From positions 1 through 64,000 of the forward strand of contig DAHUYQ010000044.1 in the NCBI GenBank assembly GCA_027315115.1: 64,000 nt of DNA. Direction: 5' to 3'. This document shows positions 1 through 64,000 of the stretch, piece by piece. The stretch comes from Solirubrobacterales bacterium (lineage in GTDB: Bacteria > Actinomycetota > Thermoleophilia > Solirubrobacterales > Solirubrobacteraceae). Each line of letters begins with the position of its first letter. Positions within the stretch are counted from its first letter, which is position 1. Under the pieces are notes generated by a model. It was not told where the DNA came from. It worked only from the letters and a program-made list of their open reading frames with translations, and did no database searches. The translations under genes and the position numbers were made by a program.

Positions 1-43
1 CTTCCCAAGCCGAAGGTCGCGGGTTCGAGACCCGTTCGCCGCT
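1..43 (+). tRNA. tRNA-Gly(CCC), 3' half only (5' part lies before the window)
   Basis: Anticodon loop TTCCCAA (anticodon CCC), 3' anticodon stem GCCGA, T-arm GCGGG-TTCGAGA-CCCGT, acceptor TCGCCGC + T. Confidence 0.75.
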
Positions 44-347
44 CTCATCGCCTCGCCGTCTCTCGCTGCTTTTCGCTGTATCCGAGCGGGATAACGGGCG
101 TCTTCGGACTGCGCTGCGGCGCCACTCGCCTTACCTCTCGACTTCTCGCGCGACCGTCGTGGTCGCATATTGGTCGCATCAGGGCGCGATGATGCCGTGC
201 CAGGGCTGCCGGCTTCAGCGACGGGCGGAGCGCCGCGCGCACCAATGCGCCAGCCGTGCTGAGCTGGACCTGTCGGCGCCTTTCAAGATTTTCAAGATGT
301 CCTGGTTTTGGTTGATGTAGTAGGCTGGTGTCCTGGGGTCGCGTGTT

Positions 348-1004
348 ATGAGCATCCTTTCGCCCACCGATCGAGCCGTCCTGTGGCGTACCGCTGTCAC
401 GAGCGGGCCTGGGGAGCGCCCGTCGCTTCTGAGGGTTCTTGCTGCCGAGATCCTCGCGAGCGTCGGCCGCCGGCTCGATCTCTATGACGGCTATGAAGAG
501 GAGATCGTCGAGACTGTGGAGATCCTCGACCGCTCGGGGCTTCTCGGACGCGATGACCTGCGCGAGGCGTTCGAGGAGGCCGACGAGGACGATGGTCATG
601 CCGAGACCTTCGGTGCGATGCTCGCCGCTCACCTCGGCGCTGCCGCGGACATGGAGCGTCTCGGCGTCGAGCGTCGGCTGAGAGCCGTGCGGCTGGCAGG
701 CGCCTGGCAGGCGCATGTCGCCGATCATGCGCGCGCGCAACGCGAGTGGATGACGGCGGCTGAGGTCGCAGCGCGCTACGGAGTCACTCCGCAAGCCGTC
801 TACAGGTGGATCGCGGCCGGCCGGGTAAGAGCAGAGCAGACGCCCGGCGGGTCTTGGCGGCTGCCTGTCGACCAGTTCGCGGGCGAGCAGATCAGCCCTG
901 TTGCGAGCGCCGACCTCAAGGCGCGGCTGCTGGAGCGGGCGGGCGAGCGTCCTGCGCCCACTGACGAGCAACTTGCGGACGAGATCGTCAAACGCCGCCG
1001 CTGA
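348..1004 (+). CDS. Helix-turn-helix (excisionase/MerR-like HTH_17) DNA-binding protein, putative antitoxin
   Basis: Motif MTAAEVAARYGVTPQAVYRWIAAGRVRAEQTPGGSWRLPVDQF; abuts the next ORF directly. Confidence 0.7.
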   Translation: MSILSPTDRAVLWRTAVTSGPGERPSLLRVLAAEILASVGRRLDLYDGYEEEIVETVEILDRSGLLGRDDLREAFEEADEDDGHAETFGAMLAAHLGAAADMERLGVERRLRAVRLAGAWQAHVADHARAQREWMTAAEVAARYGVTPQAVYRWIAAGRVRAEQTPGGSWRLPVDQFAGEQISPVASADLKARLLERAGERPAPTDEQLADEIVKRRR

Positions 1005-1322
1005 GTGCTCGTCTGCTTCGACGCGACCGTCCTCTGCGGTGCGATCCGCAAGCCGACGGGGATCAACTTCAAGCTGCTCGAGCTCGCGGCCGCCGGGGTG
1101 GTGCTCGAAGGCTTCACGAGCGATGTCGCCGGCATGGAGTTCGTGCGGAACGCCCTCGACGGGCTCAGCGGCGTCTCGTATGAGATGGAGCTGTCCGCCG
1201 CAGCTCGACATGCAAACCTCATCTGCAGTTCCAATCGCCTGCACCTGCCAGAAGGACCACTCGCCGGCTACATCGAAATCGTCGGCCCCGCTCGCCTTGC
1301 CGCCCAACTTGGCATCGCGTAG
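1005..1322 (+). CDS. Short PIN-like domain protein (putative toxin, possibly internally deleted)
   Basis: Starts GTG immediately after the upstream TGA; N-terminal VCFDATVLCGAIRKPTGINFKLLELAAAG and C-terminal ICSSNRLHLPEG are PIN-like; only 105 aa. Confidence 0.45.
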   Translation: MLVCFDATVLCGAIRKPTGINFKLLELAAAGVVLEGFTSDVAGMEFVRNALDGLSGVSYEMELSAAARHANLICSSNRLHLPEGPLAGYIEIVGPARLAAQLGIA

Positions 1323-1458
1323 CCCAGCGGCTCACGGCCCTTAAGGGCTGGTTTCCCATGCGGATTGTGATGCGATCGGATGATCTCTTGGTCGCATATT
1401 AGTCGCATATCGGTCGCTCCCGCCCAGCAAACAGCATGGTTGGGCCCCGCGATCGTAG

Positions 1459-1501
1459 CTTCCCAAGCCGAAGGTCGCGGGTTCGAGACCCGTTCGCCGC
1501 T
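1459..1501 (+). repeat. Exact 43-bp direct repeat of the tRNA-Gly 3' half (att-like); not a full tRNA
   Basis: CTTCCCAAGCCGAAGGTCGCGGGTTCGAGACCCGTTCGCCGCT identical to 1-43; upstream bases (CGTAG) do not form the 5' anticodon stem. Confidence 0.9.
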
Positions 1502-1617
1502 TGGCTCTATTTGGCTTTGTGAAGCCGATCCTGGCATGGGCAGGGACACCAGGACGTGACTTCTCCGACGTTCTCCTCCCAAGAGTCACGAACGGTTTTG
1601 ATGAGCCCTAAGCAGCC

Positions 1618-1866
1618 CTAAGCAGGCAGTAGCTCACTCAAGAGGTTCGACCTGAAGTAGCTGGAGTGCGTGCGCTTGATCGTCTCCAGCGAGTCTGCGC
1701 TGAGAAGCACGACGTCGAGATCCTGCTGCACCGCAGCCTCTCGCTCGGCCGTGCTGTAGGCGACTTGCGCAGCCTCGTAGTCGGTGCCGAACGCCTTGAC
1801 GGTCGTGCGGCCGGACGCGGCGTCGCGTGTGACCAGGAAGTGCTTGATCTCGTCGGTAGGACTCAT
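1618..1866 (-). CDS. 82-aa small protein, candidate antitoxin to the RelA/SpoT-domain protein
   Basis: 4-bp overlap (ATGA) with the upstream RelA/SpoT-domain gene; small and acidic-leaning. Confidence 0.55.
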   Translation of the reverse strand: MSPTDEIKHFLVTRDAASGRTTVKAFGTDYEAAQVAYSTAEREAAVQQDLDVVLLSADSLETIKRTHSSYFRSNLLSELLPA

Positions 1867-2627
1867 TTTCGTTCTCGCTCTAGCCGTTGAACCAGTCCCA
1901 TGATCGCAGTTCCAATGCCTATGGCCAAGAGCTCGCGTTGAGAGAGCTCTCCTTGCTCGATGCCCGCGATCACGGCGGCGACGTTGGCGAACATGGCACG
2001 ATCGGACTCGGGTCCTTCACCGAACTTGAACTGGACGCCAGTCTGCAGCCCCGCCTGCTCGATGGCGTTCGCCCAAATATCCTGTCCGCGGGTCCGCAAC
2101 TGCACCTCGATCGGGAGACCGCTTCGACGCACGATCAGGTGCAGAGCGCGGTAGCCGTCGTCCTTCGGGCGGGCGATGTAGTCGCGCTCGCGGACGATCG
2201 TCCACGACTTCAGCAGCCTGCGCCGCACGCGATACACGTGAGGCGGGCTTGGCATGACCGCGCGCACGCCGCCGATGTCCTGCATCTGCGTGACGCTTCC
2301 CCGCTCACGGCCGAGCTTGCCGACGAGCGTGTCCTGTCGCTTGAGGCGTTGAGTGACCTCGACTCGCCCATCGACCTCAGCCGCCGCCTTGACGACGTGA
2401 TAGCGCAGGTTCGCGGATACAGCGGACAGCGGTCGAGCATGTAGGCCGCGCCACCACTCCAGCGCCTCGCGGGAAGCCTCAAGAGCAGCCTCGTCTGTCG
2501 CTCGTAACGCGCGCTCCGCGCCTTCGAGGCGCACACGCTCGCGAAACTCCAAGAGGAACATACCCGCGCGGTTCACCTGCCCCTTCGAGAACTGCGGAGC
2601 GTCCACGCCCTTTGCCGCTCGCGTCAC
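1863..2627 (-). CDS. RelA/SpoT-domain (small alarmone synthetase-like) protein, possible toxSAS
   Basis: RLKRQDTLVGKL, MQDIGGVRAVM, RERDYIARPKDDGYRALHLI and IEVQLRT match (p)ppGpp synthetase-domain motifs; no HD hydrolase domain seen. Confidence 0.8.
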   Translation of the reverse strand: MTRAAKGVDAPQFSKGQVNRAGMFLLEFRERVRLEGAERALRATDEAALEASREALEWWRGLHARPLSAVSANLRYHVVKAAAEVDGRVEVTQRLKRQDTLVGKLGRERGSVTQMQDIGGVRAVMPSPPHVYRVRRRLLKSWTIVRERDYIARPKDDGYRALHLIVRRSGLPIEVQLRTRGQDIWANAIEQAGLQTGVQFKFGEGPESDRAMFANVAAVIAGIEQGELSQRELLAIGIGTAIMGLVQRLERERK

Positions 2628-2665
2628 CCATCCACCCTATACCCGGCTTGGGGCATCCTCGACGC

Positions 2666-2841
2666 GAACAGAGCAGACGCCCGGCGGGTCTTGGCGGCTG
2701 CCTGCCGACCAGTTCGCGGGCGAGCAGATCAGCCCTGTCGCGAGCGCCGACCTCAAGGCGCGGCTGCTGGAGCGGACCGGCGAGCGTCCTGCGCCGACTG
2801 ACGAGCAACTCGCGGACGAGATCGTCAAACGCCGCCGCTGA
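2666..2841 (+). pseudogene. 3' fragment of a second copy of the HTH gene at 348-1004
   Basis: ~184 bp (2666-2849) matches 829-1012 with about 6 mismatches, including the stop codon; no 5' part present. Confidence 0.85.
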
Positions 2842-2931
2842 GTGCTCGTTTACTTTCCGGCGATTACTCTCGGGAGGGACCTTTGACGCCGTGGGGATCG
2901 TATAGATGGTGATGCACTGGCTGGCGAGGGG

Positions 2932-3492
2932 TTGGTGAGCGAGCATGGCCGCCGCGACGCGGCTCTGGTCAGCGCTGCGCGGGACGGCTCGGAGGCGGCG
3001 CTGGAGGCGCTCTTTCGTCGCTACTGGGCGGTGGCGCGCCACTCCGCGTTCCTGGTCTGTCACGACCACGCGGCCGCGGAGGACATCGCGCAGGAGGCGT
3101 TCGTGGCGGCCGTGCGGTCGCTCGGGCGTTTCGATCGTCGGCGCCCGTTCGGGCCGTGGCTGCACCGGATCGTGGTCAACCGCGCGATCGACTGGACGAG
3201 GGTGCGTGCCGCGCGCCGTGAGGCGCCGGTCGACGGCATGCACGAGCTTGGCGCAGGTGAGACGGCCGGCCTGGACAGCAGTGAGCTGGAGCGGCTTGGC
3301 GATCTCGACGAGCTGTTGGCGGCGCTGGCCGAGCTTTCGCCGGAGCATCGCGCAGTGATCGTCCTGCGTTACCTGCACGACTTCTCGCCCGGGGAGATAT
3401 CGCGGGCGTTGTCGCTGCCGCGTGGCACGGTGAACTCGCGTCTGCGTCGCGGCCTGGACAGCCTCGGCAGGCATCTGGAGCGCGTGCCGTGA
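2932..3492 (+). CDS. ECF-type RNA polymerase sigma factor
   Basis: Sigma70 r2 (EALFRRYWAVARHSAFLVCHDHAAAEDIAQEAFVAAVRSLGRFD) and r4 (LAELSPEHRAVIVLRYLHDFSPGEISRALSLPRGTVNSRLRRGL). Confidence 0.93.
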   Translation: MVSEHGRRDAALVSAARDGSEAALEALFRRYWAVARHSAFLVCHDHAAAEDIAQEAFVAAVRSLGRFDRRRPFGPWLHRIVVNRAIDWTRVRAARREAPVDGMHELGAGETAGLDSSELERLGDLDELLAALAELSPEHRAVIVLRYLHDFSPGEISRALSLPRGTVNSRLRRGLDSLGRHLERVP

Positions 3493-4694
3493 ACGAGCGT
3501 GCGCTGCGTGAGCATCTCCGTTCGACGTTGCCTTCCGACTCGGTCGGGGAGGATCGCGCATGGCAGGTGGTGCGCGGATCCTACGAGCCCGCCACGGCCG
3601 CACGTGCGCGCCCGCGCCCTCGGTCGCGTCGAACGGCCGTCGCTACGGCGAGCGTGGTTGCGGTCTTGGCCATCGTTCTTGTGAGCGTCGGCATTCTGCT
3701 GCGCGCGGGCTCGCTGCTGCGCCCCGCCACGCGAGGCGCGAGTGCGCATCCGAATCTGCGTTCGGCGCCGGTCAAGCTGCCGGGCGGCGGGGAGCTGCTG
3801 GTCGATTCCGCGGGTGGCCCGTGGATCGTTCACGGCAACGGCAGCATGCGCTATCTCGGCCGCTACGCCGCGGCGGCATGGTCGCCGCACAGCCTGTTCG
3901 TCGTAGCCTGGCGCGGCGGCGAGATTGCCGCGGTGGACCTGGAAGGGCGTGTGCGGTGGGCTGTCTCGGAAGCGGGGCGAGTGTCGGTTGCCAGATGGTC
4001 TCCGGACGGCTATCGGATCGCCTACATCGCGGGGCGCGCCCTGCGAGTGATCGATGGCGACGGCACCGGCGAGCACCTGCTCCTTCGCGCCGTCAGGCGT
4101 GTGGCGCCGGCGTGGCAGCCGGGCGCTCCCGCCGCGCACAGGCTTGCCCTAATCGACGCGGCGGGAGACGTCGAGCTGCGCGCGGCCGACACCGGCGCGC
4201 TGCTCTGGCGTGCGCGGCCGCTCGCCCCGGTGCGGCAGATCGCCTTCTCGCCGGACGGGCGGCTGCTGCTGGCGGTCTCGCAGCACAGGCTGAGTCTCTA
4301 CGACGCCGCCGGCCGGCTGGTGCAGACGCGAACGCTGCCGCCGGGCGTGACGGCGTCGCAGGCAGCGTTCTCCGCCTCCGGCGACCGGCTGGCGTTGCTG
4401 CTCCGACAGGCCCGGCCGCGCGAGGACGTCGTGATGCTGCTGAACGCGAGCGCCGGCGGGCTCTCCGTTGCCGCCGGCAGGGTGCTGTTCAGCACGCCGG
4501 AGCCGCTCTCCGGGCTCGACTGGTCCCCGACCGGACGCTGGCTGCTGGCCAACTCGCCGGCGGCGGACCAGTGGGTCTTCATCCACGCGCAGGCCCCCAC
4601 ACGCCTCTCGGCTCTCAGCGAGATCGCGGCGCACTTCCGGCTCGGCGCTGAACGCCGCAGCGCGGCGGCGCTGCTCGCGGGCTGGCAGCGATGA
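3489..4694 (+). CDS. Membrane-anchored beta-propeller-like protein, putative anti-sigma factor
   Basis: 4-bp GTGA overlap with the sigma gene; one TM segment; TolB/WD40-like repeats (WSPDGYRIAYI, FSPDGRLLLAVS, FSASGDRLALL, WSPTGRWLLA). Confidence 0.7.
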   Translation: MNERALREHLRSTLPSDSVGEDRAWQVVRGSYEPATAARARPRPRSRRTAVATASVVAVLAIVLVSVGILLRAGSLLRPATRGASAHPNLRSAPVKLPGGGELLVDSAGGPWIVHGNGSMRYLGRYAAAAWSPHSLFVVAWRGGEIAAVDLEGRVRWAVSEAGRVSVARWSPDGYRIAYIAGRALRVIDGDGTGEHLLLRAVRRVAPAWQPGAPAAHRLALIDAAGDVELRAADTGALLWRARPLAPVRQIAFSPDGRLLLAVSQHRLSLYDAAGRLVQTRTLPPGVTASQAAFSASGDRLALLLRQARPREDVVMLLNASAGGLSVAAGRVLFSTPEPLSGLDWSPTGRWLLANSPAADQWVFIHAQAPTRLSALSEIAAHFRLGAERRSAAALLAGWQR

Positions 4695-4746
4695 TGCGCT
4701 TGCGCGCAGAGGGACCTCGGCAATAGCCACAGCCGTATATGTGGAT

Positions 4747-5334
4747 ATGAGCCTCTCACCCGATCGCTCACATCACATGCATGCCATGCGCGTCTCACGC
4801 GGCGGTGTCCTCGCGAGCCTCGGTGCGCGCAGGCTGCTCGCAGCCATGTCACTCGTGCTGCTGGTGCCGACGGTCGCCGGCTGCGCAGCCGGCGCCGGCG
4901 GCGAACGGCGCGCGACACATAGCGGCACGCACCCGGCCGCCGACATGCGACCCGCTCACCAAAACGAGGTGATCGTCGGCGGTCATGTGGTCGGCAGACC
5001 GCAGAGGGCGATCCTGCACCTCGCGGCGGGCCGCTCCCACGCCTCCTACGAGATCGTCGCGCCGTCGCCGGCGCGATACGTCTACACGGTCAGGCTCAGC
5101 GCTCCCGCGACATCGACGATCGGCGCTCACATCCGCACGTGGTACGGCCAGCGGCTCAGCGTGCTCGCCTCCAGCCACGGAGAGGGTTGCAGGCCGCGAG
5201 AGTCAATGGACGTGTGCGTGCTGCGCTTCCCGCTGCTGGCCGCCGAGCGCGCCGGCGCATGGAGGATGATCGCGACCAAGCGATCGGGACCGGCGGCCGA
5301 CGTGAGAATTTCGGTCACCTTCACGAGGCCGTAG
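4747..5334 (+). CDS. Hypothetical secreted/lipoprotein-like protein
   Basis: N-terminal hydrophobic LLAAMSLVLLVPTVAGCAAG signal/lipobox-like. Confidence 0.5.
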   Translation: MSLSPDRSHHMHAMRVSRGGVLASLGARRLLAAMSLVLLVPTVAGCAAGAGGERRATHSGTHPAADMRPAHQNEVIVGGHVVGRPQRAILHLAAGRSHASYEIVAPSPARYVYTVRLSAPATSTIGAHIRTWYGQRLSVLASSHGEGCRPRESMDVCVLRFPLLAAERAGAWRMIATKRSGPAADVRISVTFTRP

Positions 5335-5374
5335 GCCACGTTCACGGTCGTCGCGGGCCATGGATCTCGCAGGA

Positions 5375-5881
5375 CTACGGGATCGACACGCTGCGCTCTC
5401 CGACCGGCAGCGCCCGCATGCCGGGGTCGCCGCCGGGCGACGGGAAGGCGTCGCTGGCATCGGTGCGCGTGTAGGTGACGCTGACCAGGAAGCGGCCTCT
5501 GCACGCGTCGCTCACTCGCTGCGACGTGCCGACCTCTTCGCCGGCGCGCACGTCGTGGGAGACGGGTCCTCCGGTCGTGTAGCCGCACTTTCCGCTCGCT
5601 CCCGGCACGTGCACCGAGATCCAGTAGGCGGCGCGGGCGTTGTTGACCGCGACACGCGCCTGGAAGCGCACAGTCAGGACCCGTTCGCCGCTTGCCCGGC
5701 GCACCTTGACGGAGACGGGCGCCTTGACGGCGGCGTCGCTGAGCGGCGGCGGCGCGGTGCGCGTCTCGCCGATCGCGGGGCAGGCGCGTTCGTGGGCCGG
5801 GCCGCGCGGGGCGCACCGCACCACCTGTCCGCCGCTGTAGGCGATCTTCACGATCCGTTCGCCGCCGACGTAGCCGTCCAC
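5375..5881 (-). CDS. Hypothetical protein
   Basis: 168-aa ORF with consistent GC-rich codon pattern. Confidence 0.4.
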   Translation of the reverse strand: MDGYVGGERIVKIAYSGGQVVRCAPRGPAHERACPAIGETRTAPPPLSDAAVKAPVSVKVRRASGERVLTVRFQARVAVNNARAAYWISVHVPGASGKCGYTTGGPVSHDVRAGEEVGTSQRVSDACRGRFLVSVTYTRTDASDAFPSPGGDPGMRALPVGERSVSIP

Positions 5882-5915
5882 GTAGGGGCGAAACGAGCCG
5901 GCGGACAGCTCCGAG

Positions 5916-6683
5916 TCACGACACCCAATCAGCCGAGTTCACCGCGGGCTGCTCGGCAACGATGGCCTCATATTCCTGCTCGTCGAGCAGGTCGGCCGCG
6001 CGTGCTTCGCTGGCATACAGCAGCGTGCGCTTCGGCACTCGCGGATACCGGTCGTCCTCGGCGAGCGTCTGGATCGTGTCGCGGAGCCTGTGCGGGGCGT
6101 GGCGGCCAACTAGTGTCGCTGCCCGATTGGAGAGCTCGTCGATGAGCCGCTGCTTCGCGGTTGGGCCGATCGCACCCACGCGTTCGAGACGATAGACGGC
6201 GGCGGGGAACGCGATCCCGAACTCCAGGGCGAGACGCGCTGCGGTGTCCGGCGCCGCCGCGTCAGCGATGAGTTCCTGGTTCTCAAGCCAGCCCGTGATC
6301 GCGGCGCGGGGCGCGAGCAGCTCTGCAGCGAAGTAGTTCGCCTCGACCTCCTGGGGGTCACGGGTCGCTCCGAAGAGGTCCGATGAGAGCTCGACTCGGG
6401 GTTGGTGCCCCATGCAGAGGTGGCCGAGCTCGTGGGCGAGCGTGAAGCGTTGACGGACGGGGTTGTGGTCGGCGTTTACGGCCACGAAGCTCTCGCCGCT
6501 TCCGTGCTTGAGGAGCACGCCTGCGATCCGATCGTTGTCGAATCGCTCGATCAGCACCGGCACCTGCTCACGATCCTCGGCGACTTCCAACAGGTCCCTC
6601 ACAGGCTGGGTCTGCGCCAACCCCCAATGCTCGCGCGCCCTACGTGCCGCGCGTTCGCCGGGATGGAGAGGTCGGGCGCTCAT
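5916..6683 (-). CDS. ImmA/IrrE-family metallopeptidase
   Basis: FTLAHELGHLCMGH (HExxH) and EVEANYFAAELLAP. Confidence 0.88.
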   Translation of the reverse strand: MSARPLHPGERAARRAREHWGLAQTQPVRDLLEVAEDREQVPVLIERFDNDRIAGVLLKHGSGESFVAVNADHNPVRQRFTLAHELGHLCMGHQPRVELSSDLFGATRDPQEVEANYFAAELLAPRAAITGWLENQELIADAAAPDTAARLALEFGIAFPAAVYRLERVGAIGPTAKQRLIDELSNRAATLVGRHAPHRLRDTIQTLAEDDRYPRVPKRTLLYASEARAADLLDEQEYEAIVAEQPAVNSADWVS

Positions 6684-7012
6684 CCCGCGACCAGCGCCCG
6701 AACATATCGGTAGTGGTTGAAAGCCTCCTCGACTCTCGCGATGACGCGGCGCGCGTCGGCGTCGGCGTCGGCGCGTAGCAGCGCCCCAACCATCTTCGGC
6801 GGCGTGCCGAAGAGGATGGTGTCGCTGGGCACGCCGTAGTGGTCGCATAGAGCGGCGAGCTCGCCCGCGGCGAGGCCGCGGTTGCCGGCCATGAGCCGGG
6901 AGACGGCCGACTCGTCGATGTCGAGCACTCGGGCGAGGTCGGATTGGCTGTCGCCGCGCTCCTCAAGGAGATCCTTGATCCTGGCAACGATCTCATCCAT
7001 GTCGTTCTTCAT
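6680..7012 (-). CDS. XRE-family HTH regulator
   Basis: GDSQSDLARVLDIDESAVSRLMAGNRGLAAGELAALCDHYGVP; overlaps the ImmA/IrrE start by 4 bp. Confidence 0.88.
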   Translation of the reverse strand: MKNDMDEIVARIKDLLEERGDSQSDLARVLDIDESAVSRLMAGNRGLAAGELAALCDHYGVPSDTILFGTPPKMVGALLRADADADARRVIARVEEAFNHYRYVRALVAG

Positions 7013-7032
7013 GAGGGCATGCTACCTCCTTA

Positions 7033-7047
7033 TTGCGAATTACGCAA
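7033..7047. promoter_or_regulatory. Candidate XRE operator (inverted repeat TTGCG-N5-CGCAA)
   Basis: ttgcgaattacgcaa 21 bp upstream of the XRE start codon. Confidence 0.55.
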
Positions 7048-7288
7048 GAGCATAGTTCCCTGATGGGATGGGAGCTTGTGATTCATGCCGATGCCCTCGG
7101 CGATGAATCTCGCGACACGCTCCTCTGCCCACTCCTCGCGCGACGCCCGTCATAGCTGCTACGTCGTGTTGTGCGTCGGCAAGTGGGGCCAGGCTCTCTG
7201 CTCTGTCTGTGCCGCTCGTCAAACGCGCCCACCGGGAGCGCCGCTTGCTAGCCTCGCCCCGGTCCTGCCCCGAAGGAGCGCCTGCCAC

Positions 7289-8206
7289 ATGAGATCTGTT
7301 CGTGATCATCGCCACAGCTCGCCTGTCCCCGACCGCCGTGGCGGGCCGGGCGATGGCCTTCTGCCGGTGCTCGGCCGTTTCTTCCCGGCGCCCGTGGCGG
7401 CGAAGGTGCCGGAGGTCATTCTCGTCTTCTGGGTCGTCAAGATCCTGACGACCGCGGGTGGCGAGGCGACTTCGGACTTCCTGAAGCGGTACGGCAACTT
7501 CAAGGGCGGCGGGATCGAGGTGCTCGTGATCGTCGTGGGGCTGCTGCTGCAGCTCGGCACGCGCCGCTACCGGGCCTTCGCGTACTGGTCGCTGGCATTC
7601 GCGATCGCGATCACCGGGACGGGCGTCTCGGACTTCCTGCACCTGGACGGCCACATCCCCTACGCCGGCACGAGCCTGCTGTGGGCGGTGATCCTGGCCG
7701 CGATCTTCTGGCTCTGGCATCGCAGCGAGGGGACGCTGTCGATCCACAGCATCACGACGCAGCGGCGCGAGGGCTACTACTGGGCGACGGTGTTCGCGAC
7801 CTTCGCGCTGGGGACGGCGCTCGGCGACCTGACCGCCTTCTCGCTCAAACTGGGCTACCTGGACTCCGGGATCATCTTCGGCGTCGTGATCCTGATCCCG
7901 GCTCTGGCCCGGTGGCAGCTCGGCCTGAACGGCATCGTCGCGTTCTGGATGTCCTACATCGTCACGCGGCCGCTCGGCGCCTCCTTCGCCGACTACATCA
8001 GCAAGCCTCGCAGCACCGGCGGGATCGACTTCGGCGACGGCGCCACCGCGATCGCGTTCGCCGCGGGCGTCTTCGTCCTGGTCTGCTATCTGGCCGTCAC
8101 CCGTGCAGACGTCCAAGAGCCATCCGGGTTGCGCTCCGAGTCGCGCTCGACTCCGCCGCTGGCCGATCTGATGCGCCCGGTCGAGCCCGAGCTCGAAGCG
8201 GACTGA
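7289..8206 (+). CDS. COG4705-like multi-pass membrane protein
   Basis: Repeated KVPEVILVFWVVKILTTAGGEATSDFL-type segments; several TM helices. Confidence 0.65.
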   Translation: MRSVRDHRHSSPVPDRRGGPGDGLLPVLGRFFPAPVAAKVPEVILVFWVVKILTTAGGEATSDFLKRYGNFKGGGIEVLVIVVGLLLQLGTRRYRAFAYWSLAFAIAITGTGVSDFLHLDGHIPYAGTSLLWAVILAAIFWLWHRSEGTLSIHSITTQRREGYYWATVFATFALGTALGDLTAFSLKLGYLDSGIIFGVVILIPALARWQLGLNGIVAFWMSYIVTRPLGASFADYISKPRSTGGIDFGDGATAIAFAAGVFVLVCYLAVTRADVQEPSGLRSESRSTPPLADLMRPVEPELEAD

Positions 8207-8310
8207 CCGGGCGCCTTCGGTCAAGTACCGACATTCAGCCCGCGCCGTCCCCCGATGTGGCGGATGTGCGGCAGAGCCTACGCTGGCATCCCGACCATTG
8301 GAGGCACGTG

Positions 8311-8661
8311 ATGATCAGCGACTACCCCGACTGCTACGAGCATGTCAACGAGATGATGAGCAGGTTCGGAGCCGAGTCTCCCGGCGTGATGGGCGGCTTC
8401 GCGCAGCTTCACAAGGCCGCCGTCGCCGACGGGGCGTTGAGCGGGAAGGTCAAGGAGCTGATCGCGCTGGCGATCGGGATCACGGTGCGCTGCGACGGCT
8501 GCATCGCCTTTCACGTGCACGACGCCTTGAAGGCGGGCGCGACGCGAGCGGAGATCGCCGAGACCGTGGGCGTGTCGGTGATGATGGGCGGCGGGCCGTC
8601 TGTCGTATACGGCTGCCAGGCGCTGGAGGCGCTGGAGGAGTTCGAGGCGCAGACCGCCTGA
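8311..8661 (+). CDS. Carboxymuconolactone decarboxylase (AhpD-like) family protein
   Basis: GKVKELIALAIGITVRCDGCIAFHVHDALKAGATRAEIAETVGV. Confidence 0.9.
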   Translation: MISDYPDCYEHVNEMMSRFGAESPGVMGGFAQLHKAAVADGALSGKVKELIALAIGITVRCDGCIAFHVHDALKAGATRAEIAETVGVSVMMGGGPSVVYGCQALEALEEFEAQTA

Positions 8662-8666
8662 GCGGG
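8630..8666 (+). repeat. Direct repeat copy 1 (3' end of the CMD-family gene)
   Basis: 37 bp, 2 mismatches to 9707-9743. Confidence 0.9.
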
Positions 8667-8706
8667 TCCGGGGAGATCTGCGCCGAGGGGGCGTGCCACC
8701 GTTTGG

Positions 8707-9354
8707 TTAGCCGCGAAGACTCTGAGGGGTCTCGTTGGGGTCGTACGGGCTCGCCGGCCAGCCATCGGCGGCCAACTCGTGTTCGCCACGCTCGTGCAGT
8801 GGCACGTCCTCTGGCTTGATCGCGGCTCTGCCCCAGTAAGCGGCGAGCTTGACCTTGAGTTGTCGCCGTGCCGCGGGCTGCAACTGTGCGACGCGCCGCG
8901 GTGGCTTGCGCAGAAGCTCCTCGGAGATCAGCGTTGGGCGGAACAAGCACGCCACATGCTCTGCACCCAGCGCGCCTGGAAGCGGCGGCAGATACATGTA
9001 CGGGGAGATTGTGTCGCGGTTGCGGAGCAGGCCGACACTCCGCTGCAGCGCGTCGGTGCTCGTGATCACGACCTCCAAGGGCACGACGGGGACGAGCACA
9101 CGGTAGGGGTGGGCGTGCGTCCGTGGGCGGTGCTGCTCTGCCATGTCACATGTAGGGGTGATGAGCAGGCCGTAGCCGAAGACGATCTCGCCTATGAAGT
9201 GCTTGCCTGGTTGGTTTTCATGCTCGTCCCTGTAGAGCACTGTCGGCTGCTCGCCGAATGGGATCGCCTCGAACAGGTCGCCGGCGAACAGCGTTCGCGT
9301 CCACGGACGCTGCCAGTACTCCGTATCGAGTGGTCGATGCTCACCGGGACCCAT
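8707..9354 (-). CDS. Uncharacterised protein with GYGLLITPTCDMAE motif
   Basis: Downstream of the HTH gene on the same strand; start at internal Met of ORF 8707-9546 chosen (MGPGEHRPL). Confidence 0.55.
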   Translation of the reverse strand: MGPGEHRPLDTEYWQRPWTRTLFAGDLFEAIPFGEQPTVLYRDEHENQPGKHFIGEIVFGYGLLITPTCDMAEQHRPRTHAHPYRVLVPVVPLEVVITSTDALQRSVGLLRNRDTISPYMYLPPLPGALGAEHVACLFRPTLISEELLRKPPRRVAQLQPAARRQLKVKLAAYWGRAAIKPEDVPLHERGEHELAADGWPASPYDPNETPQSLRG

Positions 9355-9406
9355 AGACGCGCCGGCAAGCCTATTGGCCGTTTGGGATGGCAGGCTGGTC
9401 TCGCGG

Positions 9407-9637
9407 TCAGTCGACCGGGAGGGCGCGCACGGGTGCGATGTCGTCGTCTGTGCAAAGCGGAGGCAGGCTGCTGAACATTTGCGCGCGCAGACTCTCAACC
9501 TCTGCCGGCTGGAATCGTCGCACGCCACTCGGCAGCCGCACGGCATGCAACAGCCCGCGTTGCTCCCAACGCCGCACCGTGTTCTCGTGCACGCCGAGCG
9601 TGCGCGCGACCTGTCGGACCTGCATCAGCTGCTGCAT
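9407..9637 (-). CDS. Small MerR-like HTH protein
   Basis: MQVRQVARTLGVHENTVRRWEQRGLLHAVRLPSGVRRFQPAEVESLR. Confidence 0.8.
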   Translation of the reverse strand: MQQLMQVRQVARTLGVHENTVRRWEQRGLLHAVRLPSGVRRFQPAEVESLRAQMFSSLPPLCTDDDIAPVRALPVD

Positions 9638-9706
9638 CGACGCTCCTTCATACGGCCATCATAGCCAGATGGGGGACAATGTCGACCTGGTGGAGGTGGT
9701 GGAGAA

Positions 9707-9743
9707 CGCGGGAGGAGCTCGAGGCGCAGACCGCCTGAGCGGG
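9707..9743 (+). repeat. Direct repeat copy 2 (duplicated 3' end of the CMD-family gene)
   Basis: GGAGGAGCTCGAGGCGCAGACCGCCTGAGCGGG versus GGAGGAGTTCGAGGCGCAGACCGCCTGAGCGGG. Confidence 0.9.
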
Positions 9744-9812
9744 CTGAGCCGCCGTGGGGCGCACCGCGCTGAACGGGCGCGCCGGCCGCTTGGCGCTCCA
9801 TAATCACAGTCG

Positions 9813-11666
9813 ATGCTGGCGAGATCGCCGAAACGCATCGCGGGGGGAGCCTCCCCGGGAGCGCCGATGGCGCAGCGGAGCCTGGCGGAGCCGCGCAGGC
9901 CCTTCGGGGGCGGCGTGCTGCGCATGCTGCTCGGCGCGCTCGCGGTGGCGCTGCTGGCGGGCGGCGCGACGGCCGCGATCGCGCTCAACGAGGTCAACAA
10001 CATCGTCGAAGCGATCGGGCACAGGCACGTCGCGGTGGGGCCGAAAGTCCTGGCGCCGACCTATGAAGGCGGGCCGGAGACGCTGCTGCTGGTCGGCAAC
10101 GACGAACGCCGTCGCACCACGACCGCGCCGGTGCTGCCGCACTCCAACGAGATGCTGCTCGTGCGGATCGACCCGAGCAGGCCGACCATCTCGATGCTCT
10201 CGATCCCGCGCGAGCTGCTGGTGCCGATCACCCGGCCCGACGGGGAAGTGGTCGAAACCCGCATCAACGCCGCCTACCAGTTCGGCTGGGAAGGGGGCGG
10301 CGGCACCGCGGGCGGCATCAAGCTGATGGTCGAAACGATCAAAAAAGTGCTCGACGGCATCCAGATCAACCACGTGTTCGTGATCAACTTCAAAAAATTC
10401 GAACACGCTGTCGAGGAACTTGGCTGCATCTACTTCCCTGTCGACAAGCGCTACTACCACAAGAACGAACCGGGCGGCGAACAGTACTTCCAGATCAACC
10501 TGAAGCCGGGCTACCAGAAGCTGTGCGGAAAAGAAGCGCTCGAATTCGTCGCCAACCGTCACGAAAGCACCTCGCTGGTGCGCGACGCGCGCGACCAGCG
10601 CTTCATGCTCGAAGTCAAGCGGCAGCTCGGCGAAAACCTCTTGGAAGAACGCGCCAAGTACGAGCACATCTTCTCCAAGAACGTCGAAACCGACCTGCAC
10701 GGCAAAGAACAGGTCTACAACCTGCTCAAGCTGCTGGTCCAGATCCAGGGCAGGCCCGTGCGTCAGGTTCACTTCGACGTCACGCTGCTGCCCACCTACG
10801 ACACCGCCAGCCCTGAGCAGATCCACGAAGCCGTCGCCAAGTTCCTCGGCGGCACCGCCGAAATCACCGGGGCCAAGCTCAACCAGGCGCTGAGCAACGC
10901 CAAGCAGGCGCACGCGCAGGCCAGGCGCACGCACAGAGCGCCGGCGCCGCAGCCATCGATGATCCCGACCAGCAGCGAAGCACTCGATCACGCTCGCTCG
11001 CTGGCGCCCGACCTGCCGTTCGCGCTGGAGTACCCGCGCATCCGCAACAGCTTCGCCGAAGCCGAACCGGACCAGGTGCGCCTGTACAACCTGCACGGCC
11101 CGCATGGAAATCCGCACCGCAGTTACGTGATCGTGATCGACCGGGGCCTGCTCGGCCAGTACTACGACGTGGAGGGCACGACCTGGCTTAACCCACCGCT
11201 TCTGAGCAAACCCAACAAGACCGTTCAGATCGGCTCGCGTGAATACTCGCTTTACTACGACGGCGAACACATAACCACGGTCGCCTGGCGCGAAGGCAAC
11301 GCCGCCTACTGGGTGCAGAACACCCTCGTGGACAGCGTCTCTCCAAGGGAGATGATCGAAATCGCCGAGGAAACCCAGCCGGTGGATCGCGCGGTCACGC
11401 GCGCGCCGATCAAGCGCGCCAAAGGAGCCGAAGCGGCGCTGCGGCTTCCCTCCGCCACAACGACCGCGGCCGCGAACGACAGGAAGATCGCCGAGCTGCT
11501 CGGCGGCCTGGCCCTGCTCGCGCTCGCCGTGCTCTCGGTGCTGGTGGCGCGCAAGCGACGGGAGATCAGGCTGCTGCGCGAGCAGATCCACGCGCAGGTC
11601 GATGCGCTGGAGGCGCACGCCAAGCGTCAGCGCGCGACGTTCCAGCGATCCGGCCCGGCAGGGTAA
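9813..11666 (+). CDS. LytR-CpsA-Psr (LCP) family protein
   Basis: TLLLVGNDER, MLSIPRELLVPI, RINAAYQFG, HVFVINFKKFEHAVEELG, VRDARDQRFML match LCP motifs; N-terminal TM. Confidence 0.88.
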   Translation: MLARSPKRIAGGASPGAPMAQRSLAEPRRPFGGGVLRMLLGALAVALLAGGATAAIALNEVNNIVEAIGHRHVAVGPKVLAPTYEGGPETLLLVGNDERRRTTTAPVLPHSNEMLLVRIDPSRPTISMLSIPRELLVPITRPDGEVVETRINAAYQFGWEGGGGTAGGIKLMVETIKKVLDGIQINHVFVINFKKFEHAVEELGCIYFPVDKRYYHKNEPGGEQYFQINLKPGYQKLCGKEALEFVANRHESTSLVRDARDQRFMLEVKRQLGENLLEERAKYEHIFSKNVETDLHGKEQVYNLLKLLVQIQGRPVRQVHFDVTLLPTYDTASPEQIHEAVAKFLGGTAEITGAKLNQALSNAKQAHAQARRTHRAPAPQPSMIPTSSEALDHARSLAPDLPFALEYPRIRNSFAEAEPDQVRLYNLHGPHGNPHRSYVIVIDRGLLGQYYDVEGTTWLNPPLLSKPNKTVQIGSREYSLYYDGEHITTVAWREGNAAYWVQNTLVDSVSPREMIEIAEETQPVDRAVTRAPIKRAKGAEAALRLPSATTTAAANDRKIAELLGGLALLALAVLSVLVARKRREIRLLREQIHAQVDALEAHAKRQRATFQRSGPAG

Positions 11667-11733
11667 TTACCCATCGGCGATGCGGGACTGGGCGGATTGG
11701 CGTCGCAGCTTTGTGTCATAGGCTGAGCGCACA

Positions 11734-13641
11734 GTGACCCCCGGCTCTCAGAGCGGCCGCAGCGGCAGATGGAGCCTCGCCGCCTGCCGGCGGGCTCTGG
11801 TCGAGCACCGCGCGGGGATCCTCGCCTCGATCGCCCTCGGAGCGCTGGTGGCCGGAGCGGCCGCCCACCTTGCGGGCGCCGGGAGCCTCGGCGATCAGGT
11901 CTGGCGTGCGGCCGTGGCTCTGCTTGCGCTGGAGCTGTTGCTGGAAGTGGGACGCACGATCGTGGTGGAACGCCACATGGGCGTCGACACGATCGCGCTG
12001 GTGGCGATGCTCGGCGCGCTGGCGCTCGACGAACTGCTCGCGGGCCTGATCGTCGGGATCATGTTCACGGGCGGCTCCCTGCTGGAGGACATCGCCTCCA
12101 CCCGCGCTCGGCGCGAGCTGACCGCCCTGGTCAAGCGCGCCCCCAGCGTGGCGCAGCGCAAGCGCGACGGGCGCCTTGAGGAGATCCCGGTGCAAGAGGT
12201 GAACGTCGGGGACGTCCTGGTGGTTCGCGCCGGCGAGGTGGTCCCGGTCGACGGCACGCTGGCGGCCGGCGAGGCTGTGATCGACACCAGCACGCTGACG
12301 GGTGAGCCGCTGCCTGTCAGTCTCAGCGCCGGCATGTCCGTGCTGAGCGGCACCGCCAACGCGGGCGACCCGTTCGAGATGCGCGCCGATCGGCCCGCGG
12401 CCGAGAGCGCCTACTCGGCGCTCGTGCGCTTGGTCGAGCAGGCGCAGACGCAGCGCGCGCCCTTCGTGCGGATGGCCGACCGCTACGCCGGCTTCTTCCT
12501 GCCGGCGACCCTCGTGGTCGCCGGCGCCGCGTGGGCGGCCAGCGGGGATGCGGTGCGGGCGCTGGCGGTGGTCGTGGTGGCCACGCCCTGTCCCCTGATC
12601 CTGGCGGCCCCGATCGCGCTGGTCTCAGGTCTCTCGCGCGCCGCGCGCAGCGGCGTGATCGTCAAGAACACCGCCGCGATCGAGACGCTCGGCGAGGCGC
12701 ACACGGTGCTGTTCGACAAGACCGGCACCCTCACCGTCGGGGTGCCGGAGGTGCGCGAGATCGTCTCGCGCAACGCCATGCAGGCAAGCGAGGTGCTGCG
12801 CATGGCCGCCTCCGTCGACCAGATGTCAGCGCACGTGCTCGGAGACGCGCTGCTGGCCGCCGCCGGCGAGGCCGGCATCGACCTGGGCACGCCCACCGCC
12901 GTGCGCGAGGAGCCGGGTCAGGGCATCGAAGGCGAGCTCGACGGGCATCGCGTCGCCGTCGGCAGCCGCGCGTTCATGCGCGCCGCGGGCATCCCGCAGA
13001 CCGAGATCGCCTCCGCGTCTGTGCTCGGCGGGCACGGGTCGGGCGAGGCGCGCGTGCTGGTCGGCATCGACGGGCATCTCGGAGGCGTGATCGTGATGGC
13101 CGACGAGCTGCGCCCCGACGCCGAGCGCATGATCGAGCGTCTCCGCGGCGAGGGAGTGCGTCACGTGGCTATGGTCTCAGGCGACCATCGCTCGGTCGCC
13201 GCGCGCGTCGGCGCTCAGATAGGCGTCGACCGCGTCTACGCCGAACAGTCCCCGCAGGAGAAGCTGGAGGTCGTGCGCAGTCTCCGCGCGGACCCGCGCC
13301 TGCACCCCGTGGTGATGGTCGGAGACGGGATCAACGACGCGCCGGCGCTCGCGCTAGCCGACATCGGCATCGCGATGGGCGCCGCCGGCGCGACCGTCTC
13401 CTCGCAGACCGCCGACGCGGTCATCACCGTGGACAGGGTGGACCGCGTGGCCGATGCTCTGCACGTTGGCCGCCGAGCCCTGCACATCGCCCGCCAGAGC
13501 GTGCTGGTCGGCATGGGGCTGAGCCTCGCCGCCATGGGCGTGGCCGCGTTCGGATACCTGCCGCCGGTGGCAGGCGCGCTGTTGCAGGAGGCGATCGACC
13601 TTGCCGTGATCGTCAACGCGCTGCGCGCGCTCTATGGATGA
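11734..13641 (+). CDS. Heavy-metal translocating P1B-type ATPase
   Basis: DTSTLTGEPLPV, ATPCPLILA, DKTGTLTVG, GDGINDAPALALADIGIAMG. Confidence 0.93.
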   Translation: MTPGSQSGRSGRWSLAACRRALVEHRAGILASIALGALVAGAAAHLAGAGSLGDQVWRAAVALLALELLLEVGRTIVVERHMGVDTIALVAMLGALALDELLAGLIVGIMFTGGSLLEDIASTRARRELTALVKRAPSVAQRKRDGRLEEIPVQEVNVGDVLVVRAGEVVPVDGTLAAGEAVIDTSTLTGEPLPVSLSAGMSVLSGTANAGDPFEMRADRPAAESAYSALVRLVEQAQTQRAPFVRMADRYAGFFLPATLVVAGAAWAASGDAVRALAVVVVATPCPLILAAPIALVSGLSRAARSGVIVKNTAAIETLGEAHTVLFDKTGTLTVGVPEVREIVSRNAMQASEVLRMAASVDQMSAHVLGDALLAAAGEAGIDLGTPTAVREEPGQGIEGELDGHRVAVGSRAFMRAAGIPQTEIASASVLGGHGSGEARVLVGIDGHLGGVIVMADELRPDAERMIERLRGEGVRHVAMVSGDHRSVAARVGAQIGVDRVYAEQSPQEKLEVVRSLRADPRLHPVVMVGDGINDAPALALADIGIAMGAAGATVSSQTADAVITVDRVDRVADALHVGRRALHIARQSVLVGMGLSLAAMGVAAFGYLPPVAGALLQEAIDLAVIVNALRALYG

Positions 13642-13759
13642 GGAGGCAGGCGGACGGGTGCGCGGACGGGGCAGGCGCGGATGGGCGCGCGGACGCGGCA
13701 TGCGGACGGACGCGCGCTGCGCACGCGCCTCCGTCCGCCGCGTCGCGCCGAGGACCGTC

Positions 13760-14035
13760 TCAATGCGCGCTCGCGTCGCCACTGTGGCTCGCGTCGACGC
13801 TGTTGCGATCGGTGCTCGACCCGGAGTCGCGCTTGTCGGAGCCGCTCTTGTCGCGGCTGCGGTCCTGCTTGGCGCCGTCACGCGAGGCGTCGCGGTGCAC
13901 CTGCGCGGAGTGCGCGGCCTTCGGCGCCGGCTGGCTTGTGCTCGCGGCGAACGACGTCGCGACCGGCAGGGCCGCGACCGAGAGCGCGCCTGCAGTGGCG
14001 AGGAGGGCGATACGTCGTGATCTCATCATCATCAT
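13760..14035 (-). CDS. Small secreted Ser/Asp/Lys-rich protein
   Basis: Signal-peptide-like N-terminus (RRIALLATAGALSVAALPVATSFAAS) then low-complexity charged tail. Confidence 0.6.
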   Translation of the reverse strand: MMMMRSRRIALLATAGALSVAALPVATSFAASTSQPAPKAAHSAQVHRDASRDGAKQDRSRDKSGSDKRDSGSSTDRNSVDASHSGDASAH

Positions 14036-14228
14036 GCTTCCCTTTCGTTTGGGTGTCGATGCGCAGTTCGCATCGGTTCACGCAAACCAGCCTGGAGGAG
14101 AAGTGCAAGAGGCAGCTCAGAGGCCGCTCATAGACCTCTGATAGTCGCCGTGTGCCATTCGTGAGCGCCTTCTCAGATGCTCCGAAGCTGGCGCTTATGC
14201 AGAGATGGTTTGCTGGTCGCGAGCCGAT

Positions 14229-15647
14229 ATGCCGCTGTCCAGAGAGGTCGAGGTCACAGATGGAGCCCTGGTCGTCAGAGGTGACGGCGCGCGGGCTCTT
14301 CGCGGGGAGGCGCGGCGCGAGAAGCCGCTGGCAGCCATCGCAATAGCCCTCTTCGTCGCCGCCAACGGCGCCGTGATCGTGTGGCTGTGGCTGAAAGGGG
14401 GCGGAATCTCTGGCGTTCACGGCCGCGCCGAAGCCTTCACCAGCCTCGGCAGGATCACCGGCCTGGTGGCCGTCTACCTCGCGTTGCTGCAGATTCTGAT
14501 GCTGGCGCGGCTTCCGCCGCTCGAGCGGCTGGTCGGCTTCGACAAGCTCACAGTCTGGCACCGTTTCAACGGCAAGCTGTGCGTGTCGCTCGTGATCGCA
14601 CACGTCTTCCTGATCACGGCGGGTTACTCGCTCGCCGACAGGATCAGCTTCGGAGGCGAGTTCTCGCGGCTGCTGAACGTCTATCCGGAAATGGTGACCG
14701 CGACGATCGGCACGGTCCTGATGGTGATGGTCGTCGCGACCTCGATCGTGATCGTGCGCCGGCGGCTGCGATACGAGGCTTGGTATTTCGTGCACTTCAC
14801 CGTCTATGCGGGCATCGCGCTGGCGTATCTGCACCAGATACCGACCGGCAACGAATTCGCGGCGCATCCCGTGCAGGCCGACTACTGGATCGCGCTGTAC
14901 GTCGCGACGCTCGCCGTGCTGATCGCCTTCCGAGTGGTGCGGCCCGCGATCAGAGCGCGCCGGCACATGCTGCGCGTCAGCGCTGTCACAGTGGAGGCGC
15001 GAGGCGTGACGAGCATCGAGGTGAGCGGACGCGAGCTGGGGAGGCTCGGCGTGCGCGCGGGACAGTTCATGCTCTGGCGGTTCCTGACGCCGGGTCGCTG
15101 GTGGCAGTCGCACCCCTTTTCACTCTCCGCCCTCCCCGACGGCCAGACCTTGAGACTGACTGTGAAGGACGTCGGCGACTTCTCCGGCGCCTTGAAGAGC
15201 CTTCCCGTAGGGACGAAGGTGCTCGTGGAAGGGCCGTTCGGCGCCTTCACGAGCGATGCCATGATCGGCGAGCAGGTCGCGTTGATCGCGGGAGGGATCG
15301 GCATAACGCCGCTGCGAGCCCTGTTCGAGGAGCTCTCCGCATCGCATGACGTGGCGCTCGTCTACAGGGCGATCTCCAAGAAGGAGGTCGTCTTGGAGCA
15401 CGAGCTTCGGGAGATAGCCGAGCGTCCCGGCGCGGAGCTTCACCTGCTCCTGGGAGACCATCGCAAGGCGGGCGGCGCGCAGCTTCTGGAAGCCAAGACG
15501 CTCGGCAAGCTGATCCCGAACATCGCGCAGCGCGACGTGTACGTGTGCGGGCCGGTCGGGATGATGGACGCGACCCTGGGCGCGCTGAGGCGGCTCGGCG
15601 TGCCTGAGGACCAGATCCACGTCGAGCGATTCGCGCTTGCCGCATGA
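14229..15647 (+). CDS. Ferric reductase-like transmembrane/ferredoxin-NADP reductase-domain protein
   Basis: Multi-TM N-terminus with WHRFNGKLC...AHVFLITAG; HPFSLSALPDG, GIGITPLRALFEEL, VYVCGPVGMMDA. Confidence 0.88.
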   Translation: MPLSREVEVTDGALVVRGDGARALRGEARREKPLAAIAIALFVAANGAVIVWLWLKGGGISGVHGRAEAFTSLGRITGLVAVYLALLQILMLARLPPLERLVGFDKLTVWHRFNGKLCVSLVIAHVFLITAGYSLADRISFGGEFSRLLNVYPEMVTATIGTVLMVMVVATSIVIVRRRLRYEAWYFVHFTVYAGIALAYLHQIPTGNEFAAHPVQADYWIALYVATLAVLIAFRVVRPAIRARRHMLRVSAVTVEARGVTSIEVSGRELGRLGVRAGQFMLWRFLTPGRWWQSHPFSLSALPDGQTLRLTVKDVGDFSGALKSLPVGTKVLVEGPFGAFTSDAMIGEQVALIAGGIGITPLRALFEELSASHDVALVYRAISKKEVVLEHELREIAERPGAELHLLLGDHRKAGGAQLLEAKTLGKLIPNIAQRDVYVCGPVGMMDATLGALRRLGVPEDQIHVERFALAA

Positions 15648-16432
15648 GCGCCGCCGTGCCCATGACGAGGTCCATCGAAGAGGTGATGGGCATCCCGGTG
15701 ATCGTCGAGGCCGGCGGCGAGGGGTTCGACGCGGGGTCGGTCGGCCGCGTGTTCGAGTGGCTGCGGTTCGTCGACCGCACCTTCTCCACATACAAGGCCG
15801 ACAGCGAGATCAGCAGGATCAACCGTGGAGAGCTGCCGCTGGAGCAGGCGCACATGAGCGTGCGCGCGGTGCTGCGCCGCTGCGAGCGGCTGCGAGAGCT
15901 CACCGGCGGGTACTTCGACGCCGCGTGCAGACCTCCGGCGCCCGACCTCGACCCGTCGGGATTCGTGAAGGGCTGGGCGCTGCAGCAGGCCACGCGCATC
16001 CTGCGCCGCGCCGGCGCGCAGCGGTACAGCCTCAACGCCGGCGGCGACGTCTGCCTCGCGGGCGCACCGCCCGGTCAAGACGCCTGGCAGGTCGGGGTGC
16101 AGCATCCGCGTGAGCGGCAGGCGGTCGCCGCCGTGCTCGCGCTCCGCGACGGCGCGATCGCCACCTCGGGGGCATACGAGCGCGGCGCCCACATCGTCGA
16201 TCCCCACACCGGACGGCCCCCGGAGGGGGTGCTCTCGGTCACGATCGTCGGCAGCGACCTCGCGCTGGCCGACGCCTACGCGACCGCGGCGTATGCGATG
16301 GGCAGAGCGGGAGCGCGGTGGGCGGCAAGGCTGCCCGGACACGGAGCGATCGTGATCCTCGACGACGACACGATCTCCTACTCCGCGGGGGTCGAGAGAT
16401 TCCTCGCCTGTGGACCAAAGGAGGCGGCATGA
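15644..16432 (+). CDS. apbE: FAD:protein FMN transferase
   Basis: MGIPVIVEA, FRxVDRTFSTYKADSEISRINRGE, GFVKGWALQQA, NAGGDVCLAG, LADAYATAAYAMG. Confidence 0.88.
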   Translation: MSAAVPMTRSIEEVMGIPVIVEAGGEGFDAGSVGRVFEWLRFVDRTFSTYKADSEISRINRGELPLEQAHMSVRAVLRRCERLRELTGGYFDAACRPPAPDLDPSGFVKGWALQQATRILRRAGAQRYSLNAGGDVCLAGAPPGQDAWQVGVQHPRERQAVAAVLALRDGAIATSGAYERGAHIVDPHTGRPPEGVLSVTIVGSDLALADAYATAAYAMGRAGARWAARLPGHGAIVILDDDTISYSAGVERFLACGPKEAA

Positions 16433-17061
16433 TCCGCAACAGCACCTGGAAGCTGATTCGCAGGGTGACGGGCACGGCGGCGATCCTCGCGGTCGTGATC
16501 GTGCTCGTGGTGATCTACGTCCGCAGCAGCGGCAAGGGGACCGGCGTGCCGGTCGCGGTGGGCAGCGCCGCAAGCGCGCGCGCCGGCGCCGGCTCGGGCA
16601 CAGGCGGGTCCGGCGGATCGTCGGCCGGGTCCGGCCCGCCGCCGCCCCCCTCCGAACAGGGCGGCGGGGCGAGCGAACAGGCCGGGGGGGCGAGCGAAGG
16701 CTCCGCCAGCGGGTCGAGCTCTGCCCCCGGCTCGGGCGAAAGCTCCGCCGGCGGGTCGAGCTCCGCCCCCAAGTCGAGCTCGGGTCCCTCCGGCACCTAC
16801 ACGGGGCCCGTGATCCAGACCCCCTACGGCCCGGTGCAGGTTGCCGTCGCCGAGGAAAAAGGCAGGATCACCGATGTGAAGGCGCTGCAGCTTCCCACCG
16901 AACACCCGCAGTCGATGTTCATCAGCGAAAGGGCCGCGCCGCTGCTGCGCAGCGAGGCGCTGGAAGCCCAGAGCGACGAAATCAACATCGTGACGGGCGC
17001 GACGTTCACGAGCGAGGGCTTTGCCTCCTCGCTCCAGAAGGCGCTGCTCAAAGCCGGGTAG
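16429..17061 (+). CDS. FMN-binding domain protein with Ser/Gly-rich linker
   Basis: C-terminal TPYGPVQVAVAEEKGRITDVKAL...IVTGATFTSEGFASSLQKAL; N-terminal TM anchor. Confidence 0.85.
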   Translation: MIRNSTWKLIRRVTGTAAILAVVIVLVVIYVRSSGKGTGVPVAVGSAASARAGAGSGTGGSGGSSAGSGPPPPPSEQGGGASEQAGGASEGSASGSSSAPGSGESSAGGSSSAPKSSSGPSGTYTGPVIQTPYGPVQVAVAEEKGRITDVKALQLPTEHPQSMFISERAAPLLRSEALEAQSDEINIVTGATFTSEGFASSLQKALLKAG

Positions 17062-17095
17062 GACCGGGCTCGCTCGGCCCGCGGGCGCCGGGCGC

Positions 17096-18154
17096 CTACC
17101 CCGCCGGGTGCCGCGCCGACATCGTGATGAAGTCGCGCGCCCAGGCGGGGTCGAAGAACGTCGCCGGGCTTTGGATCGTCCCGGCCAGCAGCTTGCTGCC
17201 GTTGGCCGCGGTGGCGATGCCGTGTTCGTTGCTGGGACGGTAGGTGGCGAAGATCGGCCAGTCCGGGTTGATGTCGAGCTGCATGCCGCGCACGACTCCC
17301 GCGCGGGAAAGCAGCCGCGCGAGCTGCAGCGGGTCGAGCGCCGGCCCCTGGGCGTAGACCAGCGCGCCGGCGGCGGTGATCCCGACGCCGGAGCGCCACT
17401 GGCTCTCGATGCCGGCGCCAGAGCAGGAGCTGACGCCGCATGTCGCGCCCCAGATCTGCCATTCCGGGCTTGCGGCACGCGCCGTGGGCCGGCCGCCCGC
17501 GACAAGCGGCATCAGGTTCTGGCGCACGCTGGCCACCTGGGGGCTCATGCTCACGTCGCTGCCCCAGGCGCCGACGTTCACCGAGCCGTTCTTGTAGATG
17601 ACCAGCGACGCGGCCCCGGCGCGCAGCGGGTCGATCATGCGCCCTTCGGCGTAGTAGCCGCCTTCTGCGACGTTCATGATGAACCCGCCGTTGAACGCGG
17701 CGACGAGATAGCGCGCGACTCCGGCGCCGATCGGAGCGGTGAAGCGGTAGGGCCCGCCGCCGGGACTCTTCGACCCCGAGTAGAGGCGGGCGGAGAGCAG
17801 GCGCGGGTCCATCCATGCGAGCCCCGCCTGCTGGGAGCCGCCGGGCGGAGTCAGCGTCGTCTCGTAGACGGCCGAGGCGCCGAAGACGCGGCGCCCGGCG
17901 GGCCGCCACGCCCCTTCCCCGCGGGCGGGGCGCCGCTGGAACGGCGTCAGGCTGCGCGGCTTGCCGAGCGGAGTTGGCCGTTGTACGGCTGGCGGCGGCG
18001 TGGGCTTGCGGCTTGCGGTCGGGGCGTCGCTCACCGATCGCGGGCGGTGCGCGGTTGCCGCGCCGGCGCCGCAGGCCGCGAGCGCGAGGCATGTGCAGAG
18101 CGGCAGCCAAAGACGCGACCGCATCGGGTGGATGGAACCAGAGCGCATTGCCAT
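17096..18154 (-). CDS. Phosphodiester glycosidase (NAGPA-domain) family secreted protein
   Basis: FNGGFIMNVAEGGYYAEGR...GVVRGMQLDINPDWPIF; lipoprotein-like signal. Confidence 0.72.
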   Translation of the reverse strand: MAMRSGSIHPMRSRLWLPLCTCLALAACGAGAATAHRPRSVSDAPTASRKPTPPPAVQRPTPLGKPRSLTPFQRRPARGEGAWRPAGRRVFGASAVYETTLTPPGGSQQAGLAWMDPRLLSARLYSGSKSPGGGPYRFTAPIGAGVARYLVAAFNGGFIMNVAEGGYYAEGRMIDPLRAGAASLVIYKNGSVNVGAWGSDVSMSPQVASVRQNLMPLVAGGRPTARAASPEWQIWGATCGVSSCSGAGIESQWRSGVGITAAGALVYAQGPALDPLQLARLLSRAGVVRGMQLDINPDWPIFATYRPSNEHGIATAANGSKLLAGTIQSPATFFDPAWARDFITMSARHPAG

Positions 18155-18328
18155 TCCGATCGACTCGTGTGAGGGTAACGCGAGCGCGGACGATGCAGCA
18201 CCGGTGCGAGGACCGCAGGCGTCACTATGAGAAATGACTCATGTGGCGGCGCGGTCGGGCTTCGTGAGGCCGTGAGGCGCTTCGGTGACGCCGCGACGCC
18301 TTGAGCGTCCCGGTGACGCGGCGACGCC

Positions 18329-19078
18329 TCAGCAGGTCGCGGATGGTTCGGAGACGCCGGCGCCTTCGGCGGGGCTCTCCACGATGCCGACTTCCGCTTC
18401 CCGCAGGATCGCGCCGAGGTGGACGACGTACCACACGCCTCGCCAGGAGATCATCGAGGCGATGCCGAACGAGTGAGCCCTGCCGTGCTCGCGGTACACC
18501 AGGCGCGAGTTGGGCGTCTCGTAGTAGCCGTCGCGGTTGTAGCAGACGCCCGGAGGTATCCAGTGGGCGTAGGCGGCCGGCGCCTTGACGGCGAGCAGCA
18601 CGGCCGAGGCGGCGCCGCGGCCGAGCAGCCGGTGGGCGGCGCCGATGTCAAGCGCGTAGTCGCGCCACAGGCGATTCTCGAAGTCGGCGCTCGGGTCCCC
18701 GATTTCCTTGAGCTGCACGTAGGCGCGCTCGGGGAAGAACGCGCTTCGTGCCAGCGCCGGCGATCCGGTCACGATCGCGCGCCAGAGTGCGGACATCTCA
18801 CGCCTGAACGTCAGCGTGTGCGCCGACGGGAGCGCCGAGGTCTGAGGCAGCGAGCCGGGGGAGGGCCTGCGTCGCCGCGGGCGCCTCCGGGCCTGGAGCG
18901 CCACCTTCGCCGTCGCGGCCGCCACGCCAGCGGCGCGGCGCTGTGCGGGACGTTGCGCCAAGCCGCCGTCGCCCGCATGGGAGCCCGCGCCGCCCGCGTG
19001 GGAGCCGGCGCCGCCCGCGTGGGCGCCCCGCCGATCGAGCCGGCCTCCGCCCGGCGAGGAGGAGGCGGACATCACCAC
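18329..19078 (-). CDS. Hypothetical protein; likely N-terminally extended membrane anchor
   Basis: Coherent C-terminal domain; in-frame TM segment lies upstream of the called start. Confidence 0.5.
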   Translation of the reverse strand: MVMSASSSPGGGRLDRRGAHAGGAGSHAGGAGSHAGDGGLAQRPAQRRAAGVAAATAKVALQARRRPRRRRPSPGSLPQTSALPSAHTLTFRREMSALWRAIVTGSPALARSAFFPERAYVQLKEIGDPSADFENRLWRDYALDIGAAHRLLGRGAASAVLLAVKAPAAYAHWIPPGVCYNRDGYYETPNSRLVYREHGRAHSFGIASMISWRGVWYVVHLGAILREAEVGIVESPAEGAGVSEPSATC

Positions 19079-19314
19079 GACGAGCAGCGCGATCAGCAGC
19101 GCGCCTGCCAGGGCCGCGATCGCGGCGACCGGCCGGCGGCGGGTCCGAGGCGACCTCGGGCGCCGTGGATGTCGAGGGTCCGATGTGCTCAGATCGCAAA
19201 ACGTTAGAGCACGCGCGGGAGCCGGATGCTCGGTTGCGGAAAAGCCGCAACGAGTGCAGGACTACCGGCGGATGCACGTTCGAGCGAGAGCCGCGAGCCT
19301 CGGCGGCGAACACG

Positions 19315-21780
19315 ATGAGCCCGCCGCCCACATCCGGCCGCGCCGCTGCCGGGACCGATGCGGTGGCGCCGGCCGCACCGGAGCATCCACTCCCCGTCGA
19401 AGGTCGGCCGCTCGGCCTGAGCGAGCAGGAGGCGCAGCGGCGCAGGCAGCGTGGGGGGCGCGGGCCTCGTGTCTCGACGCGATCGAGCCGCTCCTACGCG
19501 AGCATCGTGCGCGCCAACACGCTGACCGTGTTCAACCTGATCCTCGCCGCCTTCGGCGTCGTCACGCTGATCTTCGGCGACTGGCGCGACGCGCTGTTCC
19601 TCGGAGTGATCGTCGCGAACAGCAGCATCGGGATATTCCAGGAGGTGCGGGCCAAGCGGGCGCTCGACCGTCTCGCGCTGCTGGTCGCGCCACAGGCTCG
19701 CGTGACCCGCGACGGCGTGCAGCGACTCGTGCCCGTGGAGGAGGTGGTCGAGGGAGATCTGACCACCGTCGCAGCCGGCGACCAGATCGTCGCCGACGGC
19801 GAGCTGGTCTCCGCGAGCGAGCTGAGGCTCGACGAGTCCGTGCTGAGCGGCGAGTCGGAGCCGGTCAGGCGTCGGGTGGGCGAGCAGGTTCGCTCCGGAG
19901 CGTTCGTCAGCGAGGGCGCCGGCGCCTACCTGGTCACGGCAGTGGGGGAGGAGAGCTTCGCGGCCAAGCTCACAGGGCAGGCTCGCTCATTTCGCCATCC
20001 CCGCTCCCCACTGGAACGAGCGGTCAACAGGCTCCTCTACGGCCTCGTGGTCGCGGTGATCCTGCTCGGCACGCTGCTCGGATACTCGCTCTACCACAGG
20101 AAGGTGAGCGCTCACACCGCTGTCGCGACCTCCGCTGCCGGTGTGGTGACGCTGGTCCCGGAGGGGCTGATCGTGCTCGTCAGCCTCACCTATGCGGTCG
20201 CCGCCGCCAGGATGTCGCGGCGCGGCGTGCTGGCCCAGCAGCTCAACGCGATCGAGTCGCTGGCCTCCGTCGACACGCTCTGCATCGACAAGACCGGCAC
20301 ACTGACAGAGTCGACCTTGCGACTGGTCGAAGTGATCCCGGCCGCGGGCGCGCAGGAGGACCACGTGCGAAGGCTGCTCGGCAGCTTCGCCGCCAGCGCT
20401 CCGACGCGCAACCTCACGCTGGAGGCGATCGCCACCGGCTGCGATGGGCAGCCGCAGCCGGTGGCCGCCGAAGTGCCGTTCTCCAGCGCTCGCCGCTGGA
20501 GCGCGCTGAGGCTCGGCGATGAGAGCCTCTATCTCGGCGCGCCGGAGCGGCTGCCGCTCGGCGAGCTGGCATCCACGGCCCAGCGCTTCCAGCAGCAGGG
20601 ACGCAGGGTGCTCGCGCTGGCGCGCTCCGCGCGACCGCTCCCCGAGGAGGCGGAGCAGATGCCGCCGGCCGGCGTGGAGCCGCTGGGGCTGATCGTGCTG
20701 GCGGAGCAGTTGCGTCCCTCCGCGCCTCAGACGATCGCGTTCCTGCAGCAGCAGGGGGTGCAGGTGAAGGTGCTCTCCGGCGACGCGCCGCAGACCGTCG
20801 CCGCGATCGCGCGCGACGTCGGCATCGCCGTCGAGGAGGTCCACACGGGAGAGAGCGTCCCGTCAGATCCCGCCGAGCTTGCGGAGTTCGCGGCGCACGT
20901 GAGCGTGCTCGGACGCGTCTCGCCGGAGCACAAGCAGGCGATCGTGGAGGCCCTCGTGCAGCAGGGGCGGTATGTCGCGATGGTGGGAGACGGCGTCAAC
21001 GACGTGCCGGCGCTCAAGCAGTCGCGGCTCGCGCTCGCCCAGGGCAGCGGCGCGCAGATGGCACGCGCGGTCGCTGATCTGGTGCTGGTCTCCGGCGACT
21101 TCGCCACCGTGCCGCTGCTGGTGGCCGAAGGCCGCCGCGCGCTTCGCAACCTCCAGCGCGTGACCAAGCTCTACGTCACCAAGTCGGCGTTCGCCGCGTT
21201 CCTGATCCTCACGATCGGCGTCAGCTCGGACGCCTACCCGCTGCTGCCGCGCCATCTCACGCTCGTGGCCAGCCTCACGGTCGGCATCCCCACCTTCTTC
21301 CTCGCGCTGGCTCCCAGCAGCGGCCCCTGGCGGCCGGAGCGCTTCGCGCGCAAGGTCGCGCGCTTCGCCGTCCCGGCCGGCGCGCTGGTCGGCGTCGGGG
21401 TGGTCTCCGGCTACCTCTTCGCGCTGCACGACCTCGACCTCTCCACGGCCGACTCGCGCACCGTCGCGGTCACGGTCCTGATCGCCTGCGGGCTCTACCT
21501 GGTGATGGCGCTGGAGTCGGAAGGCTCGCTGAAGCGCTCAGGTCTCGTGGCGGCGATGTGCGCGGTGCTGGCGCTGGCCTACGTCGGCTGCCTGCTGATC
21601 GACCCGATCCGCGAGTTCTTCGCGCTCAGCGTGCCCGGCGCCGCGATGATCGCGACCGCGCTGGTGGCCGGGGCGGTGTCGATCACCGCGCTGACGCTCG
21701 CCGGCTATTCGGTCCGCGGCGGCGCGGGGCCCGGCCCCGGCCCCGGCCCCGGCTCTTCCGGTGATGACACGGGAGGATGA
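19315..21780 (+). CDS. Cation-translocating P-type ATPase (CtpE-like)
   Basis: LDESVLSGESEPV, VTLVPEGLIVLVSLTYAVAA, DKTGTLTES, VGDGVNDVPALKQSRLALAQGSG. Confidence 0.9.
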   Translation: MSPPPTSGRAAAGTDAVAPAAPEHPLPVEGRPLGLSEQEAQRRRQRGGRGPRVSTRSSRSYASIVRANTLTVFNLILAAFGVVTLIFGDWRDALFLGVIVANSSIGIFQEVRAKRALDRLALLVAPQARVTRDGVQRLVPVEEVVEGDLTTVAAGDQIVADGELVSASELRLDESVLSGESEPVRRRVGEQVRSGAFVSEGAGAYLVTAVGEESFAAKLTGQARSFRHPRSPLERAVNRLLYGLVVAVILLGTLLGYSLYHRKVSAHTAVATSAAGVVTLVPEGLIVLVSLTYAVAAARMSRRGVLAQQLNAIESLASVDTLCIDKTGTLTESTLRLVEVIPAAGAQEDHVRRLLGSFAASAPTRNLTLEAIATGCDGQPQPVAAEVPFSSARRWSALRLGDESLYLGAPERLPLGELASTAQRFQQQGRRVLALARSARPLPEEAEQMPPAGVEPLGLIVLAEQLRPSAPQTIAFLQQQGVQVKVLSGDAPQTVAAIARDVGIAVEEVHTGESVPSDPAELAEFAAHVSVLGRVSPEHKQAIVEALVQQGRYVAMVGDGVNDVPALKQSRLALAQGSGAQMARAVADLVLVSGDFATVPLLVAEGRRALRNLQRVTKLYVTKSAFAAFLILTIGVSSDAYPLLPRHLTLVASLTVGIPTFFLALAPSSGPWRPERFARKVARFAVPAGALVGVGVVSGYLFALHDLDLSTADSRTVAVTVLIACGLYLVMALESEGSLKRSGLVAAMCAVLALAYVGCLLIDPIREFFALSVPGAAMIATALVAGAVSITALTLAGYSVRGGAGPGPGPGPGSSGDDTGG

Positions 21781-21807
21781 CGCGCGAGCCGCCGCGCCCC
21801 AGGCCCT

Positions 21808-22572
21808 TCAGCGGCCGGCGGCCCTGCGGTAGCGCGCGACCGCGAGCGGCGCGAAGACCGCGATGATCACGAGCGACCAGACGATCGAGCCCCAGACGTT
21901 GTTGCCCGCGGGCGCGCCAAGCCAAAGATGGCGGATCGCGTCGACGATGATCGTGAACGGGTTCACTTCCGCGAACGCGCGCAGGCCCGCGGGCATCGAT
22001 TCCACCGGCACGAACGCGGATGAGATGAACGTGAGCGGGAAGACCGCGATGAACCCGATCGAGTTGACGGTTTCCGAGGACTTCGCCAGCAGGCCGATGA
22101 ACGCCAGGAACCAGGAGAAGGAGTAGCCGAAGAGCAGCAGCAGGCCGACGCCCGCGATCGCTTCCGGGAAGCTCGTCTGGAAGCTGAAGCCGATGATCAC
22201 GCCGGTGATCAGCAGGATCGTGATCGACAGCGTGTTGGTGGCGATGTCCGAGAGGGTGCGTCCGCCGAGCACCGCCGCGCGGGACATCGGCAGCGAGCGG
22301 AAGCGGTCGATCAGGCCCTTGCGCACGTCCTCGTTGAGGCCGAGCGCGGTCGCGAACCCGCCGAAGGCGGTGTTCTGCACGATGATGCCGGGGATCAGGT
22401 AGTCGACGTAGCTGTAGCCGGGCGTCTGGATCGCGCCGCCGAAGACGTAGCGGAACAGCAGCACGAACATGATCGGCTGGATCGTGAACCCGATCAGCAG
22501 TTCCGGCGCGCGCGGCAGGCGCAGCAGGTTGCGTTCGGCGATGATGAGCGTGTCGGTGACGAGTCGTCTCAT
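21808..22572 (-). CDS. ABC-2 type transporter permease (DrrB-like)
   Basis: RLPRAPELLIGFTIQPIMFVLLFRYVFGGAI...LIPGIIVQNTAFGG...DRFRSLPMSRAAVLGGRT. Confidence 0.92.
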   Translation of the reverse strand: MRRLVTDTLIIAERNLLRLPRAPELLIGFTIQPIMFVLLFRYVFGGAIQTPGYSYVDYLIPGIIVQNTAFGGFATALGLNEDVRKGLIDRFRSLPMSRAAVLGGRTLSDIATNTLSITILLITGVIIGFSFQTSFPEAIAGVGLLLLFGYSFSWFLAFIGLLAKSSETVNSIGFIAVFPLTFISSAFVPVESMPAGLRAFAEVNPFTIIVDAIRHLWLGAPAGNNVWGSIVWSLVIIAVFAPLAVARYRRAAGR

Positions 22573-23540
22573 GCGGCCTGCTCTTCCTCCTGGTCGGCGT
22601 GCTCTTCCGCGACGTGGCCGGTGAGCGCGAGGAAGACGTCGTCCAGCGTCGGCCGTCGCAGCGCAAGGTCCTCGACGCCGAGGTCCGCGTCGCTCAGGCG
22701 CCGCACCGCCTCGGCGATCACGCCGTGGCGCTCGCGCACGCTCAGCCTGACTAGACCGTCCTCGACGGTCGCGGGCTCGTCGGCCATCGCGGAGAGCACC
22801 GCCACCGCGAGATGCGGGTCGGCACCGTCCTCAAGGCGCACCTCCAGACGCTCGCCGCCGAGGCGGTCCTTGAGCTGGTCGGATGTGCCCTCGGCGATCA
22901 GCCGGCCGTGGTCGATCACCGCGATCGTGTCGGCGAGGCGGTCAGCCTCCTCCAGGTATTGAGTCGTCAGCAGCACGGTCGTGCCCTCGGCGACCAGCCC
23001 TTCGATCACGGCCCACAGGCTCAGACGGCTGCGCGGGTCAAGGCCCGTCGTCGGCTCGTCCAGGAACAGCACGGGCGGCCTGGCGACCAGCGCGGCGGCG
23101 AGATCGAGGCGGCGGCGCATGCCGCCCGAGTAGGTCTTGGTCGGGCGCGAGGCCGCGTCGAGCAGGTCGAAGCGCTCCAGCAGCTCCATGCCGCGCGCCT
23201 TTGCAGAGCGGCGGGGCTCGCCGTAGAGGCGGCCGACCATCGTCAGGTTCTCAAGGCCGGTGAGGTTTTCGTCCACCGCCGCGTACTGGCCGGCGAGGCC
23301 GATCTGCTCCCGCAGCGCCGCCGCGTCGTGCTGCACGTCGAAGTCGAGCACGCGCGCCGTGCCTGCGTCCGGCTTTATCAGGGTCGCAAGCACCCGCACG
23401 AGCGTCGTCTTGCCCGCGCCGTTGGGGCCGAGCAGGCCGAGCACCTGCCCCTGCTCGGCGAGCAGGTCCACGCCGTCCAGCGCGCGCACGTCGCCGAAGT
23501 GCTTGACGAGCCCTTCGATCTCAATCGCCTGATCGGTCAT
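22569..23540 (-). CDS. Daunorubicin-resistance-type ABC transporter ATPase (DrrA-like)
   Basis: Walker A GPNGAGKTT, signature YSGGMRRRLDLAAAL, Walker B VLFLDEPTTGLD; overlaps the permease by 4 bp. Confidence 0.94.
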   Translation of the reverse strand: MTDQAIEIEGLVKHFGDVRALDGVDLLAEQGQVLGLLGPNGAGKTTLVRVLATLIKPDAGTARVLDFDVQHDAAALREQIGLAGQYAAVDENLTGLENLTMVGRLYGEPRRSAKARGMELLERFDLLDAASRPTKTYSGGMRRRLDLAAALVARPPVLFLDEPTTGLDPRSRLSLWAVIEGLVAEGTTVLLTTQYLEEADRLADTIAVIDHGRLIAEGTSDQLKDRLGGERLEVRLEDGADPHLAVAVLSAMADEPATVEDGLVRLSVRERHGVIAEAVRRLSDADLGVEDLALRRPTLDDVFLALTGHVAEEHADQEEEQAA

Positions 23541-23843
23541 CGCCCGGCTCCCGCGACTCCGTCGAACCGATCTTCGCGCCAGAGGCGGCGCTCCCACACG
23601 TCCGGCAGCGCGCTGAAGCGGTCGATGCGCTGCCTCATGACGCGAGTGTATATGTCAAACGTCCAGTACGAACGCGATCGCCGACGGTCGGCTTCCCGTT
23701 CGTGGCGGTTTGGCCTCCGAGGCGCCGTCGGTTACGCTTCTTCACGGTCCTCGCAAGGAATCACACCCTGCGATCTGCGGCAGCGGGCCTCGCCCGGCCG
23801 CTGTCCACTACGTCATCACCCCGAGAAGGAGAGGCAGAACCCC

Positions 23844-25136
23844 ATGTCATCGAGCACCGTCTCCAGCACCGAGGCGGCCGACGCCGCTGTGGAGGCGATT
23901 TCCAACGCCGCAGCCCAGGAGGCAACCTTCTCGCTGGCGCTCACCCAGGACCAGAAGGATCTCCGCGACTGGGTTCACGGCTTCGCCGCCGACGTGATGC
24001 GGCCCGCCGCCCACGAGTGGGACGAGAAGGAGAAGACCCCCTGGCCCGTGATCCAGGAGGCCGCCAAGATCGGCCTCTACGGCTGGGAAGCGCTTGCGCA
24101 GTTCTTCGCCGACCCGACCGGCCTGACGCTGCCGATCGTCAACGAGGAGCTCTTCTGGGGCGACGCGGGCATCGGCATGGCGATCATGGGCACCGGCCTC
24201 GCCGTGGCCGCGATCTTCGGCCAGGGCTCGGGCGAGCAGATCGGCGAATGGATCCCGCGCTGCTTCGGCACCGAGGACGACCTGAAGGTCGCCGCCTTCT
24301 GCTCCTCGGAGCCCAATGCCGGCTCCGACGTCTCCGCGGTGCGCACCACCGCCAAGTTCGACGAGGCGACGGGGGAGTGGGTGCTCAACGGCCAGAAGGC
24401 CTGGGCCACCAACGGCGGCATCTCCGACGTCCACGTCGTGATCGCCTCCGTGGACCGCGAGCTCGGCTCGCGCGGCCACGCCGCGTTCATCGTGCCGATG
24501 AGCGAGGCCAAGGGCATCTCCCAGGGGGCCAAGGTCAGCAAGCACGGCCTGCGCGCCTCCCACACCGCCGACGTCTACCTGGACGACTGCCGGATTCCGG
24601 CCGGCTACGTGCTGGGCGGCAAGGAGAAGCTCGACGAACGCCTCGCGCGCGTGCGTGAGGGCAAGAAGAGCAAGGGCAACGCCTCGATGGCCACCTTCGA
24701 GGCCTCGCGCCCGACGGTGGGCGCGCAGGCGCTCGGCATCGCCCGCGCCGCCTACGAGTACGCGCTGGACTACGCCAAGGAGCGCGAGCAGTTCGGCAAG
24801 AAGATCGTCGAGAACCAGGCGATCGCTTTCACGCTGGCGCGGATGAAGATGGAGATCGACGCCGCCCGCCTGCTGGTCTGGCGTGCCTCCTGGATGGGCC
24901 GCAACCAGGTCCCGTTCGAAAACGCCGAGGGCTCGATGAGCAAGCTGAAGGCCGGCGAGGTCGCGGTCTGGGTCTCCGAGCGCGCGATCCAGATCCTCGG
25001 CGGCAACGGCTACACCCGCGAGTTCCCGGTGGAGCGCTTCCACCGCGACGCGAAGATCTACGACATCTTCGAGGGCACCGCGGAGATCCAGCAGCTAGTG
25101 ATCTCACGGGCCATCTCGGGGATGCACATCAGCTAG
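23844..25136 (+). CDS. Acyl-CoA dehydrogenase
   Basis: FCSSEPNAGSDVSAVRTTA, NGQKAWATNGGISDVHVV, QILGGNGYTREFPVERFHRDAKIYDIFEGTAEIQQ. Confidence 0.95.
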   Translation: MSSSTVSSTEAADAAVEAISNAAAQEATFSLALTQDQKDLRDWVHGFAADVMRPAAHEWDEKEKTPWPVIQEAAKIGLYGWEALAQFFADPTGLTLPIVNEELFWGDAGIGMAIMGTGLAVAAIFGQGSGEQIGEWIPRCFGTEDDLKVAAFCSSEPNAGSDVSAVRTTAKFDEATGEWVLNGQKAWATNGGISDVHVVIASVDRELGSRGHAAFIVPMSEAKGISQGAKVSKHGLRASHTADVYLDDCRIPAGYVLGGKEKLDERLARVREGKKSKGNASMATFEASRPTVGAQALGIARAAYEYALDYAKEREQFGKKIVENQAIAFTLARMKMEIDAARLLVWRASWMGRNQVPFENAEGSMSKLKAGEVAVWVSERAIQILGGNGYTREFPVERFHRDAKIYDIFEGTAEIQQLVISRAISGMHIS

Positions 25137-25145
25137 GGACGACGA

Positions 25146-25454
25146 CTACCAGGCCTGCTCGCAGCCGCAGTGCGGGCAGGCCACGGTCGTGGAGACCGGT
25201 GCGCTGAAGATCAGGCCGCAGCCGCAGCTATAGGTGGCCAGGTCGACCGGGCCGCCGGCGGCACGGCCGCGGCCGCGGCCGTCTTCGCCGTCGGCCGGCT
25301 GGGCCTGGACCTGGGCCTCGACCGCGGCCGCAGGAGACGCCGAGAGCTGCTCCGAGACGGCGTGGGCGCGCCGGCGCCGCAGCCGCGTCAGCTCCAGCGG
25401 ATCGCGCTGACGGTGGCGCGTCGGGCTGCGATGGAAGAGGCTTGGTCGCGTCAT
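25146..25454 (-). CDS. Small zinc-ribbon protein
   Basis: C-terminal YSCGCGLIFSAPVSTTVACPHCGCEQAW. Confidence 0.6.
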   Translation of the reverse strand: MTRPSLFHRSPTRHRQRDPLELTRLRRRRAHAVSEQLSASPAAAVEAQVQAQPADGEDGRGRGRAAGGPVDLATYSCGCGLIFSAPVSTTVACPHCGCEQAW

Positions 25455-25601
25455 GCGCTTCTCTCCTAGAAAGACTCCGGGGGGACGCGAAGGTTTCGCT
25501 GTCCTTGCGAGGCAGTTCTTCGCTGTCAGAGCGGTAACTCCTCGCTGCCCCGATCGCGCAGGCTCCGCGTCAGCACTGGGCGTTTGGGATACTTCGCTGC
25601 C

Positions 25602-26018
25602 GTGAACCCCTCACGCAAGCGCACCATCCGCTTGATCGTGGCGCTGACGGCCGCGGTCTCGCTTGCCAGCGCGCTGATCTACACGAGCTTCAGCGCCGCG
25701 AGCCCGGCGCTCACGCCCACGCAGCTCATGCACAGCGCCGTGCCCGGCCGCAGCTACCAGCTCACCGGCACCGTGGTCGCGCACTCGGTGCGCCACGAAG
25801 GCGAAGTGCTCTACTTCAGCATCCGGGACCGCAAAGGCGAAGACTCCGTTCCGGTCCGCTACACCGGCGAAGTGCCGGACCCCTTCAAGGAAGGGCGCGA
25901 GGTGATCGTGACCGTCCAGAAGCAGGGCAGCGAGTACATCGGGGAACGCAACTCGCTGATCACCAAGTGCCCGTCGAAGTACAAGGCGGCGCCGCCGGCC
26001 GCGGCGCGGAAATACTGA
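25602..26018 (+). CDS. ccmE: Cytochrome c maturation protein CcmE
   Basis: YQLTGTVVAHSVRHEGEVLYFSIRDRKGEDSVPVRYTGEVPDPFKEGREVIV. Confidence 0.85.
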   Translation: MNPSRKRTIRLIVALTAAVSLASALIYTSFSAASPALTPTQLMHSAVPGRSYQLTGTVVAHSVRHEGEVLYFSIRDRKGEDSVPVRYTGEVPDPFKEGREVIVTVQKQGSEYIGERNSLITKCPSKYKAAPPAAARKY

Positions 26019-28192
26019 TGCCCTCTCTGGGAACCGGCGCGCTGCTGCTGGGGCTGGTCGTGTGCTTCTACGGCATCGGCGCCAGCATCTACGGCGCGCG
26101 CACCGGCCAGGACCGCTGGATCGAGTCGGGCAAGCGCTCGGTCTACGCGCTGGCGGTCACGATGGTCTGCGCCTTCGCCGTGCTGGAGATCGCGCTGCTC
26201 TCAAACGACTGGGCCTTCAACACCGTCGCCGAAACCTCCAGCGTCACCACGCCGCTCTTCTACAAGGCGGCCGCGGTGTGGGCCTCCCAGGAAGGCTCGC
26301 TGCTGCTGTGGTCGCTGCTCTCGGCGCTCTGGTCGAGCCTGGCCCTGTTCCTCGTCAAAGGCCGCATGCGCGAGGTGAGCGCCTACGCCACCGCGGTGCT
26401 GCTGGCCTTCGACGCCTTCTTCATCTTCCTGATGCTCGGATACGCGAACCCGTTCGTGACCACGCATCCGGCGCCGGTGGAAGGCGCGGGCCTGGACCCG
26501 CTGCTGCGCTTCCCGACGATGATGATCCACCCGCCGATGATCTACTCGGGCTACACGCTGTGCATCGTGCCCTTCGCGTTCGGCGTGGGCGCCCTGATCA
26601 GCCGCAAAGTCGACGCCGAGTGGCTGAAGGCGATGCGCCGCTTCGCGCTGGCCGCCTGGATCTTCCTCGGCATCGGGATAGTGCTCGGCGCCCGCTGGTC
26701 CTACGCGGAGCTCGGCTGGGGAGGCTACTGGGGGTGGGACGCGGTCGAGAACGCGGCGCTGATGCCCTGGCTGGCCTGCACGGCCTTCATCCACTCGCTG
26801 ATGATCCAGGAAAAGCGCGGGATGCTGAAGGTCTGGAACGCCTCGCTGGTGGCCGCGATGGGCACCCTGGCGATCATGGGCACCTTCCTGGTGCGCAGCG
26901 GCATCCTCAACTCGATCCACGCCTTCGGCGGCGCGACGCTCGGGGTGCCGTTCGTGATCCTGATCGCCGCGATGATCATCGGCTCGATCTACCTGGTGGT
27001 CTCGCGCCGCGACGTGCTGCGCTCGGAGCACCGGCTCGACTCGCTGGTCTCGCGCGAGTCTGCCTTCCTGCTGAACAACATGGTGCTCGCGGGGCTCGCG
27101 TTCGTGATCTTCTGGGGCACCTTCTTCCCGCTGATCTCCGCCGCGCTGACCGGCCAGGAGGCATCCGTCGGGCCGCCGTGGTTCGACCGCTACACCGTGC
27201 CGCTGGCGCTGGTGCTGGTCCTGCTTTCGGGCATCGGGCCGGTGATCGCATGGCGGCGGGCGACCATCGCCAACGCCCTGCGCAACCTGCGGGCGCCGAT
27301 CCTCGTGGCGCTCGCGGTCTGCGCCGCGGTGCTCGGCACCGGCGTGAGCGGCAAACCGCTCGCGGTCGTGATGTTCGGCTGCGCCGGCTTCGCGCTGGCG
27401 GCCGTGACGCAGGAGTACTGGCGAGGCACACGCGTGCGCTCGAGGAGCACGGGACAGCTCCCGCCACGCGCGCTGCTCGGACTGGTGCGCCGCAACCGCA
27501 GGCGCTACGGCGGCTACATCGTCCACGTGGGGATGGCGGCCCTTTTCATCGGCGTGGCCGCCTCCTCCTCCTTCCAGCACGCCTCCGAGCCCACCCTGCG
27601 CGTGGGGCAGTCGCTGAAGATCGGCGGCTACACCATGCACTACGTCAGGCCGACCGCGAGCGTGACGCCGAAGTACGACGCCGCTCACACCGGCGCGACG
27701 CTCAGCCTCGGCGCGATCGTGAAGGTCACCAAGGGCGGCAAATACGTGACCACGCTCAACCCGGCCGAGGGCTTCTACGACTCCGGCGAACCCTCCCAGG
27801 GCTCCGTCGGCCACCTGATCGGCGGCCAGCCGGTCAGCCACGTGGCGCTCAACAGCACTCCGCTGCGGGACCTGTGGGCGGCGATCGCCCCGGACATCAC
27901 CGCGCCCTCGCTGGAACGCATCCTGAAGGCCGGCAACAAGGCGATCCCGGTCAACCGCCCCGAAGAGGCGTGGATCGTGTTGGGGCTGATGGGCCGCGAA
28001 TACCTGCGGCACACGCCTGCGGCGCAGTTCCACTTCGAGGTCTCGCCGATGGTGATGTGGATCTGGATCGGCGCGTTCATCATCGGCGGCGGCGGCCTGA
28101 TCGCGATCTTCCCCTCACGGCGGGCGGTCTGGCGTCGCGTGAGCCTGCGGATGCCGGCCCCCGTCGCCAAGCGCGACCGCGTGCCGGCATGA
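26018..28192 (+). CDS. ccmF: Heme lyase CcmF/NrfE family
   Basis: WASQEGSLLLW, MMIHPPMIYSGY, LGWGGYWGWDAVENAALMPWL, FHSLMI-type motifs. Confidence 0.94.
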   Translation: MPSLGTGALLLGLVVCFYGIGASIYGARTGQDRWIESGKRSVYALAVTMVCAFAVLEIALLSNDWAFNTVAETSSVTTPLFYKAAAVWASQEGSLLLWSLLSALWSSLALFLVKGRMREVSAYATAVLLAFDAFFIFLMLGYANPFVTTHPAPVEGAGLDPLLRFPTMMIHPPMIYSGYTLCIVPFAFGVGALISRKVDAEWLKAMRRFALAAWIFLGIGIVLGARWSYAELGWGGYWGWDAVENAALMPWLACTAFIHSLMIQEKRGMLKVWNASLVAAMGTLAIMGTFLVRSGILNSIHAFGGATLGVPFVILIAAMIIGSIYLVVSRRDVLRSEHRLDSLVSRESAFLLNNMVLAGLAFVIFWGTFFPLISAALTGQEASVGPPWFDRYTVPLALVLVLLSGIGPVIAWRRATIANALRNLRAPILVALAVCAAVLGTGVSGKPLAVVMFGCAGFALAAVTQEYWRGTRVRSRSTGQLPPRALLGLVRRNRRRYGGYIVHVGMAALFIGVAASSSFQHASEPTLRVGQSLKIGGYTMHYVRPTASVTPKYDAAHTGATLSLGAIVKVTKGGKYVTTLNPAEGFYDSGEPSQGSVGHLIGGQPVSHVALNSTPLRDLWAAIAPDITAPSLERILKAGNKAIPVNRPEEAWIVLGLMGREYLRHTPAAQFHFEVSPMVMWIWIGAFIIGGGGLIAIFPSRRAVWRRVSLRMPAPVAKRDRVPA

Positions 28193-28515
28193 CGCTACCC
28201 GCCGCGGCCCTGATGCTCGTGCTGCTCGGGGTCGTGCTCTGGATCGTGCTCTCGCCCCTGAGCGCGATGCCGCGCCCCGGTCGCCGGCGCTCGAACGCGC
28301 GCGCCGACCTGGAGGCGCAGCGAGAGGCCAAGTACCAGGAGATCAGGGACGCGGAGATGGACTTCAAGACCGGCAAGCTCTCGGTCGAGGACCACGAGGC
28401 CATCGAGGCGACGCTGCGCAGCGAAGCGGTCGGGATCCTCGATCGAATCCGAGCGCTGGAGGAGGCGGAGGGAGACGCCGACCAAGCCGAGGCGGCCGCG
28501 GCCGCCGGACAGTAG
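28189..28515 (+). CDS. Small membrane protein of the cytochrome c biogenesis operon (CcmI-like)
   Basis: Overlaps ccmF by 4 bp; TM + DLEAQREAKYQEIRDAEMDFKTGKLSVEDHE. Confidence 0.6.
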   Translation: MTLPAAALMLVLLGVVLWIVLSPLSAMPRPGRRRSNARADLEAQREAKYQEIRDAEMDFKTGKLSVEDHEAIEATLRSEAVGILDRIRALEEAEGDADQAEAAAAAGQ

Positions 28516-28544
28516 CCGGAGTCGGGCGCCGCGCCGACGATCGC

Positions 28545-28775
28545 CTAAGCGAGTTTCTTCAGCAGCACGATCGTGTTCAGGACGAACAGGACCGCGAAGA
28601 AGACTGTCCAGCGGTTGAGGTTGCGCTCGACCATCGATCCTCCGCCGAGCGGCCCGCTGCCGCTGCCCACGCCGAAGGCGCCGGAGAGGCCGGCGTCCTT
28701 TCCTGAGTGCATCAGCACCAGGAAGATCAGCACGACCGCGATGATCACCTGTATGACCGAGAGGATCGTTTCCAT
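28545..28775 (-). CDS. secG: Preprotein translocase subunit SecG
   Basis: VIQVIIAVVLIFLVLMHSGKDAGLSGAFG...MVERNLNRWTVFFAVLFVLNTIVL. Confidence 0.9.
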   Translation of the reverse strand: METILSVIQVIIAVVLIFLVLMHSGKDAGLSGAFGVGSGSGPLGGGSMVERNLNRWTVFFAVLFVLNTIVLLKKLA

Positions 28776-29128
28776 GTCGCCCAGGGTACAGGCGCGACGC
28801 CGTCGATGCCAGTCCGGCTCTGCCATGCGGGATCGGACTGGACGTCGCTGGACCTGCAAGAGTCGTTGCGAGCGCCGTCCAGACCTCGCGCGAGTGACTT
28901 GCGCCTCCCGCCTGCGGCGCCGTTACAGTCAAGGCGCGTGATTGCCTCGGGTCAGCAGCCAGAGCCGCGTGGCGGGGGAGCCGCCGGCCGCGATTACCGT
29001 ACGTTTACGACGGTCTTAGGTGGTTGTGGTTGGCTGGTGTCCGGTGCCGTGCCAGGACGAAAGTCAAGGGAGCCGGTGTCACGGGCCGATAACCCGATCT
29101 GTATGAGCTTTGCCCCTGGAGAGAGCCG

Positions 29129-31786
29129 ATGAGCGTTTCGCGCCGCTGGGCGCGGCGCGCGGCCGTCTCCGCCCTGGCCGGAGGCGGGATCACGGCCGTC
29201 GGGCTGGGCGGCCAGCTCGCTCCCGCCGTCGGCGCCGAAGGCTCGGGCTCGCGCCAGCCGGGGCGCGCCAGCAGTAGCGGCACCGAAACCACGACGGCGA
29301 CGAGCACGGAAACCTCGAGCGTTTCCATCTCATCGTCGAGCTCCTCCAGCTCGTCCTCGAGCTCTTCGAGCACCGCCACCACGCAGACGAGCTCCTCCGG
29401 GCCCTCCAGCACCCAGAGCTCGACCAGCTCCTCCTCGACCGGCTCCTCCTCGACCAGCTCGACTCAGACTCACACCGGGTCGTCTCACACCGAAACGGCG
29501 CCCTCGGCGATCGGCGAAGAAGGCCAGCAGAGCACGCCTTCCACGGGCACGCTGGCCAAACACAAGCGGTCCTCATCCGGGACAGGCGAGACCCACAAGT
29601 CCTCGAAGAAATCCTCCAAGCACGGCGAAGGCTCCGAAGGCAGCGGCGAAGGCTCCGAAGGCAGCGGCGAAGGCGGCGGCGAAGGCAACGTCGCGCCTGC
29701 CCCCCAGATGGTCGCCTCCCAGGCCGAAGCGCTCGCCTCGCTGCTCGGCTCGCCGGCGGTCTCGATCCAGGCGCTCGACTACTACCGGATCCCGATGTTC
29801 CTGCTGCCGATCTACCAGGCCGCCGCGGTCCAGTACGGGGTGCCCTGGCAGGTGCTCGCGGCGATCAACGAAGTCGAGACCAACTACGGCAGCGACCTCG
29901 CGATCTCCAGCGCGGGCGCCGAGGGCTGGATGCAGTTCATGCCGGCGACTTGGCTGCAGTACGGAGTGGACGTCCAGGACGCCGGCTACGCCGACCCCTA
30001 CAACCCGGTGGACGCGATCTTCGCCGCCGCCAGGTACCTGCGCGCGGCAGGCGCAGCCAAGAGCCTGAAGGGCGCGATCTTCGCCTACAACCACTCGCAG
30101 GCCTACGTCGAATCGGTGCTGCTGCGCGCGAAGCTGATCGCCCACTATCCGACCGCCGTGATGGAGACCCTGACGGGGCTCGCGGAGGGCGGCCTGCCCG
30201 TGTCGCATGCCCTGGCGACCGCCGAAGATCTGCTGCAGCCGGGATCGGCCACGTCGAGCATCGACTCGGTCCGCCCGGCCAAGGCGAGCTCGACCAGGCG
30301 CCGCTCCGGTGGCGCGGCCGTCACCTCCACCGCCGCGACCGCCGGCGCCGCGCTGCGGCCAGGGTCCACGCCGGCGCCCACCCCGGGGGCAAGCGCGGCA
30401 GCCGTGACCGGCGGCAAGGCCGACTCCGCGCAGCGCTTCGGCAAGCTCGTCGCGCCCGCCGGCGCGCCCGTCGTCGCCGTCCAGGACGGCAAGATCGTCG
30501 GTCTCGGGCGCTCCCGCAAGCTCGGCGACTACGTGATCCTACGCGACGTCTACGGCGACGTCTTCACCTACGCGGGGCTCGGCAGCATCGCATCGACCTA
30601 CTCGCCGCCGAAGCTCGACGCCTCCGGCCAGGTCGCCGGCATCGTGCAGGCAGGCGCGGAAGCGGCGCACGACAAGACTCCGGCGCAGGCCGCGACCGCC
30701 GGCGCGCAGACGCCGTTCACGCTGCACGTGAAGACGCCCGCGAAACCGAGCGCGGGCTCCGAAAGCGGGTCGGTGGAACCGGAAGGCGAAGCGGGCGAAG
30801 GGATCGGCAAGGTGCGGATCTACGCCCACCCGGCCAACTCCTACGCGCATGCCGCCGTCGCGCGGGCACGCGCCGCCGGCACGCTCTACGGGCAGCGCAG
30901 ACCTCTGAAGCGTGGCTCCGTCGTGTCCCAGGGCACCGTGCTCGGCAGCAGCAGCCCCGGGCCGGGCGCCACCCAGGGGCACTTCAACTTCGCGATCAGC
31001 CCCGCCGGCGACGCCGGCACCGTCCAGGTGCAGCCGGTGCTTGAGAGCTGGAGGCAGCTCGACGCGGCGCTGCATCCGCGCGGCGCCAAGCGCAGCGCGG
31101 GCCTGATCGGGGCGACCGCCGGGGATGCGTTCCTGCTCTCGCGCGCCCAGCTCCAGCGCGCCGTGCTCTCCGACCCGGGCATCGGGCTCGACGCCTGCGC
31201 CAGGAGAGACGTCCAGGACGCGGCGACAGACACGCGCCTGCTGGCGAGCCTGGTCTTCCTCTCACGCAGCGGCCTGAAGCCGACCCTCGGGGCGATGCCC
31301 TGCGCACGCACGCTCAAGGGCGGCATATCTCTGCCCGGCCAGTCCGGAGTGCAGCCGTTGCTGCACTTCTTCCAGGTCGTGAGGGTCAACGGCGTGGACG
31401 TCGAAGGCCATCAGGGGGCCGGCTCGATCACCGACCTGACGATCAGGACGCTGCTGACGCTTCAGGGCAAGTTCGCGCCGAGCAGGATCACAAGCCTGAT
31501 GCGCTATCCGGGCTCTCAGGCGACGGTGGCAAGGGCCTCGCAGTCCCGCACGATCCGGATCGCGTTCGTTCCGCCGGCCGGATCGCCGGGCGCCACCGCC
31601 ACCGTGAAGGGCGCGGCGGCCAGGATCGCCAGGAACGCCACCTCCAGCACGCTGCTGCTCGGCGGTGGACTGCGCTCCTCGCAGTGGACCAACCTGATGG
31701 GGAGGATCGGCGCGATCCCGCAGCCCCGGATAACGGGCAAGCGCAGCTCGGCGGCGATTCCCGACCACGAATCGACTCACGGCTAG
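29129..31786 (+). CDS. Secreted lytic transglycosylase (SLT) with Ser-rich region and degenerate LytM/M23-like domain
   Basis: YGVPWQVLAAINEVETNYGSDLAISSAGAEGWMQFMPATWLQYG...YNPVDAIFAAARYL; poly-Ser/Thr stretch; KLVAPAGAPVVAVQDGKIV...DYVILRDVYGDVFTYAGL. Confidence 0.82.
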   Translation: MSVSRRWARRAAVSALAGGGITAVGLGGQLAPAVGAEGSGSRQPGRASSSGTETTTATSTETSSVSISSSSSSSSSSSSSSTATTQTSSSGPSSTQSSTSSSSTGSSSTSSTQTHTGSSHTETAPSAIGEEGQQSTPSTGTLAKHKRSSSGTGETHKSSKKSSKHGEGSEGSGEGSEGSGEGGGEGNVAPAPQMVASQAEALASLLGSPAVSIQALDYYRIPMFLLPIYQAAAVQYGVPWQVLAAINEVETNYGSDLAISSAGAEGWMQFMPATWLQYGVDVQDAGYADPYNPVDAIFAAARYLRAAGAAKSLKGAIFAYNHSQAYVESVLLRAKLIAHYPTAVMETLTGLAEGGLPVSHALATAEDLLQPGSATSSIDSVRPAKASSTRRRSGGAAVTSTAATAGAALRPGSTPAPTPGASAAAVTGGKADSAQRFGKLVAPAGAPVVAVQDGKIVGLGRSRKLGDYVILRDVYGDVFTYAGLGSIASTYSPPKLDASGQVAGIVQAGAEAAHDKTPAQAATAGAQTPFTLHVKTPAKPSAGSESGSVEPEGEAGEGIGKVRIYAHPANSYAHAAVARARAAGTLYGQRRPLKRGSVVSQGTVLGSSSPGPGATQGHFNFAISPAGDAGTVQVQPVLESWRQLDAALHPRGAKRSAGLIGATAGDAFLLSRAQLQRAVLSDPGIGLDACARRDVQDAATDTRLLASLVFLSRSGLKPTLGAMPCARTLKGGISLPGQSGVQPLLHFFQVVRVNGVDVEGHQGAGSITDLTIRTLLTLQGKFAPSRITSLMRYPGSQATVARASQSRTIRIAFVPPAGSPGATATVKGAAARIARNATSSTLLLGGGLRSSQWTNLMGRIGAIPQPRITGKRSSAAIPDHESTHG

Positions 31787-31826
31787 ACCTGGCCCTGCCC
31801 GGCTGCCTGTCTGCGAAGATCGGAGC

Positions 31827-32831
31827 ATGAGCCTCACCTACGGCGGTATCGACCTGGGCGGCACGAAGATCCAGGCCATCGTGCTGGATGCCGGCGGTGC
31901 GCAGGTGCTTGGCTCCTCGCGCCGGCCCACGCCCACGCAAGGGGGGCCGAAAGCGATCGTGGAGGCGATGGCGGGTGCGCTGCGCGAGGCCGCGGCGGAA
32001 GCCGGGCAGCCGCTCGAGACGCTCGACGCGGTCGGCGTAGGCTCGCCCGGAGATGTGGACCCCGACACCGGCAGCGTCGCAAACGCGCGCAACCTCTCCG
32101 GGTGGGAGGGCTCCTTCCAGCTCGCCGCGGTGCTCTCCGAGCAGGTCGGCGCGAAGGTGCGCGTCGGAAACGACGTGGACGTGGCGACTCTGGCCGAGCT
32201 CAAGCTGGGCGCCGGCAAGGAGGCGGGCTCGCTGCTCGGCGTGTTCTGGGGCACCGGCGTCGGCGGCGGGCTGGTCCTCGACGGCGAGCTCTGGCGCGGG
32301 CGCGACGGCGCCGGCGAGATCGGGCACATGGTCGTCAAGCGCAAAGGCGCGCGCTGCCCCTGCGGCCGCCGTGGCTGCATGGAGGCCTACGCCGGTCGCA
32401 AGGCGATGGAGCAGCGCGCCCGGCGCGAGGTCGAGCGCGGCCAGAAGACGATGCTGTTCGAGATCATGCGCGAGCGCGGCCGGGACTCGCTCAGCAGCGG
32501 CGTCTGGGCCCGTGCGCTGGAGCACGGGGACTCGCTCGCGCAGCGGCTGGTGGACCGCGCCGTCAAGGCTCTGGGGGCGGGGGTCGCCTCGGCGGTGAAC
32601 CTGCTCGACGTGGAGCTGGTCGTGATCGGCGGAGGGCTCGGCACGCGCTTCGGCGATCAGATGTCCAGCCGGATCGCCGAGGCGATGCGGCCGCATCTCT
32701 TCAACGACCATCGGCCGCCCGACGTGCGCGTGGCGCAGCTCGGCGATCTCGGCGGCGCGATCGGCGCGACGCTGCTGTGCGGCTCGGTCGCGGGCGCGCA
32801 GATCCCGGTCGCGGCTGAGCGGTCCCGTTGA
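31827..32831 (+). CDS. ROK-family glucokinase-like protein
   Basis: GGIDLGGTKIQAIVLD, GWGTGVGGGLV-type loop, CPCGRRGCMEAYAG. Confidence 0.92.
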   Translation: MSLTYGGIDLGGTKIQAIVLDAGGAQVLGSSRRPTPTQGGPKAIVEAMAGALREAAAEAGQPLETLDAVGVGSPGDVDPDTGSVANARNLSGWEGSFQLAAVLSEQVGAKVRVGNDVDVATLAELKLGAGKEAGSLLGVFWGTGVGGGLVLDGELWRGRDGAGEIGHMVVKRKGARCPCGRRGCMEAYAGRKAMEQRARREVERGQKTMLFEIMRERGRDSLSSGVWARALEHGDSLAQRLVDRAVKALGAGVASAVNLLDVELVVIGGGLGTRFGDQMSSRIAEAMRPHLFNDHRPPDVRVAQLGDLGGAIGATLLCGSVAGAQIPVAAERSR

Positions 32832-32889
32832 GCGCTGCCACGCCCGCGCTTTTCGCCCGCCGCCGCTTGCACTAACGTATACGCCAGAG

Positions 32890-34149
32890 TTGTCCCAGCC
32901 AGTCGTGCATCTCTCGACGGTTCTACGCAGCCCGCTGCTCGACAGGGCTGGGGAGAAGCTTGGTTGCGTGGAGGATCTGATCGTGCGGCTCGCCGACGGC
33001 GGCTATCCGCCGGTCACCGGCCTGAAGGGCAGCATCGGTGGACGTGAGCTCTTCGTTCCGATCGCGAAGGTCGCGGCGCTCGAGCCAGGGGCGGTGCGGC
33101 TCGCGGGCGAAAAACTCTCGCTTGGACGCTTCGAGCGCCGGCCCGGCGAGGTGCTGCTGCGCCAGGACGTGCTCGGCCGCAAGCTCGTGGACGTCGAGTC
33201 CGAGCCACCGCGGCTGGTGACCGCACAGGAGATCGAGCTGGCCTGCATCGAGGGATGGTGGAGGGTGGTCGGCCTGGACGCCAGCCTCGCCGCGCAGGTG
33301 CGCCGCGCGCTGCCGCGCAGGCTGAAGGGGCTCGTGAAGGATCGGCCGTTCCTTGACTGGTCGGACATGGAGCCGTTCGTCGGGCACGTGCCGACCGCGC
33401 GGCTGCGCTTCTCGCATCGCAAGCTCGCCAACCTGCACCCCGCCGAGATCGCCGACCTGGTCGAGGCCGCCTCCCACGACGAGGGCGAGGAGATCATCGA
33501 AGCCGTCCGCCAGGACAGGGACCTGGAGGCGGACGTCTTCGAGGAGCTCGACGAGCACCACCGGCTGGAGTTCATACGCGAGCGCCCCGACTCCCAGGTG
33601 GCGGCGGTGATCGCGCGCATGGCGCCGGACGACGCCGCCGACCTGATCGGCGAGCTCGACCAGGAGCGTCGCGTGAAGATCATCAAGCTGCTGCCGCCGG
33701 CGCACAGGCGCAAGATCGAAGCGCTGCTCGGATACAACCCCTCCACGGCCGGGGGCCTGATGGGCGTCGAGCTCGTCGCGCTCGGCGAGCAGGACACCGC
33801 CGCCGTGGGCGTCGAGCGCGTGCGGCGCAGCGAGATCGCGCCCGAGGCGCTGAACGTGGTCTTCGTCTGCGACGCCGAGGACAGGCTGACCGGGTCGCTG
33901 CCGGTGGTCGCGCTGCTGCGCGCCGCACCGGACACCGCCGTGATCGAGATCGCCGAGCAGGAGCCCGTGTCGGTCGCCCCCGACGCGGACCTGCCCGAGG
34001 TCGCGAGGATGATGACCGACTACAACCTCACCGCGCTGCCGGTCGTGGACGAGGAGCACCGGATCATCGGCGTCATCACCGTGGACGACGTGCTGGAGCA
34101 GACGCTGCCCGCCGGGTGGCGTCGCCGCTACGGCCTGGTCAGCGACTGA
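32890..34149 (+). CDS. PRC-barrel + MgtE intracellular N domain + CBS-pair protein (no TM channel)
   Basis: MAPDDAADLIGEL, EALLGYNPSTAGGLMGVELVAL, two CBS motifs, ends after VITVDDVLEQTLPAGWRRRYGLVSD. Confidence 0.82.
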   Translation: MSQPVVHLSTVLRSPLLDRAGEKLGCVEDLIVRLADGGYPPVTGLKGSIGGRELFVPIAKVAALEPGAVRLAGEKLSLGRFERRPGEVLLRQDVLGRKLVDVESEPPRLVTAQEIELACIEGWWRVVGLDASLAAQVRRALPRRLKGLVKDRPFLDWSDMEPFVGHVPTARLRFSHRKLANLHPAEIADLVEAASHDEGEEIIEAVRQDRDLEADVFEELDEHHRLEFIRERPDSQVAAVIARMAPDDAADLIGELDQERRVKIIKLLPPAHRRKIEALLGYNPSTAGGLMGVELVALGEQDTAAVGVERVRRSEIAPEALNVVFVCDAEDRLTGSLPVVALLRAAPDTAVIEIAEQEPVSVAPDADLPEVARMMTDYNLTALPVVDEEHRIIGVITVDDVLEQTLPAGWRRRYGLVSD

Positions 34150-34415
34150 CGCGCGGCCGCGTGAGCCGCGGCACGCCGCAAGCGCCTGCTCAGAGCGTGG
34201 TTTCCTCTGCGCTGCTAGGGTGAGCGGCGGCAGAGCCCTTGCAGATCGCGCAGAAAGGAGGCCGGTGTGGACGCAGACAGTGAGCCACGAAGTACCACGC
34301 CGGTAGCGCGCACGCCGGGCTTGTCTCCTTCGCTTTAGAGGAATCAGCGGGACAGCTCGCCCCCGCGCCACCGTGCCCGTGATCACACGCGCCGCCGCGG
34401 CTCAGCCGCGCGGAG

Positions 34416-36125
34416 ATGTCACCCGAGCATGGCGAAAGGAGGTCGATTCCGATGTCTGAGAAGAAGAGCGCGGTGAGGGAGGGCGCGCCCGAGCAGGCGC
34501 GCGTCACAGCGCCCGTGCAGGTCGAGGGCGTGCCGCCCGTTCTCGACGAGGCGCACATCGGCGACATCCGCGGCGCGCTCGGGACGATCAAAGCCTCCGA
34601 TCTGGGCGCACGGCACGGCTGGCGCTCCCGCGCGATGGCGCTGCTGGCGATCATGGGCCCCGGCCTGATCGTGATGGTCGGCGACAACGACGCGGGCGGC
34701 GTCTCGACCTACCTGCAGGCGGGACAGAACTACGGCCCGAGCCTGCTGTGGGTGCTGATCCTGCTGATCCCGGTGCTGATCGTCAACCAGGAGATGGTGA
34801 TCCGCCTGGGAGCTGTCACCGGCGTGGGTCACGCGCGGCTTATCAACGAGCGCTTCGGCCGCTTCTGGGGCTGGTTCTCGGTCGGCGACCTGTTCGTGCT
34901 GAACTTCCTGACGATCGTCACCGAGTTCATCGGCGTGAGCCTCTCGCTCGGCTACTTCGGCGTCAGCCGCTACATAGCCGTGCCGCTGGCCGCGGTGGCG
35001 CTGGTCGCGATCACCTCGACCGGCAGCTTCCGAAGCTGGGAGCGCTTCATGTACGTGTTCGTGATCGCCAACTTCCTCGTGATCCCGCTGCTGTTCTTCG
35101 CGAGCCCGAGCTTCGGCGCGATCGCCCACCACACGTTCGTGCCGGGCGTCCAGGGTGGCGCCAGCTCCACGGCGGTGCTTCTGATCATCGCGATCGTGGG
35201 CACCACGGTGGCGCCCTGGCAGCTCTTCTTCCAGCAGTCGAACATCATCGACAAGCGCATCACGCCGCGCTGGATCAACTACGAGCGCGCCGACACGGTG
35301 ATCGGCGCCTTCGTCGTGGTGATCGGCGCGGGCGCGCTGCTGTCCGTGGCCGCCTTCGCGTTCGCAGGCACTCCAGCCGCCGGGCACTTCTCCGACGCGG
35401 GCGCCACCGCGGAAGCGCTGCGCCACTACGTCAGCCCGGTCGCGGGGGCGTTCCTGGCGATCGTGCTGCTGAACGCATCCCTGATCGGCGCCGGCGCGGT
35501 GACGCTGGCGACCTCCTACGCGTTCGGCGACGTGTTCGGCGTCAGCCACTCGCTGCACCGGGGGCTGGGGGACGCGAAGGTCTTCTACGCGAGCTTCTCG
35601 GCGATGGTCGCGCTGGCGGCCGGCGTGGTCCTGATCCCCGGCGCCCCGCTCGGGCTGATCACGACCTCGGTGCAGGCGCTCGCGGGGGTCCTGCTGCCCA
35701 GCGCGAGCGTCTTCCTGGTGCTGCTCTGCAACGACCGCGCCGTGCTCGGGCCGTGGGTGAACCCGACGTGGCTGAACATCCTCGCCTCGGTGATCGTGGG
35801 GGTGCTGGTGGAGCTGTCGCTGATCCTGGTGATGACCACGATGTTCCCGTCGCTGAACGCGGGCGCCGCCTTCCTGTACATGTCGATCGCGCTGGTGGTC
35901 TGCCTGGTGGGTGCGGGCATCTACATCGCCTCCCGCAGGCAGCCTGTGCCCGCGGAGGCAGCGGTCGAGAGGGAGAAGCGGGCCACCTGGACGATGCCGC
36001 CGCTCGCGCTGCTGGAGCCGGCGCGCTGGTCTCCGGGTCGCAAGGCCGCCATGCTGGCGATGCGGGCCTACCTGGTGATCGCGGTTGCGCTGCTGATCGT
36101 CAAGGCGACGCAGCTCGGGCACTGA
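34416..36125 (+). CDS. NRAMP-family divalent metal transporter
   Basis: MGPGLIVMVGDNDAGGVSTYLQAGQNYG; multi-TM. The true start may be at 34452. Confidence 0.9.
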   Translation: MSPEHGERRSIPMSEKKSAVREGAPEQARVTAPVQVEGVPPVLDEAHIGDIRGALGTIKASDLGARHGWRSRAMALLAIMGPGLIVMVGDNDAGGVSTYLQAGQNYGPSLLWVLILLIPVLIVNQEMVIRLGAVTGVGHARLINERFGRFWGWFSVGDLFVLNFLTIVTEFIGVSLSLGYFGVSRYIAVPLAAVALVAITSTGSFRSWERFMYVFVIANFLVIPLLFFASPSFGAIAHHTFVPGVQGGASSTAVLLIIAIVGTTVAPWQLFFQQSNIIDKRITPRWINYERADTVIGAFVVVIGAGALLSVAAFAFAGTPAAGHFSDAGATAEALRHYVSPVAGAFLAIVLLNASLIGAGAVTLATSYAFGDVFGVSHSLHRGLGDAKVFYASFSAMVALAAGVVLIPGAPLGLITTSVQALAGVLLPSASVFLVLLCNDRAVLGPWVNPTWLNILASVIVGVLVELSLILVMTTMFPSLNAGAAFLYMSIALVVCLVGAGIYIASRRQPVPAEAAVEREKRATWTMPPLALLEPARWSPGRKAAMLAMRAYLVIAVALLIVKATQLGH

Positions 36126-36161
36126 GCCAGGGATCTCGGCCGCCGCCGAGATCCCAGGCCC

Positions 36162-36899
36162 TCAGCCGTGGTTGAGCTCGCCTTCGATCGCTTCCTCGAT
36201 CACCGAGCTCTCCGCCGCCGCCGACGCCGGCAGGGCGTGCGCCTTGCCGCCGGTCTTGGCAACCGTGAAGGAGGGAGTGGCGTTGACGCCGAGCTGGCGT
36301 GCCTGCGCCGAGGCGCGGGCGATCACCGTGCTCACCCTGGCCGAGGTGCTGGCGGCGAGCGACCGGTTGACGTTGGCTCCGGGGATCGCGCTCGCCAGCG
36401 CCTTCAGGTAGGTGCTCGTCACGTAGCCGGTGTTCTCGGAGCCCTGGTTGCGGTACATCAGGTCGATGAACTGCCAGAGCCGGTCCTGGCCGCCGAGCGC
36501 CACCGCCATGCGCGCGGCCTTGGTCGATTCGGGGCCGATGATGTCCAGCGGCTTGAAGACGATTCGCACCTGGCCGGTGCGCACGTAGCTGCGGATCAGG
36601 CCCGGCAGCTCTTCCTGGGCGAAGCTCGCGCAGCTCGGACACTGGAGGTCGCCGTACTCGAAGAGCGTGACGGGCGCGCTGCGGTCCCCGAGCGTCAGCC
36701 CGGACTGGTGTATGCCCTTCAGCATCGAGATCGTCGCCGGGGCGCCTGGAACCGGCTTGCCCGGCCGCAGTTCCGAGGTGCTGCCGCTGGCGAACACCGC
36801 CACCACGACGGCGATGATCACCGCGCTCGCGACCAGGATTCCGACCACCTGGTGCAGCCTGGTGGAGGACTCGACTGGCGCTGTCTGGGATTCGGTCAC
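36162..36899 (-). CDS. DsbA-family thioredoxin-fold protein
   Basis: VTLFEYGDLQCPSCASFAQEELPGLIRSYV; N-terminal TM. Confidence 0.88.
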   Translation of the reverse strand: MTESQTAPVESSTRLHQVVGILVASAVIIAVVVAVFASGSTSELRPGKPVPGAPATISMLKGIHQSGLTLGDRSAPVTLFEYGDLQCPSCASFAQEELPGLIRSYVRTGQVRIVFKPLDIIGPESTKAARMAVALGGQDRLWQFIDLMYRNQGSENTGYVTSTYLKALASAIPGANVNRSLAASTSARVSTVIARASAQARQLGVNATPSFTVAKTGGKAHALPASAAAESSVIEEAIEGELNHG

Positions 36900-36910
36900 G
36901 GGCTAAGTCT

Positions 36911-37768
36911 ATGAGCAGGCCCTATCTTGGGACGGTGCTTCCGTTCTGGGCTTCGATCACGGTGCTTTCGCTCGTGCAGGCGATCACGGTGGCACTGCCT
37001 GGCGATCGCGCGATTGCCGAGGTGCGGCGCCGCCGCGGCGCCGGCCGGCTCGACAGTCGCTGGTGGGCGCTGATCCCGCCCGGATCGATCGTCGCGTTCG
37101 TCGCGGTCGGCAGCGTGGCGGCCAGCGCGAGTGCGACCTTCCTGACATACCTCGCGCTCTGCCTGGTCCCCGGGGGCGCGGCGCTGGCGCTCGGGCTGCT
37201 GGCTCGCGGTGCGCGCCCGGCCGCGGCGCTGGCGGTGCTGCCGCTGATGGCGCTGGCGTGGGCTGACAACGGAGGGCTTGCCGGGCAGGCGGCCGCCGTG
37301 GCGCTCACGGCGCTGAGCTGCGTGGCGCTGGGTGCGCTGCTGGCAGCCGTCACCCCGCCTGTCTGGCTGATGGCGGGGATCATCGCGATGGCCGCGGTGG
37401 ACGTCGCCCTGGTCGCAAGCGAACTGCTGCAGAAGCCAAACAACGCCCTGAACATCGCCCATCCGGCCGCCAAACTGCCGCGCCTGCAGGCCGAGCTGTT
37501 CGGCTCCGCGGCGATGGGCTACGGCGATCTGTTCGTCGCCGCCCTGCTCGGCGGGCTGCTCGTCGCCACCGGAAGCGCCGGCCGGCAGAGACGGGTGGCG
37601 CTGCTGGTCGCGGCCCTGGCGCTGGCCGCCGACCTGCTGTTCTTCTTCCTGCGAGAGCTGCCCGCGACCGCGCCGGTGGCGCTCGCGCTGGTCGTCATGC
37701 TGCTGGCGGAGCGCCACCCACGCCTGGCGGGCGCCCGCCACCGCGTCTCGGCCGCCGACACCGCCTAG
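36911..37768 (+). CDS. Hypothetical multi-pass membrane protein
   Basis: Ala/Leu-rich TM segments. Confidence 0.55.
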   Translation: MSRPYLGTVLPFWASITVLSLVQAITVALPGDRAIAEVRRRRGAGRLDSRWWALIPPGSIVAFVAVGSVAASASATFLTYLALCLVPGGAALALGLLARGARPAAALAVLPLMALAWADNGGLAGQAAAVALTALSCVALGALLAAVTPPVWLMAGIIAMAAVDVALVASELLQKPNNALNIAHPAAKLPRLQAELFGSAAMGYGDLFVAALLGGLLVATGSAGRQRRVALLVAALALAADLLFFFLRELPATAPVALALVVMLLAERHPRLAGARHRVSAADTA

Positions 37769-37902
37769 CGCCCGGCGGCGGGGGCGTCGGCGGCGGGTGC
37801 GTCCGAACCGTGGCGGTGGCGCGTAGCCGTTGGCGGTGGGCGTCGCCGAACCGTGGCCGCGGGGCGTAACCGTTGGCGGCGGGCGCGGTAGTCGGTCCTG
37901 AG

Positions 37903-38739
37903 ATGTCAGATCGCCACGACGAGACGCGGCAGCGAGGCTCCGGAGGCTCCGATGGCGATGGAGGAACGGGTGGCCCGCTGGGAACAGAGCTCAAACCGCA
38001 GGTCTATGTCGACCCGCGGCCCGCGGAGCGCTTCGAGCGCTATCACGAGTGGGCTCGCACCCACCGCCCGGACTGGGTCCAGGACCTGCTGCGCCTGATC
38101 ATGCTGCCGCTCAGCATGCTCCTCTATCGGGTCAGGTGCCGAGACTGCGCGCGGGTGCCGGGCTCCGGCGCGGCGATCATCGCGCCCAACCATTTCTCCG
38201 CGATGGACCACTTCTTTTGCGGCATCTACCTGCGCAGGAGGGTGCGCTTCATGGCCAAGTCGCAGCTCTTCACGGGACCGCTTGCCGCCGTGATCGAGCA
38301 TGCGGGCGCCTTTCCGGTGCGCCGCGGCCGGCGGGACGAGCAGTCGATGCAGACGGCGCTCCGCATCCTGCGCGGCGGCGGGGTGATCGTGATCTACCCG
38401 GAGGGTGGGCGCTCTCGCGGCAGCCAGATCGGCGAGCAGGCCCGTCCGGGCGTGGGCCGGCTTGCCCTCGAAAGCGGCGCGCCCGTGGTGCCCGTGGCCA
38501 TCTGCGGCTCCCAGCGCGTGCGCGGCTGGAAGCGGCTGCGCTTCCCGTCGGTCCACGTCGCCTACGGTGCGCCGGTCTGCTTCGAGCGGATCGGCGGCTG
38601 CACCCGCGAGCAGCAGCAGGAGGTGGCCGACGAGGTCCTGGAGCGCGTCAGGGCGCTCTACGGGACGCTCAGCGCGCCGGCATCGCCGCCGGCGACGGAT
38701 CGCCCGCCGGTGCTTCACGGTCCTTCCGCGACGCATTGA
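37903..38739 (+). CDS. 1-acyl-sn-glycerol-3-phosphate acyltransferase family
   Basis: PNHFSAMDHFF (HX4D), VIYPEGGRSRG, PVVPVAICGS. Confidence 0.9.
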   Translation: MSDRHDETRQRGSGGSDGDGGTGGPLGTELKPQVYVDPRPAERFERYHEWARTHRPDWVQDLLRLIMLPLSMLLYRVRCRDCARVPGSGAAIIAPNHFSAMDHFFCGIYLRRRVRFMAKSQLFTGPLAAVIEHAGAFPVRRGRRDEQSMQTALRILRGGGVIVIYPEGGRSRGSQIGEQARPGVGRLALESGAPVVPVAICGSQRVRGWKRLRFPSVHVAYGAPVCFERIGGCTREQQQEVADEVLERVRALYGTLSAPASPPATDRPPVLHGPSATH

Positions 38740-39994
38740 TCGGGCTGGCTTCGGCAAGCGCCTGCCGCTGCGCATCGGCTTCGCCGTGCGCGTCGAGCTG
38801 TGCGGTCGGCGGCTGCGGGCTGGACTCGATCAGGTCTGCCGCCGCGAGCTCGCGTCCCGAGGAGGCGCCCATCTGCGCCAGCTCCCTGGCCTTCGGAGTG
38901 AGCCTCGCGTCGAAGGAGCGTGCCGCCTGGTTGTAGGCGTCCACGGCGGAGCCGAGCTGCCTGCCCACCTTGGCCAGCGGCTCGGCGAACACCGCCAGCC
39001 GCTTGTGCAGCTCCCGGCCGGCCTCGGCGATCGCGCGCGCCGACTCGGCGATCTGCTCCTGGCGCCAGCCGTAGTGGACGGCGCGCAGCAGCCCGATCAG
39101 AGTCGTGGGAGTCGCCATCAGCACCTGCTGGTGCACGCCGTACTCGATCAGCCCCGGATCCTCCGAGAGCGCCGCCTGGTAGATGCCGTCGGAGGGCACG
39201 AACATCGCCACGAGGTCGGGCGTGGCGTCGAACTGGCGCTGATACCCCTTGGAGGCGAGCTTGGTGATGTGCTCGCGCGTCTGCTTGGCGTGGCGCGCGA
39301 GGTGCATCGCCCGCTCCTCCTCGGTCTGCGCCTCCAGGTGGGAGAGGTATGCGTCCAGCGGCACCTTGGAGTCGACCACGATCACCTTGCCGCCGGGCAG
39401 CTTGACCAGCACGTCCGGGCGCAGCATTCCTTCGTCGGTGGAGACGCTGCTCTGCTCCAGGAAGTCGCAGTGCTCGATCATCCCCGCCATCTCGATCACG
39501 TTGCGAAGCTGGATCTCACCCCAGGACCCGCGCGTGTTGGGCCGCTTGAGCGCCGAGACGAGATTGCCGGTCTCCATCCGTAGCGAGCCGACGCCTTCGT
39601 GGAGCTGGCGGACCATGTTGGCCAGTTCTCCCTGCGCCTGCCGGCGCTCGCGCTCCAGCCGTGCGATCTCGCCCTCGACCTTGCCGAGCTTCTCGCTGAC
39701 GGGCCCGACGAGCCCCTTGATCTGCTCGGTGCGGGTGGCCATCTCGCCGGCGATCCGCTCATGCTCGGCCTGCCTGGCCTCCGCTAGGCGCTGCGCCAGC
39801 GAATCGCCGGTCTGCTTGAGCACGTCGGCCGAGATCGCCTTCATTTCGTCGCGCATGCGCTCGCGTCCCTCGCTGGAGAGCTCGCGGAGCTGCTCGCTCA
39901 GATGCTCCCGGCTGGACCGCGCCAGTCGCAGCGCGGCCAGCACGCCCACCAGCGCGCCGACCAGGATGCCGAGTATCACCAGAACGACAGTCAT
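38669..39994 (-). CDS. rmuC: DNA recombination protein RmuC
   Basis: RGSWGEIQLRNVIEMAGMIEHCDF, RPDVLVKLPGGKVIVVDSKVPLDAY, ATPTTLIGLLRAVHYGWRQE. Confidence 0.93.
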   Translation of the reverse strand: MTVVLVILGILVGALVGVLAALRLARSSREHLSEQLRELSSEGRERMRDEMKAISADVLKQTGDSLAQRLAEARQAEHERIAGEMATRTEQIKGLVGPVSEKLGKVEGEIARLERERRQAQGELANMVRQLHEGVGSLRMETGNLVSALKRPNTRGSWGEIQLRNVIEMAGMIEHCDFLEQSSVSTDEGMLRPDVLVKLPGGKVIVVDSKVPLDAYLSHLEAQTEEERAMHLARHAKQTREHITKLASKGYQRQFDATPDLVAMFVPSDGIYQAALSEDPGLIEYGVHQQVLMATPTTLIGLLRAVHYGWRQEQIAESARAIAEAGRELHKRLAVFAEPLAKVGRQLGSAVDAYNQAARSFDARLTPKARELAQMGASSGRELAAADLIESSPQPPTAQLDAHGEADAQRQALAEASPINASRKDREAPAGDPSPAAMPAR

Positions 39995-40142
39995 CGGGGA
40001 CCCACCACGGTGACACGCGCCCCGGACGGCAGCGGCCGGGGAGCGCGCGGACGCCGGCGCCGAAGGCGGGCGGGCACGGGATGGACGCCGGCACGGCCGG
40101 CCGGGGGCTGACAGGCGGCCCGAGCGCCCGTATGGTGGATAC

Positions 40143-41495
40143 ATGTCCACGGCCGCTCCAAGCGCATGGTCCCGCTACCGCGTGCTGCTCGCCGACCGCG
40201 CCTTCGCCGGCCTGCTGGCAAGCTCGGTGCTGGCCCGCATGCCGCTGGGCATGAACTCGCTGGCGATCCTGCTGTTCATGCGCGCCAGGACAGGCTCCTT
40301 CCTGCAGGCGGGGATCGCGGTCGGCGCCTACACCCTGGCCAACGCGGCCGTGGCGCCCGCGCAGGGCAGGCTGCTCGATCGCCTTCCGCACAGCGGCGTG
40401 CTGCTGGCCGGGGCGTTCCTGGAGACCGCCCTGCTGCTGATGCTCGTTATGGCCGCCGAGGCCGGGGCAGGCAGCGCGCCGCTGATCGCCCTGGCCACGC
40501 TCGCGGGCGCCGTGATGCCGCCGGTCTCGGCCAGCGTGAGATCGCTGTGGCCCGAGGTGGCGGGTCCGGGCTCGCTGGAATCGGCATACGCGCTCGATGC
40601 GACGACCCAGGAGGTGATCTGGACGCTCGGCCCGGTGATCGTCGGCTCGTGCACGGCGATCGTCTCCGCCTCCGCGGCGCTGGTGCTCTGCGCGGCCGTA
40701 GGGCTGATCGGCACATCGCTCTTCGCCGCGATGCCGCCGCTGAGGCTGGCCGGCAGGCGCCACGCGCACAGGGAGGCCCGGGGAGGGGCGCTGCGCAGCC
40801 GCGGTCTGCGTGCCCTGTTCGTCTCCGTGGCGCTGCTCGGCATGACGATCGGAGCGCTCGAGGTCGGCCTGCCGGCGCTTGCCGTGCACCTGAGCGACCC
40901 GTCGGCCGCGGGCGTCCTGCTTGCGATGATGAGCGTCGGCAGCATGGCCGGCGGCCTGCTCTACGGCTCGCGGGGATGGCGGCTGCCCCTGGCGGCACGC
41001 CACCAGGCGCTGCTTGCCGTGGCTGCGCTGCTCGCGGCGCCGCTGCTGCTGGCAGCCTCGCTGCCGGGGGCGATCGTGCTCACGATGCTCGCCGGGGCGG
41101 CCTGCGCCCCGGTGCTCTCTTGCCAGTACGCGCTCGTGGAGGTGCTCGCCCCGAAGGGGGCCGCGGCGGAGGCGTTCAACTGGCACACGGCGGCGCTGGT
41201 GGCTGGGATCGCGGCCGGCACGGCCGCGGGCGGGGCGCTGGTCGAAGGGGTCGGCCTGCGCTCGGCGTTCGTGCTCGCCAGCGTCGCCGTGGGCACCGGC
41301 GCCGCGCTCGCCTTCGCCTGGCGTGGCGCGATCGGCGCAGGTGGCGCGGGCGGACGCCCGGCGGAGCGTCCGGCGGAGCCTGCCGCGATCAGCTCTTCGC
41401 CGGCTGGGGATGGGCGGCGGCGGGAGGAGAGCCTCGACCTGCAGCAAGACGCCGCAGCGTCAGCAGACCGAGCAGCGCCACCACTACACAGGTGA
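40143..41495 (+). CDS. MFS transporter
   Basis: Twelve-TM-like; GRLLDRLPHSGVLLAG, LPALAVHLSDPSAAGVLLAMMSVGSMAGGLLYG. Confidence 0.8.
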   Translation: MSTAAPSAWSRYRVLLADRAFAGLLASSVLARMPLGMNSLAILLFMRARTGSFLQAGIAVGAYTLANAAVAPAQGRLLDRLPHSGVLLAGAFLETALLLMLVMAAEAGAGSAPLIALATLAGAVMPPVSASVRSLWPEVAGPGSLESAYALDATTQEVIWTLGPVIVGSCTAIVSASAALVLCAAVGLIGTSLFAAMPPLRLAGRRHAHREARGGALRSRGLRALFVSVALLGMTIGALEVGLPALAVHLSDPSAAGVLLAMMSVGSMAGGLLYGSRGWRLPLAARHQALLAVAALLAAPLLLAASLPGAIVLTMLAGAACAPVLSCQYALVEVLAPKGAAAEAFNWHTAALVAGIAAGTAAGGALVEGVGLRSAFVLASVAVGTGAALAFAWRGAIGAGGAGGRPAERPAEPAAISSSPAGDGRRREESLDLQQDAAASADRAAPPLHR

Positions 41496-42654
41496 CCGCG
41501 CCGAGCCCGAGGCCGGAACGGGCGCCGGCGGCCGCCATCATCCAGCCGACGATCGGGCCTCCGATTGGCGTGGAGCCCTGGAAGGCGACGAACCAGAGCG
41601 ACATCACCCGGCCACGCATCGAGGGCGCCGCAGTGAGCTGCAACGTGCTGTTGGCGGTAGCCATGAACGAGATGCTCGCCCAGCCGACGAGCGCGAGCGC
41701 GATCAGCTCGACGGTAAGGCTGGGGGCGAGCGCCGCCAGCATCAGCAACACGCCGAAGGCCGCCGCGGCCAGCGAGATGGTCTTTATGCCCGTGCGACCG
41801 ACCGCGGCGACGATCAGGCCGCCGAAGACCGCGCCGATGCCCATCGCGGAGGTCATGAAGCCGTAGCCGGCGGCGCCGACGTGCAGCCCGCTGCGTGCCA
41901 TCACCGGCAGGGAGACCTGGAACTCGTAGGCCAGCGCGCCGACGAGCCCCATCATCACCAGCGGCACCGCCAGCTCGGGCGTGGCGCGCACGTAGCGCAG
42001 ACCCTCGCGTAGCTGGCCGGGAGCGCGCGGGGTCGGCGCGGTTGGGCGCAGTCCGGCGCGATCCAGCGTCAGCAGCGACGTGATCACGGCCGCGAAGCTC
42101 GCGGCGTTCAGCAGGAAGCTGACCCCCTCTCCGACCGTCGCGATCAGGATGCCCGCGACCGCCGGGCCGATCGCGCGCGCCACGTTGGCCAGCACCGAGT
42201 TGAGGCTGACCGCGTTGCGCAGGTGCTCGGGGCCGACCATCTCGAGCATGAACGACTGCCTGGCCGGGTTCTCGAAGGCGTTGCCCAGGCCCAGCAGCAC
42301 CGCCAGCGCGCCTATCTCCCACACTGTCACCGCTTTGGTGATCGTGAGCACGCCGAGCGCGAGCGCCTGAAGGCCCATCGTCGCCTGCAGGATTACCATC
42401 AGCCTGCGCTTGTCCGCGCGGTCGGCCACGACGCCGCCGTAGGGTCCGAGAATCAGGATCGGCACCGTCTGCGCCGCGACGATCAACCCGAGCGCGGTGC
42501 TGGAGTGCGTGAGCGTCAGCACCAGCCAGGACTGCGCCGCCATCTGCATCCAGGTGCCGATCAGCGATATCGCCTGGCCGGAGATGTAGCGGCGGTAGTT
42601 GGGCACCTCCAACGCCTTGAAGGTCAGCCGCCCTGCCCTGACCAGCCTCGTCAA
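41389..42654 (-). CDS. MFS transporter (EntS-like)
   Basis: NYRRYISGQAISLIGTWMQMAAQSWLVLTLT, GVVADRADKRRLM, NAFENPARQSFMLEMV. Confidence 0.88.
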   Translation of the reverse strand: MTRLVRAGRLTFKALEVPNYRRYISGQAISLIGTWMQMAAQSWLVLTLTHSSTALGLIVAAQTVPILILGPYGGVVADRADKRRLMVILQATMGLQALALGVLTITKAVTVWEIGALAVLLGLGNAFENPARQSFMLEMVGPEHLRNAVSLNSVLANVARAIGPAVAGILIATVGEGVSFLLNAASFAAVITSLLTLDRAGLRPTAPTPRAPGQLREGLRYVRATPELAVPLVMMGLVGALAYEFQVSLPVMARSGLHVGAAGYGFMTSAMGIGAVFGGLIVAAVGRTGIKTISLAAAAFGVLLMLAALAPSLTVELIALALVGWASISFMATANSTLQLTAAPSMRGRVMSLWFVAFQGSTPIGGPIVGWMMAAAGARSGLGLGAVTCVVVALLGLLTLRRLAAGRGSPPAAAHPQPAKS

Positions 42655-43208
42655 GAGTCCCGCTCCCCGACCAGCGCCGCCAGTCGCTCCAATGCCGGCA
42701 GCGCCTCCTCCAGCGCCTGACGCTCCTGCACGGAGAGCTCCTGCAGGCGTGACTGCAGCGCCGCGGTTCGCTCCTTGAGGATGCGCTTGCGCATCCGCTT
42801 TCCGGCAGGGGTCGATTCCACCTGCGCCGCGCGGCGGTCGACCGCGTCCGGCGTGCGCGTGATCAGGCCGCGCTGCGCCAGGGCGCCGGTGATGCGCGAG
42901 AGCATCGTGGGGTTGATCGACTCGACCGCGGCCAGCTCGGTCAGCCGCATCGGGCCGTGGCGATCGACGGTCAGCAGGATCGAGATCTGGGAGGGGGTCA
43001 GATCCGAGCCGGCGACGGTCGGGCGCAGGCGCCGGGAGAGCTTGCCGATCACCGCTCGCAGACGCGCCGGGAGCTCCTGCGCGGCCGGATCGCGGCCTGG
43101 ATCGTCCGCGAGCGCGGTCTCGGCGGTGGTCTGCGTCTGGATGGTGTCGGCTGCGGTCTGGATCGGCTTGCTCCGGGCGGGCGAAGATAGTTGCTTGCTA
43201 GCAAGCAT
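42651..43208 (-). CDS. MarR-family transcriptional regulator
   Basis: LTPSQISILLTVDRHGPMRLTELAAVESINPTMLSRITGALAQRGLITRTPDAVDRRAAQV; overlaps the MFS gene by 4 bp. Confidence 0.9.
   Translation of the reverse strand: MLASKQLSSPARSKPIQTAADTIQTQTTAETALADDPGRDPAAQELPARLRAVIGKLSRRLRPTVAGSDLTPSQISILLTVDRHGPMRLTELAAVESINPTMLSRITGALAQRGLITRTPDAVDRRAAQVESTPAGKRMRKRILKERTAALQSRLQELSVQERQALEEALPALERLAALVGERDS
43192..43207. promoter_or_regulatory. Perfect 16-bp palindrome TGCTTGCTAGCAAGCA, candidate MarR operator
   Basis: Self-reverse-complementary; overlaps the MarR start codon. Confidence 0.7.
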
Positions 43209-43317
43209 GATATCGGCTCCCAATCCAGGCTTAACGAATCCTGAAACACCGCCAACGGGAAGCCGCGTACCGTTTCTGCGCAGTCGACCCACTCACCTGT
43301 GAGGGAGGTGAACTCGC

Positions 43318-43410
43318 ATGGCGCTCACCGTCAAGAAGAAGAACAAGAAGAAGCAGCACCACGACAAGAAGAAGAAGAAGCACCTCGTCAAGAAGAAGAA
43401 GAAGAAGTAG
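43318..43410 (+). CDS. 30-aa lysine-rich micro-ORF MALTVKKKNKKKQHHDKKKKKHLVKKKKKK
   Basis: ATG...TAG with GGAGGTGA Shine-Dalgarno 6 nt upstream of ATG; below the ORF-track size cutoff. Confidence 0.6.
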   Translation: MALTVKKKNKKKQHHDKKKKKHLVKKKKKK

Positions 43411-43482
43411 GTCCCTTCCGCCTGCGGGCCGTGGGTTGCGCCCTGCGCGCGGCCCACGGCCGCTAGGCTCAGCGGAGCCCCG

Positions 43483-44514
43483 ATGGAACCGCGCAAGATC
43501 TTTCGATCCGCAGTCGCGATGCGCATTCGCCGCAGAGGCTCTCGCACGGAGATCCCCTGGCGGCGACTGATCCCGCTGATGCGGCCGGTCCGCGCCCAGC
43601 TCGCGGCGATGGTCGCGCTCACGGGCGTCGGCTCCCTGGTCGGGCTCGTGCCAGCGCTCGCGCTCGGCGCGCTCGTCGACGACCTCGCGGGCTCCCATCA
43701 CGGCGGAGGAGCGGCGCTGGCGGTCGGGCTGATCGTCGGCTCCATCGCGATCGAGGCGGTCGCGTTCACGCTCTCGGACGGCTTCTTCACCAAGGCCGTC
43801 TCCTCTCTGTACCGCGATCTGCGGGTGATGATGTTCGCGGGCGTCCAGCGCGCTCCGCAGCGAAGCTCCGAGGATCTCGCGGGTCTGACCTCGCGCTTCG
43901 TCTCCGATGCCGAGGCGATGCAGGATCTGATCGTCTCGCCGCTCGACACCGCGGTGATGGGGGCCTTCGAGCTGGTCTCGGCGCTGGTCGCGCTGATCGT
44001 GCTGAACGCGCCCGCCGCCGGCGTGGCGGTCTTGCTGGGGCTGATCGCGGCTGTGCTCACGCGGGCGCTCCAGACGCCGGCGGCCGGTGCTGCCGAGGAG
44101 CGCCAGGAGGCGCTGGAGGAGATGAGCAGGAGCCTGGCCGGAGAGCTCTCGCGACGCCTGCAGGACGAGGGCGCCGCGCACCGGTTCGCGCAGTCCGCGA
44201 CGCGGGTGCTGCGTCGCGAGGTGCGTCTGGGCTGGCTGGAAGCCGCCAGCCGCTACGGCTCCGGCGCGGCCGCGAACCTCGGGCCGATCGCGGTGGTGCT
44301 GGTCGCCGCGCTCACCTCCAGCCTGCAGGCGGGCACGCTGCTGAGCATCTTCCTGCTCGCCCAGCGCGCCTTTTCGGCCGCCGACGACCTGATGGAAATC
44401 GGCCTCGACGTGGAGCTCGTGCGTGGCGCCGTCGCGCGCTGCTTCCAGCTCGTGGACGCCCAGGCGCCGCAGGGCGCGTCCGAGACGCAGACGGCGCTGG
44501 CCAACGCTACATGA
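43483..44514 (+). CDS. ABC transporter type-1 transmembrane domain protein lacking an ATPase domain
   Basis: ABC exporter TMD-like (LGALVDDLA..., SSLYRDLRVMMFAGVQRAPQRSSEDLAGLTSRFVSDAEAMQDLIVSPL); no Walker motifs. Confidence 0.65.
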   Translation: MEPRKIFRSAVAMRIRRRGSRTEIPWRRLIPLMRPVRAQLAAMVALTGVGSLVGLVPALALGALVDDLAGSHHGGGAALAVGLIVGSIAIEAVAFTLSDGFFTKAVSSLYRDLRVMMFAGVQRAPQRSSEDLAGLTSRFVSDAEAMQDLIVSPLDTAVMGAFELVSALVALIVLNAPAAGVAVLLGLIAAVLTRALQTPAAGAAEERQEALEEMSRSLAGELSRRLQDEGAAHRFAQSATRVLRREVRLGWLEAASRYGSGAAANLGPIAVVLVAALTSSLQAGTLLSIFLLAQRAFSAADDLMEIGLDVELVRGAVARCFQLVDAQAPQGASETQTALANAT

Positions 44515-46078
44515 CCCTCGTCGCCGGCTCCGGCTCGTAGGCCCCGGCGGTGGCCACGTCCTGCGGATAGGTGAAGCGCGCGCGCAACATCAAGACACCG
44601 GCCGCGACGAGCGTGACGAGCATGATCAGGAAGCTGACCTCCAGGCCATTGGCTTCGCTCAGCGTGGTCGTGCCGGGATGGGCGCCCACCGGGGTCTGAA
44701 CCGGGAAGATGCCGGCGATCAGAGCCGAGACGCCTCCGAAGAGCAGCGGCGCCAGTGCCTGCGAAAGGGAGCGCAGGACGGTACGGGTGCCCTCCGCCTG
44801 GCCCCAGAGGCCCGAGGGCATGATGTCCAGGCGCGCGGCATCCAGCGGCGGATTGGCCGCGAAGATCAGCGTCGCGCCGCCGACGTCGAACCATAGACCC
44901 GTGCTCAGCTTGCTGGCCAGGATGCCTGGCACGAGCAGCCCGGCTGCGCCGAGGTAGCAGACGCCGGGAATCCAGATGCGGGCGTTGAGGAAGCCGTTGC
45001 GGAGCAACGCATCGGTCACACGGCCGCTGATCAGCGTGGCCACCAGCGCGCTCGCCATCAGCAGGATCACCAGAAGCGAGACCGACGCGGATCCGACTTT
45101 GTAGTGGCGTGTGACGAAGACGACGACGAACGTCTGCAGGCCGGTGAGGAAGAAGTAGCCGAGAGCAGAGCTTGCGATCAGCATCACGTTGGTCGGTATG
45201 GAAAGCACGTAGCGGATCGCGGCCGAAATGCTCATTTCGCGCGGGTTGCGACGCAGCACAAGGCGCGGGTCCGGCTGCACGCCGTGACGCTGCGCCGCTT
45301 CATGTGCGATCTCGCCTTCCTCGGGATGCACGCCGCCTGCGGGATCCTCCCAGTCGAACTCCTCGGGCTCCGCCCGCTCGAAGCCTTCGGCACCGAGATG
45401 CAGGTGGCTTTGGCCGCCCCGCTGCGGCTCTGGCACCGTCCGCCACAGCGTGCGGGCGAGCAGGAAGCCTGGGAGCGCCAGCACGACGAAGGCGGCTCGC
45501 CAGGAGATCAGGCTCGCCAGCGGCAGACAGATCAGAAAGCCGATCGCGGCGCCAGCGAGCTCTCCGGCAAGGATGTAGGAGTACACGCGCCCACGCTCAC
45601 GCGCGGGGAAGTAGTCGCCTGTGAGCGAGGCGATCGCCGGGCCTGCGGTGGCCGTCACGGCGCCGAGCGCGAGCCTGGTGATCAGCAGCGTCGAGTAGCT
45701 GCCGGCGACCGCGGACGCCAGCGAGGCGACGCTCCAGAGCACGATGCTGGCTGAGAGCAGCGGGATGCGGCGGGAGCGGTCCACCAGCATCCCGATGGGC
45801 AACACGAAGATCGCCCCGACCAGCAGGCTCGCCGAGCTCAGCAGGCCGAGCTGGACGTTGTCGATTTTCATCGAGCTCTCCAGTTGGGTGGCGACGGCGC
45901 CGATCGTCGCCGTGTCCGCGCTGCTGAGCGCCAGCACACAGCCGAACAGCACGATCACGCGCGCCCGGGCCGGGCCGCCGACCATCTGCACCACCTGCCC
46001 GCGCGCAAGCCGCGCGGTCCACCGCATCGCTTTCCACGTCGCGTCCCTGGTGCGTGCCGCCGCTCCCGGCGTGGCCAT
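44507..46078 (-). CDS. MFS transporter
   Basis: ADTATIGAVATQLESSMKIDNVQLGLLSSASLLVGAIFVLPIGMLVDRSRRIPLL. Confidence 0.9.
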   Translation of the reverse strand: MATPGAAARTRDATWKAMRWTARLARGQVVQMVGGPARARVIVLFGCVLALSSADTATIGAVATQLESSMKIDNVQLGLLSSASLLVGAIFVLPIGMLVDRSRRIPLLSASIVLWSVASLASAVAGSYSTLLITRLALGAVTATAGPAIASLTGDYFPARERGRVYSYILAGELAGAAIGFLICLPLASLISWRAAFVVLALPGFLLARTLWRTVPEPQRGGQSHLHLGAEGFERAEPEEFDWEDPAGGVHPEEGEIAHEAAQRHGVQPDPRLVLRRNPREMSISAAIRYVLSIPTNVMLIASSALGYFFLTGLQTFVVVFVTRHYKVGSASVSLLVILLMASALVATLISGRVTDALLRNGFLNARIWIPGVCYLGAAGLLVPGILASKLSTGLWFDVGGATLIFAANPPLDAARLDIMPSGLWGQAEGTRTVLRSLSQALAPLLFGGVSALIAGIFPVQTPVGAHPGTTTLSEANGLEVSFLIMLVTLVAAGVLMLRARFTYPQDVATAGAYEPEPATRVM

Positions 46079-47247
46079 CAGTGCTGCCCTGCCTCTGCGG
46101 TTCGTGGGCTGCCGGCTCGATCGTGCTCGTCCGTCTCCTCGGCCGCGGCTTCGTCGTGGGCGTTCCAGCCTCTGACGGTCGCACGCAGCGCGAGGTAGCC
46201 GGCGATTCCCGGCAGCGTCGGCAGCCAGAACGAGATCGCCCGGTAGGCGAGCACTCCCACCACCGCCTGGCCACCGGGCACGCCGAAGGCCGCCAGCGCG
46301 CCGATCATGCCTCCCTCGACCCCGCCGATTCCGCCGGGCAGTGGCAGCAGACTGCCGAGCGTGCCGATGAAGTAGGCCATCACGATCACCGATGGTGAGA
46401 CTACGGCTCCGAAGGCGCGCAGGCTGACACCAAGCACGGCGATGTCGAACCCCCAGTATCCGATTGCCGCCAGCACCCCGTAGGGGCGCTGCCACACCAG
46501 CGCGATCGCGGTCCGCACTCCCGTGGAGATCGTGCCGGGGACGGGCGCGAGGCGGCTCGCCAGCCGGCCCGTGCGCCCCGACCGGGCGCCCAGACGCCGC
46601 AGGCGGCGCTCGAAGTCCTGCGGCAGCAGACCCATGCTCAGCACGAGCAGGCCCAGGCCGGCGGCGCCGATCGCCGGCAGGATCGTGAGCGCGAAGGACC
46701 CGCCGCCTTCGAAGAGGCCGAGCCAGAGCCCGAGGCCGCAGACGATCAGCGCGATCAGGTAGATCGCGTACTGGATCACCAGGTTGGCGACCATCCGCGA
46801 GCCGATCAACCTGCCGGCCATGCCGGCGCGGCGCAACGCCCAGACCGTGACCGCGACCCCGCCTGCGCCCGCCGCCGCCAGCAGCCTGATCGCCGCGATC
46901 CCCGCCAGCGGGATCTCGACGCTCACGCGCCAGTCGATGCGTGGCACGCCGCGGCCGAAGACTGCTCGGAAGAGCACGGCGTAGCTGGCGATCGAGAAGG
47001 CCTCCAGCGCTGCGGCGACCCCGAGCCAGACCGGGTCGCCGTGCTGGAGCTGTCCCCATGTGCGGTTCAGGCCCGCGAGCTTCGGCAGCAGGAAGTAGAG
47101 GCTCACCAGCCCCACGAGGATCACCGCGACGCTGATCAGCAGCGAACGGCGGCCCGGCAGCGCCGGCGTGCTGCGTTGATCGGTGGACGGTGACGAGCTG
47201 GACACTGACGGGCTCCTCGTGGCGAGACGGTCGCGCACACCCATCAT
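46078..47247 (-). CDS. Lysylphosphatidylglycerol synthase-like TM (UPF0104) protein
   Basis: PLAGIAAIRLLAAAGAGGVAVTVWALRRAGM...LLPLPGGIGGVEGGMIGALAAFGV. Confidence 0.82.
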   Translation of the reverse strand: MMGVRDRLATRSPSVSSSSPSTDQRSTPALPGRRSLLISVAVILVGLVSLYFLLPKLAGLNRTWGQLQHGDPVWLGVAAALEAFSIASYAVLFRAVFGRGVPRIDWRVSVEIPLAGIAAIRLLAAAGAGGVAVTVWALRRAGMAGRLIGSRMVANLVIQYAIYLIALIVCGLGLWLGLFEGGGSFALTILPAIGAAGLGLLVLSMGLLPQDFERRLRRLGARSGRTGRLASRLAPVPGTISTGVRTAIALVWQRPYGVLAAIGYWGFDIAVLGVSLRAFGAVVSPSVIVMAYFIGTLGSLLPLPGGIGGVEGGMIGALAAFGVPGGQAVVGVLAYRAISFWLPTLPGIAGYLALRATVRGWNAHDEAAAEETDEHDRAGSPRTAEAGQH

Positions 47248-47363
47248 TACCCGGCGGGCCTTCCGTTCCGGTCTGTGGCGGGCGGGCCTGCCGTTTCGGT
47301 TCTGTGGCGGGCGGGCCTGCCGTTTCGGTCTGTGGCGGCGAGGCGGCGGCGGGCCTGCGCGGC

Positions 47364-48596
47364 TCAGGCGGTCAGCACGGCCTTGATGCTGCCCTCGCGG
47401 AAGTGCTCGCCGAGCACCCGGGGCGCTTGGTCCAGCGGCGCCTGCGTGCTGATCACGAGCTCCGGCGCCAGCGCGCCGCTGCGCATCAGATCGAGCACGA
47501 CGGGCATCAGCGGCCGCGCCGAGGTGCGACCCATGTGCAGAGTCGCTTTGCGGACGTAGGCCGCGGCGATCGGCACCCTTGCGGCGCGGTGCAGGCTGCC
47601 GGAGCTCGTGCACACGCCGTCCGGCGCGGTCGCCGCGAGCGCCCGGCCGAGATGCATGACGCTCGTGTCGACGACCAGCGGCGCGCGCGGCCGCCGGCGC
47701 AGCGCGCGCGGCTCGATCGCTTCGATGCCGAGCCGCTGCGCGTGCTCGCGGACTCGGGCTCGCGCATCGACGAGACAGACGTTGCGTGCGCCCAGCGCCT
47801 TGGCGATCAGCCCGCAGTAGAGCGGCAGGCTCGCGCCGAACGGCATGTTGCGGCGTTGCGCGGCGAGGATCAGCACCTCGGCGTCCCGGTCGCGCTGCAG
47901 CATCGCCGGCAGGTGCGGCGCGAGGTGCCTGTAGGCGTCGCAGAGATTGTCGGCGACGCTCGCGGCGGCGGCGGGATCGATGCCCTCGGGCAGCGGCACG
48001 AGCATCGCGTCGGCGTAGGGCACGCGCAGCAGGTCCGAGCAGGCGCCGCCCCAATGGCCGGTCGCCAAGCCCATGCCGAAGGCCGATACGGGCGGGACCG
48101 AGGCGCAGCTTGCGGTCAGGCCTGCTCGGCACGGCGGGCAGGCTCCGCAACTGACCTCGTATGGCACGACGACCCTGTCGCCGGGCCTGGCTCCCTGGAC
48201 GCGCTCGCCGACCGCCACCACCTCGGCCACGCATTCATGTCCCAGATGCAGCGGCAGGGGCATCTGCAGCATCCCCATCGCCATCGGACAGTCGATGTCG
48301 CAGGTGGCGATCGCGATCGGGTGCACGATCGCGCCGTCCGGTCCCGGCGGCGGCGGAGCCGGCACGTCCCTGAAGCGCAGCTTCCCTCCGGGCGCCGCCT
48401 GCAGAGCCCGCATGCGCGGACGGCTCGGCCGCAGGCGCTGGCGGGCCCGCTGCGCCCCGGCGGACCGCAGCCGCGTCAGGCGGGCGCCGACATCGCGTTC
48501 GAGCATCGCCGGCGCGACGGCCGCGGCGTTGGGCCCGAGGAGCCCCGCGTAGTGGCGCAGAGCGCCGCGCGGACGGTTCGCGGCGTGCCCTCTCAT
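47364..48596 (-). CDS. Zinc-binding alcohol dehydrogenase family protein
   Basis: LGHECVAEVVAVGERVQGARPGDRVVVPYEVSCGACPPCRAG. Start uncertain (MRALQ at 48413 is an alternative). Confidence 0.88.
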   Translation of the reverse strand: MRGHAANRPRGALRHYAGLLGPNAAAVAPAMLERDVGARLTRLRSAGAQRARQRLRPSRPRMRALQAAPGGKLRFRDVPAPPPPGPDGAIVHPIAIATCDIDCPMAMGMLQMPLPLHLGHECVAEVVAVGERVQGARPGDRVVVPYEVSCGACPPCRAGLTASCASVPPVSAFGMGLATGHWGGACSDLLRVPYADAMLVPLPEGIDPAAAASVADNLCDAYRHLAPHLPAMLQRDRDAEVLILAAQRRNMPFGASLPLYCGLIAKALGARNVCLVDARARVREHAQRLGIEAIEPRALRRRPRAPLVVDTSVMHLGRALAATAPDGVCTSSGSLHRAARVPIAAAYVRKATLHMGRTSARPLMPVVLDLMRSGALAPELVISTQAPLDQAPRVLGEHFREGSIKAVLTA

Positions 48597-48828
48597 CGAG
48601 CCGCCGGTGGCGTCAGGTCTCTGGGGAGCGCGGCGTCAACATCGGTCATGCGCTCGCATCGCCTACTTCGGGAGGCGGAAGGGATGCCGGATGAGGCTGC
48701 TCAAACCGGGCAGCAGACCCGTGCGCAGGGTGAGGCGTGGCACATCCGAAGGGGGCGGAAGTGGTGCCGGCGGCGGCGTTGGTCTAGATGGGTCGGCCAT
48801 GGAGCACATTGTAACCACCGAATATCGA

Positions 48829-49308
48829 CTACGCGAATGCGCTGGTCGAGTAGACGATCGTGGCGAGCAAGGCCGCGATCGCCGCGGCGAGGCGACGCTC
48901 CTTGCGCAGCAGAGTGCGATCGTTCGTCTTCAGTACGTCGTCCAGGTCTGAGAGCAACTGGACGTTGACGGCTGCCTCGGGCCCTCCTCCATATGCCGCG
49001 TAGAACCCGTGCGGAGAGGGCCCGATCTCGACGCGCAGCCCACGTCGCACACCCAGCAGGATCGCCGCCGAAATCGCCAAGCCAGGCAGCGGAATCCACC
49101 ACTCTCCGCCAAAGAGGCTGCGCGCCGCAAGGTCCGCTCCCGCCAGGGCTCCGTTGATTCCCAGGACGCCCATCGACCGACCGTCAACGCCGTCGGAGTC
49201 CAGCATCTGCGCGAGCAGTTGCGTCTGAGCCAGGGCGATCAGCGCGGTGATTCCTCCGCGTCGATCGATCTGCGCATCGAGGCCGTGTCTCGTGCGAAAA
49301 CGCGACAT
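48829..49308 (-). CDS. Hypothetical membrane protein
   Basis: 160-aa ORF with two TM-like segments. Confidence 0.55.
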   Translation of the reverse strand: MSRFRTRHGLDAQIDRRGGITALIALAQTQLLAQMLDSDGVDGRSMGVLGINGALAGADLAARSLFGGEWWIPLPGLAISAAILLGVRRGLRVEIGPSPHGFYAAYGGGPEAAVNVQLLSDLDDVLKTNDRTLLRKERRLAAAIAALLATIVYSTSAFA

Positions 49309-49410
49309 GGGACCAAGCCTAGGGATGGCTTGGGATGGGACACGCGAGGACTCTGCGGGGGCGGCCCGTGGCCGCTGAGCCAGGCGGCCCCGTCGTGTGA
49401 GATCCGTCAC

Positions 49411-49442
49411 GTTACTTGAGTATAAATTTATACCTGGGTAAC
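49411..49442. promoter_or_regulatory. 32-bp palindromic operator candidate upstream of the TetR gene
   Basis: GTTAC-N4-GTATAAATTTATAC-N4-GTAAC; AT-rich core in GC-rich background. Confidence 0.7.
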
Positions 49443-49452
49443 ATGCCGCGGC

Positions 49453-50085
49453 ATGGCAGTCGACACATCGACCAGAAGCCGGATGCCAAGGGAGGAGCGG
49501 ATGCAGCAGACGCTCTCCGTGGCGCACGACCTGTTCGCGGAGCGCGGCTATGCCGCGGTGACGATGGACGAGGTCGCGGCGGCCGTCGGCGTGACCAAGC
49601 CGCTGCTCTACAACTACTTCGGCAACAAGGAACGGCTCTACATCGCCTGCATGGAGCGGGCGGGGGAGGGGCTGTTCACGATGATCGGGGAAGCCGTCGC
49701 GCAGGCCAAAGGGCCGAGCGAGGCGCTCGGCGCCGGCATCAGGGCCTTCTTCGGGTTCCTGGACGCCGACCGCGCCGCGTGGGCCGTGCTCTTCGACGAG
49801 ACGTCCGCGCACGTCGGTGAGGTCGCCGCGCGCGTGGCCGACTATCGCGGGCGGATCGCCGAGCTGGTCGCCGGGTCGCTGCTCGCGCGGCTGCCGGAGC
49901 GGAGCAGGGGTGCGGCAAGGGTTGAGGTGGAGGCGCTTTCTGCTGCGTTGCTGGGCGCCGCGGAGGCGCTGGCGCGCTGGTGGCTGCGCACCGAGGCGGT
50001 CACGGCCGCCGAGGCCGCGGAGCTCTTGATCTCGACGGTCGAGCCGGGCATCACCCTGCGCTCGAAGAAAGGTGAAGCAAGTTGA
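49453..50085 (+). CDS. TetR-family transcriptional regulator
   Basis: TLSVAHDLFAERGYAAVTMDEVAAAVGVTKPLLYNYFGNKERLY. Confidence 0.93.
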   Translation: MAVDTSTRSRMPREERMQQTLSVAHDLFAERGYAAVTMDEVAAAVGVTKPLLYNYFGNKERLYIACMERAGEGLFTMIGEAVAQAKGPSEALGAGIRAFFGFLDADRAAWAVLFDETSAHVGEVAARVADYRGRIAELVAGSLLARLPERSRGAARVEVEALSAALLGAAEALARWWLRTEAVTAAEAAELLISTVEPGITLRSKKGEAS

Positions 50086-51389
50086 TCGACAAGCCCCGAC
50101 GCGTCGCGATCATCGGCGGCAGCAGGATCCCGTTCGCGCGGTCCAACTCCCACTACTCGCATGCCTCGAACCAGGACATGCTCACCGCGGCGCTCGAATC
50201 GCTGGTGGCCCGCTTCGACCTGCAGGGCCAGCGCATCGGCGAGGTCGCCGGCGGCGCGGTGCTCAAGCACTCCGGCGACCGCGACCTGACGCGCGAGAGC
50301 GTGCTGAGCACGCGCCTGGCGCCCGAGACCCCCGCCTACGACGTGCAGCAGGCCTGCGGCACCGGCCTGGAGACCACGATCCTGATCGCGAACAAGATCG
50401 CGCTCGGCCAGATCGACTGCGGGATCGCCTGTGGCACCGACACAACCTCCGACGCGCCGATCGGCGTCAACGAGGACCTGCGCGGCATCATGCTCGACCT
50501 CAACCGCGAGAAGTCGCTGGTGGGACGCGCCAAGCAGCTCACACGGCTGCGTCCCGGCCAGATCGTGCCTTCGATCCCGCGCAACGAGGAGCCGCGCACC
50601 GGCCTCTCGATGGGGGAGCACTGCGCGATCATGGCGCAGGAGTGGGGGATCGGCCGCGAGCAGCAGGACGAGCTCGCGGCCCGCAGCCACCACAACCTCG
50701 CGGCCGCATACGAGCGCGGCTTCATGGAAGACCTCGTCACGCCCTATCTCGGGCTCGAGCGCGACCAGAACCTGCGCCCCGACTCCAGCGTGGAGAAGCT
50801 CGCGAAGCTCCCGCCGGTCTTCGGCGGACCGCAGGGCACGATGACCGCCGGCAACTCCACGCCGCTCTCCGACGGCTCCTCCGCTGTGCTGCTGGCAAGC
50901 GAGGAGTGGGCGAAGGAGCGCAAGCTGCCGGTGCTCGCCTACTTCGTGGACGGCCAGGCCGCCGCGATCGACCACGTCCACAAGCGCGAGGGGCTGCTGA
51001 TGGCGCCCGCCTACGGGATGCCGTTGCTGCTGGAGCGGGTTGGCGTCACGCTGCAGGACTTCGACCTCTACGAGATCCACGAGGCGTTCGCCGCACAGGT
51101 GCTCTGCACGCTGAAGGCGTGGGAGGACGAGCGGTTCTGCAAGGAGCGTCTGGGACTGAAGGCGCCGCTCGGCGCGATCGACCGCGATCGCCTGAACGTG
51201 AACGGCGGCTCGCTTGCCGCCGGTCACCCCTTCGCGGCGACCGGCGGGCGGATCGTCGCCTCGCTGGCCAAGGCCCTGAGCGAACGCAAGCCCGGCCGGA
51301 CCCCGGCGCGCGGCGTGATCAGCATCTGCGCGGCCGACGGTCAGGGCGTCCTCGCCGTGCTGGAGAGCGCAGGAGGCGCCCAGCGATGA
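50082..51389 (+). CDS. Acetyl-CoA acetyltransferase (thiolase, FadA-like)
   Basis: VQQACGTGLETTILIANKIALGQIDCGIACGTDTTS, NVNGGSLAAGHPFAATGGR, CAADGQG. Confidence 0.92.
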   Translation: MIDKPRRVAIIGGSRIPFARSNSHYSHASNQDMLTAALESLVARFDLQGQRIGEVAGGAVLKHSGDRDLTRESVLSTRLAPETPAYDVQQACGTGLETTILIANKIALGQIDCGIACGTDTTSDAPIGVNEDLRGIMLDLNREKSLVGRAKQLTRLRPGQIVPSIPRNEEPRTGLSMGEHCAIMAQEWGIGREQQDELAARSHHNLAAAYERGFMEDLVTPYLGLERDQNLRPDSSVEKLAKLPPVFGGPQGTMTAGNSTPLSDGSSAVLLASEEWAKERKLPVLAYFVDGQAAAIDHVHKREGLLMAPAYGMPLLLERVGVTLQDFDLYEIHEAFAAQVLCTLKAWEDERFCKERLGLKAPLGAIDRDRLNVNGGSLAAGHPFAATGGRIVASLAKALSERKPGRTPARGVISICAADGQGVLAVLESAGGAQR

Positions 51390-52738
51390 GCGATCTGTAC
51401 GCAGAGGCCGTCAACTCCCTTCCGGGCAGGCTGATCGCCGGCAGGCTCGGGCTGCCGCGCCCCGCCAGGCTGCGGCGCCACCGGCCCGGCGACCCCGTGA
51501 TCTCCGGAGCTGTCCTGATCGGCGGCGCGCCCGGCGGAAGGCTGACGGGCGCGCTGCAAAGGCTGATCGTCCAGATCGGCGCGCAGCGCGCGAGCGCCGG
51601 CCAGACGCCGGTCGGGGCACTGGTCTTCGACGCCACCGGCATCGAGGACTCCACCCAGCTAGTCGAGCTGCAGCGCTTCTTCCATCCGAACGTCAAGCGC
51701 GTGCAGCCATGCGGGCGGATCGTCGTGCTCGGGGCGCCGCCGCAGTCACCGTCGGGCCGCTCGACCGCGGAACGCTCCGCATCGGTGCGCAGGGCGACCG
51801 CCCAGCGCGCCCTGGAGGGCTTCACGCGCTCGCTGGCCAAGGAGGTCGGCAAGGGCATCGCGGTGCAGCTCGTGCACGTCGCCGAGGGCGCCGAGGAGCA
51901 GATCGACTCCACGATGCGCTTCCTGCTCTCGCCGCGCTCGGCCTACGTGTCGGGGCAGGTGATCGAGGTCGGCGTGCCGGTCGCTGAAAGCCCGGCGATC
52001 GACTGGGAGCACCCGCTGGCCGGCAAGCGCGCGCTGGTGACCGGCGCCTCGCGTGGGATCGGCGAGGCGATCGCGACCACGCTGCACCGCGACGGCGCGC
52101 AACTGATCCTGCTGGACGTGCCGGCGCTCTCCGAGGATCTGGCGAAGGTTGCCGACCGCCTCGGCGCGCAGAGCATCGAGCTTGACATCACCGACTCCGA
52201 CGCGCCCGCCCGGATCGCCGACAGCCTGAACAGCGGCGTGGACGTCGTGGTCCACAACGCCGGCGTCACGCGCGACAGGACGCTCGCGAAGATGCCGGAG
52301 GACCGCTGGAGCTCGCTGATGGAGATCAATCTCTCAAGCGAGGAGCGGATAGACGACGAGTTGCTCTCGCGGGGGCTGCTCGCGCAGAACGGGCGGATCG
52401 TCTGCGTCTCCTCGATGAGCGGCATCGCCGGCAACGCCGGCCAGACCAACTACGCCACCTCCAAGGCCGGCGTGATCGGGATGGTGCAGGCGCTCTCCGG
52501 CGAGCTCGCAAAGCGGCACGTCACCATCAACGCCGTCGCCCCCGGATTCATCGAGACCCAGATGACCGCGAAGATGCCGATCGCGATCCGCGAAGCGGGA
52601 CGGCGCATGAACAGCATGTCCCAGGGCGGGCTGCCCCTCGACGTCGCCGAGACGATCGCCTGGCTCGCAAGCCCGGCCTCCACAGGCGTCAACGGCAACG
52701 TGGTGCGGGTCTGCGGCCAGAGCCTGCTGGGGGCGTGA
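51386..52738 (+). CDS. 3-oxoacyl-ACP reductase, high-molecular-weight FabG (FabG4-like, two SDR-like regions)
   Basis: ALVTGASRGIGEAIA, VHNAGVTRDRTLAKM, NYATSKAGVIGMVQAL; degenerate N-terminal Rossmann-like half. Confidence 0.92.
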   Translation: MSDLYAEAVNSLPGRLIAGRLGLPRPARLRRHRPGDPVISGAVLIGGAPGGRLTGALQRLIVQIGAQRASAGQTPVGALVFDATGIEDSTQLVELQRFFHPNVKRVQPCGRIVVLGAPPQSPSGRSTAERSASVRRATAQRALEGFTRSLAKEVGKGIAVQLVHVAEGAEEQIDSTMRFLLSPRSAYVSGQVIEVGVPVAESPAIDWEHPLAGKRALVTGASRGIGEAIATTLHRDGAQLILLDVPALSEDLAKVADRLGAQSIELDITDSDAPARIADSLNSGVDVVVHNAGVTRDRTLAKMPEDRWSSLMEINLSSEERIDDELLSRGLLAQNGRIVCVSSMSGIAGNAGQTNYATSKAGVIGMVQALSGELAKRHVTINAVAPGFIETQMTAKMPIAIREAGRRMNSMSQGGLPLDVAETIAWLASPASTGVNGNVVRVCGQSLLGA

Positions 52739-53742
52739 TGGCGACGCGGACGCTGAAGAGCTCGCCGCGCCTGCTGCCGCTGTATGCGCGCGCGGCGGCG
52801 CCGCTGATCCCCGGCGCCTGCCTGCTGCCGTTCGTGCCGGGCGCCGGCAAGAGCATTCCCGAGCTGGAGCTGACGCTCCAGGACGTGCGCGCCGACGGCG
52901 CGCAGGTCGCCGACTACGCGAAGGTCTGCGGCTTCGCGCTGCGCGAGCACCTGCCGATCACCTACCCGCACGTGCTCGCCTTCCCGCTGCACATGGCTGT
53001 GATGGCGGACGGGCGCTTCCCGTTCGGCGCCGTCGGGCTGGTGCACATCGAGAACAGGATTCTCCAGCACCGGCCCGTGGGCATCGGCGAGCCGCTGAGC
53101 ATCAAGGTCTGGCCCACCGCGCTTGAGCCGCACGCGCGCGGGCGCGCCTTCACGCTGGTCACGCAGGTCAGCGCCGGCGGCGAGGTGGTCTGGGAGGACT
53201 TCAGCACGATGCTGCGCCGCGGCGGCGGCAGCGCATCGGAGAACAAGGTTGGACCGGGGGAGCGCAAGGCCGCGGACCGCGACGGCGAGGGCTCGCCGGC
53301 AGCCGGTCTGCGGCCGAGCGCCACATGGCGCCTGCCAGGCGACCTCGGTCGACGCTACGCGGCGGTCTCCGGCGACCGCAACCCGATCCACATGCACCCG
53401 CTCAGCGCGAAGCTGTTCGGGTTTCCGGGCGCGATCGCGCACGGGATGTGGAGCAAGGCGCGCTGCCTTGCCGCGCTGGAGAGCCGTCTGCCGGATGCCT
53501 GCGAGGCGGAGGTCCGCTTCCGCAAGCCGATCGTGCTGCCGGCGAAGGTGCAGCTCGCGAGTTCCCTCTCCGAGCAGCCGGCGGGCGCGGGCGGCTCGGC
53601 GGAAGCGCCGGCGGGCGAGGTGGTGGGCGACTCGGCGGGCGAGATCCGCTTCGCGCTCACCGACGCGAAGAAGGGCACACCCCACCTCGACGGCGTCGTG
53701 CGCCCGGTCGAGCACAGCGAAGAAAGGAGCACGGGGAAGTGA
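52738..53742 (+). CDS. MaoC-like dehydratase (HtdX-like)
   Basis: RRYAAVSGDRNPIHMHPLSAKLFGFPGAIAHGMWSKA. Confidence 0.88.
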   Translation: MATRTLKSSPRLLPLYARAAAPLIPGACLLPFVPGAGKSIPELELTLQDVRADGAQVADYAKVCGFALREHLPITYPHVLAFPLHMAVMADGRFPFGAVGLVHIENRILQHRPVGIGEPLSIKVWPTALEPHARGRAFTLVTQVSAGGEVVWEDFSTMLRRGGGSASENKVGPGERKAADRDGEGSPAAGLRPSATWRLPGDLGRRYAAVSGDRNPIHMHPLSAKLFGFPGAIAHGMWSKARCLAALESRLPDACEAEVRFRKPIVLPAKVQLASSLSEQPAGAGGSAEAPAGEVVGDSAGEIRFALTDAKKGTPHLDGVVRPVEHSEERSTGK

Positions 53743-55070
53743 GCACCCAGAAGTCAGTCGCGCAGCGGAGCATGGGCCTCGGCCTGCGGGCGCTCGGCGC
53801 TCTCGCCGGCTCGCCCGCGCTGGACAAGCTCGGCATGCGCAAGCAGACCGAGAAGCTGCTCTATGGCGCCACCAAGAACGGGTTCAAGGCGGCCACCGCC
53901 GCCAGCCGCAGCTTCAAGGCCGCGCAGGGCCTCTCCGGCGGCCCGGCGCGTCAGAGCGCCACCAAAGCGGCATCGCTGTTCGACATCACCCCCGACGACG
54001 AGCAGCAGATGCTGCAGGAGGCCGTCAAGGACTTCGCCTCCGAGAAGGTGCGTCCGGCGGCCGGCGCCGCGGACGCGCAGACCGCCACGCCGGCGGAGCT
54101 GCTGGCGCAGGCGAGCGAGCTGGGCGTGAACATGCTCGGCATTCCCGAGCAGCTCGGCGGCGTGATGCAGGAGAAGGCGGCCGTGGCGGGAGTGCTGATC
54201 GCGCAGGCGCTCGCGCACGGCGACATGGGCATCGCCTACGCGGTGCTGGCTCCCGGCGCGGTCGCCACCGCGATCGGCATGTTCGGAGACGAGCATCAGC
54301 AGGCCACCTACCTGCCGGACTTCGCCGGCGAGAGCGCGCCCGCCGCGGCGCTCGCGCTGCTGGAGTCGCGTCCGCTGTTCGACCCGCTGCACCTGCAGAC
54401 CAGGGCGCGGCGCTCCGGCGGCGAGTGGGTGCTCGACGGGGCCAAGTCGCTTCTGGCGCGCGCCGGCGAGTGCGAGCTGTTCGTGATTGCGGCCGACGCG
54501 GAGGGCCTTGGCCCGGCGCTGTTCATAGTCGAGTCGTCCACTAGCGGACTCTCGGTGCAGGCCGAGCCGGCGATGGGCCTGCGGCCCGCCGCGACCGGGC
54601 GTTTGCTGATCGAGGGCGTGCGCGTGCCGGCCGGCGCGCTGCTTGCCGAGGGCCGGCGCGAGGTATACGCCGAGTGCGTCCAGCGCGCCCGGATCGCCTG
54701 GTGCGCGCTGGCCGTCGGCACCGCGCAGGCGGTGCTCGACTACGTGATCCCCTACGTCAACGAGCGCACCGCGTTCGGCGAGCCGGTCTCCAACCGCCAG
54801 GCGGTCGCCTTCGGCGTCGCGGACATCGGTATCGAGGCCGAAGCGATGAAGCTGCTCACCTACCGTGCGGCCGCGCGGGCCGACCAGGGCGCCGGCTTCG
54901 CCCACGAGGCGGCGCTCGCGCGGCGGCTGTGCGCGGCCAAGGGCATGAAGATCGGCTCCGAAGGCGTGCAGCTCCTGGGTGGCCACGGCTACGTCAAGGA
55001 GCACCCGGTGGAGCGCTGGTACAGGGACCTTCGAGCGGCGGGCGTGATGGAGGGCGCCCTGCTCGTCTAG
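53739..55070 (+). CDS. Acyl-CoA dehydrogenase family protein
   Basis: AYAECVQRARIAWCALAVGTAQAVLDYVIPYVNERTAFGEPVSNRQ...LLGGHGYVKEHPVERWYRDLRAAGVMEG. Confidence 0.88.
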   Translation: MSTQKSVAQRSMGLGLRALGALAGSPALDKLGMRKQTEKLLYGATKNGFKAATAASRSFKAAQGLSGGPARQSATKAASLFDITPDDEQQMLQEAVKDFASEKVRPAAGAADAQTATPAELLAQASELGVNMLGIPEQLGGVMQEKAAVAGVLIAQALAHGDMGIAYAVLAPGAVATAIGMFGDEHQQATYLPDFAGESAPAAALALLESRPLFDPLHLQTRARRSGGEWVLDGAKSLLARAGECELFVIAADAEGLGPALFIVESSTSGLSVQAEPAMGLRPAATGRLLIEGVRVPAGALLAEGRREVYAECVQRARIAWCALAVGTAQAVLDYVIPYVNERTAFGEPVSNRQAVAFGVADIGIEAEAMKLLTYRAAARADQGAGFAHEAALARRLCAAKGMKIGSEGVQLLGGHGYVKEHPVERWYRDLRAAGVMEGALLV

Positions 55071-55085
55071 AGCGAACGCACTCAC

Positions 55086-56300
55086 ATGATCAACCTCGAG
55101 ACACCCAAGAAGTTCAGGCCGCTGGTCGACCAGGCCAATCAGGTCGCCAAGGAGGTGCTGAGGCCGATCTCGCGCAAGTACGACCTCGCCGAGCACACCT
55201 ATCCCAAGGAGCTCGACATGCTCGCCGCGCTGATCGACGGCATGAACGAGGGCAGCGACATCGGCGGCGCCGGCGCAGCGGGCGTGCGTCGCAGCGCGGA
55301 CGCGGCCGGCGCGGGCGAGAACCGCAACGGCTCCAATCTCTCCACCGTGCTCTCGATCATCGAGATGTGCTGGGGAGACGTCGGCCTGCTGCTCACGATG
55401 CCCCGCCAGGGCCTCGGCAACTCCGCGATCGCCTCGGTGGCGACCGAGGAGCAGCTTCAGCGCTACGGAGGCCGCTGGGCGGCGATGGCGATCACCGAGC
55501 CGGAGGCCGGGTCGGACTCCGCCGCGATCAGGACCACCGCCGAGCTCGACGGCGAGGAGTACGTGCTCAACGGAGAGAAGATCTTCGTCACATCCGGCGA
55601 GCGCGCCGATCTGGTGGTGGTGTGGGCGAGCCTCGACCGCAGCAAGGGCCGCGCGGCGATCAAGTCCTTCATCGTCGAACGCGACAACCCTGGCCTGAAG
55701 CTGGAGCGCCTGGAGCACAAGCTCGGGATCAGGGCCTCGGACACCGCGAACTTCCGCCTGGAGAACTGCCGGGTGCCCAAGGACGCGCTGCTCGGCAACC
55801 CCACGATCGACGTCAAGCAGGGCTTCGCCGGCGCGATGCAGACCTTCGACAACACCCGGCCGCTGGTCGCCGCGATGGCGGTCGGCGTCGGCCGGGCGGC
55901 GCTGGAGGAGACGCGCAGCCGGCTGGCAAACGCCGGCATCGAGATCGACGACGCAGTGCCTGCGCTGTGCCAGCACGCGGCCGCCGCCCGCTTCCTGGAG
56001 CTGGAGGCCGACTGGGAGGCCGCGCGGCTTCTGACCATGCAGGCAGCCTGGATGGCCGACAACTCCAAGCCCAACTCGCTGCAGGCCTCGATGGCCAAGG
56101 CGAAGGCGGGCCGCACGTGCGTGGATGTCACGCTCGGCTGCGTGGAGCTCTGCGGCAGCGTCGGCTACGCCGAGAACGAGCTGCTGGAGAAGTGGGCCAG
56201 AGACGCCAAGATCCTCGACATCTTCGAGGGCACCCAGCAGATCCAGCTTCTGATCGTGGCGCGGCAGTTGCTGGGGAAGAGCTCTGCGGAGCTTCGGTAG
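55086..56300 (+). CDS. Acyl-CoA dehydrogenase
   Basis: AITEPEAGSDSAAIRTTAELDGEEYVLNGEKIFVTSG...KWARDAKILDIFEGTQQIQLLIVAR. Confidence 0.94.
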   Translation: MINLETPKKFRPLVDQANQVAKEVLRPISRKYDLAEHTYPKELDMLAALIDGMNEGSDIGGAGAAGVRRSADAAGAGENRNGSNLSTVLSIIEMCWGDVGLLLTMPRQGLGNSAIASVATEEQLQRYGGRWAAMAITEPEAGSDSAAIRTTAELDGEEYVLNGEKIFVTSGERADLVVVWASLDRSKGRAAIKSFIVERDNPGLKLERLEHKLGIRASDTANFRLENCRVPKDALLGNPTIDVKQGFAGAMQTFDNTRPLVAAMAVGVGRAALEETRSRLANAGIEIDDAVPALCQHAAAARFLELEADWEAARLLTMQAAWMADNSKPNSLQASMAKAKAGRTCVDVTLGCVELCGSVGYAENELLEKWARDAKILDIFEGTQQIQLLIVARQLLGKSSAELR

Positions 56301-56301
56301 A

Positions 56302-56640
56302 TCAGTGAGGCTCGCGCGATAGGTGCGCGCAAGCTCCGTGCCGTGCCAGCCCGGTGCTCGCGCCGGTCGCGGCCAGGCTCACGATCTCGGGTGGCCTGCC
56401 GGTGCTCGGCTCCTCGGCCCGAAGAAGGCGCGACCCGCCGCGTCCTTCACGTTGAGCGTGGAACGCTTCGCTGGCCAGCCGGCCGGTCAGCATTCTCACG
56501 AGGCTGCGCGAGCGTGCGATGCAGCGAGGGCAGTGCCAGACCATCAGCGGCTGGAACCTGGGAGTGATCATCAATCCGCAACGCGGACAGCCAAGTCTCT
56601 GATCCTTGGCGGCGACGGTGGATCGCTGGCGGTCGGGCAT
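56302..56640 (-). CDS. Small zinc-ribbon-like hypothetical protein
   Basis: LGCPRCGLMITPRFQPLMVWHCPRCIARSRSLVRM. Confidence 0.45.
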   Translation of the reverse strand: MPDRQRSTVAAKDQRLGCPRCGLMITPRFQPLMVWHCPRCIARSRSLVRMLTGRLASEAFHAQREGRGGSRLLRAEEPSTGRPPEIVSLAATGASTGLARHGACAHLSREPH

Positions 56641-56646
56641 GCGGCG

Positions 56647-56874
56647 TCAGTCCCGTGGCTCGCTCGCGGCAAGAGCGGCGAGCCACGCTTGGCGCTTCGC
56701 GCTGTAGCCGCCGGTGATCTCCTGGCCGATCGCCTCGAGCATGCGAATCCAGTCCAGAGCCTGCGCGAAGTCGCCCTGCTCCGCTGCCGCGTCGGCCCAG
56801 CCGAGGCTGTTCGCGACGGCCGCCAGATGCCGCGCGTCGGTGTTTCCATGTCGCTCGCTGATGGTCACGTTCAT
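56647..56874 (-). CDS. Small hypothetical protein
   Basis: 76-codon ORF (MNVTISERHGNTDARHLAAVANSLGWADAAAEQGDFAQALDWIRMLEAIG), same strand as the preceding feature. Confidence 0.45.
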   Translation of the reverse strand: MNVTISERHGNTDARHLAAVANSLGWADAAAEQGDFAQALDWIRMLEAIGQEITGGYSAKRQAWLAALAASEPRD

Positions 56875-57218
56875 GCGCCCACGTTCTCGCCGCGACATCC
56901 GTGCGAGGCATCCCGGGGGAAGGCGGCGCACTCCGCCCTGGGAGACTGATCGTGTACGTCGGCATGTCTGAACATGGCTCGGCTCCTGACGTGTGTTTCT
57001 TGGCATGACCGCTTGGGTCAGAGCACCCACGCCGGCCGAGTGTCAGAGCCGGAACATCAAGCTCGCCGAGGCTTGAAGCGAGCGAGGATCACATTAGCAG
57101 TGGCCGGCAGGGCCGGCGTGGGCGACTCGATGAAAGTCGCTTCAAGACGGCTGAGCCCGGCCCGCCGTCCGATGCGCCGCCGGCATGATCCTCTAGACTC
57201 GCCACGGCTGGAGTGCTG

Positions 57219-57824
57219 ATGAGTCACCGCGAGACCAAGCATCTGCGTGTCCTGATCGCCAATGAGCGCAAGGACCGTCTGGCGCTCGTCGCTCCGATCG
57301 TGGTTGCGCTGGGCCATGAGGTGATCGCCCGCGAGATCGACGTCGAGGACGTTGGCGCGGTGACCGCGAGAGAGCGACCGGATGTCGCGCTGGTGGGACT
57401 CGGGGAGAGCTCGGAGCACGCGCTGGAGATGATCGACAAGATCGTGCGGGAAGCGGCGTGCCCGGTGATCGCGTTGCTGCACGGCCGCGACCCGGCGTTC
57501 GTGAGCGAGGCGTCCAAGCGCGGCGTCTTCGCGCATATCAGCGACGCGGACGTCGAGGACTGGCAGAGCGCGATCGACATCGTGCTGCGGCGCTTCGCCG
57601 AGTACCAGGATCTGCAGGGCGCGTTCGGTCGTCGCGCCTTGGTCGAGCGGGCCAAGGGCATCCTGATGGAGCGCCATGGCATCGACGAGACAAGTGCTTA
57701 CGAGATGCTCCGAGAGCAATCGCGTATCGGCAACCGCAAGCTCGTCGACCTGGCGACCGCGGTCGTCGACGGTCATCGCCTGCTGCCCAGACAGCCTGAC
57801 GCTCAGACGCTCCCGCGGCCCTGA
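57219..57824 (+). CDS. ANTAR-domain response regulator
   Basis: Receiver-like N-terminus and RRALVERAKGILMERHGIDETSAYEMLREQSRIGNRKLVDLATAVV. Confidence 0.88.
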   Translation: MSHRETKHLRVLIANERKDRLALVAPIVVALGHEVIAREIDVEDVGAVTARERPDVALVGLGESSEHALEMIDKIVREAACPVIALLHGRDPAFVSEASKRGVFAHISDADVEDWQSAIDIVLRRFAEYQDLQGAFGRRALVERAKGILMERHGIDETSAYEMLREQSRIGNRKLVDLATAVVDGHRLLPRQPDAQTLPRP

Positions 57825-57910
57825 TCCGCGCTCAGATTTCGCTGCTCACGGCTCCCGCGGGCGACAGACGAGAGGCTGGCCAGACAGGGGCTGCGGCGGG
57901 CCTACACTGG

Positions 57911-58324
57911 ATGAGATTCCATATCACGACCGAGGGCAGGTTGAGGATGATGAGCGAGCACCAGCGGGACTCAGAATGGAACATCGCAGAGTGGCATGGG
58001 AAGATGCTGATCGATCGCGACGGCCAGAAGATCGGCAAGCTTCAGGATGTCTATGTCGACGTCGAGACCGACGAGCCGCAGTTCGCGACCGTCAAGGAGG
58101 GCTTCATCGGTCGCCACTTGACTTTCGTGCCGGTGGGCGGGATCGCCGTGGGCCCCAACGAGCTGCAGGTGGCCGTCTCCAGCGAGCTCGTCAAGAGCGC
58201 GCCGAACATCGAGCAGCACGGCGAGGAGCTCTCACAGGAGGACGAGTCGGCCCTCTACCACCATTACGAGCTCAACTACACGCCGCCCAACACAGAGAGC
58301 GGGCGTCGCCTTGCCCGGCGGTGA
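57911..58324 (+). CDS. PRC-barrel domain protein
   Basis: LIDRDGQKIGKLQDVYVDVETDEPQFATVKEGFIGRHLTFVPV. Confidence 0.85.
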   Translation: MRFHITTEGRLRMMSEHQRDSEWNIAEWHGKMLIDRDGQKIGKLQDVYVDVETDEPQFATVKEGFIGRHLTFVPVGGIAVGPNELQVAVSSELVKSAPNIEQHGEELSQEDESALYHHYELNYTPPNTESGRRLARR

Positions 58325-58401
58325 CCAGCCAGCTCTGCCCAAGCCCGAGCGCGTCAGCGCACGCTGCACGACAATCCAGAGAGCCGGCGGAGCTCGAATG
58401 A

Positions 58402-60408
58402 TCAGAGGTGAACGGCGGCGTGCAGGTGCCGCAGCACTTCGAGCTGCTGGGCGTGCCCGCTGCCGCCTGTGAGCACCAGCCAGGCGCCGGGCAGGCGCTC
58501 GGCGGTGAGATTGCTGTTGCCGGCATGCCCGCCGCCCATGAATCCGCCGGGGGCGTCGAAGACGCCGGCGGCGACCGCGGACGCGGTCATGTAGGGCAGC
58601 GCCGCCGGGGTGGCGCCCGGATGTTCGGCGTCCAGAAGGACGGCCGCCTGGAGCGTCGAGCCGCCGAGGGCGTAGTAGGTGTCGGCGCATGACTGGAAGG
58701 CGTGGCTTTCGAAGAGCCGGTAGCCCTTCACCTGCGGGACGACCTTGCCGCCGATCGGGGTGAGGCCGCTCATGCCTGAGGCGCTGATCTGGCAGGGGCC
58801 TCCGGCTGGCGGTGTCGAAGGCGCCGTCCAAGTGCGGGGCGCGTATGGCCCTTCGAATTCGTGGGGCTTGGGCGCCGGTTCGAAGCCCTGCGTGGCGATG
58901 CGTCGCCCATGGACGTCGAACGCGGCCGGTGTGACGCCCGCGTTCTTCACAGCCACCACGGCGAAGCGCATCCCATAGGGCAGCCCGCCCGACTGGGTGC
59001 GGACCGGCGGCCGTCCTTCGACGGAGACCGCGGCGACCTCCGGCGCGGCGAGCACCGTCGCTGTCCACCACGGCCCGGAGCCCGGACCGAGATCCTTGGA
59101 AGCGTCCAGGAGCCCGGCCGGATGGGTCAGCGCGCTGCAGCAGGAGCCGCCGCTGCCGCTGCCGGCTTCGGTTTTCAAATACGCCCAGCCCAGGGCGCCG
59201 GCTTCCAGCGCGGGCGCCACGCGCAGCGTGGTCGGGCTGGAAGCCGGCGGGGGCGTGTTGCCGTGGCCGGCCTCGGCCACGCCGGCGGAGGCCGGGACCG
59301 AAGATCCGAGCCTCACGAGCGCGCTGAGGTGGCGCAGCACCTCGACCCGCTGAGCGACTCCGCGGCCCTGTCCGACGACCAGCCAGGCGCCCGCTGCGCG
59401 CCTCGCGGTCAGGCTGCCCTCGTTGACGTACCCGGGCGCCCCGCGCACCGGCTTGAAGTCAGGCAGCGCGGCGGCGCGTGCGCCGGGCTGCGCGGCATCA
59501 AGCAGGATCAGCGCCTGCAGCGGCATCCCCGCCAGGTGGTAGAGGACCGAGACGCAGGGCAGGAAGGCATGTCCTGCGATCTGCCCGCCGACGCGCTGCG
59601 CGGGGTATGGGCGTATGGCGCTCAGCGCCTTGCCGCCCTGCGCCGTCAGCCCGGTCAGGCCGCTTGCGCGCAGGCCGCAGGCGCCCTCGGGCGTGGACGC
59701 AGGGTATTCCCACGAATGGATCGTGCCCTGAGATGGGTCGAGGTGGTTCGGCTTGCTGGGGATCGGCCGGCCTGCGGCGTCGAGGGGAACCAGCGAGCTC
59801 GGCCCGTGCGATTCGCCGCCGAGACCCGGCGGGATGCGTTGTTCTTCCGGGGTGATCGGCGTCACGATGTGTACGGCGCGCAAGCCGTAGGGGAGTCCAG
59901 GCAACGCGACCGTCGGTATGCGCGTCTTGCCGTCGGCGAGCATCGAGGCGACGTTCGAGGTGGTCAGCACGTCGTGGACCGAGCGGTGCGAATTGCCGCT
60001 GCCATAGCCCGCAAAGATCGGCTCGGAGCTCAACGCCGGACCGGTGGACTCGCCTCCCGTCTGCTTGCCGTCTTCTTCGTAGAAGATCTGCCAGCCGGCC
60101 CGGCCGACTTCCAGGGTCGGGGCGAGCCTCACGTCGAAGCCCGAGGCGCTGGAGGCGGTCTGAGCCGCGGCCCCTCCACGGCCGGCCGTGCCCGTGTGCG
60201 CGGAGGTGGCCTGCGAGCCTTCGAGCACGAAGGCGAGCGCCATCAGGCCCGCCGCCGCGACGAACGCGAAGATCGCAAGGCGCCTGCGACGCCGGTGCTG
60301 GCGCCGGCGCGCGTCTTCGATCACCCCCTGCCGGGGGTCGGGCCACGCCGGCTTCTGAGCCGAGCCGTGCGTCGAAGTGGGACGGGGTGGATCTTGGACC
60401 AGCGACAT
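58402..60408 (-). CDS. Large membrane-anchored extracytoplasmic protein with internal duplication
   Basis: N-terminal TM (LAIFAFVAAAGLMALAFVL) and two alignable halves with shared GLPYG(L/M)R, SGL/MSGLT..GGK, LQALILLDA/LQAAVLLDAEHPGA, GAWLV, (L/V)EVLRHL blocks. Confidence 0.65.
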   Translation of the reverse strand: MSLVQDPPRPTSTHGSAQKPAWPDPRQGVIEDARRRQHRRRRRLAIFAFVAAAGLMALAFVLEGSQATSAHTGTAGRGGAAAQTASSASGFDVRLAPTLEVGRAGWQIFYEEDGKQTGGESTGPALSSEPIFAGYGSGNSHRSVHDVLTTSNVASMLADGKTRIPTVALPGLPYGLRAVHIVTPITPEEQRIPPGLGGESHGPSSLVPLDAAGRPIPSKPNHLDPSQGTIHSWEYPASTPEGACGLRASGLTGLTAQGGKALSAIRPYPAQRVGGQIAGHAFLPCVSVLYHLAGMPLQALILLDAAQPGARAAALPDFKPVRGAPGYVNEGSLTARRAAGAWLVVGQGRGVAQRVEVLRHLSALVRLGSSVPASAGVAEAGHGNTPPPASSPTTLRVAPALEAGALGWAYLKTEAGSGSGGSCCSALTHPAGLLDASKDLGPGSGPWWTATVLAAPEVAAVSVEGRPPVRTQSGGLPYGMRFAVVAVKNAGVTPAAFDVHGRRIATQGFEPAPKPHEFEGPYAPRTWTAPSTPPAGGPCQISASGMSGLTPIGGKVVPQVKGYRLFESHAFQSCADTYYALGGSTLQAAVLLDAEHPGATPAALPYMTASAVAAGVFDAPGGFMGGGHAGNSNLTAERLPGAWLVLTGGSGHAQQLEVLRHLHAAVHL

Positions 60409-60489
60409 TGGAGCTAGTGACAATAGCATTATGGCTCCTTCCGAGGGCGGCGTGGCGCGCACGAAGCCCACGGGGCTGCCTTCGGGGAT

Positions 60490-61899
60490 TCAGGCGCTGT
60501 GCTGAGCGGACGGCACGGCCGGCTCCTCGCCGCCGCCGAGGTGCTCCGACTCCGGATGCCAGGGCGGCAGGCCGGCCGCTTCGGTGATCAGTCGGGTGCC
60601 GCGTCCGTGGGTGAAGAAGCTGTAGGACCAGCGCAGCAGCACCATCACCCGGTTCTCGAAGCCGATCAGATAGAAGATGTGGACCAGCAGCCAGGTCACC
60701 CAGGCGATCACGCCGGTCAGGCGCAGCCCACGCAGCTCGGCGACCGCGTGGCCGCGGCCGATCGTGGCGAGCGAGCCCTTGTCACGGTAGTGAAACGGGG
60801 GCAGCGAGCCGCCCCGCATGCGAGCCGCGATCAGCGCTCCGGCGTAGCGTCCCTGCTGCATCGCCACCGGCGCGAGTCCCGGCAGCGAATGTGGCTGACC
60901 GTCGTGCGGGTCGCGGACCTGCACCATGTCGCCGAGCGCGAGCACGTCGGGGTGGCCCGGCAGCGTCAGGTCGGGCTCGACCAGCAGCCTGCCGGCGCGG
61001 TCGGTCTGCGCGCCGGGCGCCTCGGCGAGCGCTCGTGCCAGCGGGGAGGCGCCCACGCCCGCCGCCCACACGACGGTCCGGGTCTTGATCTGCGCGTGCT
61101 CGCCGGTGGCCGTGCGCAGCTCGACGCAGTCCGGGTGCACGTCGACCATCTGGTGGCCGAGCATCAGTGTCACCCCGAGGTGCTCCAGGTCGCGGGCCGC
61201 CTTTGCCGAGAGGGAGGGTGTGAAGCCTGTCAGCACCCGGTCTGCCATCTCTACCAGGAGGACGCGGCCGCTGCGCGGGTCGCTGCTGCGGAACTCCGCC
61301 GGCAGGGTGTCCCTGGCCATCTCGGCGATCTGTCCGGCCATCTCGACTCCGGTGGGGCCGGCGCCCACGACGACGAAGGTCAGCCAGCCGAGCCGCCGCT
61401 CGGGGTCGTCCTCGAGCTCGGCGGCCTCGAACGCCTGCAGGATCCTGCCCCTGACCTGCAGCGCGCTGTCCAGCGACTTGACCTCGAGCGCGAGCGTGCG
61501 CCACTCGTCATGACCGAAGTAGGCGTAGCTGGAGCCGCCGGCCACCACCAGCGTGTCGTACGGCACCCGGCGCGCGGCGGTTCCAGCGATGGCGGGGCCG
61601 ACGATCACCTCCTTGCTCTCCAGGTCGAAGGCTTCGACCTCGCCCATCAGCACCCGTACGTCGCGCCGCCTGCGAAACACGCGGCGCAGCGGGATCGCGA
61701 TCTCGCCGGGGGAGAGGGCGCCTGTGGCCACCTGGTAGGAGAGCGGCTGGAAGAGGTGGTAGTTGTGGCGGTCGATCAGAGTGATCTCGGTGCCTGCCCG
61801 CGCGAGCGAGCTCACCGTCTGCAGGCCGCCGAAGCCGCCGCCGACCACCACCACACGTCGCGCGGGTGCTTGCGGGGTCACTCCCGCAGTCTGGCACAC
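60490..61899 (-). CDS. NAD(P)/FAD-dependent oxidoreductase (NDH-2-like)
   Basis: VVVVGGGFGGLQTVSSLARAGTEITLIDRHNYHLFQPLSYQVATGALSPGEIAIPLR; TVVWAAGVGASPLA; C-terminal amphipathic tail. Confidence 0.94.
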   Translation of the reverse strand: MCQTAGVTPQAPARRVVVVGGGFGGLQTVSSLARAGTEITLIDRHNYHLFQPLSYQVATGALSPGEIAIPLRRVFRRRRDVRVLMGEVEAFDLESKEVIVGPAIAGTAARRVPYDTLVVAGGSSYAYFGHDEWRTLALEVKSLDSALQVRGRILQAFEAAELEDDPERRLGWLTFVVVGAGPTGVEMAGQIAEMARDTLPAEFRSSDPRSGRVLLVEMADRVLTGFTPSLSAKAARDLEHLGVTLMLGHQMVDVHPDCVELRTATGEHAQIKTRTVVWAAGVGASPLARALAEAPGAQTDRAGRLLVEPDLTLPGHPDVLALGDMVQVRDPHDGQPHSLPGLAPVAMQQGRYAGALIAARMRGGSLPPFHYRDKGSLATIGRGHAVAELRGLRLTGVIAWVTWLLVHIFYLIGFENRVMVLLRWSYSFFTHGRGTRLITEAAGLPPWHPESEHLGGGEEPAVPSAQHSA

Positions 61900-62015
61900 G
61901 GGTGCTCGACGTCAGCGCTGGCCGGGCTCGCGCTCCTACGGCGGCGGCCTGCGGCGGCGCAAGCCGGCGATGGTAGGTTTCGAGCGACCCTGACACCGGT
62001 GCTACGGAGACGAAC

Positions 62016-62759
62016 ATGAGCGGCGAGACGATCGACATCCAGACCCGCGACGGAGTCGCGGACGCATATCTCTCGCGACCAGATCAGCCGGGCAGCCACC
62101 CGGGAGTGCTGCTGCTGATCGATGCGTTTGGACTGCGTGGACGGATTGCGCAGATGGCCGACAGGATCGCGGCGAAGGGGTTCGTCGTGCTGGCCCCGAA
62201 CGTCTTCTATCGCGCCCGCAGGGCGCCCGTGTTCGAGCTCGAGGGCATCGAGGACCCGGAGAAGCGCGGCGAGCTCTTCCAGAAGATCATGCCGCTGATG
62301 CAGGAGCTCACACCCGAGCGGATCATCAGCGACGCAGACGCCTACCTCGGCAAGCTGCAGGAGCTGAGCAGCGGGCCGGTGGCGCTCACCGGCTACTGCA
62401 TGGGCGGGCGGCTGGGCTGGCGGATCGCCACGGCCTACCCCGACCGGGTGGCCGCGCTCGGCGCCTTCCACACCGGTGGTCTGGTCACGGACGACCCCGA
62501 GAGCCCGCATCTGAGCGCCGGTGAGCTGCGCCAGGAGCTCTACTTCGGCTTTGCCGACAACGACCGCAGCATGACCGCCGAGAACATCGCGACATTGGAG
62601 CAGGCGTTTCGGCAGGCGGGAGTCTCCTACACGGCGGAGGTGTACGAGGGCGCCGAGCATGGCTACACGATGGCCGACACGCCCGCCTACGACGAGGCGG
62701 CGTCCGAGCGGCATTTCGAGGCGCTCTTCGAGCTGCTCGCCAAAACCGTGGCGGCATAG
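62016..62759 (+). CDS. Dienelactone hydrolase family protein
   Basis: VALTGYCMGGRLGWRIA nucleophile elbow; YEGAEHGYTMADTPAYDEAASERHFEALFELL. Confidence 0.92.
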   Translation: MSGETIDIQTRDGVADAYLSRPDQPGSHPGVLLLIDAFGLRGRIAQMADRIAAKGFVVLAPNVFYRARRAPVFELEGIEDPEKRGELFQKIMPLMQELTPERIISDADAYLGKLQELSSGPVALTGYCMGGRLGWRIATAYPDRVAALGAFHTGGLVTDDPESPHLSAGELRQELYFGFADNDRSMTAENIATLEQAFRQAGVSYTAEVYEGAEHGYTMADTPAYDEAASERHFEALFELLAKTVAA

Positions 62760-62873
62760 GCCGGGGCCGGGCCGAGGGCCGGATCTGTCTGTCCGGTTTG
62801 CGGGGGGCGGGCCGACTTCCTGCGGCCCGCCCGCTTGCCGCGCGCGCCGGGGCGGCCGGCCGGCGCTTGTAGC

Positions 62874-62925
62874 ATCTTGGTTGCGATGAGCGCAGTGGGA
62901 TCTTGGTTGCGATGAGCGCAGTGGG
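62874..62925 (+). repeat. Perfect 26-bp tandem duplication containing the start region of the next CDS
   Basis: ATCTTGGTTGCGATGAGCGCAGTGGG x2. Confidence 0.95.
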
Positions 62926-63559
62926 CTACGAACCCGGCCTGCCTGCAGCAAGCGCCCGGACCCTGTTCGGCCGGGTGATGGCGCTCGTGGCCCTGACCGT
63001 GGGCTTCGCCACGCTCGGCGTCTACGTGGCCCGCGAATCCGGCGGGGCGACGTGGTTCATCGCCTGGCTGCTGGCGCTGGGATGTCTGATCGGCCTGAAC
63101 GTCGCCAACGCCAGAGGCAACCAGAGCCTTGCGCTCCTGCTGCTGCTCGCGTTCGGGCTGCTGATCGGGGCGGCGGTGTCGACCACCGTCAACTACTACT
63201 CCGAAGTGGACCCGACAGCGGTGCGCCAGGCTTTCGGCGCTACCGCCCTGTTCGTCGGCGGCCTGGGCGCCGGCGGCTACGCGATCAGGCGTGATCTCTC
63301 CTATCTCTACCGGCTCGCCTTCTGGCTGCTGCTCGGCCTGATCCTCGCCGGGATCGTCCTGATCTTCCTGCGCATACCCTCGCTCTACACGGGCTACGCG
63401 ATCGCCGGCCTGGCGATCTTCGGCCTCTACACGGTGATCGACTTCAATCGGCTGCGCCGCGCGCGGGAGCAGGAAGCGATCCCGATCGCGGCCGGGATCT
63501 TCCTGGACATCCTCAACGTCTTCCTCTTCTTCCTGCGCATCTTCGGCAACTCGCGCTGA
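62912..63559 (+). CDS. Bax inhibitor-1 family membrane protein
   Basis: Seven-TM-like; LYRLAFWLLLGLILAGIVLIFLRIPSLYTGYAIAGLAIFGLYTVIDFNRLRR...AAGIFLDILNVFLFFLRIFG. Confidence 0.88.
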   Translation: MSAVGYEPGLPAASARTLFGRVMALVALTVGFATLGVYVARESGGATWFIAWLLALGCLIGLNVANARGNQSLALLLLLAFGLLIGAAVSTTVNYYSEVDPTAVRQAFGATALFVGGLGAGGYAIRRDLSYLYRLAFWLLLGLILAGIVLIFLRIPSLYTGYAIAGLAIFGLYTVIDFNRLRRAREQEAIPIAAGIFLDILNVFLFFLRIFGNSR

Positions 63560-63703
63560 GCAGCGCGGCCGCGCTCGGTCTGCATATCCGGGTGATGTCA
63601 CGGCGGCTGCTCGGTAGTCGGAGCGGATTCGCCCGGCGCGGCGCGGGAGCAAGCTTTGAGTCATGCCGCTCGAGGTGGCCGGCTGTGGAAGCGGGACGTG
63701 CGC

Positions 63704-64000
63704 GTGAGCGCGATCGGCGCTCCACGGCGGCCGGGGCCGAGCGGGCCTGATCAGCCGCGGCCGTCCCTGGCGGTGCGGTGGGGCGTATGGGTGGCCCGCC
63801 GACGCTGGTGGGTGCTGTCGGCGTGGGCCGTGGCGCTGGTCGCCTCGGCGATCGCCTATCCCCACCTGATGTCCTCGCTGGTCCCGTCGGACTACAGCGT
63901 CACCGGCTCGGACTCCAGCAAGGTGACGCATCTGATGGAAACGCAGTTCCCCGCCGCCGGCGCCGAGCAGGACGTGATCGTGTTCGACTCCGCCACGCTC
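63704..64000 (+). CDS. MMPL-family transporter, truncated by the window end
   Basis: VARRRWWVLSAWAVALVASAIAYPHL...DYSVTGSDSSKVTHLMETQFPAAGAEQDVIVFDS. Confidence 0.8.
   Translation, partial: MSAIGAPRRPGPSGPDQPRPSLAVRWGVWVARRRWWVLSAWAVALVASAIAYPHLMSSLVPSDYSVTGSDSSKVTHLMETQFPAAGAEQDVIVFDSATL

What the first reader, a model, noticed from the sequence alone, without database searches (positions are those of the whole stretch)
1618..2627. Translationally coupled RelA/SpoT-domain gene and 82-aa ORF: toxSAS-like toxin-antitoxin candidate between repeated cassette fragments
1863-2627 has the synthetase motifs (RLKRQDTLVGKL, PKDDGYRALH, EVQLRT) without a visible HD hydrolase domain. It overlaps the downstream small gene by 4 bp (ATGA). 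Toxic small alarmone synthetases (FaRel, PhRel, CapRel families) are typically paired with small antitoxins and carried on mobile elements. The 82-aa partner fits no named antitoxin I can identify from sequence.
Basis: partly seen in the sequence, partly recalled or inferred. Interest (0 to 1): 0.72.

Follow-up and report, generated by a model that had tools for sequence, protein, structure and literature searches.

The report
Two-gene CapRel-type toxin-antitoxin pair
An actinobacterium carries a two-gene module in which an enzyme related to stress-alarm synthetases, probably one that disables tRNA, is held in check by a small partner protein; it is a new member of a known anti-phage family (CapRel/PhRel), in the two-gene form already reported as usual for actinobacteria.

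Summary
Window 2627-1863 (-) encodes a 254-aa RelA/SpoT-fold enzyme without an HD domain, and 1866-1618 (-) an 82-aa protein; the genes overlap by ATGA. The "unidentifiable" partner can be identified. The single-gene CapRel model (PADLOC PDC-S33; CapRel SJ46 scores 7e-87) matches the large protein over positions 5-219 and the small one over 264-329. The 82-aa protein also matches the family of Phrann gp30, the PhRel antitoxin. The toxin model's top PDB fold match is CapRel (E 4e-14); the antitoxin's is too, but weakly (E 0.12). The pair is therefore an unfused CapRel-type toxSAS module, a form already reported as usual in Actinobacteria. Likely mechanism: the antitoxin's C-terminal motif plugs the ATP site; release during phage infection lets the toxin pyrophosphorylate tRNA 3'-CCA ends. 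The genome holds three more copies with open antitoxin and broken toxin. One regularity is not mentioned in the main texts I read: standalone antitoxins carry THxxYF where fused proteins carry A(Y/F)PNYF (split: 41 H, 1 Y; fused: 76 Y, 5 F, 1 unread). It is phylogenetically confounded. Nothing was tested at the bench.

The parts
1863..2627 (-). toxin: toxSAS of CapRel type, 254 aa, GTG start; catalytic residues R94, K96, K104, R107, D117, R122, G-loop Y159, E174, Q176
1618..1866 (-). antitoxin: standalone pseudo-zinc-finger domain, 82 aa; neutralisation motif T66-H67-S-S-Y70-F71 at 1654-1671
1863..1866 (-). 4-bp ATGA stop/start overlap (translational coupling, inferred)
829..1018 (+). end of the intact HTH (excisionase/BldC-like) gene and start of the next gene; repeat copy 1
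2666..2855 (+). 5'-truncated second copy of the same stretch, 95% identical, directly upstream of the toxin gene
1..43 (+). tRNA-Gly(CCC) 3'-end sequence, likely attachment site; contig C41 of the same genome holds the full tRNA with the same sequence following it
1459..1501 (+). second identical tRNA-Gly 3'-end copy, likely attachment-site duplicate

Best explanation
The two genes are an unfused CapRel-type toxSAS toxin-antitoxin module. SHOWN by sequence and model: the 254-aa protein has a complete RelA/SpoT-type pyrophosphotransferase active site, the CapRel N-terminal helices and the R..H..PL segment, and no hydrolase domain. The 82-aa protein is homologous to the antitoxin domain of CapRel and to the PhRel antitoxin gp30, and carries the neutralisation motif as THSSYF. 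INFERRED from the studied relatives: in the resting cell the antitoxin docks on the toxin beta-sheet and puts H67/Y70 into the adenine site between R94 and R122, so that ATP cannot bind. A phage product sensed by the antitoxin frees the enzyme. The enzyme then moves pyrophosphate from ATP to the 3'-CCA end of uncharged tRNA, stops translation and aborts the infection. The trigger phage and the tRNAs attacked are unknown. The pair probably moves as a unit with elements that integrate at tRNA 3' ends.
For: PADLOC PDC-S33, a 349-position single-gene model, splits over the two genes: 5-219 at E 3e-47 and 264-329 at E 3e-8. The same model scores CapRel SJ46 at 7e-87 and Phrann gp29 at 1e-23. phrog_22117, the family of Phrann gp30, matches the 82-aa protein at 6.5e-7. 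The best PDB sequence match of the toxin alone is CapRel 7ztb/9erv, E 6.6e-14. AlphaFold2 models have pLDDT 90 (toxin) and 83 (antitoxin); Foldseek's first three hits are CapRel chains for both, significant for the toxin (4e-14) and not for the antitoxin (0.12, prob 0.84). Active-site residues map one to one on CapRel R79, D111, R116, Y155 and E180. Toxin and antitoxin co-diverge over 28 split pairs, r = 0.73, Mantel p = 0.0002. The toxin falls with CapRel/PhRel and away from RelQ-type SAS. Purifying selection acts on both genes. Published: unfused CapRel is the usual form in Actinobacteria (PMC9712102); pZFD antitoxins block the donor site of tRNA-pyrophosphorylating toxSAS (PMC11782079); Phrann gp29/gp30 defend against Tweety (PMC9262239).
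Against: No experiment on this pair or a close relative. The motif is HxxY, not the YxxY shown to matter in CapRel SJ46 (Y352A makes it toxic) and ATfaRel2; Phrann gp30 also has HxxY and that pair defends, but its motif was not tested in the texts I read. The antitoxin's fold match is not statistically significant on its own. CapRel versus PhRel placement is not decided by the tree (AU p = 0.07). The complex was not modelled.
Confidence: 0.82

Rival explanations
1. The toxin is an alarmone-making toxSAS (FaRel/Tas1-like): it makes (pp)pApp or (p)ppGpp and depletes ATP, and the antitoxin works otherwise.
For: The core domain is shared by all RSH synthetases; residues alone do not prove the acceptor.
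Against: The antitoxin is a lone pZFD with the donor-site motif and no Tis1-like domain; in PMC11782079 this form goes with tRNA-modifying toxins, while FaRel and Tas1 are blocked at the acceptor site. The closest relatives by sequence and fold are CapRel and PhRel.
Confidence: 0.08
2. An ordinary small alarmone synthetase (RelQ/RelP-like) next to an unrelated small gene.
For: RelQ/RelP structures share the fold.
Against: It lies outside the SAS rows in both trees; the small gene is homologous to the CapRel C-terminal domain; the pair recurs in relatives with no other shared gene in the 5-kb flanks compared.
Confidence: 0.02
3. A decaying module: the pair is no longer functional as a defence and persists as a remnant of an integrated element.
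For: Three other copies in the genome have broken toxins; the pair sits among truncated cassette copies.
Against: Both ORFs are intact, all active-site residues are kept, dN/dS is 0.22-0.32.
Confidence: 0.08

Closest known systems
Unfused CapRel:ATcapRel of Actinobacteria (PMC9712102, Extended Data Figs. 1 and 2)
   Different: The named example there is mycobacterial; this is a Solirubrobacteraceae relative, with four loci in one genome
Phrann gp29:gp30 (PhRel:ATphRel)
   Same: Same gene order; gp30 is homologous to the 82-aa protein and shares KRTHSxYF; known phage defence
   Different: Toxin only about 30% identical; lacks the R..H..PL segment; phage-encoded; separate clade
CapRel SJ46 (fused)
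   Same: Same toxin domain with all active-site residues, same antitoxin domain
   Different: One polypeptide; AYPNYF motif in place of THSSYF; antitoxin cannot leave the toxin
FaRel2:ATfaRel2
   Same: Two-protein toxSAS module with a pZFD antitoxin
   Different: FaRel2 is only a weak sequence match (E 1.5e-4); ATfaRel2 is circularly permuted relative to the CapRel domain and has YxxY (PMC11782079)

Membership tests
toxSAS | RelA/SpoT synthetase domain, no HD hydrolase domain | tested here: met
   PF04607 only
toxSAS | separate from housekeeping SAS in phylogeny | tested here: met
   FaRel, FaRel2 and PhRel2 were not in the trees
toxSAS | toxic alone, neutralised by partner | not testable with these tools
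   needs cloning
CapRel (unfused) | match to the CapRel model over toxin and antitoxin parts, antitoxin part on a separate gene | tested here: met
   PDC-S33 5-219 and 264-329; SJ46 7e-87 with the same model
CapRel (unfused) | N-terminal helices and R..H..PL segment as in CapRel | tested here: met
   alignment A2, model, fold match 7ztb TMq 0.70 over 240 columns
CapRel (unfused) | pseudo-ZFD antitoxin fold | tested here: inconclusive
   predicted beta-beta-alpha-beta-alpha; CapRel ranks first but E 0.12; sequence homology is clear
CapRel (fused type, as SJ46) | YxxY neutralisation motif | tested here: not met
   HxxY (THSSYF) here and in nearly all standalone antitoxins found, Phrann gp30 included; in this sample YxxY goes with the fused branch
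CapRel (unfused) | tRNA 3'-CCA pyrophosphorylation | not testable with these tools
   needs biochemistry
PhRel | groups with Phrann gp29 rather than with CapRel | tested here: inconclusive
   separate clades in both trees, but one clade with PhRel is not rejected, AU p 0.07
FaRel2 | closer to FaRel2 than to CapRel | tested here: not met
   FaRel2 E 1.5e-4 with the profile, absent at E 1 with the single sequence, CapRel E 6.6e-14

The most novel reading that the evidence does not exclude
The neutralisation plug comes in two chemical versions tied to architecture: a histidine plug (T-H-x-x-Y-F) where the antitoxin is a separate protein that must bind and leave, and an aromatic plug (A-Y/F-P-N-Y-F) where it is tethered. 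The change would have accompanied the single fusion event and altered how tightly, or in response to what, the toxin is held.
Probability: 0.2. Interest if true: 0.5.

Novelty: new member of a known kind. Interest (0 to 1): 0.33.

Why it matters
It moves an unannotated 82-aa protein into a known antitoxin family and documents split CapRel systems in the window's family and related lineages. Because the unfused form lies outside the single fused clade in the tree, such pairs are useful for asking how a free antitoxin senses phage. The H-versus-Y difference in the key motif is directly testable by changing one residue in a laboratory strain.

Tried and rejected
The 82-aa protein has no Pfam or NCBIfam hit and no tblastn hit in the phage collection even at E 1, and a profile of it finds no convincing PDB chain; the link came only through PADLOC and PHROG profiles. 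PDC-S33 has no mention in the paper library. An antitoxin scan of viral contigs found only what appears to be Phrann itself, so no solitary phage-encoded antitoxin (counter-defence) was seen. Searching other phyla with locus handles was not possible. Excess of broken toxins over broken antitoxins: with a toxin three times longer, three of three breaks in toxins has a chance near 0.43, so I do not rest on it. The promoter and terminator scan gave nothing. The housekeeping RelQ reading was rejected by the trees.

Full report
WHAT IS THERE. On the minus strand, 2627-1863 encodes 254 aa (GTG start) and 1866-1618 encodes 82 aa, with a 4-bp ATGA overlap. The first has Pfam RelA_SpoT over residues 93-188 and nothing else; the second has no Pfam or NCBIfam match.

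WHAT THE SMALL PROTEIN IS. The PADLOC model PDC-S33 (349 positions, one gene) matches the large protein over 5-219 (E 3e-47) and the small one over 264-329 (E 3e-8). phrog_4773 splits in the same way, and phrog_22117 matches the small protein at 6.5e-7. PDC-S33 is in effect CapRel: it scores CapRel SJ46 at 7e-87 and Phrann gp29 (PhRel) at 1e-23. phrog_22117 is the family of Phrann gp30. So the 82-aa protein is the antitoxin domain that in fused CapRel is the C-terminal pseudo-zinc finger. An AlphaFold2 model from 36 sequences (pLDDT 83) gives beta-beta-alpha-beta-alpha, in line with the three-stranded sheet plus helix described for that domain in PMC9712102. CapRel chains are its first three Foldseek hits, but with E 0.12 and probability 0.84, so the fold match alone would not carry the claim.

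WHAT THE LARGE PROTEIN IS. Its best PDB sequence match is CapRel (E 6.6e-14); a profile that includes CapRel ranks FaRel2 far lower (1.5e-4). The model (pLDDT 90) has CapRel as first fold match (E 4e-14, TM 0.70 over 240 columns), ahead of RelP and RelQ. Residues equivalent to CapRel R79, K81, D111, R116, Y155 and E180 are all kept. The segment R-x-L-H-x-x-P-L shared with CapRel is missing in PhRel.

RELATIVES. Close pairs exist in two Solirubrobacteraceae MAGs (L005 65%, L006 54% toxin identity), with no shared flanking gene within the 5 kb on each side that were compared. In a sample of 24 genomes of the window's genus 6 hold the antitoxin, the window's own included; in a class sample 22 of 299 and in a phylum sample 10 of 397. 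The pair is thus patchy. Where a tRNA gene lies within 5 kb (window, L209, L212, L214, L217, L219, L221, L223), the nearest one points its 3' end at the pair in all eight (the window by the contig join); other loci had no tRNA in the stretch read or end at contig edges. The window's own contig begins inside a tRNA-Gly(CCC) whose full gene is near the end of contig C41, so the pair lies next to a likely integration site. Codon third-position GC is 0.76 for the toxin against mostly 0.85-0.95 further along the window.

FOUR LOCI IN ONE GENOME. Besides the intact window pair, C57 has an antitoxin 83% identical to the window's; its toxin lost about the first 159 residues, and about 1.5 kb with a transposase-like reading frame lies between toxin remnant and antitoxin. 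On C16 the toxin's start lies in another frame, and on C14 its N-terminal helices are missing. All four antitoxin frames are open. The genome is an incomplete draft, so a frameshift may be an assembly error. With the toxin three times longer, this pattern is suggestive only.

CO-DIVERGENCE AND SELECTION. Over 28 split pairs toxin and antitoxin distances correlate (r 0.73, Mantel p 0.0002); some of this is shared ancestry. dN/dS is 0.22-0.32 for both genes against L005, L006 and the C57 copy.

TREES AND THE MOTIF. In a tree of 78 toxin domains all fused proteins form one clade (SH-aLRT 99) together with one recently split row, inside a grade of split ones; the window pairs with L005. A careful tree of 59 rows keeps the fused clade at 100/99; there the long Rel outgroup falls among split rows on a long branch, so the deep order is unsure, and one clade of window and PhRel is not rejected (AU p 0.07). 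Among 124 loci with a CapRel/PhRel-type toxin the motif reads H in 41 of 42 split pairs and Y (76), F (5) or unread (1) in 82 fused ones; these counts are per locus and include near-identical copies. The only split one with Y (L163) is a close sister of a fused one (L162), hence a recent break. Most split loci were found with an H-type antitoxin query, but a toxin-based search of 397 genomes gave the same answer: six of six split H, four of four fused Y, own genome apart. A fused relative within the window's own genus (L085) has Y. Motif and architecture change on the same branch, so this is one event and cannot by itself show a functional link. ATfaRel2 is split and has YxxY (PMC11782079), which argues that separation does not require histidine. 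I found no mention of HxxY or histidine in the main texts of PMC9712102 or PMC11782079, but figures and supplements were not read, and the Phrann and mycobacterial antitoxins are aligned in a figure of the former, so the difference may be visible there.

MECHANISM. In CapRel SJ46 the YxxY helix is proposed to slot between R79 and R116 and block adenine binding; a phage capsid protein or Gp54 holds the domain open; the enzyme then pyrophosphorylates tRNA (PMC9712102, PMC11578894). FaRel2:ATfaRel2 shows the same block by a separate protein. Phrann gp29/gp30 defend against Tweety and others (PMC9262239). By homology the window pair works the same way: antitoxin H67/Y70 against toxin R94/R122, release on infection, tRNA CCA pyrophosphorylation. 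Homology, active site and fold are shown here; toxicity, neutralisation, substrate and trigger are inferred.

VERDICT. A well-supported but ordinary find: a new unfused CapRel-type module. The motif regularity is the one point worth a bench test.

Noticed in passing
window 348-1322 (+): HTH gene (excisionase/BldC-like, 218 aa) followed directly by a 105-aa ORF that begins like a PIN domain but has no Pfam hit above cut-off; possibly another toxin-antitoxin pair. Its 5'-truncated copy at 2666-2855 abuts the toxin gene.
   Followed up: partly
window 5916-7012 (-): IrrE/M78 metallopeptidase gene overlapping an XRE-type HTH gene, a regulator-peptidase pair about 3 kb from the find; GC3 of the peptidase gene is also low.
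   Followed up: partly
L199:894-2909 (own genome, C57): Antitoxin copy 83% identical to the window's with a transposase-like stretch between it and a toxin remnant.
   Followed up: yes
L003 (own genome, C16) and L004 (own genome, C14): Two further pairs sit between housekeeping-like genes (surE- and truA-like; polA-like and an epimerase-like gene, by eye), with toxin frames disrupted or shortened and antitoxins open.
   Followed up: partly
L216 (G015), L060, L077, L064, L080: Antitoxin-like genes without a detectable toxin in the stretch read; several lie near contig ends.
   Followed up: partly
PADLOC PDC-S33 (model, not a place): This candidate single-gene defence model corresponds to CapRel; it matches split systems only in two pieces, so annotation may miss or half-call them.
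   Followed up: yes
L037:2366-3465 (Escherichia phage vB_EcoM-673R5): A CapRel-like gene annotated as two ORFs; reads like a disrupted fused CapRel.
   Followed up: no
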